Shown piece by piece: positions 1 to 60,056 of a stretch of DNA of 60,056 bases. Under the pieces are notes generated by a model. That model ran no database searches, was not told where the DNA came from, and was given only the letters and a program-made list of their open reading frames with translations. Numbering within the stretch: position 1 is the first letter of the stretch; each line of letters opens with the position of its first letter. The stretch comes from Clostridia bacterium. Lineage in GTDB: Bacteria; Bacillota; Clostridia; UBA1212; UBA1255. The stretch covers positions 1 through 60,056 of the forward strand of contig JAFZSK010000098.1 of NCBI GenBank assembly GCA_017620915.1, written 5' to 3'. The translations under genes were made by a program, and so were the position numbers.

Positions 1-302
1 AAGAGTACTGGGGCGAAGGCTCCAACCGCGCGCGCAACTGGCAGCGCTACGACATGGGCGGCGGCAGCAAGCTGTCGTTCGAAGAGGGCATTGACTCATA
101 CGTGCCCTACGCCGGACCCTTACGCGACAACCTGGAAATGTCTCTCTCCAAAATGCGCTCTACGATGTGCAACATCGGCGTGACGGACATTGCCTCCCTC
201 CACCGCGACGCCCGCCTTACCCGCGTCTCCTCCACCAGCATCATCGAAGGCGGTGCCCACGACGTCATACTTAAAGACAAGAACATTGCCCCGGTCAAAT
301 AA
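1..302 (+). CDS. guaB: IMP dehydrogenase, C-terminal fragment
   Basis: This is the 3' end of a gene that begins before the window; about 99 residues remain, read in frame from position 3. IMP dehydrogenase oxidises IMP to XMP in cytosolic guanine nucleotide synthesis. The visible stretch resembles the end of the catalytic barrel as found in Clostridia: a YWGEGS segment, then [14 protein letters not shown] (equivalent to the EGxxxxVPYKGP of the active-site flap side), then [12 protein letters not shown] and the closing [10 protein letters not shown]. The catalytic cysteine loop lies outside the window. The stop TAA is followed by a 56-bp gap before greA, so co-transcription with the next genes is possible. 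Confidence 0.8.
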
Positions 303-358
303 ACCGCGCATGACACATAACATAAGAACGACAAATCAACAAGAAGGAACTGATCAGA

Positions 359-853
359 ATGAGCGAAAACAAAACCAAAAACCCCACCCATCTTACTAAA
401 GACGGACTCGAAAAACTGCAGGACGAATATAATAAAAGAACCGGAGAGATACGCCGCGAAATCTCGAACCGTCTGGAAGAAGCCAGAAAGCAGGGCGATC
501 TGTCCGAAAACTCCGAATACGACGACGCCAAGAACGATCAGAGAGCAAATGAGGATAAGATCGACGAATTAAAAAAGATCCTGGAAGATTATGTGCTTAT
601 TGAAGACGACAGCGATACCAGCACCGTAAAAATGGGCCATCGCGTCACGCTGATCGACTGCGAATATAACGAAGAAGAAGAGTATTACCTCGTCGGTTCG
701 TCCGAGGCGGATCCGCTCAACAACCGGATCTCCAACGAGTCCCCCGTGGGCGCCGCGATCCTCGGGCATAAAAAGGGCGAGACCGTCGACGTAAAAACTC
801 CGTTCGGTGTGATCAAGTATAAGATCAAAAAGATCCGCGCCGCCGGCAAATGA
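359..853 (+). CDS. greA: Transcription elongation factor GreA
   Basis: GreA binds the secondary channel of RNA polymerase and stimulates cleavage of backtracked transcripts. The 164 residues match the family length: an N-terminal antiparallel coiled coil (about residues 14-80) with the tip segment [16 protein letters not shown], which carries the acidic residues that act at the polymerase active site, and a C-terminal FKBP-like domain ending in a typical [14 protein letters not shown] stretch. The ATG is preceded by AGAAGGA about 12 nt upstream. Its TGA overlaps an in-frame ATG of lysS, which suggests translational coupling of greA and lysS, a common neighbourhood in Firmicutes. Confidence 0.95.
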
Positions 854-2925
854 CACTCGCCGCGGACAGAGAGGTACCCATCGTGAATCCGGTTGACAAC
901 AACACCATGAACCCCGAACCCGATATTGCCGCCGCGCCGCAGGAAGAATCCGCCCTCGATCTGGGCGATCTGATGAAGGTCCGCCGCGCCAAGCTGGCTG
1001 ACCTGAAAAATGCGGGCAGCGACCCGTTCACTATAACTAAATTTGACGTGACCTTCCGGTCGCAGGATATCGTCGCGCGCTACGATGAGATCTGCGAGCC
1101 CGAGCATGATCCCGAGACCGGTCTCCCCGCCTCGGACAAAGTTCCGGTGCCCGTATCCATGGCCGGCCGCATCATGCTAAAGCGCATCATGGGTAAAGCC
1201 AGCTTCGCTCACGTGCAGGACCGCGACGGCATGTTTCAGATCTATATCAAGCGCGACGACGTGGGCGCGGACAAATACGCCGCGTTTAAATCGTTCGACA
1301 TCGGCGATATCGTCGGCGTCAAAGGCACCGTGTTCCGCACCAAGACCGGCGAGATCACCGTCAAATGTTCGGACATCGTCCTGCTGAGCAAATCATTGCG
1401 TCCGCTGCCCGAAAAGAAGCACGGTCTCCGCGACGCGGATCTGCGCGCCCGTATGCGGTACGTGGACCTCATAATGAATCCGGACGTAAAAGACGTATTC
1501 GTCAAGCGTTCGCGCATCATTTCCGCAATCCGGCGTTTTCTGGACGGCCGCGAATTCCTGGAAGTCGAGACTCCCGTACTGCACACCATCGCGGGCGGCG
1601 CCGCGGCCCGGCCGTTCATTACCCACCACAACACGCTGAACATCCAGCTCTACCTGCGCATCGCACTGGAGCTCTACCTTAAGCGGCTGATCGTGGGCGG
1701 CATGGACCGCGTGTACGAGATCGGCCGGGTGTTCCGCAACGAAGGCATGGACACGCGCCACAACCCTGAATTCACGCTGCTGGAACTGTATCAGGCATAT
1801 ACGGATTTCGAAGGCATGATGGAGATCACCGAAAATCTGATCCGGTATTGTGCCCACGAGGTACTGGGGACCGGCATAGTTCCCTACGGCGAACTGACCA
1901 TTGACCTCGATACGCCGTTCGCGCGCATCACCATGACCGACGCGGTCAAAAAATACGCCGGCGTGGATTTCTCAGCGGTCAATTCCGTTGACGAAGCCCG
2001 CGCGCTCTGCAAAGCGCACAATATCGCGTACGAAGAACGCCACGGCATCGGCGACATGCTGAACCTGTTCTTCGAAGAATACTGCGAGCATCAGTTCGTG
2101 CAGCCTACCTTCGTGACGCACCATCCGGTGGATATCTCTCCCCTGGCCAAGCGCGATCCCAGGCACCCGAACTACACCGAGCGTTTCGAGCTGTTCATCA
2201 ACGGCAGCGAATTTGCCAACGCGTTCTCCGAGCTCAACGACCCGCTGGATCAGCGCGAGCGTTTCGAGCATCAAGCGGCGCTCAAGGCTGCAGGCGACGA
2301 CGAGGCGTGCGACGTGGACAACGACTTCCTCAACGCCCTCGAATACGGTATGCCTCCTACGGGCGGCATGGGCATGGGCGTTGACCGCCTGTGCATGCTG
2401 CTCACGAATACGACCACTATTCGCGACGTGCTGCTGTTCCCCACGATGAAGCCGCTGGACGCGCCGAAAGCAGAGGCCAACGCTGAACAGTCAGCAGCGG
2501 AACCTGCCCCGGTCAACGAGCCCGCCTCTCCCGCCGTGGAAGAAAAGATCGATTTCTCCAACGTGGTGATCGAACCGCTGTTCACCGACATGGTAGACTT
2601 TGAGACTTTCAGCAAGTCCGATTTCCGCGCCGTTAAAGTGCTGGCCTGCGAAGCCGTGCCCAAATCCAAGAAACTGCTGAAGTTCACTCTGGACGACGGC
2701 ACCGGCACGGAGCGCACGATATTGTCCGGGATACACGCATTTTACGAACCCGAACAGCTTATCGGCAAGACCTGCATCGCCATCACCAACCTGCCCCCGC
2801 GGGCAATGATGGGCATCGAATCCTGCGGCATGCTGATCTCCGCCGTGCACAAAGAGGGCGACGAAGAAAAGCTGCACCTCCTGCAGGTCGATCCGCATAT
2901 CCCGGCCGGCGCAAAGCTGTATTGA
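850..2925 (+). CDS. lysS: Lysyl-tRNA synthetase (class II) with C-terminal tRNA-binding domain
   Basis: It charges tRNA-Lys in the cytosol. The order is: a short poorly conserved N-terminal tail; an OB-fold anticodon-binding domain (about residues 75-180); the class II catalytic core (about 200-535) with [21 protein letters not shown] and the [10 protein letters not shown] motif 3; an Ala/Glu/Pro-rich linker (about 545-575); and a second OB domain (about 580-691) of the Trbp111/MetRS-beta type ([26 protein letters not shown]). Ordinary bacterial LysRS ends near residue 500, so the last domain is an addition. The start at 850 overlaps the greA stop. A GTG at 883 with AGAGAGG 8 nt upstream is a strong alternative and would remove only 11 residues. 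Confidence 0.93.
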
Positions 2926-2937
2926 ATTCATCGGTAA

Positions 2938-3813
2938 ATGACGCATTTTGACGAACTTGTGCGCTTTATCCGCGCAAATACCGACGGCGCGTACATGGCG
3001 GCGGAAATGACGGACGGCGGTTACACCGAACATCAGTTCCGCCCCGGCGCCGGTGCGCACAACGTCTATTCAATATCTAAATCCGTGACCGGCTGCGCGG
3101 CAGGAATACTGGAAGCCGAAGGCCGGCTGCGGGATACCGACACTGTTTATTCATATCTTGCCCCTTTCTTCCCCGCCGGATACGATGAGCGCTGGGAGCT
3201 TGTCACATTAAGAGACGTGATGCTGCACCGCACCGGCGTTGACAACAGCGCCAACATCGACGTTGACGTCATGGATTTCTGGGCGGACGGGCACAGCGAT
3301 TTTCTGGCACATGTATTGTCCCGGCCGATCGTACACGCGCCGGGCAAAGGGCCGTTTGTTTATTGCGACACCAATTATTATCTGATCGGCCGCGTGATCG
3401 AAGTTGTTACCGGCATGACCTGCGGAGCGTTTCTGCAGGTGCGGCTGTTCGATCCGCTCAAATGGAGAGGCAACGCCTGGGGTACCTGTCCGCAGAATCA
3501 TACACTGTGCGGCACCGGACTGTTTGCCACCGCCCGCGACCTGTGCGCGTACGGCTACATGCTGGCGTGCGGCGGTACCTACGAAGGCAACCGGTTATTG
3601 ACTCCCGAATGGATCACCAAAGCCCGCGGTGAAAACGGCGCGTACGGTTACGGCTTCACCAATTCCGGCGACGGACGCTGGTTCTTCACCGGCGGCATGT
3701 ACGGCCAGGGCGTGTACATCTTTCCCGAGCGGCGCACGAGCATCTGCGTGCTGGGTCACGATATGCCCATTGAAGGCATCAACAAAGAGATCGTCCCGTT
3801 ATATCTGGACTGA
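2938..3813 (+). CDS. Serine beta-lactamase-like hydrolase
   Basis: A protein of 291 residues of the beta-lactamase/penicillin-binding-protein fold (class C, EstB-like). The active-site S-x-x-K is visible as Ser45-Ile-Ser-Lys48 followed by SVTG. The second motif region reads YCDTNYYLIG, matching the Y-x-N...YxLLG pattern with Asp in place of Asn. There is no obvious signal peptide, so a cytosolic esterase or peptidase is more likely than a secreted penicillinase. It starts 12 bp after the lysS stop with no clear Shine-Dalgarno and is followed 14 bp later by a GNAT gene, so all three are probably one transcript. The substrate is unknown. Confidence 0.75.
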   Translation: MTHFDELVRFIRANTDGAYMAAEMTDGGYTEHQFRPGAGAHNVYSISKSVTGCAAGILEAEGRLRDTDTVYSYLAPFFPAGYDERWELVTLRDVMLHRTGVDNSANIDVDVMDFWADGHSDFLAHVLSRPIVHAPGKGPFVYCDTNYYLIGRVIEVVTGMTCGAFLQVRLFDPLKWRGNAWGTCPQNHTLCGTGLFATARDLCAYGYMLACGGTYEGNRLLTPEWITKARGENGAYGYGFTNSGDGRWFFTGGMYGQGVYIFPERRTSICVLGHDMPIEGINKEIVPLYLD

Positions 3814-3827
3814 AAGGCGGAGTTGCG

Positions 3828-5012
3828 ATGGCATCGAGCGGTTTTTCGATCGTTGACGGCAGCGAATATACCGACCGGGCGGCAGCGAACCGCGAGTATC
3901 TCGCGCTGGCCAACGAAGTGTTCGGTTTCAACGAGTCGGGAGAGGATTTTGCCCGCCTGCTGCCCAAACTGTTCGGCCCCGGCCGCGACGCTGCGGCACA
4001 CACCACGTTTGCGGTGAGCGGTCAGGATAGTTCGATGGTAGCTTGCGCGGGTCGCTTCCCGGTAGATTTTATCGCGGGCAATACGTTCCTTAAAGCATTC
4101 GGCATCGGCAATGTAGGCGTGCGCAAAGAGCTCCGCAAACGCGGCCTGATGTCCGCCGTAATGACGGCGGCGGTCAATCAGATGATCGTCGAAGGCGCGG
4201 TATTCTCTTTTCTGGGCGGCAGCCGGCACCGCTATAAACATTTCGGATATGAGCGTGCCGGCGTGGTGTACGGATTTGAATTGTCCGCCAAAACGCTCCG
4301 CGCGCTGGCCGAAAGCATACCGGCGTCGTATACATTGACGCCCCTCTCCTCCGACGATGGAGCCGCGGCGCGGTTCATTGCCGAAAACGACCGCCGCCCT
4401 TTGCGCGCGATACGCGATCCCCGCGAGATATATGATATTCTGACCTCCTGGCATTCGGTACCGTACGTGCTTTACGAAAACGGCGCGCCGCGGGGCTGGG
4501 CGGTGGTCAAAGCCGGACTGTGGGTGACCGAAGCGGTGACTGTTGACAATGAGCACCTGCTCCCGCTGCTGGCGCTGCTGAGCAAAGTGAACGCACCGCT
4601 CATGGTCAAAGTGCCGGAATACGACACCGCGCTGTACGACACGCTGTGGCCTCTTGCGGAAAGCTGGCACACCGGCGCGGACAATATGATCTGCGTTTTC
4701 GATTACCGCAAGCTTGTTTCCGCGCTGCTGGAGGTCAAAGCCGGTTACGCACTTCTTTCCGACGGCACGCTGAATGTAATAATTGACGGCATCGCGCGCA
4801 CGGAGCAGTTCAAGATCGAAGTAACAAACGGTGTGCCGTCTGTGACGGATATTGACCCCGGAACCGATCCGGGTGAAGTAATCAGACTCAGCGACGCGGA
4901 CGCTACGGGATTATTTTTAACCCGCAACGCTCCCGTATCCCGCCGGATAAGCCCGGCCGCCGCGTCCTGGTTTCCGCTGCCGCTGTATATCGGTTCACCG
5001 AACGACGTTTGA
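3828..5012 (+). CDS. GNAT family N-acetyltransferase, Eis-like
   Basis: A cytosolic acetyltransferase of 394 residues. The acetyl-CoA binding region is recognisable around residues 95-130 (GIGNVGVRKELRKRGLMSAVM, the V-x-x-x-x-R-x-x-G-L/x-G/S-x pattern of GNAT motif A). A second GNAT-like half and a C-terminal sterol-carrier-like region (LLEVKAGYALLSDGTLNVIIDG) follow. This tripartite plan and the length of about 400 residues resemble Eis-type enzymes. AGGCGGAG lies 6 nt before the ATG. The acceptor amine cannot be told from sequence. The gene directly follows the beta-lactamase-like gene. Confidence 0.7.
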   Translation: MASSGFSIVDGSEYTDRAAANREYLALANEVFGFNESGEDFARLLPKLFGPGRDAAAHTTFAVSGQDSSMVACAGRFPVDFIAGNTFLKAFGIGNVGVRKELRKRGLMSAVMTAAVNQMIVEGAVFSFLGGSRHRYKHFGYERAGVVYGFELSAKTLRALAESIPASYTLTPLSSDDGAAARFIAENDRRPLRAIRDPREIYDILTSWHSVPYVLYENGAPRGWAVVKAGLWVTEAVTVDNEHLLPLLALLSKVNAPLMVKVPEYDTALYDTLWPLAESWHTGADNMICVFDYRKLVSALLEVKAGYALLSDGTLNVIIDGIARTEQFKIEVTNGVPSVTDIDPGTDPGEVIRLSDADATGLFLTRNAPVSRRISPAAASWFPLPLYIGSPNDV

Positions 5013-5041
5013 TTTATTTTTTTCAGCAAGGAGTAACTGCT

Positions 5042-7078
5042 ATGGACAAGCGCAAAAAACGGCTCATCGTTATTGGCATTATCTCTCTTATTCTCACTTT
5101 TGCTGCATACGAGGCCGGTTATATAATAAACAGTAATACTGAGATCGACCCGTTGCCTGCCTATATAGTTGCGCTGGCATCATTGGTGTTCATAATTCTC
5201 TCTGCAATATTGAACTTTCTTCTGGTTCGCATCAACAAAAACAGATTTAAAAAAATGCGCGTTACGCAGATATACGATCTTCTGGATTCTATGCGCGAAA
5301 AATCAGAAGCCGAAGCAAAAAGGCAACGCATAAAAATAAAGTGTCTCTTTGTGCTGACCGGGATATATGATATTGTCCTGATCCTAGCGGCGCTGGGAAT
5401 GATGTTCTGTTTTGGTCTGTGCCCTCCCAACATATTGTATATGGCAACGGGCATTGTCTCTGTTGCGGTTTTAGACGCCGTTCTGTGCACTATCCCCGGG
5501 CGCAATAAATTTGATCCCGGACCGGATTTTCCTGCCCTGCCGCGGGAAGATTATCCGTATCTATATTCGCTGGCGGAAAAAGCCGCCCGGTCGGTCGGAG
5601 TCAATGAGAAAAACATCATTCTGGCAGTTCAGACGGTCAATAATATAGGAATATCGCGTTTCGCCAATGCCATTTTGCTCATTCTCCGGCTGGAACAGCT
5701 GGAAATACTCAGCGAGCCCGAATTATATTCCGCTTTTCTTCATGAATTCGCACACGTGAAATTTGACCGGTTCGGTTACCGGCTTCAGATAGTAAATAAC
5801 TGGATAGACAGTGTTGATCTAAAAGTGCAGTGGAATGTGAAGCTTCTCTACCAGTATCCGATCATCCTTTTTATTATCCGTTATATGCTGTATTCGTTCG
5901 TATCGGATATTGCCGGCGAATTCAAGGCAGATCAGGCAATGCTGAACGGTCCAGGCAAAGAAGCTGCCGGCTCCGCATTGGTAAAGATCACATATCTGGA
6001 TCATTATGAATGGGAAGACTGTGTAGCTGATTTTTATAACATTTTTGCTGCCGAATCTCCGGACGAACGGCAATTCGGAACAGAACGAACCGAACGGTTC
6101 CTGGCTTCTGTCAGGGAAAACAAAGAACGATGGGATAGCTATATAAGGAAGGAAATAATATCTCGCTCTGCGACTCACCCGCTTTGCCGGATGCGGCTGG
6201 AGGCACTTGGCCTGACCGAATACAGATCTATTGATTTCGACAGTGCGCCGGAATACACACAGGAATTAAAGCGGGTCCTCTCAAAAATGGATGAGCTTCT
6301 GCTGGCCCATTATAAAGAGAACTATGAACAGCAGCGGGATGAAAATTATCTGAAGCCCTTGAAAACTGTTCAAGACTGGGAGGAGCAAGGCAAACCGGTA
6401 ACCGCTCATGAATTCGGCGATGTTCTGGACGCGCTGAACACGCTGGGCCGCATATCTGAAGGCGAAGCGCTGTGCGACCGGGCAATGGCGGAACTGCCGG
6501 AAGTTGGCGCGGCACGGGCCTATTACTGGAAGGCGTTTCTGCTCCTGCATCGTTATGATAAAGCCGGAATAGATCTGGCATACAAAGCAATCGATATCAA
6601 CGACAATTATATCCATTTGCTGGACACGCTGGCCCAATACTGTCTTGTGACCGGTGATCAGGAAGAACTGACGCGCTACCGCGAGTACGCCGCGATCCAG
6701 GCGCAAAAGAAACAAGACGAGATCAGCTCCGCTGACGAGCTTAAGCCTTCGGATAAACTTTCGACCGACCGGGATCTGCCGGATGAGATCCGCGGCAATA
6801 TACTGGAGTTTATCCATTCTGTTGATAAAGACAGGATCGACTGCGTTTACCTGGTCCGCAAAGTCATTTCCGAAGAAGAAAAATGCAGTGTATTCGTAGT
6901 CAAATTTAAACCGGAGATCAAACCGGACGACCGGTATGTTGTCATGCACTCTCTGTTTATGTATCTGGACACCTGCGCCGACTGGAGTTTCTCACTGTTC
7001 GAATATGACAGCGTCAGGAACGTGCACGTAGAAAACATCCCGCTTAGCGCGGTATATCCCGGCGAGCGGCTGTCGTAA
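5042..7078 (+). CDS. M48-family membrane zinc metalloprotease with TPR-like C-terminus
   Basis: Predicted membrane protease of 678 residues. Four hydrophobic segments lie in the first 140 residues. The gluzincin site is HEFAH at residues 234-238, with a likely third zinc ligand Glu293 in the GEFKAD segment, as in HtpX/Ste24 relatives. The half after about residue 400 is helical (DALNTLGRISEGEALCDRAMAELP, AFLLLHRYDKAGIDLAYKAI) and looks like tetratricopeptide repeats. The ATG at 5042 is chosen because AAGGAG sits 9 nt upstream. Base composition is clearly more AT-rich than the flanking genes, which may point to a different origin. Role: membrane protein quality control or processing of an unknown substrate. 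Confidence 0.75.
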   Translation: MDKRKKRLIVIGIISLILTFAAYEAGYIINSNTEIDPLPAYIVALASLVFIILSAILNFLLVRINKNRFKKMRVTQIYDLLDSMREKSEAEAKRQRIKIKCLFVLTGIYDIVLILAALGMMFCFGLCPPNILYMATGIVSVAVLDAVLCTIPGRNKFDPGPDFPALPREDYPYLYSLAEKAARSVGVNEKNIILAVQTVNNIGISRFANAILLILRLEQLEILSEPELYSAFLHEFAHVKFDRFGYRLQIVNNWIDSVDLKVQWNVKLLYQYPIILFIIRYMLYSFVSDIAGEFKADQAMLNGPGKEAAGSALVKITYLDHYEWEDCVADFYNIFAAESPDERQFGTERTERFLASVRENKERWDSYIRKEIISRSATHPLCRMRLEALGLTEYRSIDFDSAPEYTQELKRVLSKMDELLLAHYKENYEQQRDENYLKPLKTVQDWEEQGKPVTAHEFGDVLDALNTLGRISEGEALCDRAMAELPEVGAARAYYWKAFLLLHRYDKAGIDLAYKAIDINDNYIHLLDTLAQYCLVTGDQEELTRYREYAAIQAQKKQDEISSADELKPSDKLSTDRDLPDEIRGNILEFIHSVDKDRIDCVYLVRKVISEEEKCSVFVVKFKPEIKPDDRYVVMHSLFMYLDTCADWSFSLFEYDSVRNVHVENIPLSAVYPGERLS

Positions 7079-7083
7079 GGCTG

Positions 7084-8535
7084 TCAATATCCCACCGCGA
7101 TCCCCAGCAGTATGAACGCCACCACCAGCGCTGTATTGACCAGGAACAGTGGCAGGCTTTTTTTGACCCATTTGAAATAATCGACGCCGATCATCGACAG
7201 CGCGATCAGCAGTACCGGCGAAGTCGGGAAGATCACGTTGGTGTAGCCGTCCGCAAAAGTGTACAGCAGTACGAGCATCTGTTTGGAGAGGCCGACGTTG
7301 ACCACCGAGAGCAGTCCCATGACCAGCACGGCTTTGGCCGTGGACGACGAAATAAAGAACTCCAGCACCAGCACTACCAGGTAAATGATAAGCGCTACGG
7401 TGATCACGTGTTTGCCCGCGGCGAGCGCGTTGATCTGATTAACGATCGTGGGCATAACGTGGCCTTCGTCAAAAATGTACTTAATTGATGCGGCGAGGGC
7501 AATGAACACCAGCGTCGGCAGCGCGCCGCGGAGGCCGTTCAGGAAGCTCTTGAACACGGTCTTAGGCTGCTTTGACGCGATCACGCCGGCAACGATACCG
7601 AAGATAAGGAAGTACGCAGTCAATACCACGACCGTATACCCGCGCAGCGCGCTCAGCGAAGAGCAGACCACGATCAGCACCAGGCTCACCAGCAGGAAAA
7701 TGATGTATGTGAGTTTGACCCGGCGGTTGCTGCCTTCAGACGAGGCGCTCATATTGCCGCCGAACTCGCCCCGCAGCTCCGAATCGTGCGCGAACGTAAG
7801 GCTCTTTTCCGGATCGCGGCTGATGCGGCGGATGTACAGAAACACGAAACCCAACAGCAGCAGATACATCACCGCGAATATGATCAGACGGAACCAGATG
7901 TGCGTCATCGGGTTGGTCTTGATGATCTCCGATGCCAGCAGCACCGTGAACGGATTGGTGACGGCGCTGGCGAAGCCGAAACCGCAGGCAACGATGCAGA
8001 TCAGGAACCCCGTGAACGAATCCAGCCCGATCATGATGCACAGCGCGGTTATGACCGGCAGCATCGTGAGCATCTCCTCAAACAGCCCGAGAAACGCGCC
8101 AAACACCATAAATATGAGCGTGATCAGCACGATCAGCAGTTTCCGGCGGTTCTTGAACCGGTCCGACAGCGAACCCACGAGTTCCCGGATGCCGCCCACG
8201 TCGTTCATGACCTGGAACGCCGCGGAAATTATCAGCAGGAACAGCGAGAGCATTATCAGCGTCAACCCGTCCTCCGACGCGAACACCAGGAACGGCGCGA
8301 AGATGCCTTTAACTATATTAACGCCTTTTATGTCGTCGCGGGGAATGTAAGCCGAATAATCCGGGCTGCCGTCCGCCAGCGTGCCGAACTCCCCTTTCGG
8401 GATGACGTACGTGAGCACGATCGCCAGAATCATCAGGCCCAGCAGCAGGCAGGTCACCTGGATAAACGTCTTTTTTGAAATGTTGATCAGCGTGGCGTTG
8501 TGGTCGCGTTCAGGTTTCGTTTCGCTCGCGTTCAT
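7084..8535 (-). CDS. YfcC-family membrane transporter
   Basis: An integral membrane protein of about 483 residues with roughly 12 hydrophobic segments, a central charged cytoplasmic loop (RRISRDPEKSLTFAHDSE) and two family-like re-entrant regions (GAFLGLFEEMLTMLPV and FFISSSTAKAVLVMGLL). This is the pattern of the YfcC/DcuC-type (ArsB/NhaD or ion-transporter superfamily) carriers thought to move C4-dicarboxylates, amino acids or basic peptides; the substrate is undetermined. ATG 8535 is preferred over ATG 8544 because GAGAGG stands 10 nt before it and directly abuts the first ATG. It overlaps the 3' end of the VTT-PlsC gene by 26 bp, so it is the second gene of that operon. Confidence 0.8.
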   Translation of the reverse strand: MNASETKPERDHNATLINISKKTFIQVTCLLLGLMILAIVLTYVIPKGEFGTLADGSPDYSAYIPRDDIKGVNIVKGIFAPFLVFASEDGLTLIMLSLFLLIISAAFQVMNDVGGIRELVGSLSDRFKNRRKLLIVLITLIFMVFGAFLGLFEEMLTMLPVITALCIMIGLDSFTGFLICIVACGFGFASAVTNPFTVLLASEIIKTNPMTHIWFRLIIFAVMYLLLLGFVFLYIRRISRDPEKSLTFAHDSELRGEFGGNMSASSEGSNRRVKLTYIIFLLVSLVLIVVCSSLSALRGYTVVVLTAYFLIFGIVAGVIASKQPKTVFKSFLNGLRGALPTLVFIALAASIKYIFDEGHVMPTIVNQINALAAGKHVITVALIIYLVVLVLEFFISSSTAKAVLVMGLLSVVNVGLSKQMLVLLYTFADGYTNVIFPTSPVLLIALSMIGVDYFKWVKKSLPLFLVNTALVVAFILLGIAVGY

Positions 8536-10435
8536 TTTGGTCATACCTCTCTCTCAAAAGGTCCGCCAGCAGCGCCCAGCGGACGGCCTGTTTCCGGTTG
8601 GTACGGGGGTAGAAATAATACAGTTCGTTGTCGTTGTACGTCTCGAACTCTTCCGCGCAGGAGAACGGCAGCGCGGGCAGCTGGGATATAGGCTTGAAGA
8701 AGCCGGTGCCGCCGTTTTCGGCCGCGTCCGCATTTGACACGGGGTCTGTCCCCTTGCTTAAATCAGGACGGTACGAAAAGCCTTCCGGCGTCAGCGTACA
8801 CACGCCCTTCTCGCGGCGCCGCAGCTTCACGTTTTTGTCGAAGATCTTGACATCTACCTCGGTCTCCAGATCAAGCTGCTCCAGCTCCGGCCGCTCCAGT
8901 TCCGCGATGCGGCGGTAATACTCCGGAATGCTGCCCGGCGTTCCGGTGAAGCGGTAGTATTCGTCGATATGATGCACGCTGCCGCAGGCGGAGCAGCGCA
9001 GGTCGTTGCCCACGCCTTTCGTGGTGTACAGCGCGCCGCAGTCAATACAGCGATACAGAATATTGTCCAGCCCCGCGGCTTTACAGCTCCGACGATAGGC
9101 GCGGTCGTTGTCCGCGGACGCGTCAATAAACAGTTGCCTGCTGATCAGGTCATTCAGTTCGGCATCGTCAAACGCAGCCAGCTCGTCTTCGCGGATCACA
9201 CGCTCCACAGTGAGATATATGTCGGAGCGGAAAAACTTTTTGCGCCATTTGGGTTTGGCGAAATACGCGCCGCGTATACTGGACAGCACCAGCGGCACGC
9301 CCAGCTTTTTATAAAACGCCGCACCCGGCTCCACGATGGGGTTGGTGGTGCCGTCCACGGACAACCGTCCCTCCGGAAATATGATCACCGGGTACCCTTT
9401 TTTCAGCATGCGAAATACGCCCGCCACCGTCACAATATCCACCGTGAAGAGTTTTTTCGGGATCAGGCCCATTTTTTTGGACAGGCGGCGCAGAAAGCCG
9501 TTGTGATACAGATAGTATTCGTTAGCCACGTACGCGGGATTTTGACGAGTGTCGAATTGTTTGGAATAGTAAAAATCCCGGAAGGACTGATGGTTGACCA
9601 GCATGATGTACGGGGCCGCGACATCGTTCAGTTTGGCATTGTCAACGTGCAGCTTGCTGCTGCGCTTCCACGCGATGTCGGCCAACCGGAACAGCAGCGC
9701 GTACACCGGCGAATCCGGCGTGCCGTCGTGCTGCTTCAGGAAGAATTTATTGATGAAAAACGCCAGCGCCGCGAACAGCAGTCCCGCCAGCAGCACAATG
9801 ATCAGGATCAGCAGCCACAGCGGCATCGCGTTGCGGATAAATGCTTTAGCGGCGGTACCCATCAGGTTCGACGTGACGATCGACGGGACCACGCCCCCCG
9901 CCACGGTGGCAATATACTTATGATATTTTATTCTGGTGCTGCTGCCGTAATAGCAGATGGCGCCGAACGGAATGAGCGGCATGATGAACAGCAGCAGCAT
10001 GAACAGCACCGTGCTTTTGTGGGACTCTTTTCCCTGCTCCGCCTCCGCGATCATGTCGATGGCCTTTTTGCGGCGCTCATACGCTTCGTTGCGGAACCGG
10101 AACGCCCGCACCAGCACGAATATGATCGTGGCGCCCAGGCACACGCCGATATCGCACAATATCAGGGCAATATAAAACGGATAACTCAGCCCGCTGGAGA
10201 TTTGGATAAACTCGGCGGGTATGAACACGACCACCATCTGCAGCGCTTCGACGAGGGCAACGGCAAAGAACCCCAGCACTCCCTTCGACCGCAGCAGTTC
10301 GCGCGCGCCGTCCACGTCATGCTTCATTTCCAGCTTCACAAACGGCACCAGTATGTCTTTCAGGAAAAACGCAAAGAGCAGCACCGCCGCCAGTGCCGAA
10401 ACCAGTATGATTATCTTCTCCGCCCGTCTGCTCAT
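8510..10435 (-). CDS. VTT-domain / PlsC acyltransferase / zinc-ribbon fusion protein
   Basis: A protein of 641 residues with three parts. Residues about 1-235 are a TVP38/TMEM64 (VTT, DedA-like) membrane domain with several transmembrane helices and a FIPAEFIQISSG stretch. Residues about 265-440 are a PlsC-type glycerolipid acyltransferase with the NHQSFRD (H-x4-D) catalytic motif and FPEGRLS acyl-acceptor motif. Residues about 475-515 hold a zinc ribbon (CIDCG...CSACG), followed by an uncharacterised C-terminal domain. It probably makes or remodels membrane phospholipid. ATG 10435 is chosen because a good promoter lies within the longer reading frame upstream. A paralogue without the VTT part lies at 28435-29670. 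Confidence 0.8.
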   Translation of the reverse strand: MSRRAEKIIILVSALAAVLLFAFFLKDILVPFVKLEMKHDVDGARELLRSKGVLGFFAVALVEALQMVVVFIPAEFIQISSGLSYPFYIALILCDIGVCLGATIIFVLVRAFRFRNEAYERRKKAIDMIAEAEQGKESHKSTVLFMLLLFIMPLIPFGAICYYGSSTRIKYHKYIATVAGGVVPSIVTSNLMGTAAKAFIRNAMPLWLLILIIVLLAGLLFAALAFFINKFFLKQHDGTPDSPVYALLFRLADIAWKRSSKLHVDNAKLNDVAAPYIMLVNHQSFRDFYYSKQFDTRQNPAYVANEYYLYHNGFLRRLSKKMGLIPKKLFTVDIVTVAGVFRMLKKGYPVIIFPEGRLSVDGTTNPIVEPGAAFYKKLGVPLVLSSIRGAYFAKPKWRKKFFRSDIYLTVERVIREDELAAFDDAELNDLISRQLFIDASADNDRAYRRSCKAAGLDNILYRCIDCGALYTTKGVGNDLRCSACGSVHHIDEYYRFTGTPGSIPEYYRRIAELERPELEQLDLETEVDVKIFDKNVKLRRREKGVCTLTPEGFSYRPDLSKGTDPVSNADAAENGGTGFFKPISQLPALPFSCAEEFETYNDNELYYFYPRTNRKQAVRWALLADLLRERYDQNERERNET

Positions 10436-10508
10436 AACGCTGTCAATAGTTCCCTGCCGCAGATAGTTTGCTAAAATTGCTGCATGCCGCGCCCGCACGC
10501 ATTCTCGT

Positions 10509-10536
10509 ATTATACTTTTATATAAAGATTTGTCAA
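10509..10536 (-). promoter_or_regulatory. Sigma-A promoter for the VTT-PlsC/YfcC operon
   Basis: On the minus strand TTGACA (10536-10531) and TATAAT (10514-10509) are both perfect consensus, with a 16-bp spacer. Transcription would start near 10502, about 65 nt before the ATG at 10435. This position rules out the upstream extension of the reading frame. Confidence 0.75.
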
Positions 10537-10568
10537 CTTTTGCTCGCACCTCGCACGTGATATAGTCA

Positions 10569-10597
10569 TTGATTCAGCCCTTCGAATGGGTTATAAT
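10569..10597 (+). promoter_or_regulatory. Sigma-A promoter for the carbohydrate gene pair
   Basis: TTGATT (10569-10574), a 17-bp spacer and TATAAT (10592-10597) precede the gene at 10639. It is divergent from the VTT-PlsC promoter about 30 bp away. Confidence 0.7.
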
Positions 10598-10638
10598 CGC
10601 ATTGACCATTTAAAGCAAACTGAAAGGCGGATAAAGCC

Positions 10639-12237
10639 ATGGCATACGACATCAAGTTATCCAAGTCCCGCAAAGACCTCGCCCGGCAGGCATTTGAAGA
10701 GTGCTGCTCACCGGAGACCACAGTCCGGTACGGCGTCAAACGCGGACGCCCCTTTTGGAACGTGGAATCCACGCAGTTCATGTACGTGCCGGCGTTCCAT
10801 TTCACCGCGATCAGAAGCTGCCGGCGGTACCGGTACACGGCAATTGACGAAGCCGGCGGCGTACATTCGTTCGAAGCCGGCGACTGCTGCAGTCTGCTCA
10901 CGCCGATATGGGCGGAGCTGCCCGAGGGCGTTGTCCGGCTCACGGTGACTGCGCTGAACGAGGACGGCAGCGATTATGCCGTTGTCGGCGCGCGCACGTT
11001 TTTCCGGCTGGCCAGTTTCCCGGAAGAGACGCCGCCCGCGGTCTGCTCATATAAAGAAAGCGCGCTGAAAGCGTACCGCTTCGCCATGTCGCAGGGGTTT
11101 ATACAGCACTGGCTGAAATACGGCGAACCGGATCCGTACTACGACCTGAACTCCTACCCCTGCAAAATGATCAGCGCGCTCGGGGAGGCAATGTTGTCCT
11201 ACGCCGAACTGTGCCCGGAAGCCCGCGAAGACGCACTGAAAGTTGCCGTCAACGCCGCCGACTACCTGATCCGCATCACCCCCCGCGCCGGCGACCCGCT
11301 GGCCGACGTTCCGCCTACATACTATCTCGAATTCTGCCCCGATCCGGAAAAATACGGCGTCATCACGCCCAACTGGCACGCCGCGCAGGGCCACGTAGGC
11401 ACCAACATGATGATCTATCCCGCGCGCGCCGGTCATATGTACCTCGAGCTCGAACGTGTTACCGGCGACCGCAGGTATTTTGAAGAAGCGCTGAAGATCG
11501 GCAAGTATTTTCTTGACACCGTCGAGCCCAACGGCAGCTGGTATCTGGTGCGGTCGTGCGCCACCGGCAAACCGGTCACGAACAACTACGTTTCGCCGAT
11601 CGAGAGCGTTGTCCCCTTCCTGACGTCGCTGTACGAGCGCACCGGCGACGACTGCTGGAAACAGCTCTGCGACGGCGCGGTGGATTACATGTTCAAAACA
11701 CAGCTGGCCAGTTACAACTGGGAGGGTCAGTTCGAAGACAGCCCGCTGTCCACCAACTACATGAACCTCACCCACTACGCGCCGGTGGCGCTGGCCAAGT
11801 ATCTCGCTAAATATCGCGCCGCCGAGCCCGGTGCGCTGGAGCAGGCCAAAGAGCTCATGCGCTTTGCGGAAGATCAGTTCGTAGTCTGGAAACGGCCGTA
11901 CCCCTGGCTCCACGGCGCGCCGGACGACCTTCCGCCGTACGACACTTCCAAATGGCATACACCCGCCGGACTGGAGCAGTACGGGTGGTACGTGCCCATC
12001 GACTCCTCCACCGCCGATATCGCGCTGGGCTTTTTGACGCTGTATCAGGCGTGCGGCGACGAGCTGTATCTTGCCAAAGCGCGAGCTTTGACCGACCAGC
12101 TTACGCGGGTGCAGCATGAAGACGGCAAGATACCTACCCACTGGATGCACACGCCGGACGCGGAGGCCAATTTCTGGTTCAACTGCATGTTCGAAAGCTG
12201 CCGCGTGCTGTCGTTGTTGTCCGAATACGATAAATAA
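10639..12237 (+). CDS. Predicted (alpha/alpha)6-barrel glycosidase-like protein
   Basis: Cytosolic protein of 532 residues with no signal peptide. Residues 1-120 look like a small beta-sandwich. Residues about 135-525 are a series of helical hairpins typical of six-hairpin glycosidases and epimerases (for example MISALGEAMLSYAELCPEAREDALKVA, RAGHMYLELERVTGDRRYFEEALKIGKYFLDTV, ALGFLTLYQACGDELYLAKA). Trp- and Tyr-rich stretches (HWLKYGEPDPYYDLNSYPC, YPWLHGAPDD) could line a sugar-binding cleft. No exact family was recognised and catalytic acids cannot be named. AAAGGCGG precedes the ATG. It is transcribed with the next gene, also carbohydrate-like, 38 bp downstream. Confidence 0.5.
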   Translation: MAYDIKLSKSRKDLARQAFEECCSPETTVRYGVKRGRPFWNVESTQFMYVPAFHFTAIRSCRRYRYTAIDEAGGVHSFEAGDCCSLLTPIWAELPEGVVRLTVTALNEDGSDYAVVGARTFFRLASFPEETPPAVCSYKESALKAYRFAMSQGFIQHWLKYGEPDPYYDLNSYPCKMISALGEAMLSYAELCPEAREDALKVAVNAADYLIRITPRAGDPLADVPPTYYLEFCPDPEKYGVITPNWHAAQGHVGTNMMIYPARAGHMYLELERVTGDRRYFEEALKIGKYFLDTVEPNGSWYLVRSCATGKPVTNNYVSPIESVVPFLTSLYERTGDDCWKQLCDGAVDYMFKTQLASYNWEGQFEDSPLSTNYMNLTHYAPVALAKYLAKYRAAEPGALEQAKELMRFAEDQFVVWKRPYPWLHGAPDDLPPYDTSKWHTPAGLEQYGWYVPIDSSTADIALGFLTLYQACGDELYLAKARALTDQLTRVQHEDGKIPTHWMHTPDAEANFWFNCMFESCRVLSLLSEYDK

Positions 12238-12275
12238 ATCGTTAGTTCACGCGATTATAAAAGGAGCTGATCATA

Positions 12276-13724
12276 ATGGAATTCAACTTCCCGAACGCCG
12301 CCGCATCGGACCGCCCGATGGAACCGCAGACACTGTGCGGCTGGTTTGACGACCCCAACAGGTTTAACGGCTTCGTTGACCTCCGCCCGTTCGCGGACGA
12401 CAAGACCGTGCTCCGCAACCCGCATAAAGGCTGGTTCTGGCATTTTATTGACAACGGCCTGCGCGGCCCCCTCTACCGCGAGCCCCGCGACCCGAACGAC
12501 CACCTGGAAGACTTCCCCGGCCTCAACCACCTGTATTTGCGCTTTGACTGGTCCGACGTGGAAAAGGCCGAAGGCGTGTACGATTTCGGCTTTCTGGATG
12601 AGATCATGGATGAATGGGCGCCGTACGGATACGCGTTTTCGCTGCGCGTGTGCTGCTTTGAAACCAGCTACGGTGCGGAACCCGCCACACCGCGGTATGT
12701 GTTCGAAAAAGGCGCCAGGTGCTACGATCTGAAGAACGGCACGTTCTACCAGCCGGATTACGGCGACCCGTATTTTCTGGAGCGGCTCGAGGCGTTCATG
12801 GAAGTGTTCGGGCGCAAGTATAATAACGATCCGCGGGTGGATATCGTTGACATCGGCACGTACGGCACCTGGGGCGAAGGCCACACGGTGGAAGGCGACG
12901 GCGTGATCTATCCGGTGGAAACGGTGAAGAAACATATCGATCTCCACCTGAAATACTTCCCGGATAAATACCTGCTGCTGAACGACGACCACATTGTCGG
13001 GCGCATCGTGCACGGCCCGGCGGAGTGCCAGGAAATGCTGGATTACGCGTACGAGCGCGGGCTGGGGCTGCAGGACGACTCGATCTGCTGCGACTACTAT
13101 TCCGTGGTCAACGGCTACGACACCATGCGCGCCACCTTCGCTTTTCAGAAGCTGGCGGACAACGCCCCCTCCTGCATCGAATTCGCCCACTACGGCTATA
13201 TCCACCCCACTTTTGACGATTATTACCGCAATGGTCTGACCATCGTGGAGTGCCTGAAAAACTCCCGTGCCACGTTCGCGGGCTTCCACGGCTACCCGCG
13301 GCTGTTCCTGAAGTCGGACAAGTGGCTGGCGGAATACTGCGCGAACCGGCTGGGGTACTGGTATTTCGTTGACAACGCGCTGATCCCGGAACTCACCGCC
13401 TCCGCCCACAACCACATCAAGGTCAATCTCACCAACAAAGGCTGGTCGAAAGCATACTACCGTCACAATATCCGCGTCCAGTTACTGGGCGACAAAGGCA
13501 TCGCCCGCGTCATTGACACCGATGCCCGCGTGGACGGCCTTCAGTACGAGGAGCAGCGCGCGTTTGACCTTAACCTGGATCTGCGCGGCCTGCCCGAAGG
13601 CGAATACAAAGTGCTGCTCGGCGTGTTCGAAGGCAACCGCCCTATCAAACTGGCGCTGAAAGCGGAGCTTGAGTCAGAAGACGGATTTTACTGTATTGCA
13701 AACCGCTTTGTAAAAGGACTTTGA
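12276..13724 (+). CDS. DUF4832-type (beta/alpha)-barrel glycoside hydrolase-like protein
   Basis: Cytosolic protein of 482 residues. It opens with the NPHKGW signature seen in DUF4832/beta-galactosidase-like proteins, continues with LYLRFDWSDVEKAEGVYDF (the W-x-x-(I/V)E-P...Y-x-(F/W) pattern of retaining GH-A barrels), and has DIVDIGTYGTWGEGH, where the Glu of WGE is a likely catalytic acid/base. The last about 110 residues (INLTNKGW...GEYKVLLGVFEGNRPIKLALK region) look like the C-terminal immunoglobulin-like DUF4832 domain. AAGGAG lies 10 nt before the ATG. With the preceding helical-barrel protein it may degrade one imported oligosaccharide; the sugar is unknown. Confidence 0.6.
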   Translation: MEFNFPNAAASDRPMEPQTLCGWFDDPNRFNGFVDLRPFADDKTVLRNPHKGWFWHFIDNGLRGPLYREPRDPNDHLEDFPGLNHLYLRFDWSDVEKAEGVYDFGFLDEIMDEWAPYGYAFSLRVCCFETSYGAEPATPRYVFEKGARCYDLKNGTFYQPDYGDPYFLERLEAFMEVFGRKYNNDPRVDIVDIGTYGTWGEGHTVEGDGVIYPVETVKKHIDLHLKYFPDKYLLLNDDHIVGRIVHGPAECQEMLDYAYERGLGLQDDSICCDYYSVVNGYDTMRATFAFQKLADNAPSCIEFAHYGYIHPTFDDYYRNGLTIVECLKNSRATFAGFHGYPRLFLKSDKWLAEYCANRLGYWYFVDNALIPELTASAHNHIKVNLTNKGWSKAYYRHNIRVQLLGDKGIARVIDTDARVDGLQYEEQRAFDLNLDLRGLPEGEYKVLLGVFEGNRPIKLALKAELESEDGFYCIANRFVKGL

Positions 13725-13738
13725 GCAAGGGGCTATAT

Positions 13739-13787
13739 GCAAAGGGCAAATGGCAAATGACAAGGGGCAAAGGGCAAGGGGCAAAAG
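13739..13787 (+). repeat. Heptanucleotide tandem array, GCAAATG family, 7 units
   Basis: Seven consecutive 7-bp units: GCAAAGG, GCAAATG, GCAAATG, ACAAGGG, GCAAAGG, GCAAGGG, GCAAAAG. It begins 14 bp after the stop codon of the preceding gene. The same family appears inverted at 14378-14440 and again at 21664-21705. Confidence 0.9.
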
Positions 13788-13911
13788 TCGCATAGAAATG
13801 CTATTTTTCCGATTTCGTATAAATCCTTAGTTGCAAGATATATGGCGCTCGTTCATTTTCAGGTCACGGGCGCCTTCCCTGTTTAAAGGAGCGGGGCGTG
13901 TTGATACCCGC

Positions 13912-14032
13912 GTCTAGCAAAACCTCCATTTTCAGGCGATTTGCTAGACAAGGGCTCCTTCTCTTTGCAGCCAGAAGATCGGCTGATTTGTATATTTCTT
14001 AAAAATAGCGCAAAACGGCTGATTTTTAAGAA
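13912..14032. repeat. Twin-hairpin unit, copy A
   Basis: First hairpin: arms GTCTAGCAAA (13912-13921) and TTTGCTAGAC (13940-13949), a perfect 10-bp match with an 18-nt loop. After a 46-nt spacer comes a second hairpin with arms TTCTTAAAAAT (13996-14006) and ATTTTTAAGAA (14022-14032), a perfect 11-bp match with a 15-nt loop. The same architecture recurs 262 bp downstream. Confidence 0.8.
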
Positions 14033-14173
14033 CCGGGCGACATCTCAAACTGCAGACAAGGTATGATTTGCTCATTATGACCGGGAAATTAGGCAATTCG
14101 GGATAATCACGGGAGAGTTTATGGAAAACAGATGCCGCCTCGGAGCAGAAAACGAGCAAGAATGATTCGGTTC

Positions 14174-14296
14174 GTCTAGCTAAATTCCATAAAAAAGCAT
14201 TTTGCTAGACAATCTCCAGCTACTGAGGCTGAAAATGAGCAAGAGCAGATGGAAAGTTCTTAAAAAGTCTTTAAAACAGCCATTTTTTAAGAACTT
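14174..14296. repeat. Twin-hairpin unit, copy B
   Basis: First hairpin: arms GTCTAGC (14174-14180) and GCTAGAC (14204-14210). The spacer to the TTCTTAAAAA arm at 14257 is again 46 nt. Second hairpin: AAGTTCTTAAAAA (14254-14266) against TTTTTTAAGAACTT (14283-14296). Arms are conserved relative to copy A while loops and spacer have diverged, as expected if structure is what is kept. Confidence 0.8.
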
Positions 14297-14377
14297 GAAG
14301 CAACCGACGGCTAAAAAAGCACAAGAAGGCTGGCTTGGTTTCAAACACAAAGTTACTGCGGAATTGCAAGTCGAACA

Positions 14378-14440
14378 CTTGCCATCTGCCTCTTGCCCTT
14401 TGCCCCTTGCCGTTTGCCCTTTTCCCCTTGCCATTTGTCC
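14378..14440 (-). repeat. Heptanucleotide tandem array, GCAAATG family, inverted, 9 units
   Basis: Nine 7-bp units read on the plus strand as CTTGCCA, TCTGCCT, CTTGCCC, TTTGCCC, CTTGCCG, TTTGCCC, TTTTCCC, CTTGCCA, TTTGTCC, the reverse complement of the array at 13739-13787. The eighth unit supplies the -35 box of the next promoter. Confidence 0.9.
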
Positions 14441-14456
14441 CCCGCGGGTTTATAAT
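14428..14456 (+). promoter_or_regulatory. Promoter with -35 box inside the heptamer array
   Basis: TTGCCA (14428-14433), a 17-bp spacer and a perfect TATAAT (14451-14456). The start point would be near 14463, about 24 nt before the ATG of the phosphoribosyltransferase gene. Confidence 0.7.
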
Positions 14457-14486
14457 GAGATTGCAATCTTATCTGGAGATGATAAC

Positions 14487-15053
14487 ATGAAAAAGATCAC
14501 ATATCCCATGACCATCGCGGGCGTCAAACGCAAGCTGCCCGTGTGCAAGCTGAACGACAATCTGGCCATCGGCGCGTTCGTACTGTTCGGCGACGTCAAA
14601 CTCACCGAAGCCTGCGCCGGCGCGCTGCTGAAAAAAGCGCCGGAATTCGACTATATGGTCGCTCCCGAAGCCAAAGCGATTCCCCTCATCTACGAAATGG
14701 CGCGTCAGAGCGGCCGCAACACCTATCTGCTGGTCCGCAAGAACAAAAAAGCGTACATGCAGGGCGTATTCGAAGTTGCGGTCAATTCCATCACCACCGA
14801 AGGCACCCAGTACCTGTACATGGACGGCGCCGACGCAAAGAAAATGAAGGGCAAGCGGATATTGATCATTGACGACGTAATTTCCACCGGCGAGAGCCTG
14901 CGCGCCGTAGAAATGCTGGTCAACAAAGCCGGCGGCATAGTTGTGGGACGCATGGCCGTGCTGGCCGAAGGCGACGCCATCAAGCGCGACGACATCATTT
15001 ACCTGGAGCCGCTGCCGCTGTTCAATCCCGACGGCACCGTGAAAGAACTTTGA
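14487..15053 (+). CDS. Phosphoribosyltransferase, adenine PRTase-like
   Basis: Cytosolic enzyme of 188 residues of the type I PRTase fold. The PRPP-binding signature is RILIIDDVISTGES (about residues 126-139), with two acidic residues followed by the TG(E/S) loop. Upstream, EFDYMVAPEAKAIPLIYEMA matches the D-x-(I/V)-x-x-x-E-(A/S)-(R/K) entry segment typical of adenine and xanthine PRTases. It likely salvages a purine base with PRPP. The ATG at 14487 is set by GGAG 9 nt upstream and by the promoter at 14428-14456; a longer open frame upstream merely reads through the repeat array. It ends before a shared terminator facing the ABC exporter. Confidence 0.75.
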   Translation: MKKITYPMTIAGVKRKLPVCKLNDNLAIGAFVLFGDVKLTEACAGALLKKAPEFDYMVAPEAKAIPLIYEMARQSGRNTYLLVRKNKKAYMQGVFEVAVNSITTEGTQYLYMDGADAKKMKGKRILIIDDVISTGESLRAVEMLVNKAGGIVVGRMAVLAEGDAIKRDDIIYLEPLPLFNPDGTVKEL

Positions 15054-15112
15054 TTGAACTGTAGTTGAACTTCGATTGAACTGTAAACCGCCGGCAAAGG
15101 CCGCGTAATATT

Positions 15113-15152
15113 AAAACAGCCGGAAGCGTTTCGACGCCTCCGGCTGTTTTTT
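15113..15152. terminator. Bidirectional rho-independent terminator
   Basis: Between convergent genes. Stem CAGCCGGA-GCGT / ACGC-TCCGGCTG with a TTCG loop, preceded by AAAA and followed by TTTTTT, so it works for both strands. Confidence 0.9.
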
Positions 15153-15169
15153 GTGAAGAGCGGGACAGC

Positions 15170-17089
<1,920 letters not shown>

Positions 17090-17094
17090 AGCGG

Positions 17095-17565
17095 TCACCT
17101 TCCGTTTCTGCGGCGGACAATACGCAGCTGCGGCTCCGCCACGGTTCCCGCGGTGAGCTTCATTCCCGCGGCCTTGAGCGCGTCGTCTGCGACGCTGTTG
17201 ATATTGACATCCAGTTCATGTTTGCGCAATAAGCGTTTAAAGCGGCAGAGCGTGTCCGCGTCCGGAACCTGCTCTTCCAGAAAATTGACGCCGATAAATT
17301 TACGGAACGCGTAGCTGTCGTACGCGGCATCCTCGAGACCGGCGGCGGACAATCCGAACCACTGCTGCAGAAAATACATCCGGATCATCACTTCCAGCGG
17401 CTTGGCCGGTCTGCCGCGCTTGCCGCTGGGATAATACGGCTGCACTGTGTCAACGAGCTGCTCCCACGGTATGATCGGATCGATCCGCTTGAGGAACTCT
17501 CCGCGCTTGCCGGTCTGCTTCCGCAGGCTGTATTCGATGTCCGTAAAGCTGTTTCTGGTATCCAT
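17095..17565 (-). CDS. Truncated IS5-type transposase N-terminal domain (DUF772)
   Basis: A 156-residue protein matching only the N-terminal, DNA-binding half of IS5-family transposases: a WEQLVDTVQPYYP start, GKRGRPAKPLEVMIRMYFLQQWFGLS (helical DUF772 core) and PDADTLCRFKRLLRKHEL. It stops at the GTVAEPQL point, exactly where the DDE catalytic domain should begin, so it cannot transpose by itself. No catalytic half or terminal inverted repeat is visible nearby. Yet it keeps a strong GGAGG 8 nt before ATG 17565 and a TATAAT upstream, and runs straight into the ABC exporter. It is either a remnant or a reused DNA-binding protein. Confidence 0.7.
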   Translation of the reverse strand: MDTRNSFTDIEYSLRKQTGKRGEFLKRIDPIIPWEQLVDTVQPYYPSGKRGRPAKPLEVMIRMYFLQQWFGLSAAGLEDAAYDSYAFRKFIGVNFLEEQVPDADTLCRFKRLLRKHELDVNINSVADDALKAAGMKLTAGTVAEPQLRIVRRRNGR

Positions 17566-17593
17566 TTGCCGCACCTCCGGGTGGATTTACTAC

Positions 17594-17599
17594 ATTATA
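17594..17599 (-). promoter_or_regulatory. -10 box for the DUF772/ABC exporter pair
   Basis: TATAAT on the minus strand, about 29 bp before ATG 17565. No good -35 is seen; the upstream DNA is the TAAGTTW repeat array. Confidence 0.5.
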
Positions 17600-17612
17600 G
17601 CACAAAAAGTTA

Positions 17613-17684
17613 TAAGTTTTAAGTTATAAGTTTTAAGTTATAAGTTTTAAGTTGAGGAAGTTTTAAGTTGTAAGTTTTAAGTTA
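17613..17684 (+). repeat. Heptanucleotide tandem array, TAAGTTW family, about 10 units
   Basis: Six units (TAAGTTT, TAAGTTA, TAAGTTT, TAAGTTA, TAAGTTT, TAAGTTG) run from 17613 to 17654. After a 9-bp interruption three more (TAAGTTG, TAAGTTT, TAAGTTA) follow at 17664-17684. The alternation gives a 14-bp higher-order period. It fills the gap between two divergent promoters. The inverse of the family is at 46130-46176. Confidence 0.9.
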
Positions 17685-17693
17685 TGGAGCGAT

Positions 17694-17722
17694 TTGCCTT
17701 CGGCCGCGATTCGTGATAAAAT
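17694..17722 (+). promoter_or_regulatory. Promoter of the oligoendopeptidase gene
   Basis: TTGCCT (17694-17699), a 17-bp spacer and TAAAAT (17717-17722), starting 10 bp after the end of the heptamer array. Confidence 0.6.
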
Positions 17723-17788
17723 CAAAAGGCGCGCGAAATCAGCGGCGCAGTATGGACGATCGATCCGGATCAGGAGGCGGCAAAGCGC

Positions 17789-19597
17789 ATGAAAGCAAAA
17801 GAAAGAGTAATACCCGAAAGAAAAGATGTTGACGTCAATTATACCTGGGACCTCACGGCTATTTTCCCGAATGACGAAGCGTGGGAGCAGGCGTACAATG
17901 AGTTGTGCGCATTGCCCGAACAGATCGCGGCGTTCCGCGGGCGGCTCGGTGAAAGTGCGGAGACTCTGCTGGATTTCTTCCGCCGGGAAGACGAGACACA
18001 CCTTTCGATCGAATCGGTATTCGGGTACGCCAGCCTTAAAGGCGACGAAGATACGGCCAACAGCTTCTACCAGAACATGCGCGGCAAAGCCATGGGCGCG
18101 TACGTGGCCATTTCCGGAGCCGGCGCGTTCTCAACGCCCGAGATCCTGGCGATACCGGATGAGACGCTCCTGCGGTTTTATTCCGAAAAGCCGGAACTGC
18201 TGACGTATAAGCGCAGTATTGACCGGATACGGCGCCGCAAAGCGCATATATTGTCCGCGGAGGAAGAGAAACTGCTGGCGGCCGCGGGAGAGGTTGCGGA
18301 CAGCCCGGACAAGATCGGCAGTACGCTCCGGAACGCGGAAATGGTGTATCCGGACGCTGTTGACGCGGATGGCGGTACCCACAAACTCACCAACGGTTCC
18401 CTCACCCTGCTTATGGAAAGCAAAGACCGGATCCTTCGCGAAAACACATTCAACACATATTATACGCGGCTGGGCGAGTTTAAAAACACGATCGCCGCTA
18501 CGCTGGACGCTCAGTTCAAGCAGCTGCGGTTCTTCGCCGGCGCGCGCAAATACGGCAGCACGCTGGAAGCCTCGCTGGACGAGACCGAAGTGCCCACGGA
18601 AGTGTATCTGAACCTTATCGACGCGGTGCATGCCAACATGGACAAAATGTACCGCTACGTGGAGCTCCGCAAGAAGATGCTGGGCGTCGATGAACTGCAT
18701 ATGTACGACGTATACACGCCCATCGTGGAAGACGCGGATGAAACGATCACGTTCGAGCAGGCTAAAGCCACCGTGCTGGAGGCGCTGGCCGTGCTGGGAA
18801 CGGATTATACGGACATTCTGAAGACCGGTTTCCGCGACCGCTGGATCGACGTATACGAAAACAAAGGCAAACGCGGCGGTGCCTATTCTTCCGGTCTCTC
18901 CCGGCCGCATCCGTACGTGCTGCTTAATCACAAGGACAACCTGGACAGCCAGTTTACGCTGGCCCACGAAATGGGGCACTCGCTGCACAGCTATCTTTCC
19001 AGCAAAAACCAGCCGGTCAACTGCGCGGATTATGTGATATTCGTGGCGGAAGTTGCATCCACAGTGAACGAAGTACTGCTGATGAAATATCTGCTCTCCA
19101 AAACATTCGAGCCGAAAGAACGCGCGTACCTGATCAATCACTTCCTCGATCAGTTTAAAGGCACGGTGTACCGCCAGACGATGTTCGCGGAATTTGAGCT
19201 GTTCATGGGCAAACAGAGCGAAGCGGGCGAAACGCTCACCGCGGAAGCGCTCTGCGAAAAGTATCTGGAACTCAACAAGCTTTACTTCGGCCCCGCGATG
19301 ATCTCCGATGAGCTGATCTCGCTGGAATGGGCGCGCATCCCCCACTTCTTCTACAACTACTATGTGTTCCAGTACGCGACGGGTTTCTCGGCGGCGGTGG
19401 CAATTGCGAACCGTATATTGTCCGAAGGCGCGCCGGCGGTCAATGATTACAAACGCTTCCTATCCTCGGGCGGCAGCGCGGATCCGATCAGCCTGCTGAA
19501 GATCGCGGGCGTGGATATGAGCACGCCGGCACCGGTAAACAGTGCGCTTACGCTGTTCGGTGAACTAGTTGAAGAGATGGAGCAGCTGTTAAAATAA
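17789..19597 (+). CDS. pepF: Oligoendopeptidase F (M3B metallopeptidase)
   Basis: Cytosolic zinc peptidase of 602 residues that degrades short peptides. The metal site HEMGHSLHSYLS is at about residues 392-403 (HExxH), followed by a downstream Glu in the FVAEVASTVNEVLL helix, which is the third ligand region of M3 enzymes. The N-terminal helical lid region (residues 10-200) and overall length match PepF. AGGAGG lies about 9 nt before the ATG. It appears to be a single-gene transcript from the promoter at 17694-17722 and ends at a hairpin built from the heptamer repeat. Confidence 0.92.
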   Translation: MKAKERVIPERKDVDVNYTWDLTAIFPNDEAWEQAYNELCALPEQIAAFRGRLGESAETLLDFFRREDETHLSIESVFGYASLKGDEDTANSFYQNMRGKAMGAYVAISGAGAFSTPEILAIPDETLLRFYSEKPELLTYKRSIDRIRRRKAHILSAEEEKLLAAAGEVADSPDKIGSTLRNAEMVYPDAVDADGGTHKLTNGSLTLLMESKDRILRENTFNTYYTRLGEFKNTIAATLDAQFKQLRFFAGARKYGSTLEASLDETEVPTEVYLNLIDAVHANMDKMYRYVELRKKMLGVDELHMYDVYTPIVEDADETITFEQAKATVLEALAVLGTDYTDILKTGFRDRWIDVYENKGKRGGAYSSGLSRPHPYVLLNHKDNLDSQFTLAHEMGHSLHSYLSSKNQPVNCADYVIFVAEVASTVNEVLLMKYLLSKTFEPKERAYLINHFLDQFKGTVYRQTMFAEFELFMGKQSEAGETLTAEALCEKYLELNKLYFGPAMISDELISLEWARIPHFFYNYYVFQYATGFSAAVAIANRILSEGAPAVNDYKRFLSSGGSADPISLLKIAGVDMSTPAPVNSALTLFGELVEEMEQLLK

Positions 19598-19602
19598 AAA
19601 GA

Positions 19603-19628
19603 AAAGGGCAATTTGCCATTTGCCCTTT
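19603..19628. terminator. Hairpin between convergent pepF and signal peptidase genes
   Basis: Arms AAAGGGCAA (19603-19611) and TTGCCCTTT (19620-19628), perfect 9-bp stem, 8-nt loop. The arms and the following TTTGCAG are units of the GCAAATG heptamer family in inverted order. Runs of A and T at both ends allow bidirectional termination. Confidence 0.6.
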
Positions 19629-19632
19629 GCAG

Positions 19633-21579
19633 TTACCCTTTCAGTTTTCCGGTAATTGCCCCGATCGGTATCTGACCGTTATCCGGGTTGCGGCTGTCGT
19701 TGCTGACGTTGCGGTTGTCGCCCATCACGAATACGTACCCCTCCCGGACCTCAATTATGGTGCCGTTGGGATAGTTGACAACAGTCTGGTCGTTGAGATA
19801 ATCCTCGACGACCAGTTCGCCGTTCCGGAAGAATTTGTTGTCCCGGAATTCCAGCTTGTCGCCGGCAACTCCGACGACGCGCTTGATCCACAGCGTGTCC
19901 GGTTCGGCGCCTTTAAAAAACATTTTGGATATATTCTCGTTGTTGCGCAGCACATCGCCGATCCGCGCGAAATAGCCGAAGCGCTTGCCTGCGTTGACCG
20001 AGTCGAGCACGGTCATGTCGATCACCACGATGTCTCCCACCTGCGGTTTGCCGAATACGTACGGCATCAGTGTAGTTTTGACCTTATCGCCCGGATTGAG
20101 CGTCGGCAGCATCGACTCGCCGTAAACCACATTCGTGCGGGATACATACACCGCGAACGTCAGATATCCGAATATCACCAGCGCAAATACCAGCAGGAAG
20201 ATCAGCGCGTTTTTCAGCACTTCTTTAACGATACGCAGTATCTTGCGCTTAACAGTTTTTTTACGGGTAACGTCCGGATCATCCTGGAAAACGTCGTCGT
20301 AATCCAGGACTTCCTCGCCGCCTCGCGGCCGGAACAGTTTGCGCCGGGCGACCGTTTTGCCGTCGGAGCCGGTAATATCTTCGCCGTTCTGTGTTTCTTC
20401 GTTTTCGGGCGCATCGGGATCGGCAAGATCCTCGCCATCGTCATCGAATTTGAGCTCCGGTTCGGTGTCAATTATATCGTTTTCCGTTTCCGGCACTTCC
20501 AGCTCGGAATTGCGGTCAATAAGTTTGCCCAGATAATCGGCGGAAACGATCACCGCGCCTTCGCCGGCGGCGATCTCGGCCGTCAACGCGCGCGACTTGT
20601 TCTGCTCGGCCTTGGCGAACAGCGCCGTCAGTTCCTCGTCGCTGATATCATCATTTTCGGCTTCTGCGGCAGCTTTCGCCGCGTTTTTGAAACTGCGCCG
20701 GTCAATATACTCCGCCGCTATCGCAGTCAGCTCTTCGTCGTCAATAATAAGCTTTGCGCCGGTCTTCTCCGCTTTCTGCCGGAGCTGTTTACGCTTCCAG
20801 CCGAGGCCGGAACCTTCCACGATCTCCGGCTCCGAGTCATCGCCGAACGCTGACTCGTCGTCATCGTCTGCATACTCCGCTTCGGCCGGGTCGGTTGTTT
20901 CGTTTTTTTCCGCGGCGCCGCGGCGGGCAGACGCAGGTACGCTAACGACCGCGTCATTTTTATCTCCCCGGTCATTCAAAGCGCCGGTGACCGCGGCCAG
21001 CTGCGCGATCAGGTCGTCCCGGCGGCCTCCTTCAAAACTGCTTTCTTCGGCGCGGGTTTCTTCGCCGGCGCCGCCTTCTTCTCCGGTTTCGCCTGCGCTT
21101 TCGCCCGCTCTTCCACCATCTGCGGCGTCACTACTATTTTCGAGAAGTCCGTCTGCTTGAGTTTCGCAAAATCCCGGCGCAGTTTGTTCGCCGCTACCGT
21201 CGTGTCGTGCCGTGCTCTCACCGACACTATCAGGGCTTTCGCCGTGGACAGCATGCTGTTCCGCCGGATCTTCTTTTTCATCGACTTCAGCATGAGCTTC
21301 TTCGGGCTCTTCCTGCGCCGGCGGCGCTGTTTCTTCATTGTTATCTGTAGTGCCATTGTCTGTAACCTCGTTATCGTTGTCAGATTCGTCAATATCGTCA
21401 ACTAACGCCGCGCCGGCCGCGAACATGTCCGCGCCGTCTTCGTCGTTGTCCGAAACATCTATCATCGGCTGCCAGTCAGAATCTTTGTCCCTGACCGGAT
21501 TGTACGGCAGCGGCGGCAATTCGTTCAGTTCGTCCCCGCCCTTGAAGGAAAAATTCGGTATTTCTTCTTTAGTATACAT
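19633..21579 (-). CDS. lepB: Signal peptidase I with long acidic N-terminal extension
   Basis: Type I signal peptidase of the S26 family, which removes signal peptides on the outer face of the membrane. The catalytic part is at the C-terminus: one transmembrane helix at about residues 452-475, then VVYGESMLPTLNPGD with nucleophile Ser489, GDIVVIDM, the general-base Lys566 in WIKRVVGVAGDKLEF, and VMGDNRNVSNDSR (box E). Normal enzymes have about 180-200 residues; here about 450 residues of low-complexity sequence, rich in Asp, Glu, Ala and Ser, precede the helix and should lie in the cytoplasm. GAGG stands upstream of the ATG. The extension has no domain that I recognise. Confidence 0.85.
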   Translation of the reverse strand: MYTKEEIPNFSFKGGDELNELPPLPYNPVRDKDSDWQPMIDVSDNDEDGADMFAAGAALVDDIDESDNDNEVTDNGTTDNNEETAPPAQEEPEEAHAEVDEKEDPAEQHAVHGESPDSVGESTARHDGSGEQTAPGFCETQADGLLENSSDAADGGRAGESAGETGEEGGAGEETRAEESSFEGGRRDDLIAQLAAVTGALNDRGDKNDAVVSVPASARRGAAEKNETTDPAEAEYADDDDESAFGDDSEPEIVEGSGLGWKRKQLRQKAEKTGAKLIIDDEELTAIAAEYIDRRSFKNAAKAAAEAENDDISDEELTALFAKAEQNKSRALTAEIAAGEGAVIVSADYLGKLIDRNSELEVPETENDIIDTEPELKFDDDGEDLADPDAPENEETQNGEDITGSDGKTVARRKLFRPRGGEEVLDYDDVFQDDPDVTRKKTVKRKILRIVKEVLKNALIFLLVFALVIFGYLTFAVYVSRTNVVYGESMLPTLNPGDKVKTTLMPYVFGKPQVGDIVVIDMTVLDSVNAGKRFGYFARIGDVLRNNENISKMFFKGAEPDTLWIKRVVGVAGDKLEFRDNKFFRNGELVVEDYLNDQTVVNYPNGTIIEVREGYVFVMGDNRNVSNDSRNPDNGQIPIGAITGKLKG

Positions 21580-21638
21580 CTAATAATGCCTCGCTAAGCG
21601 TTTCAACCTGCGGCGGTCAACCAAAAACCACCAAAGGA

Positions 21639-21667
21639 ATTGTAGCACAAGACGGAACACAATGCAA
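21639..21667 (-). promoter_or_regulatory. Promoter of the signal peptidase gene, -35 touching the repeat array
   Basis: On the minus strand TTGCAT (21667-21662), 17-bp spacer, TACAAT (21644-21639). The -35 hexamer overlaps the first unit of the heptamer array at 21664. Confidence 0.5.
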
Positions 21668-21705
21668 ATGGCAAATGGCAAATGGCAAGGGGCAAATGGC
21701 AAATA
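21664..21705 (+). repeat. Heptanucleotide tandem array, GCAAATG family, 6 units
   Basis: Units GCAAATG x3, GCAAGGG, GCAAATG, GCAAATA, followed by a decayed GGAAAAC. It sits between divergent promoters for the signal peptidase and the NAGPA-domain gene. Confidence 0.9.
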
Positions 21706-21726
21706 GGAAAACGGGCAATTGAAATA

Positions 21727-21755
21727 TTGACAATAACCCGGGAAAAAGCTAAAAT
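21727..21755 (+). promoter_or_regulatory. Sigma-A promoter of the NAGPA-domain gene
   Basis: Perfect TTGACA (21727-21732), 17-bp spacer and TAAAAT (21750-21755). It leaves a leader of about 85 nt containing a 7-bp hairpin, GGCGCAT/ATGCGCC. Confidence 0.75.
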
Positions 21756-21846
21756 CGAGGCAGAAAAAGTGTACGGCGCATGCGGGCGCGAATGCGCCTG
21801 CTACGCCGGCACGAACAGGACCGAATATAAAGGCGGAAACAACATA

Positions 21847-24363
21847 ATGAAAACGAAGAGAGTATTGACGCTGGTGATATGCGCCGCGATGGTGATGGGC
21901 ATATTGACTCAGACGGTCACAAAAGTTGCCTCCTCATCCGCGGACAGCCTGCCCAGACTTACGGGCGAATCCAGCCGCACGGAAAAGCAGTTGTACAACG
22001 GCGTCACATTGACGTCCATCGGCACACCGTCGGGTTCGGCGTACGGATATCAGAACTTCAATATTGTCCGGTTCGATCTGGCACAGCGCGATCTTTATCT
22101 GGACACTTTCTACTATAACAACGACGCACGAAAGCTGGCGCTCGTCACCAGCGATATCACGCAGTACAACCAGACGCACCCCGGAAAGACCGCGATCGCG
22201 GCGGTCAACGGCGATATGTGGATGGTAGCTTACGCCCACGCCCGCATCGAAGGCAGCGGCACAAGTTACGGCGGGTACAGCGACGCGGTGGTCAAAAAAG
22301 AATTGACCGTATCCCGCTCGTACAACGTGGTGGACGGCGAGATATTCACCTCCGGCACCATCGAGCAGGAAACGCCCTACGCCGGTCCCTCCTGGTCCTT
22401 CGGCATCACCGATGATTACGTGCCGCTGCTGGGCGTGCCGGTGGTAGATATCAGAGCCACGGACACTGCCAATAATTCCCAGCTCAAGATCGACGGCATC
22501 AACCGCCTTCCCGCCAACAACGCCATCGTAATGTACACCGACCGGGTGATGAAGACGTACAAAGGCTTCGCGCTGGACGACGCGTACGAGATCCTGCTCG
22601 AATTCGACAGCGACTACACTCCCGCGCACGGCATGAATGTCACCGGCACGGTCAAAGCGATCTACAGCCCGGAAAACGGGCAGAATCCCGATTATATTAA
22701 CGAAAAGCAGATGGTATTGACCGCCCGGGGCAATAAGATCGCCGCGCTTAAGCAGTTTGCTGTAGGCGACGCGATCAACATCACATTGTCCGTCAGCGAC
22801 CTGCAGGGCCACACCGAAGAGTGGCAGCGTGTGCAGACGGCCATCGGCGGCAATATCGTATACGTCCAGAACGGCGTGCTCACCGGCAACGGTCTGGAAA
22901 GCGGCTACCCCACCACGCTCCTGGGCTACGACAATTCGGGCAAGATCATAATGCTTACGATGAACGGCCGCGGTCAGGGCGGCACCGGCGGCAGCGGTCC
23001 CCGGCTCGCGCAGCTGTGCACGGATCTGAACCTGTACAGCGCGTTCATTCTGGACGGCGGCGGCTCTATGACGATGGTGGTCAATGACGGCACGAAGTAC
23101 ACGCCGGTGAGCCACGCGGTCGACAGCAACGGCACTTCGTACCGCACCGTGAACAACGCGCTTGTGCTGGCCAACGGTCCGGAACGCGCGGCACAGGGGC
23201 ATTTCGACATAGAACTGCCCATCGAAGTCACCGATCCGATCAACATCAGCTTCCCCTCCTCAGGCTACGTGAAAGCGCTGATCTCCGGTGAAAATCAGGC
23301 CACCTCGGGCTGGGAGGACGAGTGTCTGAAACTTACCGCCGCCAATATGAACACGGCGCCCGGAATGGCGGATCCGTACGCCAACCTCAGCTACCAGAAT
23401 ATCAAGAACAAAGCCAGCGCCAACACGTACAAATACATCACTTTGATCTACAAAATGCCCAAGACCAACGCGGGCGCCGCGTACTACACCGAACTGTTCT
23501 GTCAATGCGAAGGCCGCGCGCCGGAAGGCGGCCAATCTGTTGTCGGCGTTACTTATGCCACGGACCGCTACGAATATGTCACGCTGAACGCCGGCACGCT
23601 CAGCAAGTGGAAGGGCACGATCTCCAGCCTGCGCATCGACTTCTTTGCGGGCAACAGCCCTTCCCTGCGCGACGGCGACGTGATGTACGTGCACAACGTG
23701 ATATTGTCCAAGACTGCCGAGGAGGCCAAATCGACCGCGCAGGTCATTGTGAGTGAACTCAACGGAGACCCGTTGCCCACGGCCACCGCCACACCGACAC
23801 CCACACCGGAACCAACCGCTACGGCCACGCCCACACCCACGGCAACGCACACACCCAAGCCGACGGCCACATCTACGCCTAAGCCGACGGCCACACCTAC
23901 GCCTAAGCCGACGGCCACACCTACGCCTAAACCGACCGCTACACCTACACCGAAACCTACGGCAACACCTACACCTAAGCCGACGGCGACACCTGCGCCG
24001 ACCACTACAGCCACGCCTGTGCCTACTTCAACTCCGACAGCAACGCCGGAACCCGCGGTAACCGCCACCGCAACGGCTATACCCACACCGACCCCTGCTG
24101 CCACCGAGGATGCCACGGCCCCACCGACACCGGAGCCGACACAGGAGGCCACTTCAGTTCCTACACACGAACCCACTGCCGAACCGACCGCCGAGCCTAC
24201 AGCGGAGCCTACCGCAGGGCCCTCGGCCGGGCCGATCGAAAAGGAGCGCGCATTGTCAACGGCCGGCCGGGTCGTGATCATTGCCGGCGCGGTCGCTCTC
24301 ATTTCTATTTTAATTGTCATCCTGCTGAGCATAAAGCGGCGCGATTCCGCTGACGACAAATAA
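21847..24363 (+). CDS. Exported NAGPA (DUF2233)-domain phosphodiester glycosidase with PT-rich stalk and C-terminal anchor
   Basis: A surface protein of 838 residues. Residues 1-30 form a signal peptide (MKTKR then a hydrophobic core). Residues about 85-440 form a phosphodiester glycosidase domain: IAAVNGDMW, later AIGGNIVYVQNG and AFILDGGGSMTMVV, the typical acidic-glycine motif. Residues about 450-640 are a beta-rich region. About 150 residues of Pro/Thr repeats (PTATPTPK units) follow, then a transmembrane helix and RRDSADDK tail, with no LPxTG seen. ATG 21847 is chosen because a signal peptide begins there; the frame further upstream only reads the repeat array. It may cleave sugar-phosphodiester bonds in the wall or teichoic acid. 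Confidence 0.75.
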   Translation: MKTKRVLTLVICAAMVMGILTQTVTKVASSSADSLPRLTGESSRTEKQLYNGVTLTSIGTPSGSAYGYQNFNIVRFDLAQRDLYLDTFYYNNDARKLALVTSDITQYNQTHPGKTAIAAVNGDMWMVAYAHARIEGSGTSYGGYSDAVVKKELTVSRSYNVVDGEIFTSGTIEQETPYAGPSWSFGITDDYVPLLGVPVVDIRATDTANNSQLKIDGINRLPANNAIVMYTDRVMKTYKGFALDDAYEILLEFDSDYTPAHGMNVTGTVKAIYSPENGQNPDYINEKQMVLTARGNKIAALKQFAVGDAINITLSVSDLQGHTEEWQRVQTAIGGNIVYVQNGVLTGNGLESGYPTTLLGYDNSGKIIMLTMNGRGQGGTGGSGPRLAQLCTDLNLYSAFILDGGGSMTMVVNDGTKYTPVSHAVDSNGTSYRTVNNALVLANGPERAAQGHFDIELPIEVTDPINISFPSSGYVKALISGENQATSGWEDECLKLTAANMNTAPGMADPYANLSYQNIKNKASANTYKYITLIYKMPKTNAGAAYYTELFCQCEGRAPEGGQSVVGVTYATDRYEYVTLNAGTLSKWKGTISSLRIDFFAGNSPSLRDGDVMYVHNVILSKTAEEAKSTAQVIVSELNGDPLPTATATPTPTPEPTATATPTPTATHTPKPTATSTPKPTATPTPKPTATPTPKPTATPTPKPTATPTPKPTATPAPTTTATPVPTSTPTATPEPAVTATATAIPTPTPAATEDATAPPTPEPTQEATSVPTHEPTAEPTAEPTAEPTAGPSAGPIEKERALSTAGRVVIIAGAVALISILIVILLSIKRRDSADDK
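23776..24232 (+). repeat. Tandem codon repeats for Pro/Thr stalk
   Basis: Within the NAGPA gene, near-identical 24-bp units encoding PTATPTPK or PKPTATPT repeat about six times at 23850-24000, followed by decayed versions and by a PTAEPTAE series near 24175-24220. Such tracts vary in copy number by slippage. Confidence 0.8.
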
Positions 24364-24381
24364 CCGAACGGAGGAACAAGC

Positions 24382-25104
24382 ATGAGAAAAGTTCTGATTT
24401 TTCAAGGCGGCTGGGACGGCCACGAACCGAAACTGGTATCGCAGCGCTTTGCGCGACTGCTGGAAGAGGAAGGCTATAATGTTGAGATATATGACACGCT
24501 GGACTGTCTGAAAGACTATGAAAAGCTGCTGGATTATCACCTTATCGTGGCGTGCTGGACCATGGGCACCATCCCCGGCGAGTATTCGCGGAACGTTGCG
24601 CGGGCCGTGGGCGCGGGCGTAGGGCTCGCAGGCTGCCACGGGGGCATGTGCGATTCGTTCCGGCAGGACACGGAGTGGCAGTTCATGACCGGCGGTCAAT
24701 GGGTCAGCCACCCCGGCGGTGACGGCATCGAATACACGGTCAACATATGCCACGTCTCGTCCCCCATCGTTGACGGTCTCGAGGATTTCAAGGTTTGTTC
24801 GGAGCATTATTATCTGCATATTGACCCTGCCGTCGAAGTGCTGGCCACCACGCGCTTCCCGCTGGTGACCTACTACCACGCCTCCAACAAGCCCGTAGAC
24901 ATGCCCGTGGCCTGGACCAAATTCTGGGGCAACGGCCGCGTCTTCTACACCTCTCTCGGCCATCACGACGATGTATTCGCGAGATCGCCCAACGCGGAGA
25001 TAATGATGAAGCGCGGCATGCTGTGGGCGGCGGAGGGGCGGCAAGTCGTAATTGACCGCGGTCTCACCACGGAGCGTTTCGAGAACAATGCGAAAATGTA
25101 TTGA
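24382..25104 (+). CDS. ThuA-like protein
   Basis: A protein of 240 residues with the glutamine amidotransferase-like fold of ThuA (trehalose utilisation). Signatures are VLIFQGGWDGHEP at the N-terminus, LIVACWTMG, VGLAGCHGGMCDSF (the nucleophile-elbow position, with Cys then His) and the closing GRVFYTSLGHHDDVF. The ThuA family acts in sugar modification with partner oxidoreductases, and the next gene is one. GGAGG lies 8 nt before the ATG, 18 bp after the NAGPA gene. The substrate is unknown. Confidence 0.85.
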   Translation: MRKVLIFQGGWDGHEPKLVSQRFARLLEEEGYNVEIYDTLDCLKDYEKLLDYHLIVACWTMGTIPGEYSRNVARAVGAGVGLAGCHGGMCDSFRQDTEWQFMTGGQWVSHPGGDGIEYTVNICHVSSPIVDGLEDFKVCSEHYYLHIDPAVEVLATTRFPLVTYYHASNKPVDMPVAWTKFWGNGRVFYTSLGHHDDVFARSPNAEIMMKRGMLWAAEGRQVVIDRGLTTERFENNAKMY

Positions 25105-25136
25105 CTGCACGCATCATAACCAAGGAGGATAATGAA

Positions 25137-26249
25137 ATGGCAACTGTTAAGATCGGATTCGTCGGCTGCGGCGCCATCAGCGGCATATACCTGGAAAACA
25201 TCACCAAACGTTTTAAAGAGATCGAAGTGATCGGCGTGTGCGACCTCATTCCCGAGCGCGCGCAGAATGCCGCAAAGCTGTACAACGTGCCGAAGATCTA
25301 CAAGGATATGTACGAACTGTTCGCGGATCCGGAAGTGGATATCGTACTGAACATCACCCGGCCGATCGAGCACTTTCTGGTAACAATGTCGGCACTGAAC
25401 GCCGGAAAACATGTTTACTCCGAAAAGCCGCTCGCCGCGTACGCGGATCTGGGGCAGGCACTTTTAAATGTAGCGAAAGCCAAAGGACTGATGCTGGGCG
25501 GCGCGCCGGATACATTTTTAGGCGCAGGTATCCAGACATGCCGTAAACTGATCGACGACGGCGTCATCGGCGATATCGTGGGCTGCGCGGGCTTCATGAT
25601 CTGCCACGGTCACGAGACCTGGCATCCGGATCCGGAATTCTATTACAAACCCGGCGGCGGCCCTATGCTCGACATGGGACCATACTACCTGACTGCAATG
25701 GTCAATCTCTGCGGCAACGTTGAAGCCGTCTCCGCCATGACGCGGACCACGTTCCCGGAGCGCCAGATCACCTCTGCTCCCCACAACGGCGAGATCATAA
25801 AAGTCGATGTTCCCACATTATACGCAGGCAATATGCGCTTTGTTAACGGCGCCGTCGGCACGCTGTACACCACCTTCGACGTGTACTACCCCGGTCAGGC
25901 GCGGCTCGAAGTATACGGCACCAAAGGCACTTTATATGTCCCGGATCCGAACTTCTTCGGCGGCCCCGTCAAGCTCTTCACTCCGGAAAACGGCCTGCAG
26001 GAGATCCCGCTCGCCTTCGATTATTCGGATAACTGCCGCGGTCTCGGGCTGGCGGATATGGCTAAAGCGCTTGAGACCGGCCGGCCGTTCCGGGCCAACT
26101 GCGCCCAGACGTATCATGTGCTGGAGATCATGGATGGTTTTCTCCGCAGCAGCATGTCCCACTGTGAGATCCCGATAAAATCCCGCTTCGAACGCCAGCC
26201 GCTGATGGATCCGTCAATGGAGCACGGGGTGCTGGACGCGGCGTATTGA
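25137..26249 (+). CDS. Gfo/Idh/MocA family oxidoreductase
   Basis: NAD(P)-dependent sugar dehydrogenase or isomerase of 370 residues. The Rossmann motif is VGCGAISGIY (about residues 8-17), followed by GVCD at the adenosine ribose position and HVYSEKPLAAY, the characteristic E-K-P loop. The C-terminal domain has the DMGPYYLTAMVNLCG helix used in substrate binding. AAGGAGG stands 8 nt before ATG 25137, which fixes the start. With the ThuA-like gene it forms a small sugar-processing pair, and the upstream NAGPA protein may supply the sugar; that link is inference. Confidence 0.88.
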   Translation: MATVKIGFVGCGAISGIYLENITKRFKEIEVIGVCDLIPERAQNAAKLYNVPKIYKDMYELFADPEVDIVLNITRPIEHFLVTMSALNAGKHVYSEKPLAAYADLGQALLNVAKAKGLMLGGAPDTFLGAGIQTCRKLIDDGVIGDIVGCAGFMICHGHETWHPDPEFYYKPGGGPMLDMGPYYLTAMVNLCGNVEAVSAMTRTTFPERQITSAPHNGEIIKVDVPTLYAGNMRFVNGAVGTLYTTFDVYYPGQARLEVYGTKGTLYVPDPNFFGGPVKLFTPENGLQEIPLAFDYSDNCRGLGLADMAKALETGRPFRANCAQTYHVLEIMDGFLRSSMSHCEIPIKSRFERQPLMDPSMEHGVLDAAY

Positions 26250-26259
26250 TGAATTGTTG

Positions 26260-26288
26260 TTGACAGCCGCCGGCAACGGTGGTAAAAT
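26260..26288 (+). promoter_or_regulatory. Sigma-A promoter of thrS
   Basis: TTGACA (26260-26265), 17-bp spacer, TAAAAT (26283-26288), just before the T-box leader. Confidence 0.75.
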
Positions 26289-26295
26289 CCTCACC

Positions 26296-26556
26296 CGTAA
26301 AGGCGTTGAAGGAGAAAGTAGCCTTTGTTGTCCACGTACAGAGAGGAAGCGGCCGGTGCGAGCTTCCGGGACACATTGACGAAGACCGCTCCGGAGCCGC
26401 GGCGCAGAAATGACCGCTCGAAAAGGCGGCAGAGTAAGCGCCGACGCTTTCCTGCGTGAGTGGAGCGACTGATCGAGTTAAAGTTCAAGGTGGAACCGTG
26501 TGAGATATCGCACCCTTGACGGCATGGACAACAGTCCGCCCGTCCGGGGTGTTTTT
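26296..26556 (+). promoter_or_regulatory. T-box riboswitch controlling thrS
   Basis: A leader of about 260 nt between the thrS promoter and gene. Stem I shows the AGAGAGG element (26339-26346) and GGTGCGAGC distal segment. A candidate threonine specifier ACC lies at 26385-26387, before CTCCGGAG. The T-box sequence AAGGTGGAACCGTG is at 26487-26500. A terminator with stem GACGG..GGAC / GTCC..CCGTC and T-run occupies 26518-26556. Uncharged tRNA-Thr would favour the antiterminator. The specifier assignment is by position and by the gene downstream. Confidence 0.9.
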
Positions 26557-26622
26557 ATTTCGGACCGCGCGAGCTGGATCGAACCGGTTCAAGACCCGGA
26601 AGAAAAGGAAGAGGTATAAAAC

Positions 26623-28410
26623 ATGAAAGTAATTTACAACGACGGCCGCGTTGCCGAACTGAATGACGCGGAAGAAGAACTGCACGTGCTCCGGCACACC
26701 GCGGCGCACATCATGGCGCAGGCGATCAAACGGCTCTACCCCGCCGCGGACTTTGCGTACGGCCCGGCCAATGAAAGAGGGTTTTATTACGACGTTGACT
26801 TCGGCGACGCCAAGATCTCCGACGAAGACCTGCCACGCATCGAAGACGAGATGCGCAAGATCATCAAAGAGAATCTGCCCATAAAGCCGTTCGTGCTGCC
26901 GCGGGCGGAGGCCATTGCCCTCATGCAGGAGCGCGGCGAAAAATACAAAGTCGAGCATATCGGCGACCTGGCGGAAGACGCGGTTATCAGCTTCTATCAG
27001 CAGGGCGAATACATCGACATGTGCGTCGGTCCGCATCTCACCTACACCAAAGGCCTGAAGGCGTTCAAACTGCTCGGTCTGTCCGGCGCGTACTGGAAGA
27101 ACGACAGCAGCAACAAGATGCTCACCCGCATCAAAGGCACCGCGTTCAAATCGCAGCCGGAACTGGAAGATTTCCTCCGCGAGCTGCGTGAAGCCGAGCA
27201 GCGCGACCACCGCCGCATCGGCCGCGAGATGAGCCTGTTCATGAGCGACGACCTGGTGGGCAAAGGCCTGCCGATGTTCCTGCCAAAAGGCTACATCGTA
27301 TGGCAGGAGCTGGAAAACTACATCAAAGAGAAAGAGCGCGCGCTGGGGTATCAGCACGTGTTGACGCCGTGCGTAGGCACCGTGGCCCTTTACCAGACCA
27401 GCGGCCACTGGGATCACTACAAGGCCAACATGTTCCCCGCCATGGAAGTAGAAGGCGAAAGCTTCGTGCTGCGTCCGATGAACTGCCCGCACCACATGAT
27501 GATATACGCGCACAGAGCGCATTCGTACCGGGATCTGCCGATCCGGATCGGCGAGATCGCCCACGACTTCCGCTTCGAATCCAGCGGCACACTGAAGGGC
27601 ATCGAGCGCGGCCGGCATTTCTGCCAGAACGACGCCCACCTGTTCGTGACGCCGGATCAGATCAAGGACGAAGTGAAGAAAGTCGTTGACCTCATTTTCG
27701 ACGTGTACAAAGATTTCGGCATCACGAATTACCGGTGCGTATTGTCCCTGCGCGATCCCGAGGACAAGATCAAATATCACCAGGATGACGAGATGTGGAA
27801 CAAGGCGGAGACCGCGCTGCGCGAAGTGCTGGTGAGCCTGGGCATCGAGTTTACCGAAGAGATAGGCGAGGCCGCGTTCTACGGTCCCAAACTGGACGTC
27901 AACGTCAAACCCGCCGTGGGCGCGGAGATCACGCTGTCCACGTGCCAGCTCGACTTCTGTCTCCCCGCCAAGTTCGACCTGAAGTACACCGACAAAGACG
28001 GCGAGCGCAAGACGCCGGTGGTACTGCACCGGGCGATCCTCGGTTCGCTGGACCGTTTCATGGCGTACATCATCGAAGAGACTAAGGGCAAATTCCCGGT
28101 CTGGCTCGCGCCCACGCAGGTCAAAGTGCTGCGCGTTTCCGAGCGTTTCGCCGAATACAGTGAAAAAGTGTACGAGGCGCTGGAAGCGGCCGGTATCCGG
28201 GCCGAACTGGACGACCGCAACGAAAAGATCGGATATATGATCCGGGAGGCGCAGGTCGTTGACCGCGTGCCGTACATGATCATTATCGGTCAGAAGGAAG
28301 TGGACGAAAACAACATCTCGATCCGCCGGCGCGACAACACCGAAACGATCACGATGACCGTGGACGAATTCATTGAAAAAGTGCTGAACGAGATCCGGAC
28401 CCGCGCATAA
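26623..28410 (+). CDS. thrS: Threonyl-tRNA synthetase lacking the TGS domain
   Basis: Class II synthetase of 595 residues. It begins almost directly with the editing domain (HTAAH as the HxxxH motif, and CVGPH as the CxxxH partner at about residues 133-137), so the usual N-terminal TGS domain of about 60 residues is missing. The catalytic core carries MNCPHHM, with the zinc-binding Cys, RFESSGTLKGIERGRHFCQND and HRAILGSLDRF. The C-terminal anticodon domain starts near residue 495. AAGGAAGAGG precedes the ATG. Expression is controlled by the T-box upstream. Confidence 0.95.
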   Translation: MKVIYNDGRVAELNDAEEELHVLRHTAAHIMAQAIKRLYPAADFAYGPANERGFYYDVDFGDAKISDEDLPRIEDEMRKIIKENLPIKPFVLPRAEAIALMQERGEKYKVEHIGDLAEDAVISFYQQGEYIDMCVGPHLTYTKGLKAFKLLGLSGAYWKNDSSNKMLTRIKGTAFKSQPELEDFLRELREAEQRDHRRIGREMSLFMSDDLVGKGLPMFLPKGYIVWQELENYIKEKERALGYQHVLTPCVGTVALYQTSGHWDHYKANMFPAMEVEGESFVLRPMNCPHHMMIYAHRAHSYRDLPIRIGEIAHDFRFESSGTLKGIERGRHFCQNDAHLFVTPDQIKDEVKKVVDLIFDVYKDFGITNYRCVLSLRDPEDKIKYHQDDEMWNKAETALREVLVSLGIEFTEEIGEAAFYGPKLDVNVKPAVGAEITLSTCQLDFCLPAKFDLKYTDKDGERKTPVVLHRAILGSLDRFMAYIIEETKGKFPVWLAPTQVKVLRVSERFAEYSEKVYEALEAAGIRAELDDRNEKIGYMIREAQVVDRVPYMIIIGQKEVDENNISIRRRDNTETITMTVDEFIEKVLNEIRTRA

Positions 28411-28434
28411 CGCGCCCGCCCGGCCGGCGCACCG

Positions 28435-29670
28435 TCATTCGGTTTTCTCGTTATAAAACGCGTACAATTCCTCCGTCGCCAGAGCCATTTTGGTGACGGA
28501 GAAATTTTTGCCTTCCGGATACACGTACAGCGTGTCCTCCAGCGTATTGAGGTCAACACAGTCGCCGTACTTGCCCAGATACTCGTACTCGATATGCACC
28601 GAATACTGCGTGGCCGCGGCGAGCTTCATCTCATAGTCTTCACCTTCATAGCTGCCTTTTACTGTAAAACCGGACATGTCGTGCGTGAGCACCGCCTTGC
28701 CCAGATCGATGTAGCGCTCCGGATTGGGCAGCGCGGAAACGTGCGCTTCGTACGTGGCGCCGTAAGTGCCCGTGCGGACTTCGCGGCGGACATTGGCCCG
28801 TTCCCACTCGTACCAGTCGGGTATATGCGCAAACTCCGTTTCCCCTTCCGCGGCTTTCAGGGCGCCGTATTCATCCATTGACCACGACTTGCCGCAGGCC
28901 TCGCATTTGAGCGTTGTTCCCGCCGAACTCATGCGGTACTCCGCGCCGCAGTTGGGACATTGATACAGTACTTTATGCAAACCCTTCGCCCTCTTGGGAT
29001 ACGTGATGGCAATTCGCTTCTCCGCCTGCCACGCGTAGTCGTCGTATACGAACTCCGCCTCGATGCGGCGCTGGATCTCCTCCACAGGCAGCGCGTCCAG
29101 TTCTTCCGGTTTCAGCAGGCAGGTCATCGTGGCTTCGGTGCCCTTCACTTTGTGGTCAGGCAGGTTGAAGAACGGCGAATTCACGTGATGGCCGTGGCAG
29201 ATCAGGGTGACAACGGGCACGCGCAGCAGTTTGGCCAGCTTGCCCACCGATTCGGGCAATACCGCGGTAGTGCCGCACAGCGAATACCGCGCCTCCGGAT
29301 ACACGGCGGCAATATCCCCCCGCTCGGTAACCAGCTTCAACTGCCGCACCAGCGTCGTATCTCTCGTGAATTTGCGCTTGCAGATACAGCCGATAAACCG
29401 CAGCAGCCCTTCGCGTTTCAGGAAGCCGTCTATCGCCACCACGAAGTTCACCCGGTGGCCCCGCGTAGCTTTCAGCGCCACGGAAAAATCCATGAACGCA
29501 TTGTGGTTGCACAGCAGCAGATACGGCGGTTTGACGCCCTTCATCCCGACTTTCGTCAATTTGTTTTTATGGCTGATAAGCGTGGGCAGCGTCAGCAGCC
29601 GCATTAACAGGCCCAGGTGCATGCGCTGCGCGGGCTTTTTCATGTCGAAGCGTTTAATGTTGTCCAGCAA
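28435..29670 (-). CDS. PlsC-type acyltransferase with zinc ribbon
   Basis: A protein of 411 residues. The N-terminal acyltransferase domain has NHNAFMDF (H-x4-D) and YPEARYS in the FPEGTRS position. At about residues 238-268 a zinc ribbon CPNCG...CEACG is present, followed by a C-terminal domain ending ATEELYAFYNEKTE that resembles the end of the VTT-PlsC protein at 8510-10435 (NDNELYYFYP). The start is TTG at 29670 with GGGGAAG 6 nt upstream. It is the last gene of the FolT-like/CARF operon, 39 bp after the CARF gene. It likely acylates a glycerolipid; the role of the zinc ribbon is unknown. Confidence 0.75.
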   Translation of the reverse strand: MLDNIKRFDMKKPAQRMHLGLLMRLLTLPTLISHKNKLTKVGMKGVKPPYLLLCNHNAFMDFSVALKATRGHRVNFVVAIDGFLKREGLLRFIGCICKRKFTRDTTLVRQLKLVTERGDIAAVYPEARYSLCGTTAVLPESVGKLAKLLRVPVVTLICHGHHVNSPFFNLPDHKVKGTEATMTCLLKPEELDALPVEEIQRRIEAEFVYDDYAWQAEKRIAITYPKRAKGLHKVLYQCPNCGAEYRMSSAGTTLKCEACGKSWSMDEYGALKAAEGETEFAHIPDWYEWERANVRREVRTGTYGATYEAHVSALPNPERYIDLGKAVLTHDMSGFTVKGSYEGEDYEMKLAAATQYSVHIEYEYLGKYGDCVDLNTLEDTLYVYPEGKNFSVTKMALATEELYAFYNEKTE

Positions 29671-29709
29671 GGTGTTCTTCCCCTTTTCGATTTGAATTAT
29701 AAGTTTGAT

Positions 29710-30939
29710 TCAGGCTCCGGCAGTTGTGTTGCCGGTAATTGCGGCGAACACTTTTCGTATTGCCGCGCGGAATTCGGTGAGTGTGAGGTCCTGTACGTTG
29801 TCCACCAGCGCCACATGCATCTCTCTGGCCCGCTCGCGCACGGGCTCAGGCGTCTCCTTGGAGGAAACGATCATTGCCACCGCGTATTTTCCGCCGAAAT
29901 GATCCGTCATGGTGCGGATCTCGTACAGGAACTCCTTGGTCACCGCCGTGTTTTTGCAGCTGATGAACACCGGTATGATGCCGTACATCAGCGTCACATC
30001 CAGCTCGTTGACCGGATCCGCGGGCTTGCCGGTGACGACGCCGTCGTAATCCAGCAACACTTCCGTATGGCATTCGCGGAACAGTCCCGTATCGGCGGCA
30101 GCCAGTGCCGTATACATCTCCAGCACCGTGCCCGCCATCAAATACAGCTCACGGGTGTGCGCCTTGGCGGACAATACATATCTAAGCTCACTGCCCTCGA
30201 TCCGGTAGCGCTCCACAAACCCGCGCTTTGAGAGGCGCTGCATTACGCGTTCGGAGATCACGGCGTCGTCGCTCTTCGAAAACCGCCGGCTGATTTCGCC
30301 GTTTTCGTCCGGCAGCGTACCTTCGACATAGGAGATCGAACAGAACCGGTTCCATTCCGTCGGCATATCCCGCAGCGCGTGCCAGAGCAGGATGATCTCC
30401 TTGCGCAATGCTTCCGGCGAGGTGCCCGATTCGGCGCTGCCCTCTTCCAGCATTTTGCCGCCGTTCAGCGTGATGATATCTTCGAATGTAAATGGCGCCG
30501 GTTTGTCGCCCGCATCGGGGAACCGGCCGAAATGGAGATCTTCGCGGCGGGTTGGAATACTGCAGCTGTGCACCGAGAATGACAACGGCTCACCGGCGGC
30601 GTTTGCGTCTGTTGCGGAGCGTTCTTTAATAAGCATTCCCGCGGCGGCAATAAACAGTTCGTCTCCGCCGGTAAGATCAATGCAGTAATGCGCATCCCAG
30701 CGCAGCAGCGCGCACAAAGTGCTGTGCGCTGCGTCAACACTGCGCTCCTTCACTTCCCAAAAATCCGTTTCGATGCCCCGCCGGCGCCGGATCACCGATT
30801 GCATCAGGCTGCGCCGCCGGCTGTCCGGACCGCTCTCGCTGAAGCACATGAAGACTACCCGGTCGTACTCCCGGAGCGAGAGCGAGATCAGGTTTTCGGA
30901 CATATCCTCATCGTACAGTTCAACAAGTACTTTTTTCAT
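29710..30939 (-). CDS. CARF / DUF1887 (Card1-like) protein
   Basis: A protein of 409 residues. Residues 1-110 form a CARF-like Rossmann domain (MKKVLVELYDED, then DLTGGDELFIAAAG, equivalent to the TGGT loop). A winged-helix-like middle (about 215-270) follows. The C-terminus resembles the PD-(D/E)XK nuclease of the Card1/Can2 group: NELDVTL with Asp314, FISCKN with Lys329 and Ser327 where a Glu is canonical, then TKEFLYEIRTMTDHFGGKYA. Family members are cyclic-oligoadenylate-activated nucleases of type III CRISPR systems, but no cas gene or array is present here. ATG 30939 has AGGGG upstream and lies 14 bp after the FolT-like gene. Confidence 0.75.
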   Translation of the reverse strand: MKKVLVELYDEDMSENLISLSLREYDRVVFMCFSESGPDSRRRSLMQSVIRRRRGIETDFWEVKERSVDAAHSTLCALLRWDAHYCIDLTGGDELFIAAAGMLIKERSATDANAAGEPLSFSVHSCSIPTRREDLHFGRFPDAGDKPAPFTFEDIITLNGGKMLEEGSAESGTSPEALRKEIILLWHALRDMPTEWNRFCSISYVEGTLPDENGEISRRFSKSDDAVISERVMQRLSKRGFVERYRIEGSELRYVLSAKAHTRELYLMAGTVLEMYTALAAADTGLFRECHTEVLLDYDGVVTGKPADPVNELDVTLMYGIIPVFISCKNTAVTKEFLYEIRTMTDHFGGKYAVAMIVSSKETPEPVRERAREMHVALVDNVQDLTLTEFRAAIRKVFAAITGNTTAGA

Positions 30940-30953
30940 ATTGTCCCCTGCGT

Positions 30954-31991
30954 TCAGATATACCTGCGCTGCCGGAACAGTTTCTCCAGCGCGCGGTATA
31001 TTGCCGCCGCAATGTACGCCTGCAGCGTGCAGACGATGATCTCCTCCGCCAGCCGCGGCAGCCAGTATATCAGGAACGGCGCTTTGATGCCGTACAGTTC
31101 GATCAGGATCTTGGAGTTCACCGTGGTGACAATGAGCCCCGAGATCAGCATGCACATCAATATGCGCACGAAAATATCGTCCGAAGCCGCTGTTTTTCCT
31201 TTCTTTTTCCGGCAGAGATCCAGCAGCGCGTCAATTCCGATACCGGCCAGTCCCAGCAGCCCTACCAGCGCGGTCCCGAAGACGGACAAATTTGCGTAGG
31301 TTGCGAAGTTCTTCTGATACGATTTTGCGCCTTTCGTAGATGTCAGCATGCCCACGAACCGCGTAGGCGCCCCGACCTCTCTGGCATCGAGCTTTGCCAC
31401 CATCTCGTCCTTCACCGGAATGTCTTCGGTGTGCGCGATCATACCGTGGATGATACCGTCCCGGTTCAGCGAGATCACCACCGAACTGCCGAACGCCAGA
31501 AACGCGCACATTATCACGGCAAGGGCAATTTTCACGCCTTTCCCGAACTTTTTACCCGTCTTTTTGAGCAGCAGCCAAAGCAATCCTTTCAGGAATCCGC
31601 CTATGAACGCCATCAGCGTGAACAGAAAATTATAGTCGCCCGAAGGCTTCATAAAGAAGCCCAGAAGGTCCGTGAGCGCCGAAGTGATGCCGCCGTACAG
31701 CGGTCCGAACAGTATTGCCGGGAACACCGTAAATATTCCCGCAAAGCCGAAGCGCAGCCCGTTGGAGCCCATCAGCGGCAGCGTGATGGAAAAGTATTTA
31801 AGCGCCAGCGCGAACGCCAGCATCATGGCGGTGATCACCATTTTTTCGGTACGCTTTCCCACGTCGTCGCGCCGTTCTTTGCTTTGAGCATCGGGATTCT
31901 TTCTGAGCAGCCGGAGCTGCATCAGCAGATTGATAAAGACGCACAGCAGCAGTGCGTCGAAGATAAACACAGACAGGATAAGCAGGTTCAC
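30954..31991 (-). CDS. ECF transporter S-component, FolT-like
   Basis: A membrane protein of 345 residues. After an extra N-terminal helix and charged linker, the ECF S-component core appears: EKMVITAMMLAFALALKYFSI, then NGLRFGFAGIFTVFPAILFGPLYGGITSALTDLLGFFMKPSGDY, matching folate-type S-components. A long insertion of about 50 residues and two or more further helices make it larger than the usual 170-200 residues. It should bind a vitamin outside and dock with an EcfAA'T module encoded elsewhere. The start is GTG at 31991 with GGAGAG 8 nt upstream. That site is buried in the leader structure. The ligand is unproven. Confidence 0.65.
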   Translation of the reverse strand: MNLLILSVFIFDALLLCVFINLLMQLRLLRKNPDAQSKERRDDVGKRTEKMVITAMMLAFALALKYFSITLPLMGSNGLRFGFAGIFTVFPAILFGPLYGGITSALTDLLGFFMKPSGDYNFLFTLMAFIGGFLKGLLWLLLKKTGKKFGKGVKIALAVIMCAFLAFGSSVVISLNRDGIIHGMIAHTEDIPVKDEMVAKLDAREVGAPTRFVGMLTSTKGAKSYQKNFATYANLSVFGTALVGLLGLAGIGIDALLDLCRKKKGKTAASDDIFVRILMCMLISGLIVTTVNSKILIELYGIKAPFLIYWLPRLAEEIIVCTLQAYIAAAIYRALEKLFRQRRYI

Positions 31992-32164
31992 GAAACATCT
32001 CTCCGAAAGTGTATTTCGTCAAGAGAGCGTCTGCGGCGCCGGCCGGGACAACGGCCGATCGCAGGTATGCAGCGGATGAGGCGGGGCAACGGAGATCAAC
32101 TCCGCCCGGGGACTCTACTCCCATTCCCCCGGACCCAAAGAGCAGTCCCGCCTGCTCTGGTAAC
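31992..32164 (-). promoter_or_regulatory. Structured 5' leader, candidate riboswitch, of the FolT-like gene
   Basis: About 170 nt between the predicted transcription start and the GTG start. On the minus strand, in order: hairpin AGAGCAG/CTGCTCT; CCGGGGGA/TCCCCGG around ATGGGAGTAGAG; CGGAG/CTCCG; GGCCG/CGGCC; and finally CTCTC pairing with GGAGAG, the ribosome-binding site. This suggests translational control by hiding the ribosome-binding site. I could not match it to the TPP, FMN, THF, preQ1, cobalamin or other classes that I know. Confidence 0.55.
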
Positions 32165-32170
32165 ACGTTA

Positions 32171-32199
32171 ATGATACATCAGCCCGGAGTATTTGTCAA
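32171..32199 (-). promoter_or_regulatory. Sigma-A promoter of the FolT-like/CARF/PlsC operon
   Basis: Minus strand: perfect TTGACA (32199-32194), 17-bp spacer, TATCAT (32176-32171). The transcript would start near 32164, right at the first leader hairpin. Confidence 0.7.
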
Positions 32200-32759
32200 C
32201 GAATTGAATGGCTCTGATCATGATTTCGCAGAAATTCTGGCCGCGCGGCCGACAGCGCTCGCCCTGCTTTACCTGGCCGCTCGTTTTTTCGTTGTGACCA
32301 CCTCATTTTCATTTTTTTGGCCATATTTGGTATAAACAGACTTAACTCGCGTAGTTTAATACCAGTTTTCCCTTGCTCTCGCTCATTTTTAAAAACGCGA
32401 ATTTCAAAAAATGGTATAAAAAATATTGACTTAGATAAAATCAATCCTATCTTTCGGAACGCTCGTGGTATATAAAAATGAATCTAAACCCATTTAATAC
32501 TAATCGCTCAGGATTCGATAGAGCCGGCAATCGCGAGAAGGCGCCCAATCTGGTATAAAATGATTATAAAAATATAGTTTTATCCGAAGGAGCAATAAAA
32601 CAAGGTATGCAAATTGTCCGCGAAGGCGCCCGGCAAGGTATAAAAGAACAAGAAACGAAGATTTTTGTCCTAACCCGCCTGTTAAACGACCGGGCACCGT
32701 CGGTCGCGCGGCTTGACTAGACCACGAAATCGGGAGCAGAGCCCAGAAAAGATATAATC
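32200..32759. other. Gene-free AT-rich spacer with GGTATAAAA repeats
   Basis: No convincing gene. GGTATAAA recurs at about 32328, 32412, 32551 and 32637, with partial copies (GGTATATAAAA near 32467, GGTATGCAAA near 32604) and one inverse (TTTAATACC near 32356). An extended unit, CGCGA(GA)AGGCGCCC then a CAA-containing gap then GGTATAAAA, occurs twice (about 32532-32560 and 32619-32645). Purpose unknown. Confidence 0.5.
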
Positions 32760-32788
32760 TTGCCCGCGCGCGCGTATTGTGCTATAAT
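32760..32788 (+). promoter_or_regulatory. Promoter of the GalM-dehydrogenase gene
   Basis: TTGCCC (32760-32765), 17-bp spacer, perfect TATAAT (32783-32788). Confidence 0.65.
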
Positions 32789-32847
32789 AAAAATTGGAGG
32801 TTTGGGTGCGCCGGGCGCCCGGACCAAACGCGGCTGGAGATGAAGAC

Positions 32848-34851
32848 ATGCTGACCAAAAGAGTATTTGATTATACCAAAGACGGCAAGACCGTAAACTG
32901 TTTCCGCATCACCAACAAGGGCGGCGCGTACGTTGACGTCCTCGACTACGGCGGGATCATACGGTCGCTGTGCGTGCCGGACCGGAACGGGAATCTGGTG
33001 GATGTTGTCATCGGCTTTGACCGCCTCTCCCCGTACCTCAAAAACCGCGACGCGTATTTCGGCGCGTTCGTGGGCCGGTTCGCCAACCGGATACAGGGCG
33101 GCTGCTTCACGCTGGACGGCATCAGTTATTCTCTCGAACACAACGACGGCGACAACCATCTTCACGGCGGCACCGGCAGCCTGAGCGAACGGCTGGCGAT
33201 CGTCACCGAAGAAACGGACAATTCCGTCACGCTCACCTGGGACTCCCCCGACCTGGATCAGGGCTACCCCGGCCATCTCACCGTCAATGTCGAATATGTG
33301 TTTGACGACAAAAACGCGCTCTCTATAAACTATACCGCGGTCTCGGACAAAGACACTCCCTTCAGCCCCACGAACCACTCATACTTCAATATGAACGGTC
33401 CGTCCCGCAGCTACATAGGGGACAACGAAATAAAGGTCTACGCGGATAAATACCTGCCCGTTGACGCCGCGTGCATCCCGACCGGCGAGCCCGCCACCGT
33501 TAAAGGCGCGCTGGACTTGCGCCGCTGGACCAAACTGGCCAACGCGCTGAAAAAAGAAGAGACCGACGCCAACCTGATCGCGGGCAGCGGCATTGACCAC
33601 AATTTCCTGGTGAAAGGCTACGACGGCGAGACCCTCAACCGCGCGTGCGAATTGTACGGCCCCGAGACCGGCATCCGCCTCAGCGTGCTGACCGACCTGC
33701 CCGGTCTGCAGGTGTACTCGGGCAATTACATCAAAGACGGTCTAAAAGGCAAACTCGGCCAGATCTACAACCGCCGCTGCGCGGTATGCCTGGAGACGCA
33801 GTACTACCCCGATTCGCCGAATCACGACAATTGGCCGTCACCGATCCTGAAAGCGGGCAAGCAGGCCGAATACACCACCGTATTTGCCTTCGACGTTCCG
33901 CTGAAGGCCGTGGTACTGGACGGATATACTACCAACCCGGGCGACATCTCCTGGGAGCCGCTGTACAAAGTCTGCCGTATGGATATTTACGACCGCACCG
34001 CTCCGAAGGACGTGCTGCGGCGCTGCGCCGGTGCGGAGGCGGTGTTTACGAATAAAACGGTATTGACCGCGGAAATGATAGAGCAGCTCGATTCGCTCAG
34101 GTATGTGGGGCTGCTGTCCACCGGCGCCAACGTCGTTGACCTCGACGCGCTCCGGAGCGCGGGCGTTGCCCTCGCCAACGTGCCGGGTTACAGCACGGAA
34201 GACGTGGCGCAGCTTACGTTCGCGCTGATACTGGAACTGTGCGAAAAAGTCGGCCTGCATTCCGACGCGGTGCACAACGGCGAATGGACCGACTGCGATG
34301 ACTTCTGCTTTACCAAAGCGCCGATCAGCGAACTGGCGGGCCGCACACTGGGCATCGTGGGCTACGGCGCCATCGGCAGCCGCGTGTGCGAGATCGCGCA
34401 GGCGTTCCGTATGAAAGTTCTGGTCAATTCCCGCTCTGAAAAACGGCTCCCCGAGGGCGTGCGCGCCGTGGACAAAAAAGAGCTTCTGAAGAAATCCGAC
34501 ATCGTCACGCTGCACGCACCGCTTACGGAAGAGACACGTAGTTTTATTGACGACGACGCGCTGGCGCTGATGAAGCCGGGGGCAATACTGATCAATACTG
34601 CGCGAGGCCCGCTGCTGGATGAAGCGGCAGTTGCCCGCGCACTGAACAGCGGCCGGCTGGGAGGCTGCGGCGTGGATGTGTTGTCCACGGAACCGCCCGC
34701 GGAAGACAACCCCATGCTCACCGCCAAAAACTGCGTGATCACGCCCCACATCGCGTGGGCGGCGCAGGCGGCGCGCATCCGGCTGATCGAAGCAGTGGCC
34801 AAAAACGCGGCGGCATTCAAAGCCGGACGCCGGCTGAACCGGCTGGACTGA
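32848..34851 (+). CDS. Fusion of aldose 1-epimerase and D-2-hydroxyacid dehydrogenase
   Basis: A single uninterrupted frame of 667 residues. Residues 1-350 are a GalM mutarotase: VDVLDYGGIIRSL, NRIQGGCF, the PTNHSYFNM catalytic-His segment and VCLETQYYPDSPNH with the catalytic Glu. At residue 353 the sequence switches directly to KAVVLDGYTTNPGDISWEPL, the usual N-terminus of glycerate or hydroxypyruvate reductase-like dehydrogenases. NAD-binding GIVGYGAIGSR and the Arg-Glu-His triad (NTARG, STEPP, TPHIAW) follow. No linker separates them. ATG 32848 has GGAGATGA upstream. Neither partner is truncated. A murG gene follows 64 bp later. Confidence 0.88.
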   Translation: MLTKRVFDYTKDGKTVNCFRITNKGGAYVDVLDYGGIIRSLCVPDRNGNLVDVVIGFDRLSPYLKNRDAYFGAFVGRFANRIQGGCFTLDGISYSLEHNDGDNHLHGGTGSLSERLAIVTEETDNSVTLTWDSPDLDQGYPGHLTVNVEYVFDDKNALSINYTAVSDKDTPFSPTNHSYFNMNGPSRSYIGDNEIKVYADKYLPVDAACIPTGEPATVKGALDLRRWTKLANALKKEETDANLIAGSGIDHNFLVKGYDGETLNRACELYGPETGIRLSVLTDLPGLQVYSGNYIKDGLKGKLGQIYNRRCAVCLETQYYPDSPNHDNWPSPILKAGKQAEYTTVFAFDVPLKAVVLDGYTTNPGDISWEPLYKVCRMDIYDRTAPKDVLRRCAGAEAVFTNKTVLTAEMIEQLDSLRYVGLLSTGANVVDLDALRSAGVALANVPGYSTEDVAQLTFALILELCEKVGLHSDAVHNGEWTDCDDFCFTKAPISELAGRTLGIVGYGAIGSRVCEIAQAFRMKVLVNSRSEKRLPEGVRAVDKKELLKKSDIVTLHAPLTEETRSFIDDDALALMKPGAILINTARGPLLDEAAVARALNSGRLGGCGVDVLSTEPPAEDNPMLTAKNCVITPHIAWAAQAARIRLIEAVAKNAAAFKAGRRLNRLD

Positions 34852-34915
34852 CGGTCCCGCTGACCGAAACCGAATGAAGACAGACAGAAGACAATAATAA
34901 AAGGACATTAACGAA

Positions 34916-35998
34916 ATGGCAAAGATCCTGTTTACGGGCGGCGGCACCGCCGGCCACGTGACCCCGAATGTAGCGCTGATAAACCGGCTGCACGCTGAGC
35001 TGCCGGACGCTGAAATACACTATGTCGGCTCCATAAGCGGCATTGAAAAAGACATTATCGCGCGTCTTCCCTTCGTGGAGTATCACAGCATCCATTCCGG
35101 CAAACTGCGCCGGTACTTCTCATGGGAGAACGTTAAAGATTTCTTCCGCGTGCTGAAAGGTATGGGCGACGCGCGAAAGCTGGTAAAAAAGCTGAAACCG
35201 GACGTGCTGTTCTCCAAAGGTGGCTACGTTTCCGTGCCCGTAGTGCGGGCGTGCGGCAAGCGCAAGATCCCGGTGCTCAGCCATGAATCCGACATCACGC
35301 CGGGACTGGCCAACAAAATGTCCGCGCGCTACGCCACACACGTCTGCACCACCTTCCCCGACACGGTGGACAAGATCCCGAAAAACAAAGGCATCCACAC
35401 CGGCACGCCGATCCGCAAAGAGTTGTTCGCCGGCAACGCGGACAAAGCGCGCGCGGAGCTGGGATTCGATGACAAACCCGTCGTTCTCGTAATGGGCGGC
35501 AGCATCGGCGCCGCTTCGATAAACACCGCCGTCCGGGACAATCTGGAAGCGCTCACCGCGCGGTTCAATATTATCCACTTGTGCGGCAAGGGCAAGCTGT
35601 CCGAGGAGCCGGCGCACGTTGCCAACACTTCCTACCGCCAGTTTGAATTCGTGTCGGAGCCCCTGCCGGATTACCTGGCGCTCGCGGAGCTGATAATCTC
35701 CCGCGCCGGCGCCAACGCCATCCACGAATTTCTGGCTCTCAAAAAGCCTATGCTGCTGATCCCGCTGCCGCTCTCCGCCAGCCGCGGCGACCAGATACTG
35801 AACGCGGAGTCCTTCCAAAAACGCGGTTTCGCGCGCGTGCTGGAAGAAGAAAATATCACAGCGGAAAGTTTTGTTGCCGCCGTAAACGGGCTTTACGACG
35901 CCCGGGGCGAATATATTGACGCCATGGACCACGCAGACAGCATCGACGGCACTGAAAAGATCTGCGAAATGATAAAAAGCTATCTGAATCGTTTTTGA
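34916..35998 (+). CDS. murG: UDP-GlcNAc:undecaprenyl-PP-MurNAc-pentapeptide GlcNAc transferase
   Basis: Peripheral membrane glycosyltransferase that turns lipid I into lipid II in peptidoglycan synthesis. The 360 residues match the family: the glycine-rich GGGTAGHVTPN loop at the N-terminus, FSKGGYVSVPV, SHESDITPGLANK, the second G-loop VMGGSIGAASIN, and the donor-binding ISRAGANAIHEFLALKKPMLLIPLP. AAAGGA precedes the ATG. It stands apart from any mur/fts cell-division cluster in this window, next to a fused sugar enzyme and a clostripain-like protein. Confidence 0.93.
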   Translation: MAKILFTGGGTAGHVTPNVALINRLHAELPDAEIHYVGSISGIEKDIIARLPFVEYHSIHSGKLRRYFSWENVKDFFRVLKGMGDARKLVKKLKPDVLFSKGGYVSVPVVRACGKRKIPVLSHESDITPGLANKMSARYATHVCTTFPDTVDKIPKNKGIHTGTPIRKELFAGNADKARAELGFDDKPVVLVMGGSIGAASINTAVRDNLEALTARFNIIHLCGKGKLSEEPAHVANTSYRQFEFVSEPLPDYLALAELIISRAGANAIHEFLALKKPMLLIPLPLSASRGDQILNAESFQKRGFARVLEEENITAESFVAAVNGLYDARGEYIDAMDHADSIDGTEKICEMIKSYLNRF

Positions 35999-36014
35999 AA
36001 GGAATGATCGAATT

Positions 36015-38498
36015 ATGGCAGAAAACACACCCTCTGGGAGAAAGCGCAATGTTTCCGGCGAAGGTTCCGGCGTTTACAAACGCGGTTCCGGCTTAGGCAC
36101 CGGTCCCGTCGGCAATTCGAGCGGCGATAACGGCAGACGCAGAAGCGGATCCGGCAGCAGTTCCGGAGGCAGTTCCGGCGGCGGATACAACGGCGACGAC
36201 GGCGAACGCGGGATACTCAGTTCGCTGGGCAGCAAACTCGGCGGCAAAGGAATTATCCTGATCATCATCGCAGTCGTAGTGCTGCTTATCGGCGGCGGCG
36301 GTCTTTTAGGCAAAGTATCTAATCTGTTCGGCGGCTGTTCAGGCGGCGGTTCAAGCCTGATCAGTTCCCTTCTGCCCTCAAACAGCGATACATCGTTCGT
36401 CCAGACACTCACGAATACCAATACTTCCACCGGCTGGAAAGCAGATGAAAATACGGGCAAACTTGACCAGACCGTTGCCAGCGGCGCGCGGGAAAAACGC
36501 ACGCAGATACTGGGAAACGGCCAGGATAAAGTGACTGTCATGGTATACCTGTGCGGCACCGACCTGGAATCCAAGAACGGTATGGCCTCCTCCGACCTGG
36601 CCGAGATGGCGAAAGCCACGCTCTCCGACAAGATCGAAGTGATCGTGCTCACCGGCGGCTGCACCGGCTGGAAGACCAAGAATATCAGTAACAGCACCAA
36701 CCAGATCTGGCGCGTCACCGGCGGCGGCATTCAGTGCCTGGAGAGCAACTTCGGCAACGAAGCCATGACCAAACCGGCCACGCTCACCAAGTTCATCAAA
36801 TGGTGCGTCGGCAAATATCCTGCTAACCGCAACATGCTCATTTTCTGGGACCACGGCGGCGGTTCCATCTCCGGTTACGGCTATGACCAGCGCTTCACTT
36901 CCGCGGGCGGCATGACGCTGGCGGGTATCAACACCGCGCTCAAGGACGCGGGCGTCACCTTCGATATGATAGGCTTCGACACCTGCCTGATGGCAACCGC
37001 GGAAAATGCGCTGATGCTGTCGAAATACGCGGACTATCTGGTTGCCTCCGAAGAGACCGAACCCGGCTGCGGCTGGTACTACACCAACTTCCTCACGAAG
37101 CTCGCGGCCAATACATCGATGCCTACTGCGGAACTGGGCAAGACTATCATTGACGACTACACCGAATTCTGCGCGAGCCGCTACCAGAACGTGAAGACTA
37201 CATTGTCGCTGGTCGACCTTGCGGAACTGGAAGCCACGCTCCCCGCGGCGCTCAATGCTTTCGCCAACTCCACCACAGCCATGATCAAATCCGACGACTT
37301 CAGCGAAGTCTCTCAGGCCCGCGGCAGCACGCGCGAGTACTCCTCCAGCAAGATCGACCAGGTCGATCTGGTCAACCTCGCGGACAACATCGGCACTGAC
37401 GAAGCCAAAGCCCTTTCCAAAGTCGTTAAGAGCGCAGTCAAATACAACCGCACCTCCTCCGTGATGACCAACTCGTACGGATTGTCCATCTACTTCCCGT
37501 ACAGCAAGCTGAGCTATGTCGACAGCGCGGTCTCCACATACAAGAGCATCGGCATGAGCGATGATTACTCGCGCTGCATCAAGCAGTACGCCAGCATGGG
37601 CACCGCGGGCCAGGTGGCTTCGGGCGGCAGTTCCTCCCCGGTCTCCTCGCTGCTGGGCAACCTAACCGGCTCTATCGGCGGCGGCAGTTCGGATATGATC
37701 TCCTCCCTGCTGGGCAGCTTCCTGGGCGGCGGCAAGTCGATGACGCCCGACGGCAAGGCTATCACCATCGACGGTCTGGACAGCAGCAATATTGACTACA
37801 TGTCCGATCTGGACGTCAACGCCGCGTCCGTGTTCCTGGCGAAGAACCTGCTTGACGCGACCAAACTTGTGTGGCTGCAGTACAAAGACACTTACGCGCT
37901 CGGCCTCACGGATGACCAGTGGAAACTGGTCAGCGAGCTCGATCTCAATGTATTTATTGACGATGGCGAGGGCTACATCGATCTGGGTCTGGACAACGTC
38001 TTCGAGTTCACCGACGAGGGCTACCTCCGGGGCGAGTACGACAACTGCTGGCTGGCGATCAACGGCCAGGTCGTTCCCTACTACCGCATGCGCACGGACA
38101 ACGGCATCACCACCGGCCGCGTGCCGATCCTGCTGAACGGCGAGCGCGCCGAGTTCCTGCTGGTGTTCGACAAGGACGGCAAGGGCAAAGTTGACGGCGT
38201 CCGATACATCTATACCGATTCCGAGACCGGCACGGTTGCTAAAGATGTGGATATGGCGGGCGGCGACGAAGACGGCAACCTTATCGCACTGAAAACCGGC
38301 GATCGCATCGACTATGTGTGCGACTACTACAATTATGACTTAACATACAGCGACAGCTACAAGTTCGGCGATCAGCTGATCTACGACGGCAAACTGGAAG
38401 TTACCGACGTTACGCTGCCTAAAGGCACGAAAGTGCTGGCCACATACCGCTTTGTTGACATTTACGGGCAGGAGTACTGGTCAGAGCCCATGAAATAA
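36015..38498 (+). CDS. Clostripain-family (C11) cysteine peptidase-like membrane protein
   Basis: A protein of 827 residues. Residues 1-75 are Gly/Ser/Arg-rich and basic, followed by one transmembrane helix (about 76-96), so most of the chain is probably outside. The peptidase domain has MVYLCGTDLES, the catalytic His280 in FWDHGGGS and Cys324 in GFDTCLMA, with EETEPGCGW after it. A glycine/serine-rich insertion lies near residues 530-580. The C-terminal about 240 residues (DLNVFIDDGEGYIDLGLDNVF...) are a beta-rich region often found after such domains in Clostridia. AAAGGA stands before the ATG, 16 bp after murG. The target protein is unknown. Confidence 0.8.
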   Translation: MAENTPSGRKRNVSGEGSGVYKRGSGLGTGPVGNSSGDNGRRRSGSGSSSGGSSGGGYNGDDGERGILSSLGSKLGGKGIILIIIAVVVLLIGGGGLLGKVSNLFGGCSGGGSSLISSLLPSNSDTSFVQTLTNTNTSTGWKADENTGKLDQTVASGAREKRTQILGNGQDKVTVMVYLCGTDLESKNGMASSDLAEMAKATLSDKIEVIVLTGGCTGWKTKNISNSTNQIWRVTGGGIQCLESNFGNEAMTKPATLTKFIKWCVGKYPANRNMLIFWDHGGGSISGYGYDQRFTSAGGMTLAGINTALKDAGVTFDMIGFDTCLMATAENALMLSKYADYLVASEETEPGCGWYYTNFLTKLAANTSMPTAELGKTIIDDYTEFCASRYQNVKTTLSLVDLAELEATLPAALNAFANSTTAMIKSDDFSEVSQARGSTREYSSSKIDQVDLVNLADNIGTDEAKALSKVVKSAVKYNRTSSVMTNSYGLSIYFPYSKLSYVDSAVSTYKSIGMSDDYSRCIKQYASMGTAGQVASGGSSSPVSSLLGNLTGSIGGGSSDMISSLLGSFLGGGKSMTPDGKAITIDGLDSSNIDYMSDLDVNAASVFLAKNLLDATKLVWLQYKDTYALGLTDDQWKLVSELDLNVFIDDGEGYIDLGLDNVFEFTDEGYLRGEYDNCWLAINGQVVPYYRMRTDNGITTGRVPILLNGERAEFLLVFDKDGKGKVDGVRYIYTDSETGTVAKDVDMAGGDEDGNLIALKTGDRIDYVCDYYNYDLTYSDSYKFGDQLIYDGKLEVTDVTLPKGTKVLATYRFVDIYGQEYWSEPMK

Positions 38499-38557
38499 CA
38501 AAGTGCCTTAAAAAGGCGTTCAGACGCGTTTTTTCGAATATGACATTTTAACAGTTT

Positions 38558-38590
38558 CAGGCGGCCGGACGATACCGGTCGCCTGTTTTA
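38558..38590 (+). terminator. Rho-independent terminator of the murG/C11 transcript
   Basis: Stem CAGGCG-CCGG / CCGG-CGCCTG, loop ACGATA, followed by TTTTA. A weaker hairpin, GCGT/ACGC with a T-run, lies just upstream at 38508-38535. Confidence 0.85.
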
Positions 38591-38604
38591 ATTCTGAATG
38601 GCAT

Positions 38605-38630
38605 AAAAAAGACCGCCCTTTCGAGCGGTC
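38605..38630 (-). terminator. Rho-independent terminator of tRNA-His
   Basis: On the minus strand GACCGC, an 8-nt loop, GCGGTC, then TTTTTT, 12 bp past the tRNA 3' end. Confidence 0.85.
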
Positions 38631-38641
38631 GATCAAAACGA

Positions 38642-38716
38642 GGTGATTAATGGGATTCGAACCCATGACCCCCAGGGCCACAACCTGGTACTCTAACCAG
38701 CTGAGCTACAACCACC
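38642..38716 (-). tRNA. tRNA-His (anticodon GTG)
   Basis: Minus strand. Acceptor GTGGTTG pairs with TAATCAC, D-stem GCTC/GAGT, anticodon stem CCAGG/CCTGG with loop TTGTGGC giving anticodon GTG, T-arm ATGGG-TTCGAAT-CCCAT. An extra 5' G (complement of 38716) opposite C73 (complement of 38642) is the G-1 identity element special to tRNA-His. CCA is not encoded. Confidence 0.95.
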
Positions 38717-38744
38717 ATGTGCCGCCTTGCGGACAGCAATGGGA

Positions 38745-38773
38745 ATTTTACACATATTATTGCCGAATGTCAA
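38745..38773 (-). promoter_or_regulatory. Promoter of tRNA-His
   Basis: Minus strand: perfect TTGACA (38773-38768), 17-bp spacer, TAAAAT (38750-38745). Confidence 0.75.
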
Positions 38774-38781
38774 GGGGAAAT

Positions 38782-38810
38782 TTGACCTCAGGGGGCGTTT
38801 CGTGTATAAT
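38782..38810 (+). promoter_or_regulatory. Promoter of the DUF362 gene
   Basis: TTGACC (38782-38787), 17-bp spacer, perfect TATAAT (38805-38810); divergent from the tRNA-His promoter. Confidence 0.75.
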
Positions 38811-38847
38811 TGCCGCACAAAATATTCATGAATCGAGGATCATGCAC

Positions 38848-39870
38848 ATGACAGCCAAAAACAATAAAACGACCGGTAAGCCCGTTCCCGGCAAAGGCGG
38901 CGACCGCTACGTGCCGTATGAAAAGCGCACGGGCAACGAATCTATAGTCTACTTTACCCGCGATCTGTCTGCCGAAGGTCTTGCGCGCATTTACCGCAGG
39001 GTCGCCGGCAACATCCGGGGCCGCGTTGCCGTCAAACTCCATACCGGAGAGAAAAACGGTCCGAATATAATCCCGCGCGAGTGGGTAAAACTGCTGCTGG
39101 AGACCGAGCTCAAGGGTGCCCGCGTCGTCGAGACCAACTCCTACTACGAAGGCGACCGCTACACCACCGCGCAGCACCGCGAAACGCTCAAAGTGAACGG
39201 CTGGAGCGCGTTCACTGACGTCGACATCATGGATGAAGAAGGCACCGCGGATCTTCCCGTGCTGGGCGGCAAATGGTTCGACCACATGACCGTCGGCAGC
39301 CACATGCTCAATTACGACTCGCTGGTGGCGCTCACCCACTTCAAAGGCCACATGATGGGCGGCTTCGGCGGCTCCAACAAAAACCTCGGCATAGGCTGCG
39401 CGGACGGCCGCATCGGCAAAGCTATGATCCACACCACGCCCGGTCAGGACGATATGTGGGATATAAATACGGAAGAACTGATGGAGCGGATGACCGAGTC
39501 GACTAAGGCCACCGTTGACCATTTCGGCAAGCAGATCACTTTCGTCAATGTTATGCGCAACATGTCCGTTTCCTGCGACTGCGAGGGCTGTGCAGCGATG
39601 CCGGTGGTCACGCCCAACGTAGGCATCGTGGCGTCCACCGATATACTGGCGGCGGATCAGGTGTGCGTCGATCTCATCTATGCCATGTCCGAGGGCGACC
39701 GCAAAGCCATGCGCGAGCGGATCGAAACGCGCCACGGGCTGCGGCAGCTGAGCTACATGAAGGAACTGATGATGGGCAACGACAGATACATGCTGATCGA
39801 TATCGACAACGCCGACCGCCGTATCTCCCCAGCCGATGCCGTGGAGGGTGTCGTGCCGTTCGTGTATTGA
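38848..39870 (+). CDS. DUF362 family protein
   Basis: A protein of 340 residues matching DUF362: RVAVKLHTGEKNGPNIIPREWVKLL near the N-terminus, a VVETNSYYEGDRYTTAQHRETLKVNGW stretch, GGFGGSNKNLGIGCADGRIGKAMIH, and a Cys group SCDCEGCAAMPVV (about residues 233-245) that could bind metal or an Fe-S cluster. The 2x[4Fe-4S] ferredoxin domain common in relatives is absent. The function of the family is unproven, with redox roles suggested. ATG 38848 is chosen over 38842 because GAGG stands 9 nt before it. The next gene follows after 32 bp. Confidence 0.8.
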   Translation: MTAKNNKTTGKPVPGKGGDRYVPYEKRTGNESIVYFTRDLSAEGLARIYRRVAGNIRGRVAVKLHTGEKNGPNIIPREWVKLLLETELKGARVVETNSYYEGDRYTTAQHRETLKVNGWSAFTDVDIMDEEGTADLPVLGGKWFDHMTVGSHMLNYDSLVALTHFKGHMMGGFGGSNKNLGIGCADGRIGKAMIHTTPGQDDMWDINTEELMERMTESTKATVDHFGKQITFVNVMRNMSVSCDCEGCAAMPVVTPNVGIVASTDILAADQVCVDLIYAMSEGDRKAMRERIETRHGLRQLSYMKELMMGNDRYMLIDIDNADRRISPADAVEGVVPFVY

Positions 39871-39902
39871 CCGTTTTGCCCCGTTTCAAGGAGACCGCGT
39901 CA

Positions 39903-40442
39903 ATGTTGTCCATCCGCCCCGCCGAACCCGCCGACCTGCCCCGCATTATGGAGATCTACTCCGGCGCTCGCGTTTTTATGGCGGCGCACGGCAATCCCGA
40001 CCAGTGGGGCGCGGACAACTGGCCCCCTGAATCTCTCATCCTGGATGATATAACGCGCGGGAAGAGCTTCGTCTGCGTATCAGACGGCAGCGCCTCCCCG
40101 CGCGTTTGCGTTGCCGGCGGCAATATCGTCGGCGTTTTCTTTTTTGATTTCGGCCCGGAGCCCGAGCCCGATTACCGCGGCCTTACCGGTGGCAGCTGGC
40201 TGAGCGAAACGTCCTACGGCGTCGTCCACCGTATTGCCTCGGATCATTCCGAAAAGGGCATCGGCACATTCTGCCTCCGCTGGGCGATCTCCCGCGCTTC
40301 CGGCCACCTGCGCATCGATACGCATCCGGCCAATTCCGTGATGCGGGCTTTGCTTTCGAAGCTCGGTCTTTCCGAACGCGGCAACGTCATGATCGGCGGC
40401 ACGAAGGCGCGGATAGCGTATGAGATCGCGGATCCGGCATAA
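39903..40442 (+). CDS. GNAT family N-acetyltransferase
   Basis: Small cytosolic acetyltransferase of 179 residues. It starts with the typical MLSIRPAEPADLPRIMEIY and has the acetyl-CoA loop IASDHSEKGIGTFCLRWAIS (residues about 113-132), although the usual Q/RxxGxG/A is reduced to EKGIGT. LRIDTHPANSVMRALLSKLGL near the end is the common motif B region. AAGGAG lies 9 nt before the ATG. It is second in a pair with the DUF362 gene and converges on the fucosidase gene. The acceptor is unknown. Confidence 0.85.
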   Translation: MLSIRPAEPADLPRIMEIYSGARVFMAAHGNPDQWGADNWPPESLILDDITRGKSFVCVSDGSASPRVCVAGGNIVGVFFFDFGPEPEPDYRGLTGGSWLSETSYGVVHRIASDHSEKGIGTFCLRWAISRASGHLRIDTHPANSVMRALLSKLGLSERGNVMIGGTKARIAYEIADPA

Positions 40443-40448
40443 GCCGAC

Positions 40449-41423
40449 TTATTCTGCAGCCAGTCTTCTGCCCACTTCCTCCAGAACCTTGACGGACGGG
40501 CCGGGAATGCGCCCCAGGGCGTCGGGGCCGACGTTCAGCAGGTAGTTGATGTTTTTGCCGTTCAGGCGCGCCTTGAGCGCGAGGACTTCGTCGGCGGTCT
40601 TCCAGTTGTTGTCGAAGGACTTGTAGCCCCAGGTGTCGTTCAGCGTGCAGGGAGACTCCTGCAGGCGCGCGCCGGCATCTGAGTTCGGGATCTCGTTGTC
40701 CCCCGCCGAATCGTAGTCGCCGCGGCCGTTGCCGATGCGCGAATTGACCAGACAGTCGGGCTGGTAGGATTTGACCAGATCGTATAGCGCGTCTGTCTGT
40801 TCGGCGGAAAGCGTGACCGGTACGTCGAACCAGATCAGGCACAGGTCGCCGTATCCGGTGAGGATTTCTTTCACCTGCGGCACGATCTTCTCGCGGAAGC
40901 AGATGGAATAATCTTTGTGCGCGTCGTCCGGAAAATCCCAGTTATTGGTGAGGTACGCCTGATCACCGCACCAGACTTTGCCCAGCGTGTAGCCGCCGCC
41001 GTGAGGATGCGCCCAATCCAGATCCTGCGAGTAGTACAGGCCCAGCTTCAGCCCGTGTTTGCGGCACGCCGCGGCCAGTTCCGCCACCGGATCGCGTTTA
41101 AAGGGCGTGGCGTCGTATATGTTGTAGGCGTCAACGTGCGAATGATACATCGCGAACCCGTCGTGGTGCTTCGACGTGAAGACGATGTATTTCATTCCGG
41201 CGCGCTTGGCCAGCAATACCCACTCTTCTGCGTCAAAATAAACCGGGTTGAACGCGGCGGTCAATTTCCGGTACTCCTCCCCCGGTATGCGGAAATATTG
41301 CTGCGCCCACTCGCCGATCAGCTGCATGCGCTCGCCCTTCCACTCGCCGCCGAGCAGCGAATACAGGCCCCAGTGCACCATCATCCCGAATTTTGCGTCG
41401 CGAAACCATTGCTTGTTGTCCAT
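40449..41423 (-). CDS. Alpha-L-fucosidase family (GH29) glycoside hydrolase
   Basis: A cytosolic protein of 324 residues with no signal peptide. It contains the GH29 barrel: FGMMVHWGLYSLLGGEWKG at the start, YIVFTSKHHDGFAMYHS, LGLYYSQDLDW, and LCLIWFDVP, whose Asp is the expected nucleophile. The chain ends at NYLLNVGPDALGRIPGPSVKVLEEVG, a hallmark of GH29 barrels, and lacks the C-terminal beta-sandwich. GGAGG stands 7 nt before ATG 41423. It would release fucose from imported glycans. It is probably a single-gene transcript from the promoter at 41460-41489. Confidence 0.9.
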   Translation of the reverse strand: MDNKQWFRDAKFGMMVHWGLYSLLGGEWKGERMQLIGEWAQQYFRIPGEEYRKLTAAFNPVYFDAEEWVLLAKRAGMKYIVFTSKHHDGFAMYHSHVDAYNIYDATPFKRDPVAELAAACRKHGLKLGLYYSQDLDWAHPHGGGYTLGKVWCGDQAYLTNNWDFPDDAHKDYSICFREKIVPQVKEILTGYGDLCLIWFDVPVTLSAEQTDALYDLVKSYQPDCLVNSRIGNGRGDYDSAGDNEIPNSDAGARLQESPCTLNDTWGYKSFDNNWKTADEVLALKARLNGKNINYLLNVGPDALGRIPGPSVKVLEEVGRRLAAE

Positions 41424-41459
41424 GCCGATACCTCCGTAAAACGAGTTGTTTCCGCGGAT

Positions 41460-41489
41460 ATTATATATTAAGCTGAGCGGTGAGCGCAA
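41460..41489 (-). promoter_or_regulatory. Promoter of the GH29 gene
   Basis: Minus strand: TTGCGC (41489-41484), 18-bp spacer, perfect TATAAT (41465-41460). Confidence 0.55.
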
Positions 41490-41495
41490 TAAGAT

Positions 41496-41549
41496 AAAAA
41501 AAGAAGCTGTTCAACGCCCTTCGATTCCGGGCCTTAAACAGCTTCTTTC
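41496..41549 (-). terminator. Rho-independent terminator of the ispH-rpsA transcript
   Basis: On the minus strand AAGAAGCTGTT pairs with AACAGCTTCTT, with an inner GGCCC/GGGC hairpin, followed by a run of T. It closes the long minus-strand cluster about 130 bp after ispH-rpsA. Confidence 0.85.
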
Positions 41550-41681
41550 TTATTGCAAAGCATAAGTGAAATCAGTTTTTACCTATTTTCAACATATCGA
41601 TTGCACAGCACACACCGGACCGGTCAGACAAGCAACCGTCTGACGGCCGGTCTCCGTTGCTGAAGCGGGATTATTATCGGA

Positions 41682-44201
41682 TCACTCGCTCTTCTCTTCG
41701 GAAGTTTCGGTGGCTTCGGTGTTGTCCACAGACAGATCGATAGAACCGAACTTGGAAGCGAGGATGTCGCCGATAGAGGTGCCCATGGACGTAGGAGCGT
41801 CGCCGTGGATCTCTTCTTCATCGTTCCTTCTCGGCTTCTTCTCGCCCTTGGGGCCTTTGTCCTTGCGTCTGCGTTCGCGCTTTTCGTGAACGATCGGATT
41901 GCCGTTCTCGTCAAGCTCCTCAGGCTTCGGCTCGGGGTCGTACGCCTGAACTTCGCGGATGCTCAGATTGATCTTCTTTTCCGGAATATTGGTCTCGATG
42001 ATCTTGGCCATGACTTTCTGGCCGATCTTGAGGCAGTCTTCCGCTTTGGTGATGCGCTGGTTGGAGATCTGGGAAATGTGCACCAGACCGTCCACGCCGG
42101 TGGCAATGTTCACGAACACGCCGAAGCTCACGAAACGGACAACGGTGACTTCCAGAATATCGCCGACCTGATACAGATCCTCGGCGTCTGCCCACGGATC
42201 GTCTTCAGGCTTTCTGTAGCCCAGCGAAATGCGCTTCTTCTCGGGATCGCATTCCAGCACTCTGACTTCGACTTCCTGACCCACGCTGACAACTTCAGAC
42301 GGATGATGGATCTTCTCCCAGGAGAGTTCGGTCAGATGGATGAGGCCGTCGTAACCGCCGAGGTCAACAAACGCGCCGAACGGAGTAAGGCTCTTGACCT
42401 TGCCCGTGCACACTTTGCCGACGTACATATCGGTCCAGAACGTGGCATCCAGCTTCGCTCTCTCGGCAACAAGCAGCTCTTTGCGGGAGCCCAGGATCTT
42501 GTTGCGGCCTTTGGGGCCTTTTTCGAAGGTGATGATGACAACTTCCATCTCCTTGCCCACGAACTGATTGATATCGCTCACATAGCGCTCAGCCAGCTGG
42601 GAAGCGGGAATGAAGATGCGGATGGAGCCCAGGAAAGCCACGACGCCGCCCTTGACCGCCTCGGTGACCTTTACGGTGACCGGCGTCTTCTCGGTGAAGG
42701 ATTTCTCCAGCAGTTCCATGTTCTTCTTGTTGTCCAGGCGTCTCTTGGAAAGGATGACTTCGCAATCCTTGTCGTTGACCTTAACGACCTGCGCCTTCAC
42801 CTCGTCGCCGATCTTGAGCTCGGGTACGTCGTGTCCGGGTACCGCGGCGAACTCATCGATAGCGATGAAGCCTTCGTACTTGAAGCCAAAGTCGACATAA
42901 ACGCCTTTGTCATCAATTTTGTTGATAGTTCCGGTGACCACGTCGCCGTTTCTGACGGCGCTGAGAGAGTCTTCCAGCATAGAAGCAAAGTTCTCCTGGT
43001 CGGCTTCTTCCACGGTCTCCGCGACCTTATCCGCCTCAGCTTTAACGGTTTCGACAGCTTCCGCTGCTTCCGTCTTGATCTCTTCGGTCACGGCTTCGAC
43101 GGCTTCCTCTGCCTCGGCTTTGACCTCTGCGGCCGCTTCGGCAACTTCTTCGACCTCCGCTTTAACAGCTTCTGTAACTTCTTCTGCAGCAGCCTGCGCG
43201 TTTTCCACAGCGCTTACAGTCTCCTCGGCAACGGCTGTTGCTTCAGAAACCGCTGCTTCCCCAGTCTCGGCGATATTTTCTACCGCTGCTTCGATCTTGT
43301 CGATTTCACTCATGTTATTAATAACCTCCCTGATGATCCAGTCGGGCGTCGATGCTCCGGCTGTCACCCCAACAAAAGAAATGTGTCGCAACTCTTCCGT
43401 CGGCAATTCCGCCGCGCTTTCGACCCAGACTGCCTTTCCGCAGATATCCCGGCAGATGCCGTAGAGCTTCTCAGTGTTTGAACTGGTACGGTCTCCGACG
43501 ACTACCATCATATCCGCTTCCGAGGCTATCTGTGCCGTTTCCAGCTGCCTCCTTGAAGTCGCACTGCATATTGTACCAAAAATTTCGACATTGTCAAAGG
43601 TTTTTTTTGCTTTTTCGGCAAAATTTTTAAATTTTATTTCAGAAAAAGTGGTTTGTTCCACCACGGAGACCGTCTGGCCGGGGTGCTCGTTCAAAAAAGC
43701 GCAAATATGAACAAAAACTTCATCGGTATCATCGGACACGAAACAGCCGCCGCGGCACCAGTTTCGGATACCTACCACTTCCGGATGCTCCGGATTTCCG
43801 ATTATGACCACATGCTTCCCCGCCTCGCTGCACTCCTGCGCCAGCCGGTGGATCTTTTTCACAAACGGACAGGTGGCGTCAATGACCTCCGCCCCCGTGG
43901 CAGCGATCCGCTCATACACTTCGGGGCCGACTCCGTGCGCGCGAATAATAACGCTGGCGTTGCCGGCACCGCCGTCGACTTCGGCGAGCTGACGCTCCAG
44001 GTCGTCAATACTCTCCGCCACCCGCAGCCCCAATATTTCCAGCCGCTCGATGACCGCCTTATTATGGATCAGCTCTCCAAACGAAAAAACTTTGCGTTCG
44101 CCGTGTTCCTCAACGGCTTTGCGCAAAGCAACGAATGCCTTATTGACCGCTTTATTGACGCCGAAGCAGAAGCCCGCGGTCCTGGCTTTAACGATCTTCA
44201 T
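41682..44201 (-). CDS. ispH-rpsA: Bifunctional HMBPP reductase / ribosomal protein S1
   Basis: A fusion of 839 residues known from Clostridia. Residues 1-285 are IspH (LytB), the [4Fe-4S] enzyme of the last MEP-pathway step: Cys12 in GFCFGVNKAV, DATCPFVKK and CSATSRRQ supply the three cluster cysteines. A low-complexity Ala/Val/Glu linker covers about residues 290-395. Four S1 domains follow (VVTGTINKIDDKGVYVDFG; VTVKVTEAVKGGVVA; CTGKVKSLTPFGAFVDLG; LEVTVVRFVSFGVFVNIA), then a charged tail. Its ATG overlaps the stop of plsC by 4 bp, so it is coupled to cmk and plsC. Confidence 0.95.
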   Translation of the reverse strand: MKIVKARTAGFCFGVNKAVNKAFVALRKAVEEHGERKVFSFGELIHNKAVIERLEILGLRVAESIDDLERQLAEVDGGAGNASVIIRAHGVGPEVYERIAATGAEVIDATCPFVKKIHRLAQECSEAGKHVVIIGNPEHPEVVGIRNWCRGGCFVSDDTDEVFVHICAFLNEHPGQTVSVVEQTTFSEIKFKNFAEKAKKTFDNVEIFGTICSATSRRQLETAQIASEADMMVVVGDRTSSNTEKLYGICRDICGKAVWVESAAELPTEELRHISFVGVTAGASTPDWIIREVINNMSEIDKIEAAVENIAETGEAAVSEATAVAEETVSAVENAQAAAEEVTEAVKAEVEEVAEAAAEVKAEAEEAVEAVTEEIKTEAAEAVETVKAEADKVAETVEEADQENFASMLEDSLSAVRNGDVVTGTINKIDDKGVYVDFGFKYEGFIAIDEFAAVPGHDVPELKIGDEVKAQVVKVNDKDCEVILSKRRLDNKKNMELLEKSFTEKTPVTVKVTEAVKGGVVAFLGSIRIFIPASQLAERYVSDINQFVGKEMEVVIITFEKGPKGRNKILGSRKELLVAERAKLDATFWTDMYVGKVCTGKVKSLTPFGAFVDLGGYDGLIHLTELSWEKIHHPSEVVSVGQEVEVRVLECDPEKKRISLGYRKPEDDPWADAEDLYQVGDILEVTVVRFVSFGVFVNIATGVDGLVHISQISNQRITKAEDCLKIGQKVMAKIIETNIPEKKINLSIREVQAYDPEPKPEELDENGNPIVHEKRERRRKDKGPKGEKKPRRNDEEEIHGDAPTSMGTSIGDILASKFGSIDLSVDNTEATETSEEKSE

Positions 44202-44839
44202 TTCTTGCTCCGCTTCTGCTTTTTCTTCTTGAGACCGGATTTGTCCTCATCCGTGACCACCATCATGTCGTACACTTCCCGCATGTACTGTTCCGCCGCG
44301 GCGCGCTGCATGTTTTTGTCATCCGCCAGGTCCGGGTCAATAAGCTGATCCGGTCTGATAGGTTCGCCGAATTTGACGTATACTTTTCCGAACAGCCGGA
44401 TCTTGCCCCAGATCGCCACCGGCACGACCGGCGCTCCGGACAATACCGACATACGCAAGAAACCGGTCTTCGGCGTCAAGTTCAGTCCGCGGCCCTTGGA
44501 GCGCGTGCCCTGCGGGAAAATACCGATGGCCTCTCCCTCGTGCAGCAGCTCAAGGCAGTGGGTCACGGCGGCAACGTCGTGGTTGTCCCGCTTCACCGGA
44601 AACGCTCCGCATTTTTTCAAGATCCAGCCGAAAGGTTTGAATTTGAACAGCGATTGTTTGGCCAGCCATTTGACTTTGCGTTTGATGCGGTAACCGATCA
44701 TGAACATGTCCAGCATGGTCTCGTGGTTGGACGCCACTATGCAGGCGCCGCTCTCGGGCATGCGCTCGGGATAGAACACCTTAGTGGGAACGAACACGCA
44801 GAAAACGAAGCGGCAGATCAGTCGGAGAAACCACATACG
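44198..44839 (-). CDS. plsC: 1-acyl-sn-glycerol-3-phosphate acyltransferase
   Basis: Membrane-associated acyltransferase of 213 residues that makes phosphatidic acid. It has a hydrophobic N-terminus (MWFLRLICRFVFCVFV), the catalytic NHETMLDMF (H-x4-D) and the acceptor motif FPQGTRSKGRG. ATG 44839 is preferred because AAAGGA lies 6 nt upstream, inside the end of cmk; GTG 44851 would add four residues. It overlaps both neighbours. The cmk-plsC-ispH/rpsA order is a usual clostridial arrangement. It lacks the zinc ribbon of the other two PlsC-like proteins in the window. Confidence 0.93.
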   Translation of the reverse strand, partial: RMWFLRLICRFVFCVFVPTKVFYPERMPESGACIVASNHETMLDMFMIGYRIKRKVKWLAKQSLFKFKPFGWILKKCGAFPVKRDNHDVAAVTHCLELLHEGEAIGIFPQGTRSKGRGLNLTPKTGFLRMSVLSGAPVVPVAIWGKIRLFGKVYVKFGEPIRPDQLIDPDLADDKNMQRAAAEQYMREVYDMMVVTDEDKSGLKKKKQKRSKK

Positions 44840-44847
44840 CTGTCCTT

Positions 44848-45552
44848 TCACTTAAGACCGAGTTTCGTGAGCACGATATTCTGTACCGCCGCGATGGATT
44901 CCTCCAGACCGATGTCCGTGGTGTCCAGCAGCGCCGCGTCGTCGGCGCGGGAGAGCGGTGCGAACGCGCGGGACGAGTCATTCTTATCCCGTTCGATCAT
45001 ATCGGAGTAGACCTGCTCAAAAGTGTGGGAATCATCGCCTTTTTCCAGCAGTTCTTTGTAGCGGCGCTTGGCGCGGGCCAGCGGCGACGCGGTGACAAAT
45101 ACTTTGACCGCGGCGTTGGGCAGCACGTAGGTGCCGATATCGCGGCCGTCCATGACCACGTTGGCGCCGGCGGCAATTTTGCGCTGCAGCTCCACCATCT
45201 TCAGCCGGACCGCGGACACGACCGCCACCGCCGAAGCGGCTTTGGACACTTCGTTGGTGCGGATGAAATCGGTGTAGTCCTCTCCGCCCACGAACACGCG
45301 CTGCACGCCGTCTACATATCTGACATCCAGGTCAAAATCATTCAGCAGTGCGATCAGGCTCTTCTCGTTGCGCTTGTTTGACCACTCGCCCGAGAAGTCA
45401 ACGCCGTTCTTAATGGCAAACAGACCGAACGCGCGGTACATTGCCCCCGTATCCAGATACAGGTAATGCATATCGCGGGCAATTGCCTTGGCGATGGTGC
45501 TTTTACCGGCCCCCGACGGACCGTCGATCGCTATACTGTAATGCTGGCTCAA
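44848..45552 (-). CDS. cmk: Cytidylate kinase
   Basis: Phosphorylates CMP and dCMP with ATP in the cytosol. The protein of 234 residues has the P-loop GPSGAGKST, YLDTGAMYRA at the NMP-binding site, VVMDGRDIGTYVLPNA and the lid RAKRRYKELLEKG. The start codon is TTG at 45552 with GGGGGG about 7 nt upstream; no ATG lies nearby in frame. It sits 20 bp downstream of the HutP-like gene and overlaps plsC. Confidence 0.95.
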   Translation of the reverse strand: MSQHYSIAIDGPSGAGKSTIAKAIARDMHYLYLDTGAMYRAFGLFAIKNGVDFSGEWSNKRNEKSLIALLNDFDLDVRYVDGVQRVFVGGEDYTDFIRTNEVSKAASAVAVVSAVRLKMVELQRKIAAGANVVMDGRDIGTYVLPNAAVKVFVTASPLARAKRRYKELLEKGDDSHTFEQVYSDMIERDKNDSSRAFAPLSRADDAALLDTTDIGLEESIAAVQNIVLTKLGLK

Positions 45553-45572
45553 TTCAGTTCCCCCCTGAAAAC

Positions 45573-45980
45573 TCAGATGACCCGGTGGCCGAGGCCGATG
45601 GCCATCTCGTTAAGATGCAGCATGCCGATCCCGAAGAACAGGCATACGCTGACGTGCGGTCCGGACCGGGCAATGCCGATCTTCCCGCCCACATTCAGGC
45701 CGATCGCCTTGGTCATGATCTGCGATACCGCTTCCCGCGCGGCGCCGGCAACGGCCCCCTCTTCGGTATGCGACTCGCTGATCAGACCCTCGCGCTTGGC
45801 GGCAACGATCGCCCTCTCTATGATCTTTGTGATGGATGTGATGTACTCTCCTCCGAAATCCACGCCGGCGGCGGAAATGTCCTGCTGCCGGTATTTTGCA
45901 CACAGCTGTTTTTCTTCTTCCCTGTCCTTTGTCAGCGCCACTCTGATGGCCGCCTCAACCACTTCACGGCTGTTCAACAT
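45573..45980 (-). CDS. HutP-family RNA-binding regulator
   Basis: A protein of 135 residues resembling HutP, the antiterminator of the Bacillus histidine-utilisation operon, which binds RNA as a hexamer with L-histidine and Mg2+. Visible parts are REVVEAAIRVALTKDREEE, SAAGVDFGGEYITSITKIIERA, GLISESHTEEGAVAGAAREAV (the His-containing ligand region) and a GGKIGIARSGPHVSVCLFFGIGMLHLNE core. No hut genes are nearby. ATG 45980 is chosen because AAGGAG lies 7 nt upstream; GTG 45983 is also possible. It heads the cmk-plsC-ispH/rpsA genes, so it may regulate them or act elsewhere. Confidence 0.85.
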   Translation of the reverse strand: MLNSREVVEAAIRVALTKDREEEKQLCAKYRQQDISAAGVDFGGEYITSITKIIERAIVAAKREGLISESHTEEGAVAGAAREAVSQIMTKAIGLNVGGKIGIARSGPHVSVCLFFGIGMLHLNEMAIGLGHRVI

Positions 45981-46082
45981 CACTTTTCTCCTTACAAATT
46001 AAGCAAAATAATAAGGCATTTCCGGATCTATACTACGCTGGAACTTCCAATTACTGACCCGGGCAATCGCTGCCTTTTGTTA

Positions 46083-46111
46083 ATATTATCACAATTTTCT
46101 GCAAAATGCAA
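46083..46111 (-). promoter_or_regulatory. Promoter of the hutP-cmk-plsC-ispH/rpsA operon
   Basis: Minus strand: TTGCAT (46111-46106), 17-bp spacer, TAATAT (46088-46083). The heptamer array at 46130-46176 lies 18 bp upstream. Confidence 0.5.
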
Positions 46112-46129
46112 TTTGCATTTGCCTCCGAA

Positions 46130-46176
46130 ACTTCTAACTTAAAACTTATAACTTATAACTTATAACTTGTAACTTC
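46130..46176 (-). repeat. Heptanucleotide tandem array, TAAGTTW family, inverted, 7 units
   Basis: Plus-strand units ACTTCTA, ACTTAAA, ACTTATA x3, ACTTGTA, ACTTCTC. This is the reverse complement of the family at 17613-17684. It abuts the addB stop codon and precedes the hutP promoter. Confidence 0.9.
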
Positions 46177-49100
46177 TCATTTCTCCTTGTCTCTCCCCGC
46201 CGGCTCTATCCCGCAGATCCCGCTGAACGCACAATAAATGCAGCTTCGCTCCGGCCCGTACTTGCCCGCGTAGGATCTCGGCACGGCGCCGAATCTGCCG
46301 GCAAGCATATTGTGCGCCGTAGTCTTGACCGCCTCATCTGTCGATTCCGATAATGCGGTAAAAGTATCTTCGTCCCAGAGATCATCGTTGCTGGCATAGA
46401 TCACATTTGCTTTTTCCTTCGAATTAAGCATATCGGCAGCATTGACATCCGCGGTGACCAGAACACCGGTCATCGCGTACGGTTCCTGTTTTGATGTGCT
46501 CGATTCAGACTTAATGGCGTCATCGTATACAAGATACAGGCCTGCGGCCGGCTGAATATCGCTTTCCGGTATCTCTGCGATCCCGCGCGCCAGTTCCGAA
46601 TTGTCTCTGATCAGCAGTGCGATCACTTCTCTGGCCGCTTTAGTGCCGGTCGCCGCTTTCAAATAAACGAGCAGCTGGATATTGATCCCGTTCCGGACAT
46701 CGGTCCCGTTTATGTTTTTCTTTGAAGATTTGTAGTCTACGACGTTGATATAATACCGCGTCCCGTCGGTGAACGCGTCCAGCCGGTCGATCTTGCCGTT
46801 CAGCTTTACGGCCTCATCTGTGCCGTCGTCATACAATTTGACCTCCACCGCCGGCAGATTGTCCGCGCTCATTCCAAACGTGTATTCGAAAGCGATAGGG
46901 CCGTAATTGCTCGCTCCGCCCGGCGAATTGATGACGCCGTGCTGCTGCCGGGCAATTGCCAGCACCACGTTCCGGCAGAAGCCTTTCAGCCGGTCGACGA
47001 TCAGCCGGTCTTTCGGCGAATAACTCTCATTCAGGTCCGCGTATTGCGCGTTGACCGCGCCGTCGAAATACTTATCCACCAGCTCTGCGGAGAAAGGTTC
47101 AAGCCGGTCGGCGGCCATACTCGGGACCGTTTTTGAAAGTTCGATGCCGCATTTTTCCAGCACGGAATGGACGATCGAGCCCAGCGCGCCGATCTCCAGT
47201 TCACATTCCTCGCGCTCTCTGACCCTCAGTTTGCTGTCCAGAAAATACGCCAGCGGACATTTGTTGTAGGATTCGATCTGTGAGATGCTCAAAAGCAGTT
47301 CGCCGTCCGGCCGGAACACTTCTTCCGCGAGCTCTGCGTCAATATAGAATCTGGCGTTGCCCGCGGTCAATTCCGTTACTGCGTCGCTGCTCCCGGCGGC
47401 CTCACCGGCGGTGTACACCGCGGCGTCGGATATGGACAGTATCTTCTCGAGCTTTTTCACCACGGCGGCAGAAGGCTCGATCTCGTCCCCTTCACTGTTT
47501 TTTATAGCGTATGATATGTACAGCCGCTCCGACGGCGCGAACAATACAGAGTATACCATAAACAGTTCTTTGTACGCGCGGATCAGGCTGTCGTCCGCCA
47601 GACCTATGCCGGCGCCAATTATCACATCGCGTTCGGAATCGCGGACAATACCGCCGGAACTGATGTTGGCCGGCATCACGCCTTCGTTGGCGCCCAGCAG
47701 CAATAAAGCCCGCGGAGCGCCCGGACGCGACCGGCCGGTGCCGATCACTCTGACCGTATTCCGGTCCTGCGGAATAAAACCCATCTCCAGCCCCGCGAAG
47801 CCAGTCTCGATGTACGCTTTCAGCTGCGCGGCGGTGAGACGGGCATTATTAGTTGCGGCGCCGTGCGCGGCTTCGGTCCCCAGCAGTATTTTGATCTGCT
47901 CGAACAGTTCCACGATCATGTTCCAGATCCGGCTCAGTTCTTCTGCCTTTTCCGGTGCGGGGCTGTCCTTCAGCAGATCTGCCAGCCGGTTGGCCCGGCT
48001 TTCCAGTTCAAGGTCCGAAAGCACTCCGCGGAAGCCGTCGACTGCTTCGGCAACCGTTGCCGCCCCGGTGAACACGGCTTCGATTCTTTTGAAAATCGCG
48101 TAAAGCGCGGAAAACTCGGCATTGCCGTCGTTCCCCGCCCGCTGAAACGCTCTCGGACCGCGCATATTTTTGGCCAGCATGATGTTGTCCAATACATCTA
48201 CGCGGGACCGGTCGTCGATCAGCATGCCGTTTTTCAGAAGCGCGGCAACATCCTCTCGCGCCATGTCGTAAATGACCAGATCCAGCAATCCGATCAGCGT
48301 CAGCACCACCGGATCGCTCGTCACGGAATGCATATCGTCCACATAAAACGGGATGCCGGCTTTGGTGAACACCGGCCCCGCATATGCGGAATAATCGCCT
48401 ATATTCCGTACCGCCACCACGATACTGCCGTACGGAAAGCCTTCTTCGTCGTGGAGTTTGCGTATCTGCGCCGCGGCGGCTTTAAGTTCGCTGTAATTGT
48501 CCCGCGCCTTGACCAGCCGCACGCACCGGGCCGCTTCGCCGGCGGCAAGTTCCGCCTCCGGTATTGCCGCAGTCTTGCACTTTGTAAAATACTGTTCCAG
48601 CAGTTCGAAAGTCCGGACGCGCCGGAAGTGCTCAGCGCGCGGCAGCAGTTCTTCCGCGGTATCCACTCTAAAGCCGGCTTTGACGTTTATCGCCAGTTCT
48701 CTCAACCGGTCCAGCGTGCGGTCGATTGCTTTGAATACAGGCTCCGTGTCCCGCGACGTACACAAACTGACGGTCACTTCCGCGCCGCTCCTGAGCATGC
48801 ATTCGATCAGCCTGAGTTCCGGATCGGTGAAGCCGGTAAATTCGTCGATCCAGATCGTCGCACCGCGGAAAAAGCCGTGTTCGTATGCCGCGAGGCAGGC
48901 GTTGTCGCAGGCATCGCCCACGGACGTGTACGCCTCGCTCATCCGGCGGCTGAATTCGCGGTATATCCGCGCCAGATCTTTATATTTAGGCGACCCGGCA
49001 TTGCCGGAGGCTGCCAGTTCGGCGAGTTTGCGCTCCAGATCCGCGCGGTCGGAGTTGTACGTTTCGAATTCGTCGATCAGCTTCAGCAGCGACAGCACCA

Positions 49101-49455
49101 TTGACGGCTTTTCCCGGATATCTTTGAACCATTCCAGCTCTCCGGAGATCGCGGACAGCGAAGAAATGAGAAGCATTGCCCGCCCGGAACGCGACAGGAC
49201 ATTGCCCCCGCCGCCCCCGAACCGGCTCAGGATCCGGTGGATCAGGCGCTTGAACGACAGTACTTCCGCCTCAAACAGCGACCGTCCCTGCATCGCATCC
49301 AGCGACAGGATCCGGTGCTCCGCTTCCACGGCATACTGTTCCGGTACAATGAAGTACGCGCCGCCGTCCCTGCCGGACGTCACAAACTCTGCAAATTCCC
49401 GCGAGCAGATCTCGCTTTTCCCCGATTTGGCCCTGCCGGCAATGATCCTCAGCAT
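46177..49455 (-). CDS. addB: AddB subunit of the AddAB helicase-nuclease
   Basis: The double-strand-break repair subunit that works with AddA to resect DNA ends and recognise Chi. The 1092 residues match the family. The N-terminus has a Walker A-like GRAKSGKS. The C-terminal nuclease domain contains VNVVDYKSSKK (the E/D-x-K core) and the four cysteines of a [4Fe-4S] staple: KCPLAYFLDSKL early and CIYCAFSGIC at the end. addA is not present in this window. It starts 2 bp after the yhaM-like gene and ends in a heptamer array. Confidence 0.88.
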   Translation of the reverse strand: MLRIIAGRAKSGKSEICSREFAEFVTSGRDGGAYFIVPEQYAVEAEHRILSLDAMQGRSLFEAEVLSFKRLIHRILSRFGGGGGNVLSRSGRAMLLISSLSAISGELEWFKDIREKPSMVLSLLKLIDEFETYNSDRADLERKLAELAASGNAGSPKYKDLARIYREFSRRMSEAYTSVGDACDNACLAAYEHGFFRGATIWIDEFTGFTDPELRLIECMLRSGAEVTVSLCTSRDTEPVFKAIDRTLDRLRELAINVKAGFRVDTAEELLPRAEHFRRVRTFELLEQYFTKCKTAAIPEAELAAGEAARCVRLVKARDNYSELKAAAAQIRKLHDEEGFPYGSIVVAVRNIGDYSAYAGPVFTKAGIPFYVDDMHSVTSDPVVLTLIGLLDLVIYDMAREDVAALLKNGMLIDDRSRVDVLDNIMLAKNMRGPRAFQRAGNDGNAEFSALYAIFKRIEAVFTGAATVAEAVDGFRGVLSDLELESRANRLADLLKDSPAPEKAEELSRIWNMIVELFEQIKILLGTEAAHGAATNNARLTAAQLKAYIETGFAGLEMGFIPQDRNTVRVIGTGRSRPGAPRALLLLGANEGVMPANISSGGIVRDSERDVIIGAGIGLADDSLIRAYKELFMVYSVLFAPSERLYISYAIKNSEGDEIEPSAAVVKKLEKILSISDAAVYTAGEAAGSSDAVTELTAGNARFYIDAELAEEVFRPDGELLLSISQIESYNKCPLAYFLDSKLRVREREECELEIGALGSIVHSVLEKCGIELSKTVPSMAADRLEPFSAELVDKYFDGAVNAQYADLNESYSPKDRLIVDRLKGFCRNVVLAIARQQHGVINSPGGASNYGPIAFEYTFGMSADNLPAVEVKLYDDGTDEAVKLNGKIDRLDAFTDGTRYYINVVDYKSSKKNINGTDVRNGINIQLLVYLKAATGTKAAREVIALLIRDNSELARGIAEIPESDIQPAAGLYLVYDDAIKSESSTSKQEPYAMTGVLVTADVNAADMLNSKEKANVIYASNDDLWDEDTFTALSESTDEAVKTTAHNMLAGRFGAVPRSYAGKYGPERSCIYCAFSGICGIEPAGRDKEK

Positions 49456-49457
49456 AA

Positions 49458-50417
49458 TTACAGCTCCGTTTTCAGCACGATGCGCTTGTCAAGAGAATTG
49501 ATCTTTTCGCTGAACTCTCCGGGTCTGGTCGAAGCCAGCGCCAGTTCCATATCGTACATGCGGGAGTCAACTATATCCAGATAATGCAGTATCTCCGCCT
49601 CCGGAAACGCGGGTTTTTTGGGGCTGCCGTACTCCGGTTCGTAGTGGTGGGACAATATCATATGTTCCACCAGCACCGCCTTATGCCGCGGTGTTTTGAG
49701 TTCCGCGGCGGCAACTTCCACCATTCCGGCCCCCAGCGTGATATGTCCGAGCAGCTGTCCTTCCACGGTATACCCCGACACCAGTCCGCAGTCCATCAGC
49801 TCCATCTCGCGAATCTTGCCGATATCGTGCAGGATCACGCCGGTGAACAGCAGATCGCCGTTCAGTTCCGGATACAGTTCGGTGTAGTGCCGCGCGCCCC
49901 TCAGCATCGTGTACACATGATACAGCAGGCCGGAGCGCACGGAATGGTGGAACGATTTGGCGGCGGGATAGATCAGCAGGTCCTCGCGGTATTTTTCCAG
50001 GAAATACAGCGTCAGTTTCTTCAGGTCCGGATCCTTGATCGCCTCCGCCACGCGCGTGATCATATCCAGCATGACCTCCGGCTTTTCCGGCGCGGAAGGC
50101 ACCAGTTTGGAGATGTCGATATCCTCCGAATCGGAAGTGCGGCGCATCGTATCCACCCGGAGCTGGAGCGAACCCTGGAACTCTTTCACCAGGCATTCCG
50201 CATACACGATCGTGCCGGCGCGGAACAGGATCTCGTCGCCGTCGCCTGCGTTCCACATTTTGGCGTTGATCTCGCCCGAATTGTCGCAGAACGTCATGTC
50301 CAGGTAGCGGCTGTTCTGGTTGGAGGTGCGTACCTCGGATGTTTTAAGGTAGAAGTAACCGGAGACATTGTCGCCCTTAGTCATCTTGGACACTTTGGTG
50401 GGATAATACTGTACCAT
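49458..50417 (-). CDS. YhaM-like 3'-5' exoribonuclease (OB-fold plus HD domain)
   Basis: A protein of 319 residues. The N-terminal OB-fold (about residues 10-95: GYFYLKTSEVRTSNQNSRYLDMTFCDNSGEI) should bind nucleic acid. The HD phosphohydrolase domain (about 145-290) has HHSVRSGLLYH, ILHDIGK (the HD pair) and the later HMILSHHYEPEYGSP. This matches YhaM, a 3'-5' exonuclease of Firmicutes. ATG 50417 is set by AAAGGCGG upstream. It lies between deoB and addB with a 2-bp gap to addB, so it is part of the long minus-strand cluster. Confidence 0.9.
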   Translation of the reverse strand: MVQYYPTKVSKMTKGDNVSGYFYLKTSEVRTSNQNSRYLDMTFCDNSGEINAKMWNAGDGDEILFRAGTIVYAECLVKEFQGSLQLRVDTMRRTSDSEDIDISKLVPSAPEKPEVMLDMITRVAEAIKDPDLKKLTLYFLEKYREDLLIYPAAKSFHHSVRSGLLYHVYTMLRGARHYTELYPELNGDLLFTGVILHDIGKIREMELMDCGLVSGYTVEGQLLGHITLGAGMVEVAAAELKTPRHKAVLVEHMILSHHYEPEYGSPKKPAFPEAEILHYLDIVDSRMYDMELALASTRPGEFSEKINSLDKRIVLKTEL

Positions 50418-50463
50418 GGGGCACCGCCTTTCTGCGTGCTGTGAATTATTGGTGTCAATGCGC

Positions 50464-51687
50464 TTACGCGTGCTTTTGCGCCTGCTCCCGCTCGCGGCGG
50501 ACAATATCTTTCGCGATCCAGTCGAAGCCGTCTACCACGCCGATGTTCCGCTCCGCCGCCGGGCGCCGCTTTTCCGCGTTTTCGCCCGCGTACTCCGCTT
50601 TGACGTACGTCAACGCCGGCACGTATTCCCGCGTATGGTCTGTGCCTTTAAATCCGGGGTCGCAGCCGTGGTCCGCGGTGAAGTACAATACGTCGTTGTC
50701 CTTCATCAGCCCGCAGAATCCTTCCAGATAGCGGGACACGCGCCGCACCTCGCGGCCGTAGCCCTCGCAGTCGCGGCGGTGGCCGTACAGCGTATCCGTG
50801 TCAACCAGATTGACGAACACCACGCTGTTTTCGGGAATATCGTCCCCCGCCCGGGTCACGATCTGCGTCATGCGGGAGAGGCACTGGTCGTTGCCCTTAT
50901 CGTGATATGAATATTCAAACTCGGTCTCGTTGAATATGTCGCCGATCTTGCCGACGGCAACGCGCCCGAGACCCAGCGCCTTGAATTCGGTGGTAAAATA
51001 TGACTCTCCCGGGAGCGCGATGCCGAAGTCCCGGCGGTCCAGCGTCCGTAAAAAGCGGCTCTTGCTGCCGGCGGGCGCCCAGGTGAACGGGCGCGCGATG
51101 ACCCGGCCGATGCCGTATTTATCGCAAACTTTGCGCGCGCCGCGGCAGATCTCATACAGTTTTTCCAGCGGGATCACGTCCGTGTGGCAGGCGATCTGCA
51201 TCACGGAATCCGCGGAGGTGTATATGATGGGCTTGCCCGTGCGGATATGTTCGTCGCCCAGCTCCTCGATTATCACGGTCCCGGAGGCGGCGTAATTGCC
51301 GATGAACTCGTATCCGGTCTCCGCTTCGAGCATTGCCATCATTTCGGCGCTGAAAGAAGGATATTCCGGCGGCATCTGCACCAGCTGGATGTCCACTTTC
51401 ATGCCTGCCAGTTCCCAGTGTCCGGTCTGCGTGTCCTTGCCCGGCGCGGTTTTATGGAGCGCGGCGAAATACGCGAGCGGATACCGGGCGGGACGCGCTG
51501 AGGGCAGGCGGCTGTCGTTGACCAGAGCGTATGCGTTGCCCAGACCCAGCCGTTCCAGAAAGCGCCATCTGGTCCCGTTTACGCCGTTCGAGGCGGACAA
51601 CGCCGTATTTGACCCTGCGTCGCCGTACTGCGCCGCTTCCGGATCGGCGCCAATGCCGAAACTGTCGCACACAACTATAAAATACAT
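50464..51687 (-). CDS. deoB: Phosphopentomutase
   Basis: Interconverts ribose-1-phosphate and ribose-5-phosphate (and the deoxy forms) in nucleoside salvage. The 407 residues carry the alkaline-phosphatase-superfamily metal motifs: VCDSFGIGADPEA at the N-terminus, TGHWELAGM, FVNLVDTDTLYGHRRD and FTADHGCDPGFKGTDHTREYVP, with the metal-binding Asp/His residues at the end. Its ATG overlaps the TAA of recO by one base, so translation is coupled. Placement among DNA repair genes gives no extra hint to function. Confidence 0.93.
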   Translation of the reverse strand: MYFIVVCDSFGIGADPEAAQYGDAGSNTALSASNGVNGTRWRFLERLGLGNAYALVNDSRLPSARPARYPLAYFAALHKTAPGKDTQTGHWELAGMKVDIQLVQMPPEYPSFSAEMMAMLEAETGYEFIGNYAASGTVIIEELGDEHIRTGKPIIYTSADSVMQIACHTDVIPLEKLYEICRGARKVCDKYGIGRVIARPFTWAPAGSKSRFLRTLDRRDFGIALPGESYFTTEFKALGLGRVAVGKIGDIFNETEFEYSYHDKGNDQCLSRMTQIVTRAGDDIPENSVVFVNLVDTDTLYGHRRDCEGYGREVRRVSRYLEGFCGLMKDNDVLYFTADHGCDPGFKGTDHTREYVPALTYVKAEYAGENAEKRRPAAERNIGVVDGFDWIAKDIVRREREQAQKHA

Positions 51688-52313
51688 TATGATTCCTCCT
51701 GTCTGATCCGGTCGGCAACGCCCGCGAGCCGCTTTGCGAGATCATTTGAGATACGAAAACCGTACAGCTTTTTCAGATCGCACTCGAGTATATGAGTGAG
51801 CGCAGCCTGTGTTTCAGAACCGCTTTCGGGAAGATACATCGCGCGCACGCCTTCCGCGTCGGGCAGGAAGCCCAGTTCCCGGAACAGCCTCAGCGTAAAA
51901 ACGGTCTTCACCAGTTCGGGCGGTTTGTCGCCGTAGCTCAGTACGAACAGCGTGTTCAGGTAGAGCCGCAGCAGATCCGGCGCGGGCTGGTCCGCCGTTG
52001 CGGTGCGGAGCACCAGCGAAGTCAGATCTCCCGCCACGGTGAAGCGGTCGATATCCTCCGCAAGCGCGTAGAACGTTTCCACCGGTTCGCCGCTCACCAG
52101 CGTGTGTATATCGTTTTTGCCGCGGCAAAGTTCGTATTTGCAGAACGCGTACAATTGCGCCGCGGGCAGGTTCAGACTGCCTTTGCGTTTCACCGCTTTG
52201 GCCGATACGCGCAGGATGCCGTACTCCGCCGACAGCAGCGTCAGGATACGGCTGGACTCCGAAAAATCGCTGTATTTGAGCACAACGGCGTTGACGGTGA
52301 AATACTTCTCCAT
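51687..52313 (-). CDS. recO: DNA repair protein RecO
   Basis: Recombination mediator that works with RecR in the RecF pathway. The protein of 208 residues starts with an OB-fold (YFTVNAVVLKYSDFSESSRILTLLSAEYGILRVSAKAVKRKGS) and continues with the helical domain. It is shorter than typical RecO of 240-270 residues, and the usual four-cysteine zinc finger in the middle is missing. ATG 52313 is 8 bp after the era stop. The era-recO order is a common bacterial gene pair. Confidence 0.9.
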   Translation of the reverse strand: MEKYFTVNAVVLKYSDFSESSRILTLLSAEYGILRVSAKAVKRKGSLNLPAAQLYAFCKYELCRGKNDIHTLVSGEPVETFYALAEDIDRFTVAGDLTSLVLRTATADQPAPDLLRLYLNTLFVLSYGDKPPELVKTVFTLRLFRELGFLPDAEGVRAMYLPESGSETQAALTHILECDLKKLYGFRISNDLAKRLAGVADRIRQEES

Positions 52314-52321
52314 GGGCGCCG

Positions 52322-53218
52322 TCAATCCCCGCCGAAGCCCTGATCGTGCAGGAAGCCGTTGTTGTTGCGCCAGTTCTCGCGCACTTTGACCCACAGCTTA
52401 AGGTCCGCCGGTCCGCCGATCAGTTTTTCAATATCCTTGCGCGCCGCCGTGCCGATCTTGCCCAGCATCGCGCCGCCTTTGCCCAAAATGATAGCCTTGT
52501 GGCTGTCCTTCTCGCAGTAGATCGTGGCGTCGATGTGCGTTGCCTGCCGTCCCTCGCCTTCGATGAACCGCACAATCTCCACGCCGGTGCCGTGAGGCAC
52601 TTCGTCCTTGGTGTAAAGCAGCACTTTTTCGCGTATTATCTCGGAGGCAATATCCCGCACGGACGTGTCGGTCACGTACTCTTCGTCGTACAGCGCTGGG
52701 CCTTCGGGGATCAGCTTCACCAGGGCGTCGATGACAATATCCAGCCCGTCTTTTTTCAGTGCGGATACGGGTATTATTTCGGCAAAATCATATTCTCCGC
52801 TGAGGGTGCTGATCCGCTCCAGCAGCGCTTCCTTCGGTATGGCGTCAATTTTATTGAGCAGCAGTACCGTAGGTTTGGCAGCCTGACGGATCAATTCGAT
52901 GATCCTGCGGTCCGCGGAAAGCAGCGTGCGGTCGGTGCTGTCGCAGATATACAGGATCACATCCACTTCGGAAAGTGTTTTGCGCGCCGCTTCGGTCATC
53001 ATTTCCCCCAGTTTGTTTTTGGGTGAATGGATGCCGGGCGTGTCGATGAAAATAAGCTGATAGTCTTCGGCGCTGAGTATTGCCCGCATATTGTTCCTGG
53101 TGGTCTGCGGGCGCGGCGAAGTGATGGCGATCTTCTCCCCCACGAGTGCGTTGATCAGCGTGGATTTGCCCACATTCGGTCTGCCTATCACCGTTACCAT
53201 TCCGGTCTTGTGCGCCAT
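52322..53218 (-). CDS. era: GTPase Era
   Basis: Ribosome-assembly GTPase that binds the 3' end of 16S rRNA. The 298 residues carry G1 GRPNVGKST, G2-region PQTTRNN, G3 DTPG, G4 NKID and a C-terminal KH domain with the GKGGAMLGKIGTAARKDIE segment (GxxG). The last residues (NNNGFLHDQGFGGD) match the usual short tail. It is flanked by ybeY and recO, the classic cluster. Confidence 0.96.
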   Translation of the reverse strand: MAHKTGMVTVIGRPNVGKSTLINALVGEKIAITSPRPQTTRNNMRAILSAEDYQLIFIDTPGIHSPKNKLGEMMTEAARKTLSEVDVILYICDSTDRTLLSADRRIIELIRQAAKPTVLLLNKIDAIPKEALLERISTLSGEYDFAEIIPVSALKKDGLDIVIDALVKLIPEGPALYDEEYVTDTSVRDIASEIIREKVLLYTKDEVPHGTGVEIVRFIEGEGRQATHIDATIYCEKDSHKAIILGKGGAMLGKIGTAARKDIEKLIGGPADLKLWVKVRENWRNNNGFLHDQGFGGD

Positions 53219-53237
53219 AAAACTGCCTCCCGCGCGG

Positions 53238-53786
53238 TCAATCCGCGTCTCTCGTTATTCCCAGCCCGCCCAGTATCTGTTCGGCAAGCTTTTCCATGTG
53301 TTCCGCTTCGTTTGCTTCCATGTGGTCGTACCCCAGCATGTGCAGCGCCGAGTGCGCCGTTAAAAACCCCAGCTCGCGCCGGAGGCTGTGGCCGTATTCC
53401 GCCGCCTGCGCCCGCGCCCGCGGGAGCGAGATCACCATGTCTCCCAAAAACACGAGGCCGGTCTCCGGGTCAATATCCGCCGCTTCCGCCCCGCCTTTTC
53501 CGTCTTTAAAAGCCAGGTTCGGGAACGACAGCACGTCGGTGGCGCGGTCAATTTCCCGGTACTCCCGGTTATACTCCCGGATCCCTTCGTCGTTGGTAAA
53601 TGTGACGCTGATCTCCGCGCCGCGGGCGCCGAGCCGCCGGCATTCCGCCGCCAGGATGCTGTATTCTTCTCCGCAAGCGGCCGCGAATACGTCGGACACG
53701 GTGGATAGCAGCGCCGCTTTCTCGGCTTTCTCCATCAGTTTGCGTTTTTCAAACGCGAATGTGCATTTATATTTCAGTTTATTCAT
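53238..53786 (-). CDS. ybeY: rRNA maturation endoribonuclease YbeY
   Basis: Zinc-dependent RNase that takes part in 16S rRNA 3'-end processing and ribosome quality control. The 182 residues include TDVLSFPN, GDMVISLPRA and the zinc motif HSALHMLGYDH (H-x3-H-x5-H) near the C-terminus. ATG 53786 is preferred; ATG 53831, which overlaps the phoH end, has no ribosome-binding site. The phoH-ybeY-era order is conserved in bacteria. Confidence 0.94.
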   Translation of the reverse strand: MNKLKYKCTFAFEKRKLMEKAEKAALLSTVSDVFAAACGEEYSILAAECRRLGARGAEISVTFTNDEGIREYNREYREIDRATDVLSFPNLAFKDGKGGAEAADIDPETGLVFLGDMVISLPRARAQAAEYGHSLRRELGFLTAHSALHMLGYDHMEANEAEHMEKLAEQILGGLGITRDAD

Positions 53787-53817
53787 AACATCCGTAATCG
53801 TGCGCTGCTCTGCCGTT

Positions 53818-54789
53818 TCAGCGCTTTTCATGTTTCTCGTACGCTTTGATTATCTTCTGCACCAGTTGACAGCGCACCACGTCGCGCCCGGTCAGATTGA
53901 TGAATCCGATCTCTTCGATATCGCCCAGTATCTTCTGGATACCCAGCAGGCCCGAGGATTTGTCCCGGGGCAGGTCGATCTGCGTCACGTCGCCGGTGAC
54001 CACGGCTCTGGAGTATTGACCGATGCGCGTGAGGAACATCTTCAGCTGCTCCGGCGTGGTGTTCTGGGCTTCGTCCAGGATGATGAACGAATTGTCCAGC
54101 GTGCGGCCGCGCATGTACGCGAGCGGCGCGATCTCTATCGCCCCCCGCTCCACGTTGCGCTGGTACGCGTCGATGCCCATTATATCATACAGCGCGTCGT
54201 ACAGCGGGCGCAGGTACGGGTCAACTTTGCTCTGCAGGTCGCCGGGCAGAAAGCCGAGGCTCTCTCCCGCCTCCACCGCCGGCCGGGTCAATATGATCCG
54301 CGACACTTCGTTCTTGCGGAACGCGGAGACAGCCATCGCCACCGCCAGATATGTTTTGCCCGTGCCTGCGGGGCCGATGCCGAAAGTAATTAAATTCTTT
54401 TTGATCGACTCCACGTACTCCGCCTGGCCCAGCGTTTTGGCTTTTATCGGGCGGCCTTTCGCGGTGACGCAGATGCCGTCCGCGGTGTACTGGTTCACGG
54501 ACTGGATGCCGTTCTCGGCCACCAGATCGCACAGGTACGCGGTGAGGCGTTTGTTCACGGTTTCGTTGTCCTCCGCCAGCTTTACCATCCGGCGCAGCAC
54601 TGCTTCGGCGTTTTTGAGATTGTCCTCAGCGTCGCGGTCAAAGCCCTGATTCGACAGCATCAGCTGCCCTTCCGCGTTTTGCGAAACGTCAACGCCGAAC
54701 GCGTCGGCGATCACCGCCAGATTCTCGTCATTCTGCCCGAACAGCACGGAAACGTCGCCGGTATCAAGATCTGTCAATACAGTTTTCAA
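53818..54789 (-). CDS. PhoH-like ATPase
   Basis: Cytosolic P-loop ATPase of 323 residues of the PhoH/PhoL family, thought to act in RNA metabolism with YbeY. It has Walker A GPAGTGKTYLAVAMAV (about residues 143-158), Walker B FIILDEAQN, and TRIGQYSRAVVTGDVTQIDLP, a sensor-like stretch. The start codon is TTG at 54789 with GGAGG about 8 nt upstream. A promoter at 54809-54837 precedes it. Confidence 0.92.
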   Translation of the reverse strand: MKTVLTDLDTGDVSVLFGQNDENLAVIADAFGVDVSQNAEGQLMLSNQGFDRDAEDNLKNAEAVLRRMVKLAEDNETVNKRLTAYLCDLVAENGIQSVNQYTADGICVTAKGRPIKAKTLGQAEYVESIKKNLITFGIGPAGTGKTYLAVAMAVSAFRKNEVSRIILTRPAVEAGESLGFLPGDLQSKVDPYLRPLYDALYDIMGIDAYQRNVERGAIEIAPLAYMRGRTLDNSFIILDEAQNTTPEQLKMFLTRIGQYSRAVVTGDVTQIDLPRDKSSGLLGIQKILGDIEEIGFINLTGRDVVRCQLVQKIIKAYEKHEKR

Positions 54790-54808
54790 TAGCTATCCCT
54801 CCGTCTAC

Positions 54809-54837
54809 TTTATAGCATATTCCGGGGATTTTTTCAA
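54809..54837 (-). promoter_or_regulatory. Internal promoter before phoH
   Basis: Minus strand: TTGAAA (54837-54832), 17-bp spacer, TATAAA (54814-54809). The -35 overlaps the abcF stop codon. The start point would leave a leader of only about 13 nt. Confidence 0.5.
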
Positions 54838-56759
54838 CGCGATTCTGCTTCCGCGAGCGCGGCGGTGACCGCTTCGATACGCTCCATCAGTGCGAGCATC
54901 TCGGCGTCCGCGGCCTGCTTGCGCTCGTACAGTTCACTGAGTTTGGTGTAATCGCTGCTGTTCTCCGGATCCGTCAGCGCGGCTTCGGTCACGGCGTTTT
55001 CGGTTTCCAGCGCCGCGAGACGTTCTTCGGTGCGCTTCAGTTCGGACTTCAGTTTGCCGATAGCGGAACGCTTTTCCTTCTGACGCCGGAATTCTTCGCC
55101 GCCGGAAGTGCCGCGGTCCGTATCCGGTCGGGCAGCTGCAGTCGCCGGCGCGGGTGCGAACGCGGAAATATCTATGGTGCGCGTGGCCAGCCGCGAACGG
55201 AAATACCGGTCGTGGGAGACCGCGATCAGCGTGCCTTTGAATTTAGCCAGCGCCTCTTCCAGCACTTCCCGGGAACCGATATCCAGGTGGTTGGTGGGCT
55301 CGTCCAGGATCAGCAGCGGGCGTCGTTCGTAGCTGAGCATCAGCAGCTGGAGCCGGGATTTTTCGCCCCCGGACAATTCCGACAGTTCTTTGAACACGTC
55401 CGAGCCGCGGAAGCCCATTGCCGCCAGGCTGTTTCTGAGCTTCACCGGCGGGACCAGGAGCGCGGCGGGTCTGCCGCCGTTGACCCGGTCGTACAACGCG
55501 TCAAACACATTGCCCTCGCCGCTCACGTCGGAAAGGTCCTGCGAATAGTACGAAAAGCCGGTGTTGATCCCGATGCGGAAAGAGCCGGAAACGAATTGCC
55601 GCTCCGCCTCCGCGAGCTTCGACGCGATCACGCGCAGGAACGTGGTCTTGCCCGAACCGTTGGGGCCGGTAATGAACAAGCGCTCGCCTTTGTGCACCTC
55701 GAAACTGACATTCTGAAACAGCGTGCGGCCCGGGAACGCGAAGCCCAGCCCGCGGACGTCCAGCACGTCGTTGCCGCCGGGCACGTCGATGTCAAAACTG
55801 ATGGCGGGCGGATCTTCCGGTCCGGCGGGCTTGTCGATCAGCTCCATCCGGTCCAGATACTTCATGCGGCTCTCGGCGGCAATTATATTCCGCTCCCGGT
55901 TCCACTTCCGCTGATTTTCGATGAACGCGTTGATGCGGGCAATTTCTTTCTGCTGCTGCACATAGCACCGGCGCTGGTACTCCACGTCGGCGCGGCGCAG
56001 CTCCACATATTTGGAGTACGGCGAGTTGTACATGAACGCACCGGAATTTTCGATCAGCAGCGTGAGGGATGTGACGCTGTCCAGGAACGCCCGGTCGTGG
56101 GAGATCACCAGCAGCGTGCCGTTGTACGCCTTTAGCTCGCCTTCCAGCCACAGGCAGGACTCTTCGTCCAGGTGATTGGTGGGCTCGTCCAGAATCAGTA
56201 TTTTCGGCTTCGTGAGCAGCAGTTTGCCCAGCGCCAGCCGCGTCTTCTGACCGCCGGACAGGGACGAGATCTTTAACCCCAGCGATTCTTCCGGAAAGCC
56301 CAGCCCTTTCAGCACACTGCGCACGCGGCTCTCATACGTGAGCCCGCCGCCGTCGGTGTAGCGCTCGTACAGCGCCGCCAGTTTGCCGGAGAGCACATGG
56401 CCCGTGGCGGCACCGTCGCCGTATTTGATCAGCTTGGCTTCCGTATCCGCGATCTCCTGCTCCAGCGCTTTCAGCCCGGCGTAGGGCAGCATAAACTCGT
56501 CGTACACCGTCAGTTCCGAATCCAGGCCGGAATCCTGCCGCAGATAGCCCAGCGAACCGGGCACCGCGGAATGGATGAAGCAGTCGCCGCCGGAAGGCAG
56601 ATATTCTCCGGTAAAAATGCGCACCAGCGTGGTCTTGCCCGCGCCGTTGCTGCCGATGATGCCGATGCGGTCGCCTTCGTTAACGGAAAGATTGACGCCG
56701 TCCAGAATGACGTCGCCGCCGAAAGCCATCTGCATATTTTTGCACGAAAACAGTATCAT
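54834..56759 (-). CDS. ABC-F family ATPase
   Basis: A soluble protein of 641 residues with two ABC ATPase domains and no membrane part, as in ribosome-associated ABC-F factors. Domain 1: GSNGAGKTT, LSGGQKTRLALGKLL, LILDEPTNHLDEES. Domain 2: GPNGSGKTT, LSGGEKSRLQLLM, LILDEPTNHLDIGS. The linker between them (about residues 235-310) is the P-site tRNA-interaction region. A C-terminal coiled coil (about 560-641) closes the chain. ATG 56759 overlaps the comF TGA by 4 bp. Family members act on stalled ribosomes or protect them from antibiotics; which of the two holds here cannot be told. Confidence 0.93.
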   Translation of the reverse strand: MILFSCKNMQMAFGGDVILDGVNLSVNEGDRIGIIGSNGAGKTTLVRIFTGEYLPSGGDCFIHSAVPGSLGYLRQDSGLDSELTVYDEFMLPYAGLKALEQEIADTEAKLIKYGDGAATGHVLSGKLAALYERYTDGGGLTYESRVRSVLKGLGFPEESLGLKISSLSGGQKTRLALGKLLLTKPKILILDEPTNHLDEESCLWLEGELKAYNGTLLVISHDRAFLDSVTSLTLLIENSGAFMYNSPYSKYVELRRADVEYQRRCYVQQQKEIARINAFIENQRKWNRERNIIAAESRMKYLDRMELIDKPAGPEDPPAISFDIDVPGGNDVLDVRGLGFAFPGRTLFQNVSFEVHKGERLFITGPNGSGKTTFLRVIASKLAEAERQFVSGSFRIGINTGFSYYSQDLSDVSGEGNVFDALYDRVNGGRPAALLVPPVKLRNSLAAMGFRGSDVFKELSELSGGEKSRLQLLMLSYERRPLLILDEPTNHLDIGSREVLEEALAKFKGTLIAVSHDRYFRSRLATRTIDISAFAPAPATAAARPDTDRGTSGGEEFRRQKEKRSAIGKLKSELKRTEERLAALETENAVTEAALTDPENSSDYTKLSELYERKQAADAEMLALMERIEAVTAALAEAESR

Positions 56760-57460
56760 GCGCTTTCCTCCCGCTGTGCATCGTATATATCCTGGCGGCC
56801 GCTCATCATGCAGGCGGCGTTGACGTAGCCCGCGCCGTTTGAGAGCAGGATCCCGGCGCATTCGTTCAGCGTTGACCCGGTGGTGAAAATGTCGTCCACC
56901 AGCAGCACTCTGAGTCCCCGGAGCGGTGGCGTACCGGCTTTAAACGCGAATCTGCGTTCCGCGCTGCGGCCGGCATAATTTTCCGCGCTGGTCATTCCGC
57001 CGGAACCGGACGTACGTTCAAGCAGCATCCGGAACGGTATTCCGGACGATTCGGACAATTTCCGCGCCACCAGCTCGCTCTGATTGTACCCGCGTCCGGC
57101 GAACCGCGCCGCGCTCAGGGGCACGCAGGTGATGAGGTCAATATCGCCGTATCCGCTGTTGGCCTCCAGATACCGGTGGAGCAGCCCCGCGAAGGGCTCA
57201 AATATCCAGCGCTCGCCGCCGAATTTAAACCGCAGCATTGCGTCTTTTGCCGGGCCGGTATACTTAAGCGGCACGTACAGTTTGAGCACTTTTTCCAGCG
57301 CTTCATGGGGCAGCACGTCCGCTTTGCTGTATATAAACACGGTTCTGGCGCAGTCCGGGCACATATATTTAGCACCGTCTCCGCCGGAACGCAGGATCCG
57401 GCCGCAGAACGGACATTTGCGCGGAAAGAACAGCTTGGTCAGAAACTCGGAAGTTTTCAT
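56756..57460 (-). CDS. comF: ComF-family phosphoribosyltransferase-like protein
   Basis: A protein of 234 residues. The N-terminal zinc finger is CPFCG...CPDC (about residues 16-38). The C-terminal phosphoribosyltransferase fold ends with the PRPP loop VLLVDDIFTTGST (about 185-197), and YNQSELVARKLSE in the middle is a ComFC signature. In Bacillus, ComF proteins serve DNA uptake and recombination. Here the gene follows recD2 with a one-base TAATG overlap and GGAGG just upstream, and overlaps abcF. Confidence 0.92.
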   Translation of the reverse strand: MKTSEFLTKLFFPRKCPFCGRILRSGGDGAKYMCPDCARTVFIYSKADVLPHEALEKVLKLYVPLKYTGPAKDAMLRFKFGGERWIFEPFAGLLHRYLEANSGYGDIDLITCVPLSAARFAGRGYNQSELVARKLSESSGIPFRMLLERTSGSGGMTSAENYAGRSAERRFAFKAGTPPLRGLRVLLVDDIFTTGSTLNECAGILLSNGAGYVNAACMMSGRQDIYDAQREESA

Positions 57461-59784
57461 TATGTGCCTCCGTCCGCAGCTCCGGCGCCGGATCTGAGCC
57501 GCTCCGCCAGGCAGGTGTAGCGCTGCTCTTCGGTGTTGTTGTCCACCATATATCGGATGTAGCGCCGGTCGCCGATCAGCACCACCATGCGCTTTGCCCG
57601 GGTGACCGCGGTGTACAGTATGTTGCGCGTGCACAGCCGCCCGGGAATGCCGGAAAGCGGGATCACGCAGTAGTCGAATTCGCTGCCCTGGCTTTTATGC
57701 ACCGTGATGGCGTAGCAGAGTTCCAGTTCGTTCAGCTGCTCGAACGGGTATTCCGCCTCGCGCTCTTCATCAAACAGCACCGTGATCGTGCGTTCCGACC
57801 GGTCGATGGCAGAGATCCGGCCCATTTCGCCGTTGAATATACCTTTGCCGCATACGCCGAGTTCGGTGACGCTGTGCCACTCGATCTCGTAGTTGTTCTT
57901 TATCTGCATCACGCGGTCGTGCTCCCGGAACGTGGTCTCGCCGTATATGATCTCTTCGTCGCCGCGCAGTTTGGGATTCAGCCGCGCCTGCAGCATCGAA
58001 TTGACGGATTCTACGCCGCACTCGCCTTTTTTGCCGGGTATCAGCACCTGAATATCTTTTACGGGGTCAATGCCGTACGCACCGGGCAGCCGCCGCTCCA
58101 CCACGTCTGCCAGCACGCCGGGGACTTCGGCGGGGTCGGCAACGTCCACCATGAAGAAATCCTTATTCTTCCGGTTCATCTCGGGAAGTTCGCCGTTGTT
58201 TATGCGCTGCGCGTTCAGGGCGATAAGGCTCTCGTCCGCCTGGCGGTACACATACGACAGCGTTACCACCGTGAAGCGGCCGGACGCAATAATATCTTTC
58301 AATATATTGCCCGGGCCCACGGAAGGCAGCTGGTCTTTGTCCCCCAGCATAATCAGCCGCGCGCCGGGTTTGAGCGCCTTCAGCATATGGTACGCCAGCA
58401 GTGTGTCCAGCATTGACGCCTCGTCGATAATAAGCACGTCCGCGTCCAGCGGGTTGGCTTCATTGCGGTTAAACTTGAGCCGGCGCTCCTCGCTGAGCTC
58501 CGGACCCGTCAGTTCCGCGTCGCCGAACGCCGCGTATTCCAGCAAACGGTGAATAGTTTTGGCCTCGATGCCCACCGCTTCGGACATCCGTTTCGCCGCC
58601 CGGCCGGTAGGGGCCGCCAGCACGCATTTGAGTCCGGCGAGAGACAGATAGCGGTACACCGCTTTGATGATCGTGGTCTTGCCGGTGCCGGGGCCGCCGG
58701 TGATCACCGCGAAACCGTGCTCTACCGCGGCTTTTACGGCGTTTTGCTGTACGGTGTTCAGTTCGATACCCGCATCCGCGTTAAAGCGCTTTATGAAGGC
58801 GTCAAACCCGTTTCCGGCGGTCTCCGTGTACTCCGCGAGGCGCACCAGCGCGCCGGAGATGTGTTCTTCGCAGCGGGCAATAAAATCCAGGAACACCAGC
58901 GGCTCCCGTTCCGCGGTCGATGAACCGGTTCCGTCCCCTTCACCCGCCGCCTGCGCCGGCGAATACAATGTGCACGCGCCGGATGCGATCAGGCTGTTCA
59001 GCGCTTCTTCCGCCGCTTCGCGGTCAATTGACAGCTCGAACGCCACCGAGTCCAGCAGTTTGTCCGCCGGATAGCATACGTTGCCGAAGCCCAGCTGCGA
59101 TTCGAGATAATACCGAATAAACGCGCAGACGCGGCTGCCGGAGTTCTGATCGACGCCGATGCCCACCGCGATCCGGTCCGCGGTCTTGAAGCCGATCTGC
59201 GGCACTTCCTCGATGAGCATGTACGGGTTGCGCTTGGTGACAATGACCGAATTGACGCCGTACTTCCCATACACCGCCAGCGCCACTTTGGTGGATATGC
59301 CCATGTCCGCGAAAAACTTCAGCGTTTCGGATACGTTGTAATACTCCCGGAAAGTGGCGGCAATTCCCTCCGCCTTTTTGTGAGTGATCCCGCGCACGGC
59401 GGCGAGCCGCTCCGGCTCATTCAGAATGACCTCCGGCGTTTCTTCGCCGAACAGTTTTACGATAGCTTTGGCCGTGGCTTCGCCCACGCCGGAAAACAGC
59501 CCGCAGGCCAGAAATGTTATGAGGCTTTCGGTGTCCGTCGGCATGGCTTTGGTGAGCGTATGCACGCGGAAGGTCTCGCCGTATTGACGGTGCATCTCCA
59601 TGCTGCCGCCCAGCGTGAGCACCTCGCCGGGAAACACTTCCGGCATAATGCCGGACGCCCGGATGGATTCGCTCCCGCCGGAAGGCTGAAACTCTATCAC
59701 CGCAAAGCCGCTTTCGGGATTTGCGTATATCAGGTCTTGTACTGTGCCGGTGATCTCGGTGTAGTTGTTCCCTCCGATGCCCAT
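57460..59784 (-). CDS. recD2: RecD2-type 5'-3' DNA helicase
   Basis: SF1B helicase of 774 residues. The N-terminal OB/HhH part (residues 1-200: ITGTVQDLIYANPESGFAVIEF, ITHKKAEGIA, YGKYGVNSV) is the extension that separates RecD2 from RecD. The motor has Walker A GGPGTGKTT, DEASMLD (motif II), GDKDQLPSVGPG (motif III), and the C-terminal YAITVHKSQGSEFD and AVTRAK motifs. There is no RecB or RecC in the window, as expected for RecD2. It starts 31 bp after the ftsH stop. Confidence 0.94.
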   Translation of the reverse strand: MGIGGNNYTEITGTVQDLIYANPESGFAVIEFQPSGGSESIRASGIMPEVFPGEVLTLGGSMEMHRQYGETFRVHTLTKAMPTDTESLITFLACGLFSGVGEATAKAIVKLFGEETPEVILNEPERLAAVRGITHKKAEGIAATFREYYNVSETLKFFADMGISTKVALAVYGKYGVNSVIVTKRNPYMLIEEVPQIGFKTADRIAVGIGVDQNSGSRVCAFIRYYLESQLGFGNVCYPADKLLDSVAFELSIDREAAEEALNSLIASGACTLYSPAQAAGEGDGTGSSTAEREPLVFLDFIARCEEHISGALVRLAEYTETAGNGFDAFIKRFNADAGIELNTVQQNAVKAAVEHGFAVITGGPGTGKTTIIKAVYRYLSLAGLKCVLAAPTGRAAKRMSEAVGIEAKTIHRLLEYAAFGDAELTGPELSEERRLKFNRNEANPLDADVLIIDEASMLDTLLAYHMLKALKPGARLIMLGDKDQLPSVGPGNILKDIIASGRFTVVTLSYVYRQADESLIALNAQRINNGELPEMNRKNKDFFMVDVADPAEVPGVLADVVERRLPGAYGIDPVKDIQVLIPGKKGECGVESVNSMLQARLNPKLRGDEEIIYGETTFREHDRVMQIKNNYEIEWHSVTELGVCGKGIFNGEMGRISAIDRSERTITVLFDEEREAEYPFEQLNELELCYAITVHKSQGSEFDYCVIPLSGIPGRLCTRNILYTAVTRAKRMVVLIGDRRYIRYMVDNNTEEQRYTCLAERLRSGAGAADGGT

Positions 59785-59815
59785 GCCGCCGATACCTTTG
59801 TGTTCTATGATGTTA

Positions 59816-60056
59816 TCAGGCTGAGATCAGCGTTTCGAATTCGTCGCCCTCCAGCCGCTCTTTCTCCAGCAGGACGCCGGCGATCGATTTCAGTTTTTCG
59901 ATATTCGCCGACATCAGTTCCGTCACTTTGACTTCTTCCGCGTCGATGATGCGCTTGACTTCGGCATCGATCACCGCGGCGGTCTTTTCGCTGTAATTCT
60001 TGGCGTGGCCGTAATCGCGGCCGATGAATACTTCTTCGCCTTCGCCGGGGTTGAAT
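59816..60056 (-). CDS. ftsH: ATP-dependent zinc protease FtsH, C-terminal fragment
   Basis: The last 79 residues of a gene that continues beyond the window. EEVFIGRDYGHAKNYSEKTAAVIDAEVKRIIDAEE and LLEKERLEGDEFETLI match the helical end of the FtsH peptidase domain, which includes the region after the third zinc ligand. FtsH is a membrane-anchored AAA+ protease. The AAA domain and HExxH site lie outside. It is the most upstream gene of the minus-strand cluster visible here. Confidence 0.9.
   Translation of the reverse strand, partial: FNPGEGEEVFIGRDYGHAKNYSEKTAAVIDAEVKRIIDAEEVKVTELMSANIEKLKSIAGVLLEKERLEGDEFETLISA

Follow-up and report, generated by a model that had tools for sequence, protein, structure and literature searches.

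Hairpin arrays in the body of a probable decayed ISL3-type MITE from a Clostridia bacterium

ISL3 insertion sequences typically have GGCTCT-type ends, often starting with GGCTCTT, and generate 8-bp target duplications. Relatives of the intergenic block described here share the 8-bp duplications and GGCTCT-type ends with these insertion sequences and their MITEs. Moreover, a DDE_Tnp_ISL3 transposase gene lies beside the MITE repeat in one genome (G001), and a repeat agreeing at 20 of 24 positions is present in another (G233). In contrast to ISL3 insertion sequences, the hairpin MITEs carry no coding gene, and their body consists of hairpin arrays with family-specific arms that the autonomous G233 element lacks.

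Other described repeats resemble the block relatives in part. BrickBuilt of Porphyromonas gingivalis, also an intergenic MITE with many copies in one host group, demonstrates that a MITE can hold an internal tandem repeat array; however, its repeats are 23 nt long without spacers, and its abstract reports no family of differing palindromic arms (PMC4596501). REP, BIME, and REPIN repeats, as outlined in the portions of the sources cited, are likewise mosaic intergenic palindrome arrays of high copy number, whereas the block relatives have long loops, DDE-type ends, target duplications, and no linked RAYT (PMC2817692, PMC3116915). Hairpin and double-hairpin elements of mitochondria have conserved stems, variable loops, tandem double hairpins, and stem types that differ by complementary substitutions; however, they reside in organelle genomes, and the passages cited describe neither terminal repeats nor target duplications (PMC2800124). 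The words 'ISL3' and 'hairpin' are absent from the cited part of a review of prokaryotic MITEs (PMC10969869), and no ISL3 MITE bearing arrays of hairpins whose arms are specific to a family appears in the literature searched (titles and beginnings of abstracts, mostly outside subscription journals). The author of an earlier note on this DNA knew of no described element with such a plan. Within that literature the statement stands for the hairpin-array cargo, but not for the chassis, which appears to be that of an ordinary ISL3-type MITE. Even as plain MITE cargo, the hairpins would represent a large and apparently undescribed intergenic repeat class in a gut-bacterial genus.

The block, its hairpins and its flanking heptamer arrays

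The window, which is the whole stretch of 60,056 nucleotides that we analysed, contains a block located between a gene for a DUF4832 protein (ending at 13724) and a phosphoribosyltransferase gene. The block was correctly described as gene-free, as this copy holds only mechanical ORFs and no transposase gene. On the forward strand, a left subterminal motif, GCTCGTTCATTTTCAG (13847–13862), which recurs in other copies, and the scaffold motif CGGGCGCCTTC (13867–13877) precede hairpin 1 (13912–13949; 38 nt; arms GTCTAGCAAA/TTTGCTAGAC). A motif search places a further scaffold motif, GGGCTCCTTCTCT, 3' of this hairpin (13952–13964, forward strand). Hairpin 2 (13996–14032, forward strand; 37 nt) has arms TTCTTAAAAAT/ATTTTTAAGAA and is followed by CCGGGCGACATCTC. 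Hairpin 3 (14174–14210), on the same strand, pairs GTCTAGC with GCTAGAC with one stem mismatch, and the right subterminal motif CTGAAAATGAGCAAGAGC (14229–14246, forward strand) is the inverse of the left one. The core of hairpin 4, with TTCTTAAAAA arms, spans 14257–14293, and its extended arms (AAG)TTCTTAAAAA/TTTTTAAGAA(CTT) reach 14254–14296 on the forward strand. All four hairpins are evident in the sequence and in folds, and hairpins 1, 2 and 4 also in an inverted-repeat search.

Two regularities reported earlier hold on the sequence: the spacers are exactly 46 nt in both pairs (13950–13995 and 14211–14256), and the two twin-hairpin units are offset by 262 bp. Folded as single-strand DNA, the hairpins have z-scores of -3.0 to -4.6. 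The 60-kb window contains six inverted repeats of hairpin size (arm of 9 or more, 30–46 nt), three of them inside the block. No Rfam family matches the block hairpins at E<=1, and none of the plasmid and phage records match the block, so a plasmid or phage origin was rejected.

A GCAAAKG-type heptamer array lies to the left of the block (13739–13787; 13739–13785 in TRF) and another to the right (14378–14442, as in TRF). The arrays reported earlier thus exist, with imperfect repeats, but they are not long inverted ends of the block. A search of the same genome with 13700–14480 returned 65 matches, of which 12 touch the core and 53 are heptamer arrays alone (several of these count on both strands, and four lie in the window); the core alone as query also returned 12, equal to its share of the longer search. 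Because the arrays are spread throughout the genome, we rejected them as ends of the element. The left array is a dispersed repeat independent of the element, and the right array is found without it in a related genome (G003). The terminal repeats of the element itself lie inside the arrays, at 13799 and ~14377. It is extremely unlikely that the block is a large palindrome bounded by the two arrays. They do lie ~12 bp to the left and 1 bp to the right of the element, and arrays are situated at or near one MITE end in some other copies (L233, L008); however, 53 of the 65 genome matches are arrays alone, in G003 a single array stands without an element, and across most loci arrays occur apart from elements and elements apart from arrays.

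Further imperfect heptamer arrays are present in the window at 21664–21718, 17607–17685 and 46129–46175. Two types, GCAAAKG and AAGTTAT/AACTTAT, occur in the window, and copies of the GCAAAKG type are scattered across the genome, much as STRR repeats are in cyanobacteria.

Empty site, genomic relatives and terminal repeats

In G003, window positions 13741–14394 are absent from the same gene junction. The alignment ends at 13740 and restarts at 14395 with one heptamer array at the junction, and the two flanking genes share 85.6% and 94.6% DNA identity with those of the window. G001 and G005 also keep the gene neighbours and lack the block. Because the junction is without the block in all three genomes, the block and its left array were either gained in their own lineage or lost in the others, a gain being simpler.

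Core relatives are present on seven contigs of G000, the window's own genome (C116, C91, C98, C34, C85, C37 and C86), and C37 and C31 carry tandem units spaced by 83–84 bp. A covariance model built from 19 units matches all seven genomes of the genus at E<=1 (133, 131, 51, 36, 24, 9 and 7 matches, with palindromes counting on both strands), and hairpin-unit relatives occupy many intergenic spacers across the genus. At E<=1e-4 the model matches 6 of the 31 genomes from the order, namely five from the genus and G024 from another family, whose single match is a TTTCTTGCAAA array on the common CTCGCTCATTTT scaffold. The exact motif GGGCKCCTTCTCT has 29 sites in G000, 27 in G003 and none in the five other genus genomes. 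Of these 56 sites, the 30 with loci were examined; about half of them have no strong adjoining hairpin, and we attribute most such sites to further MITE families whose arms have decayed. Since several copies lie at contig ends, MAG assemblies may break there. None of the outcomes that the earlier note had named as speaking against its reading (no second copy, no covariation in the arms, the same spacer in all relatives) was found in full, and both copies and an empty site were.

By-eye comparison of copies yielded the outward end ACGAAATYGGGANNAGAGCC. A pattern search allowing up to 3 mismatches found 34 sites in G000, 58 in G004, 32 in G006, 19 in G003, 13 in G001, 7 in G005 and 1 in G002, against 2, 4, 3, 1, 5, 3 and 3, respectively, for the reversed control; the counts in G001, G005 and G002 are therefore weak or at background. 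Paired ends bound elements 129–699 bp long, and complete relatives have GGCTCT..TCCCGATTTCGT terminal inverted repeats and 8-bp target duplications. The flanking 8-mers of 19 distinct end pairs have a mean identity of 0.53, compared with 0.16–0.38 at lengths 3–7 and 9–12. Duplications that agree in at least 6 of their 8 positions flank 7 of the 19 bounded elements (46 of 3192, or 1.4%, in a shifted-register control), and a clear duplication is absent from the other 12. Perfect or near-perfect examples are CAAGCAGG/CAAGCAGG around a GTCATAGC hairpin (L241) and ACGGCTGA/GCGGCTGA around four (L050); a looser rule adds ATATGATC/ATATAATC around a TTCTTAA hairpin (L006). A set of 25 bounded elements contains 31 hairpins, one of which is an N run, compared with a shuffled mean of 4.2. 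None of the pattern-search matches supplies a terminal repeat for the arrays on C37 and C31 (39.1 kb).

In the window copy, the left terminal inverted repeat (13799–13818, forward strand) is decayed, with 3 mismatches to the pattern. The right one (14358–14377, forward strand), located by pattern search and by-eye comparison, is strongly decayed, with about 5–6 mismatches; a homologous copy (L002) has GCGGAATTGGGAGTAGTGCC at this position. No target duplication is recognisable at the window copy, which spans about 13799–14377 with decayed ends. The many copies, the empty site, and the terminal repeats and target duplications of relatives bear out the earlier suggestion of a non-autonomous mobile element. 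We conclude with good confidence that the block is an ISL3-type MITE with a hairpin-array body, preserved in decayed form, whose ancestors would have been moved in trans.

A second MITE of the same superfamily is located in the window at 32210–32743, with terminal repeats carrying 3 and 0 mismatches. It is intergenic, better preserved than the block, and has at least five other copies of its 534–536-bp family in G000. The arms of this family are decayed, and it adds almost no hairpins to the bounded-element count.

Dispersal of the hairpins by a RAYT (Y1 transposase), as for REP or BIME palindromes, is highly unlikely. The mosaic palindrome arrays do resemble BIMEs, and G000 has one Y1_Tnp gene. 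However, the 3-kb locus around that gene contains no such hairpin (one locus, L141), and the elements carry DDE-type ends and 8-bp target duplications. The single RAYT-like Y1 transposase gene (L141; G000:C76:13234–13563) is without flanking hairpins. Another repeat in these genomes consists of GGGGWCAGACCCC palindromes (L006, L059, L101), which we presume to be likelier RAYT partners than the block hairpins and which may pair with the L141 gene.

Arm families on a common scaffold

The cargo consists of 37–41-nt hairpins, one per tandem unit of roughly 84 bp. At least 10 arm sequences share a common scaffold, including GTCTAGC, TTCTTAA, ATAAAC, GTGGGAC, GTCATAGC and AGACATACC; the arm sequences observed include GTCTAGCAAA, GTCTAACAAAA, GTCTAAAAAA, GTCTATAGAAA, GTCATAGCAAA and ATAAACAAAAA, together with GTGGGACAAAA, TTCTTAAAAA, TTTCTTGCAAA, AGACATACCAAA, TGGCACACAAA and GTTAAGTAAAAT. 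The scaffold around the arms is often GGGCKCCKTCTC ... CTGAAAATGAGCGAG.

Within families, arm identity is 0.90–0.97 and loop identity 0.33–0.54 (170 distinct hairpins in ten families, taken in the largest loop-length class of each; TCTATAG has too few for a measure), the arm values being inflated by a search rule that tolerated no more than 3 mismatches. The last hairpin of eight aligned ATAAAC copies, which was not used in retrieval, makes a fairer test: its arms have an identity of 1.00, its loop 0.38, and its flanks 0.59 and 0.66. The observation that arms are conserved while loops diverge is therefore sound within families, where the arms hardly change. Between families the arms differ completely, with changes on both sides. 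Double arm changes number 14 against 7.3 expected, with pairing restored in 7 of the 14. G.U pairs account for 20 of 97 one-sided arm changes, no excess and near the estimated level for mutation alone. No clear mark of RNA wobble is thus apparent, and within families the arms rarely change.

The suggestion that the block might be a structured RNA finds no favour in these data. Conserved stems could in principle be the RNA stems of a family of tandem riboregulators, and 96.8% of cells have paired arms, changes fall on both sides in 8 of 10 pairs, and the loops vary freely. However, the hairpins in the pairing count were selected for complementarity, the sets having been partly retrieved in this way; there is no excess of G.U and no Rfam match; and the stems are A/T-rich, in hairpins of 37–41 nt with loops of 15–18 nt. 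Moreover, of 25 sites, 9 lie in codirectional spacers, convergent and divergent spacers hold 4 each, and 8 are unresolved. We consider an RNA family very unlikely. Because G.U changes are not in excess, a putative DNA-level role of the hairpins fits better than an RNA role.

An array in G003 repeats a unit with left arm GTCTAAA and right arm GTTAGAC, an intermediate that joins two arm types through a change on one side only. At one orthologous spacer, both G000 (L019) and G003 (L114+L118) have hairpin arrays with flanks matching on both sides. The arms differ, being TCTATAG/GTCTAAA in the former and GTCTAAC/ATAAAC in the latter, and the arrays have no unit-by-unit alignment. Arm turnover at an orthologous site was rejected for L109/L127, where orthology is limited to the right flank, so the insertions may be independent.

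Integron attC sites have the core consensus RYYYAAC/GTTRRRY throughout. By eye, only the GTCTAAC family fits this consensus and the other families fail. Of five viral scans by arm pattern, three gave 0 matches, one gave a single match apparently in a coding stretch, and one gave 22 matches without scaffold context, many like ordinary terminators. The GTCTARC pattern occurs in 18 stretches of named genomes. Eight of these are in RUG12823, and the other 10, mostly single hairpins from unrelated taxa, are about the number estimated for chance.

The ISL3 transposase and possible roles of the hairpins

Among the seven genus genomes, PF01610 has one match above its cut-off, in G001. This ISL3 transposase gene is truncated by the contig end and has the MITE terminal repeat, as GGCTCTACTCCCATTTTCGT, directly past its stop codon, at one end only. 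The PF01610 match in G004 is a Transposase_mut protein under the ISL3 cut-off. G000 and G003 yielded no ISL3 gene, perhaps through loss of multi-copy elements in MAG assemblies, and no ISL3 protein was found in viral contigs. At E<=1e-20, 8 of 391 genomes of the class have an ISL3 match. One of them, G233 from another family, encodes a full-length relative (45% identical) inside a 1335-bp element flanked on both sides by TAACCTTA, a perfect 8-bp duplication. Its repeat GGTTCTTTACTTCTTTCCGTGAAA and the MITE end GGCTCTTTTCCTGTTTCCGTGAAA agree at 20 of 24 positions, counted by eye at both ends. This element contains no hairpins; therefore, the hairpins are probably not needed by the ISL3 transposase itself. 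What would remain is recognition by a factor of the host or an accessory one, an effect of cruciforms, or a selfish unit nested in the MITE.

The ancestors of the window copy would have been cut and pasted, by their ends, through an ISL3 transposase provided in trans. Their body units of ~84 bp would each combine a 37–41-nt hairpin with a GGGCKCCTTCTC / AAAATGAGCGAG scaffold and would multiply by tandem duplication. It is unlikely that the hairpin unit is itself mobile or self-copying and nested in MITEs, like the double-hairpin elements of mitochondria. The same units do make up arrays for which no terminal repeats were detected (C37, C31), arrays grow by 83–85-bp steps, and the autonomous G233 element is free of hairpins. 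However, the scaffold motifs are common to bounded MITEs, and no insertion of a lone unit flanked by a duplication of its own came to light.

With the hairpins taken as cargo of an ISL3-type MITE, the palindromes may act at the level of DNA, as half-site pairs for a dimeric protein or, with similar caution, as cruciforms. Each MITE lineage would retain an arm sequence of its own; the pairs of arms may shift stepwise via one-sided intermediates. That the arms are DNA-binding sites is a tentative proposal, to which we give somewhat less than even weight. If they are recognised, the families would be dozens of natural replicates in which the binding site varied on a constant geometry and scaffold, making co-evolution of repeat DNA and reader directly testable. 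More speculatively, and with considerable doubt, the arms could be a diversifying key, of which each MITE lineage would broadcast several palindrome copies per insertion. The key would comprise two half-sites of 10–12 bp separated by about 16 bp, within units of ~8 helical turns, and would be read by fast-diverging DNA-binding proteins of host or element. If so, arm diversity on one scaffold would record an arms race over recognition, for which transposon-directed DNA-binding repressors offer a parallel outside bacteria; alternatively, the readers would be co-evolving accessory transposition factors.

We also observed ends of Transposase_mut (IS256-like) insertion sequences inside or beside hairpin elements at seven loci (L003, L004, L005, L017, L095, L100 and L297), six of which were selected for hairpins. 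Among 40 unselected contig starts, the sole IS end (C35, L297) falls within the loop of an ATAAAC hairpin. A preference of this IS for hairpin elements is suggestive only. IS1272, of a different IS family, is a known case of palindromes as targets. It replaces inverted-repeat targets, according to the part of the source cited (PMC5678879), and the Transposase_mut IS may also target palindromes. Elsewhere in the window, a T-box leader (Rfam RF00230) is located at 26297–26520, directly before a gene.
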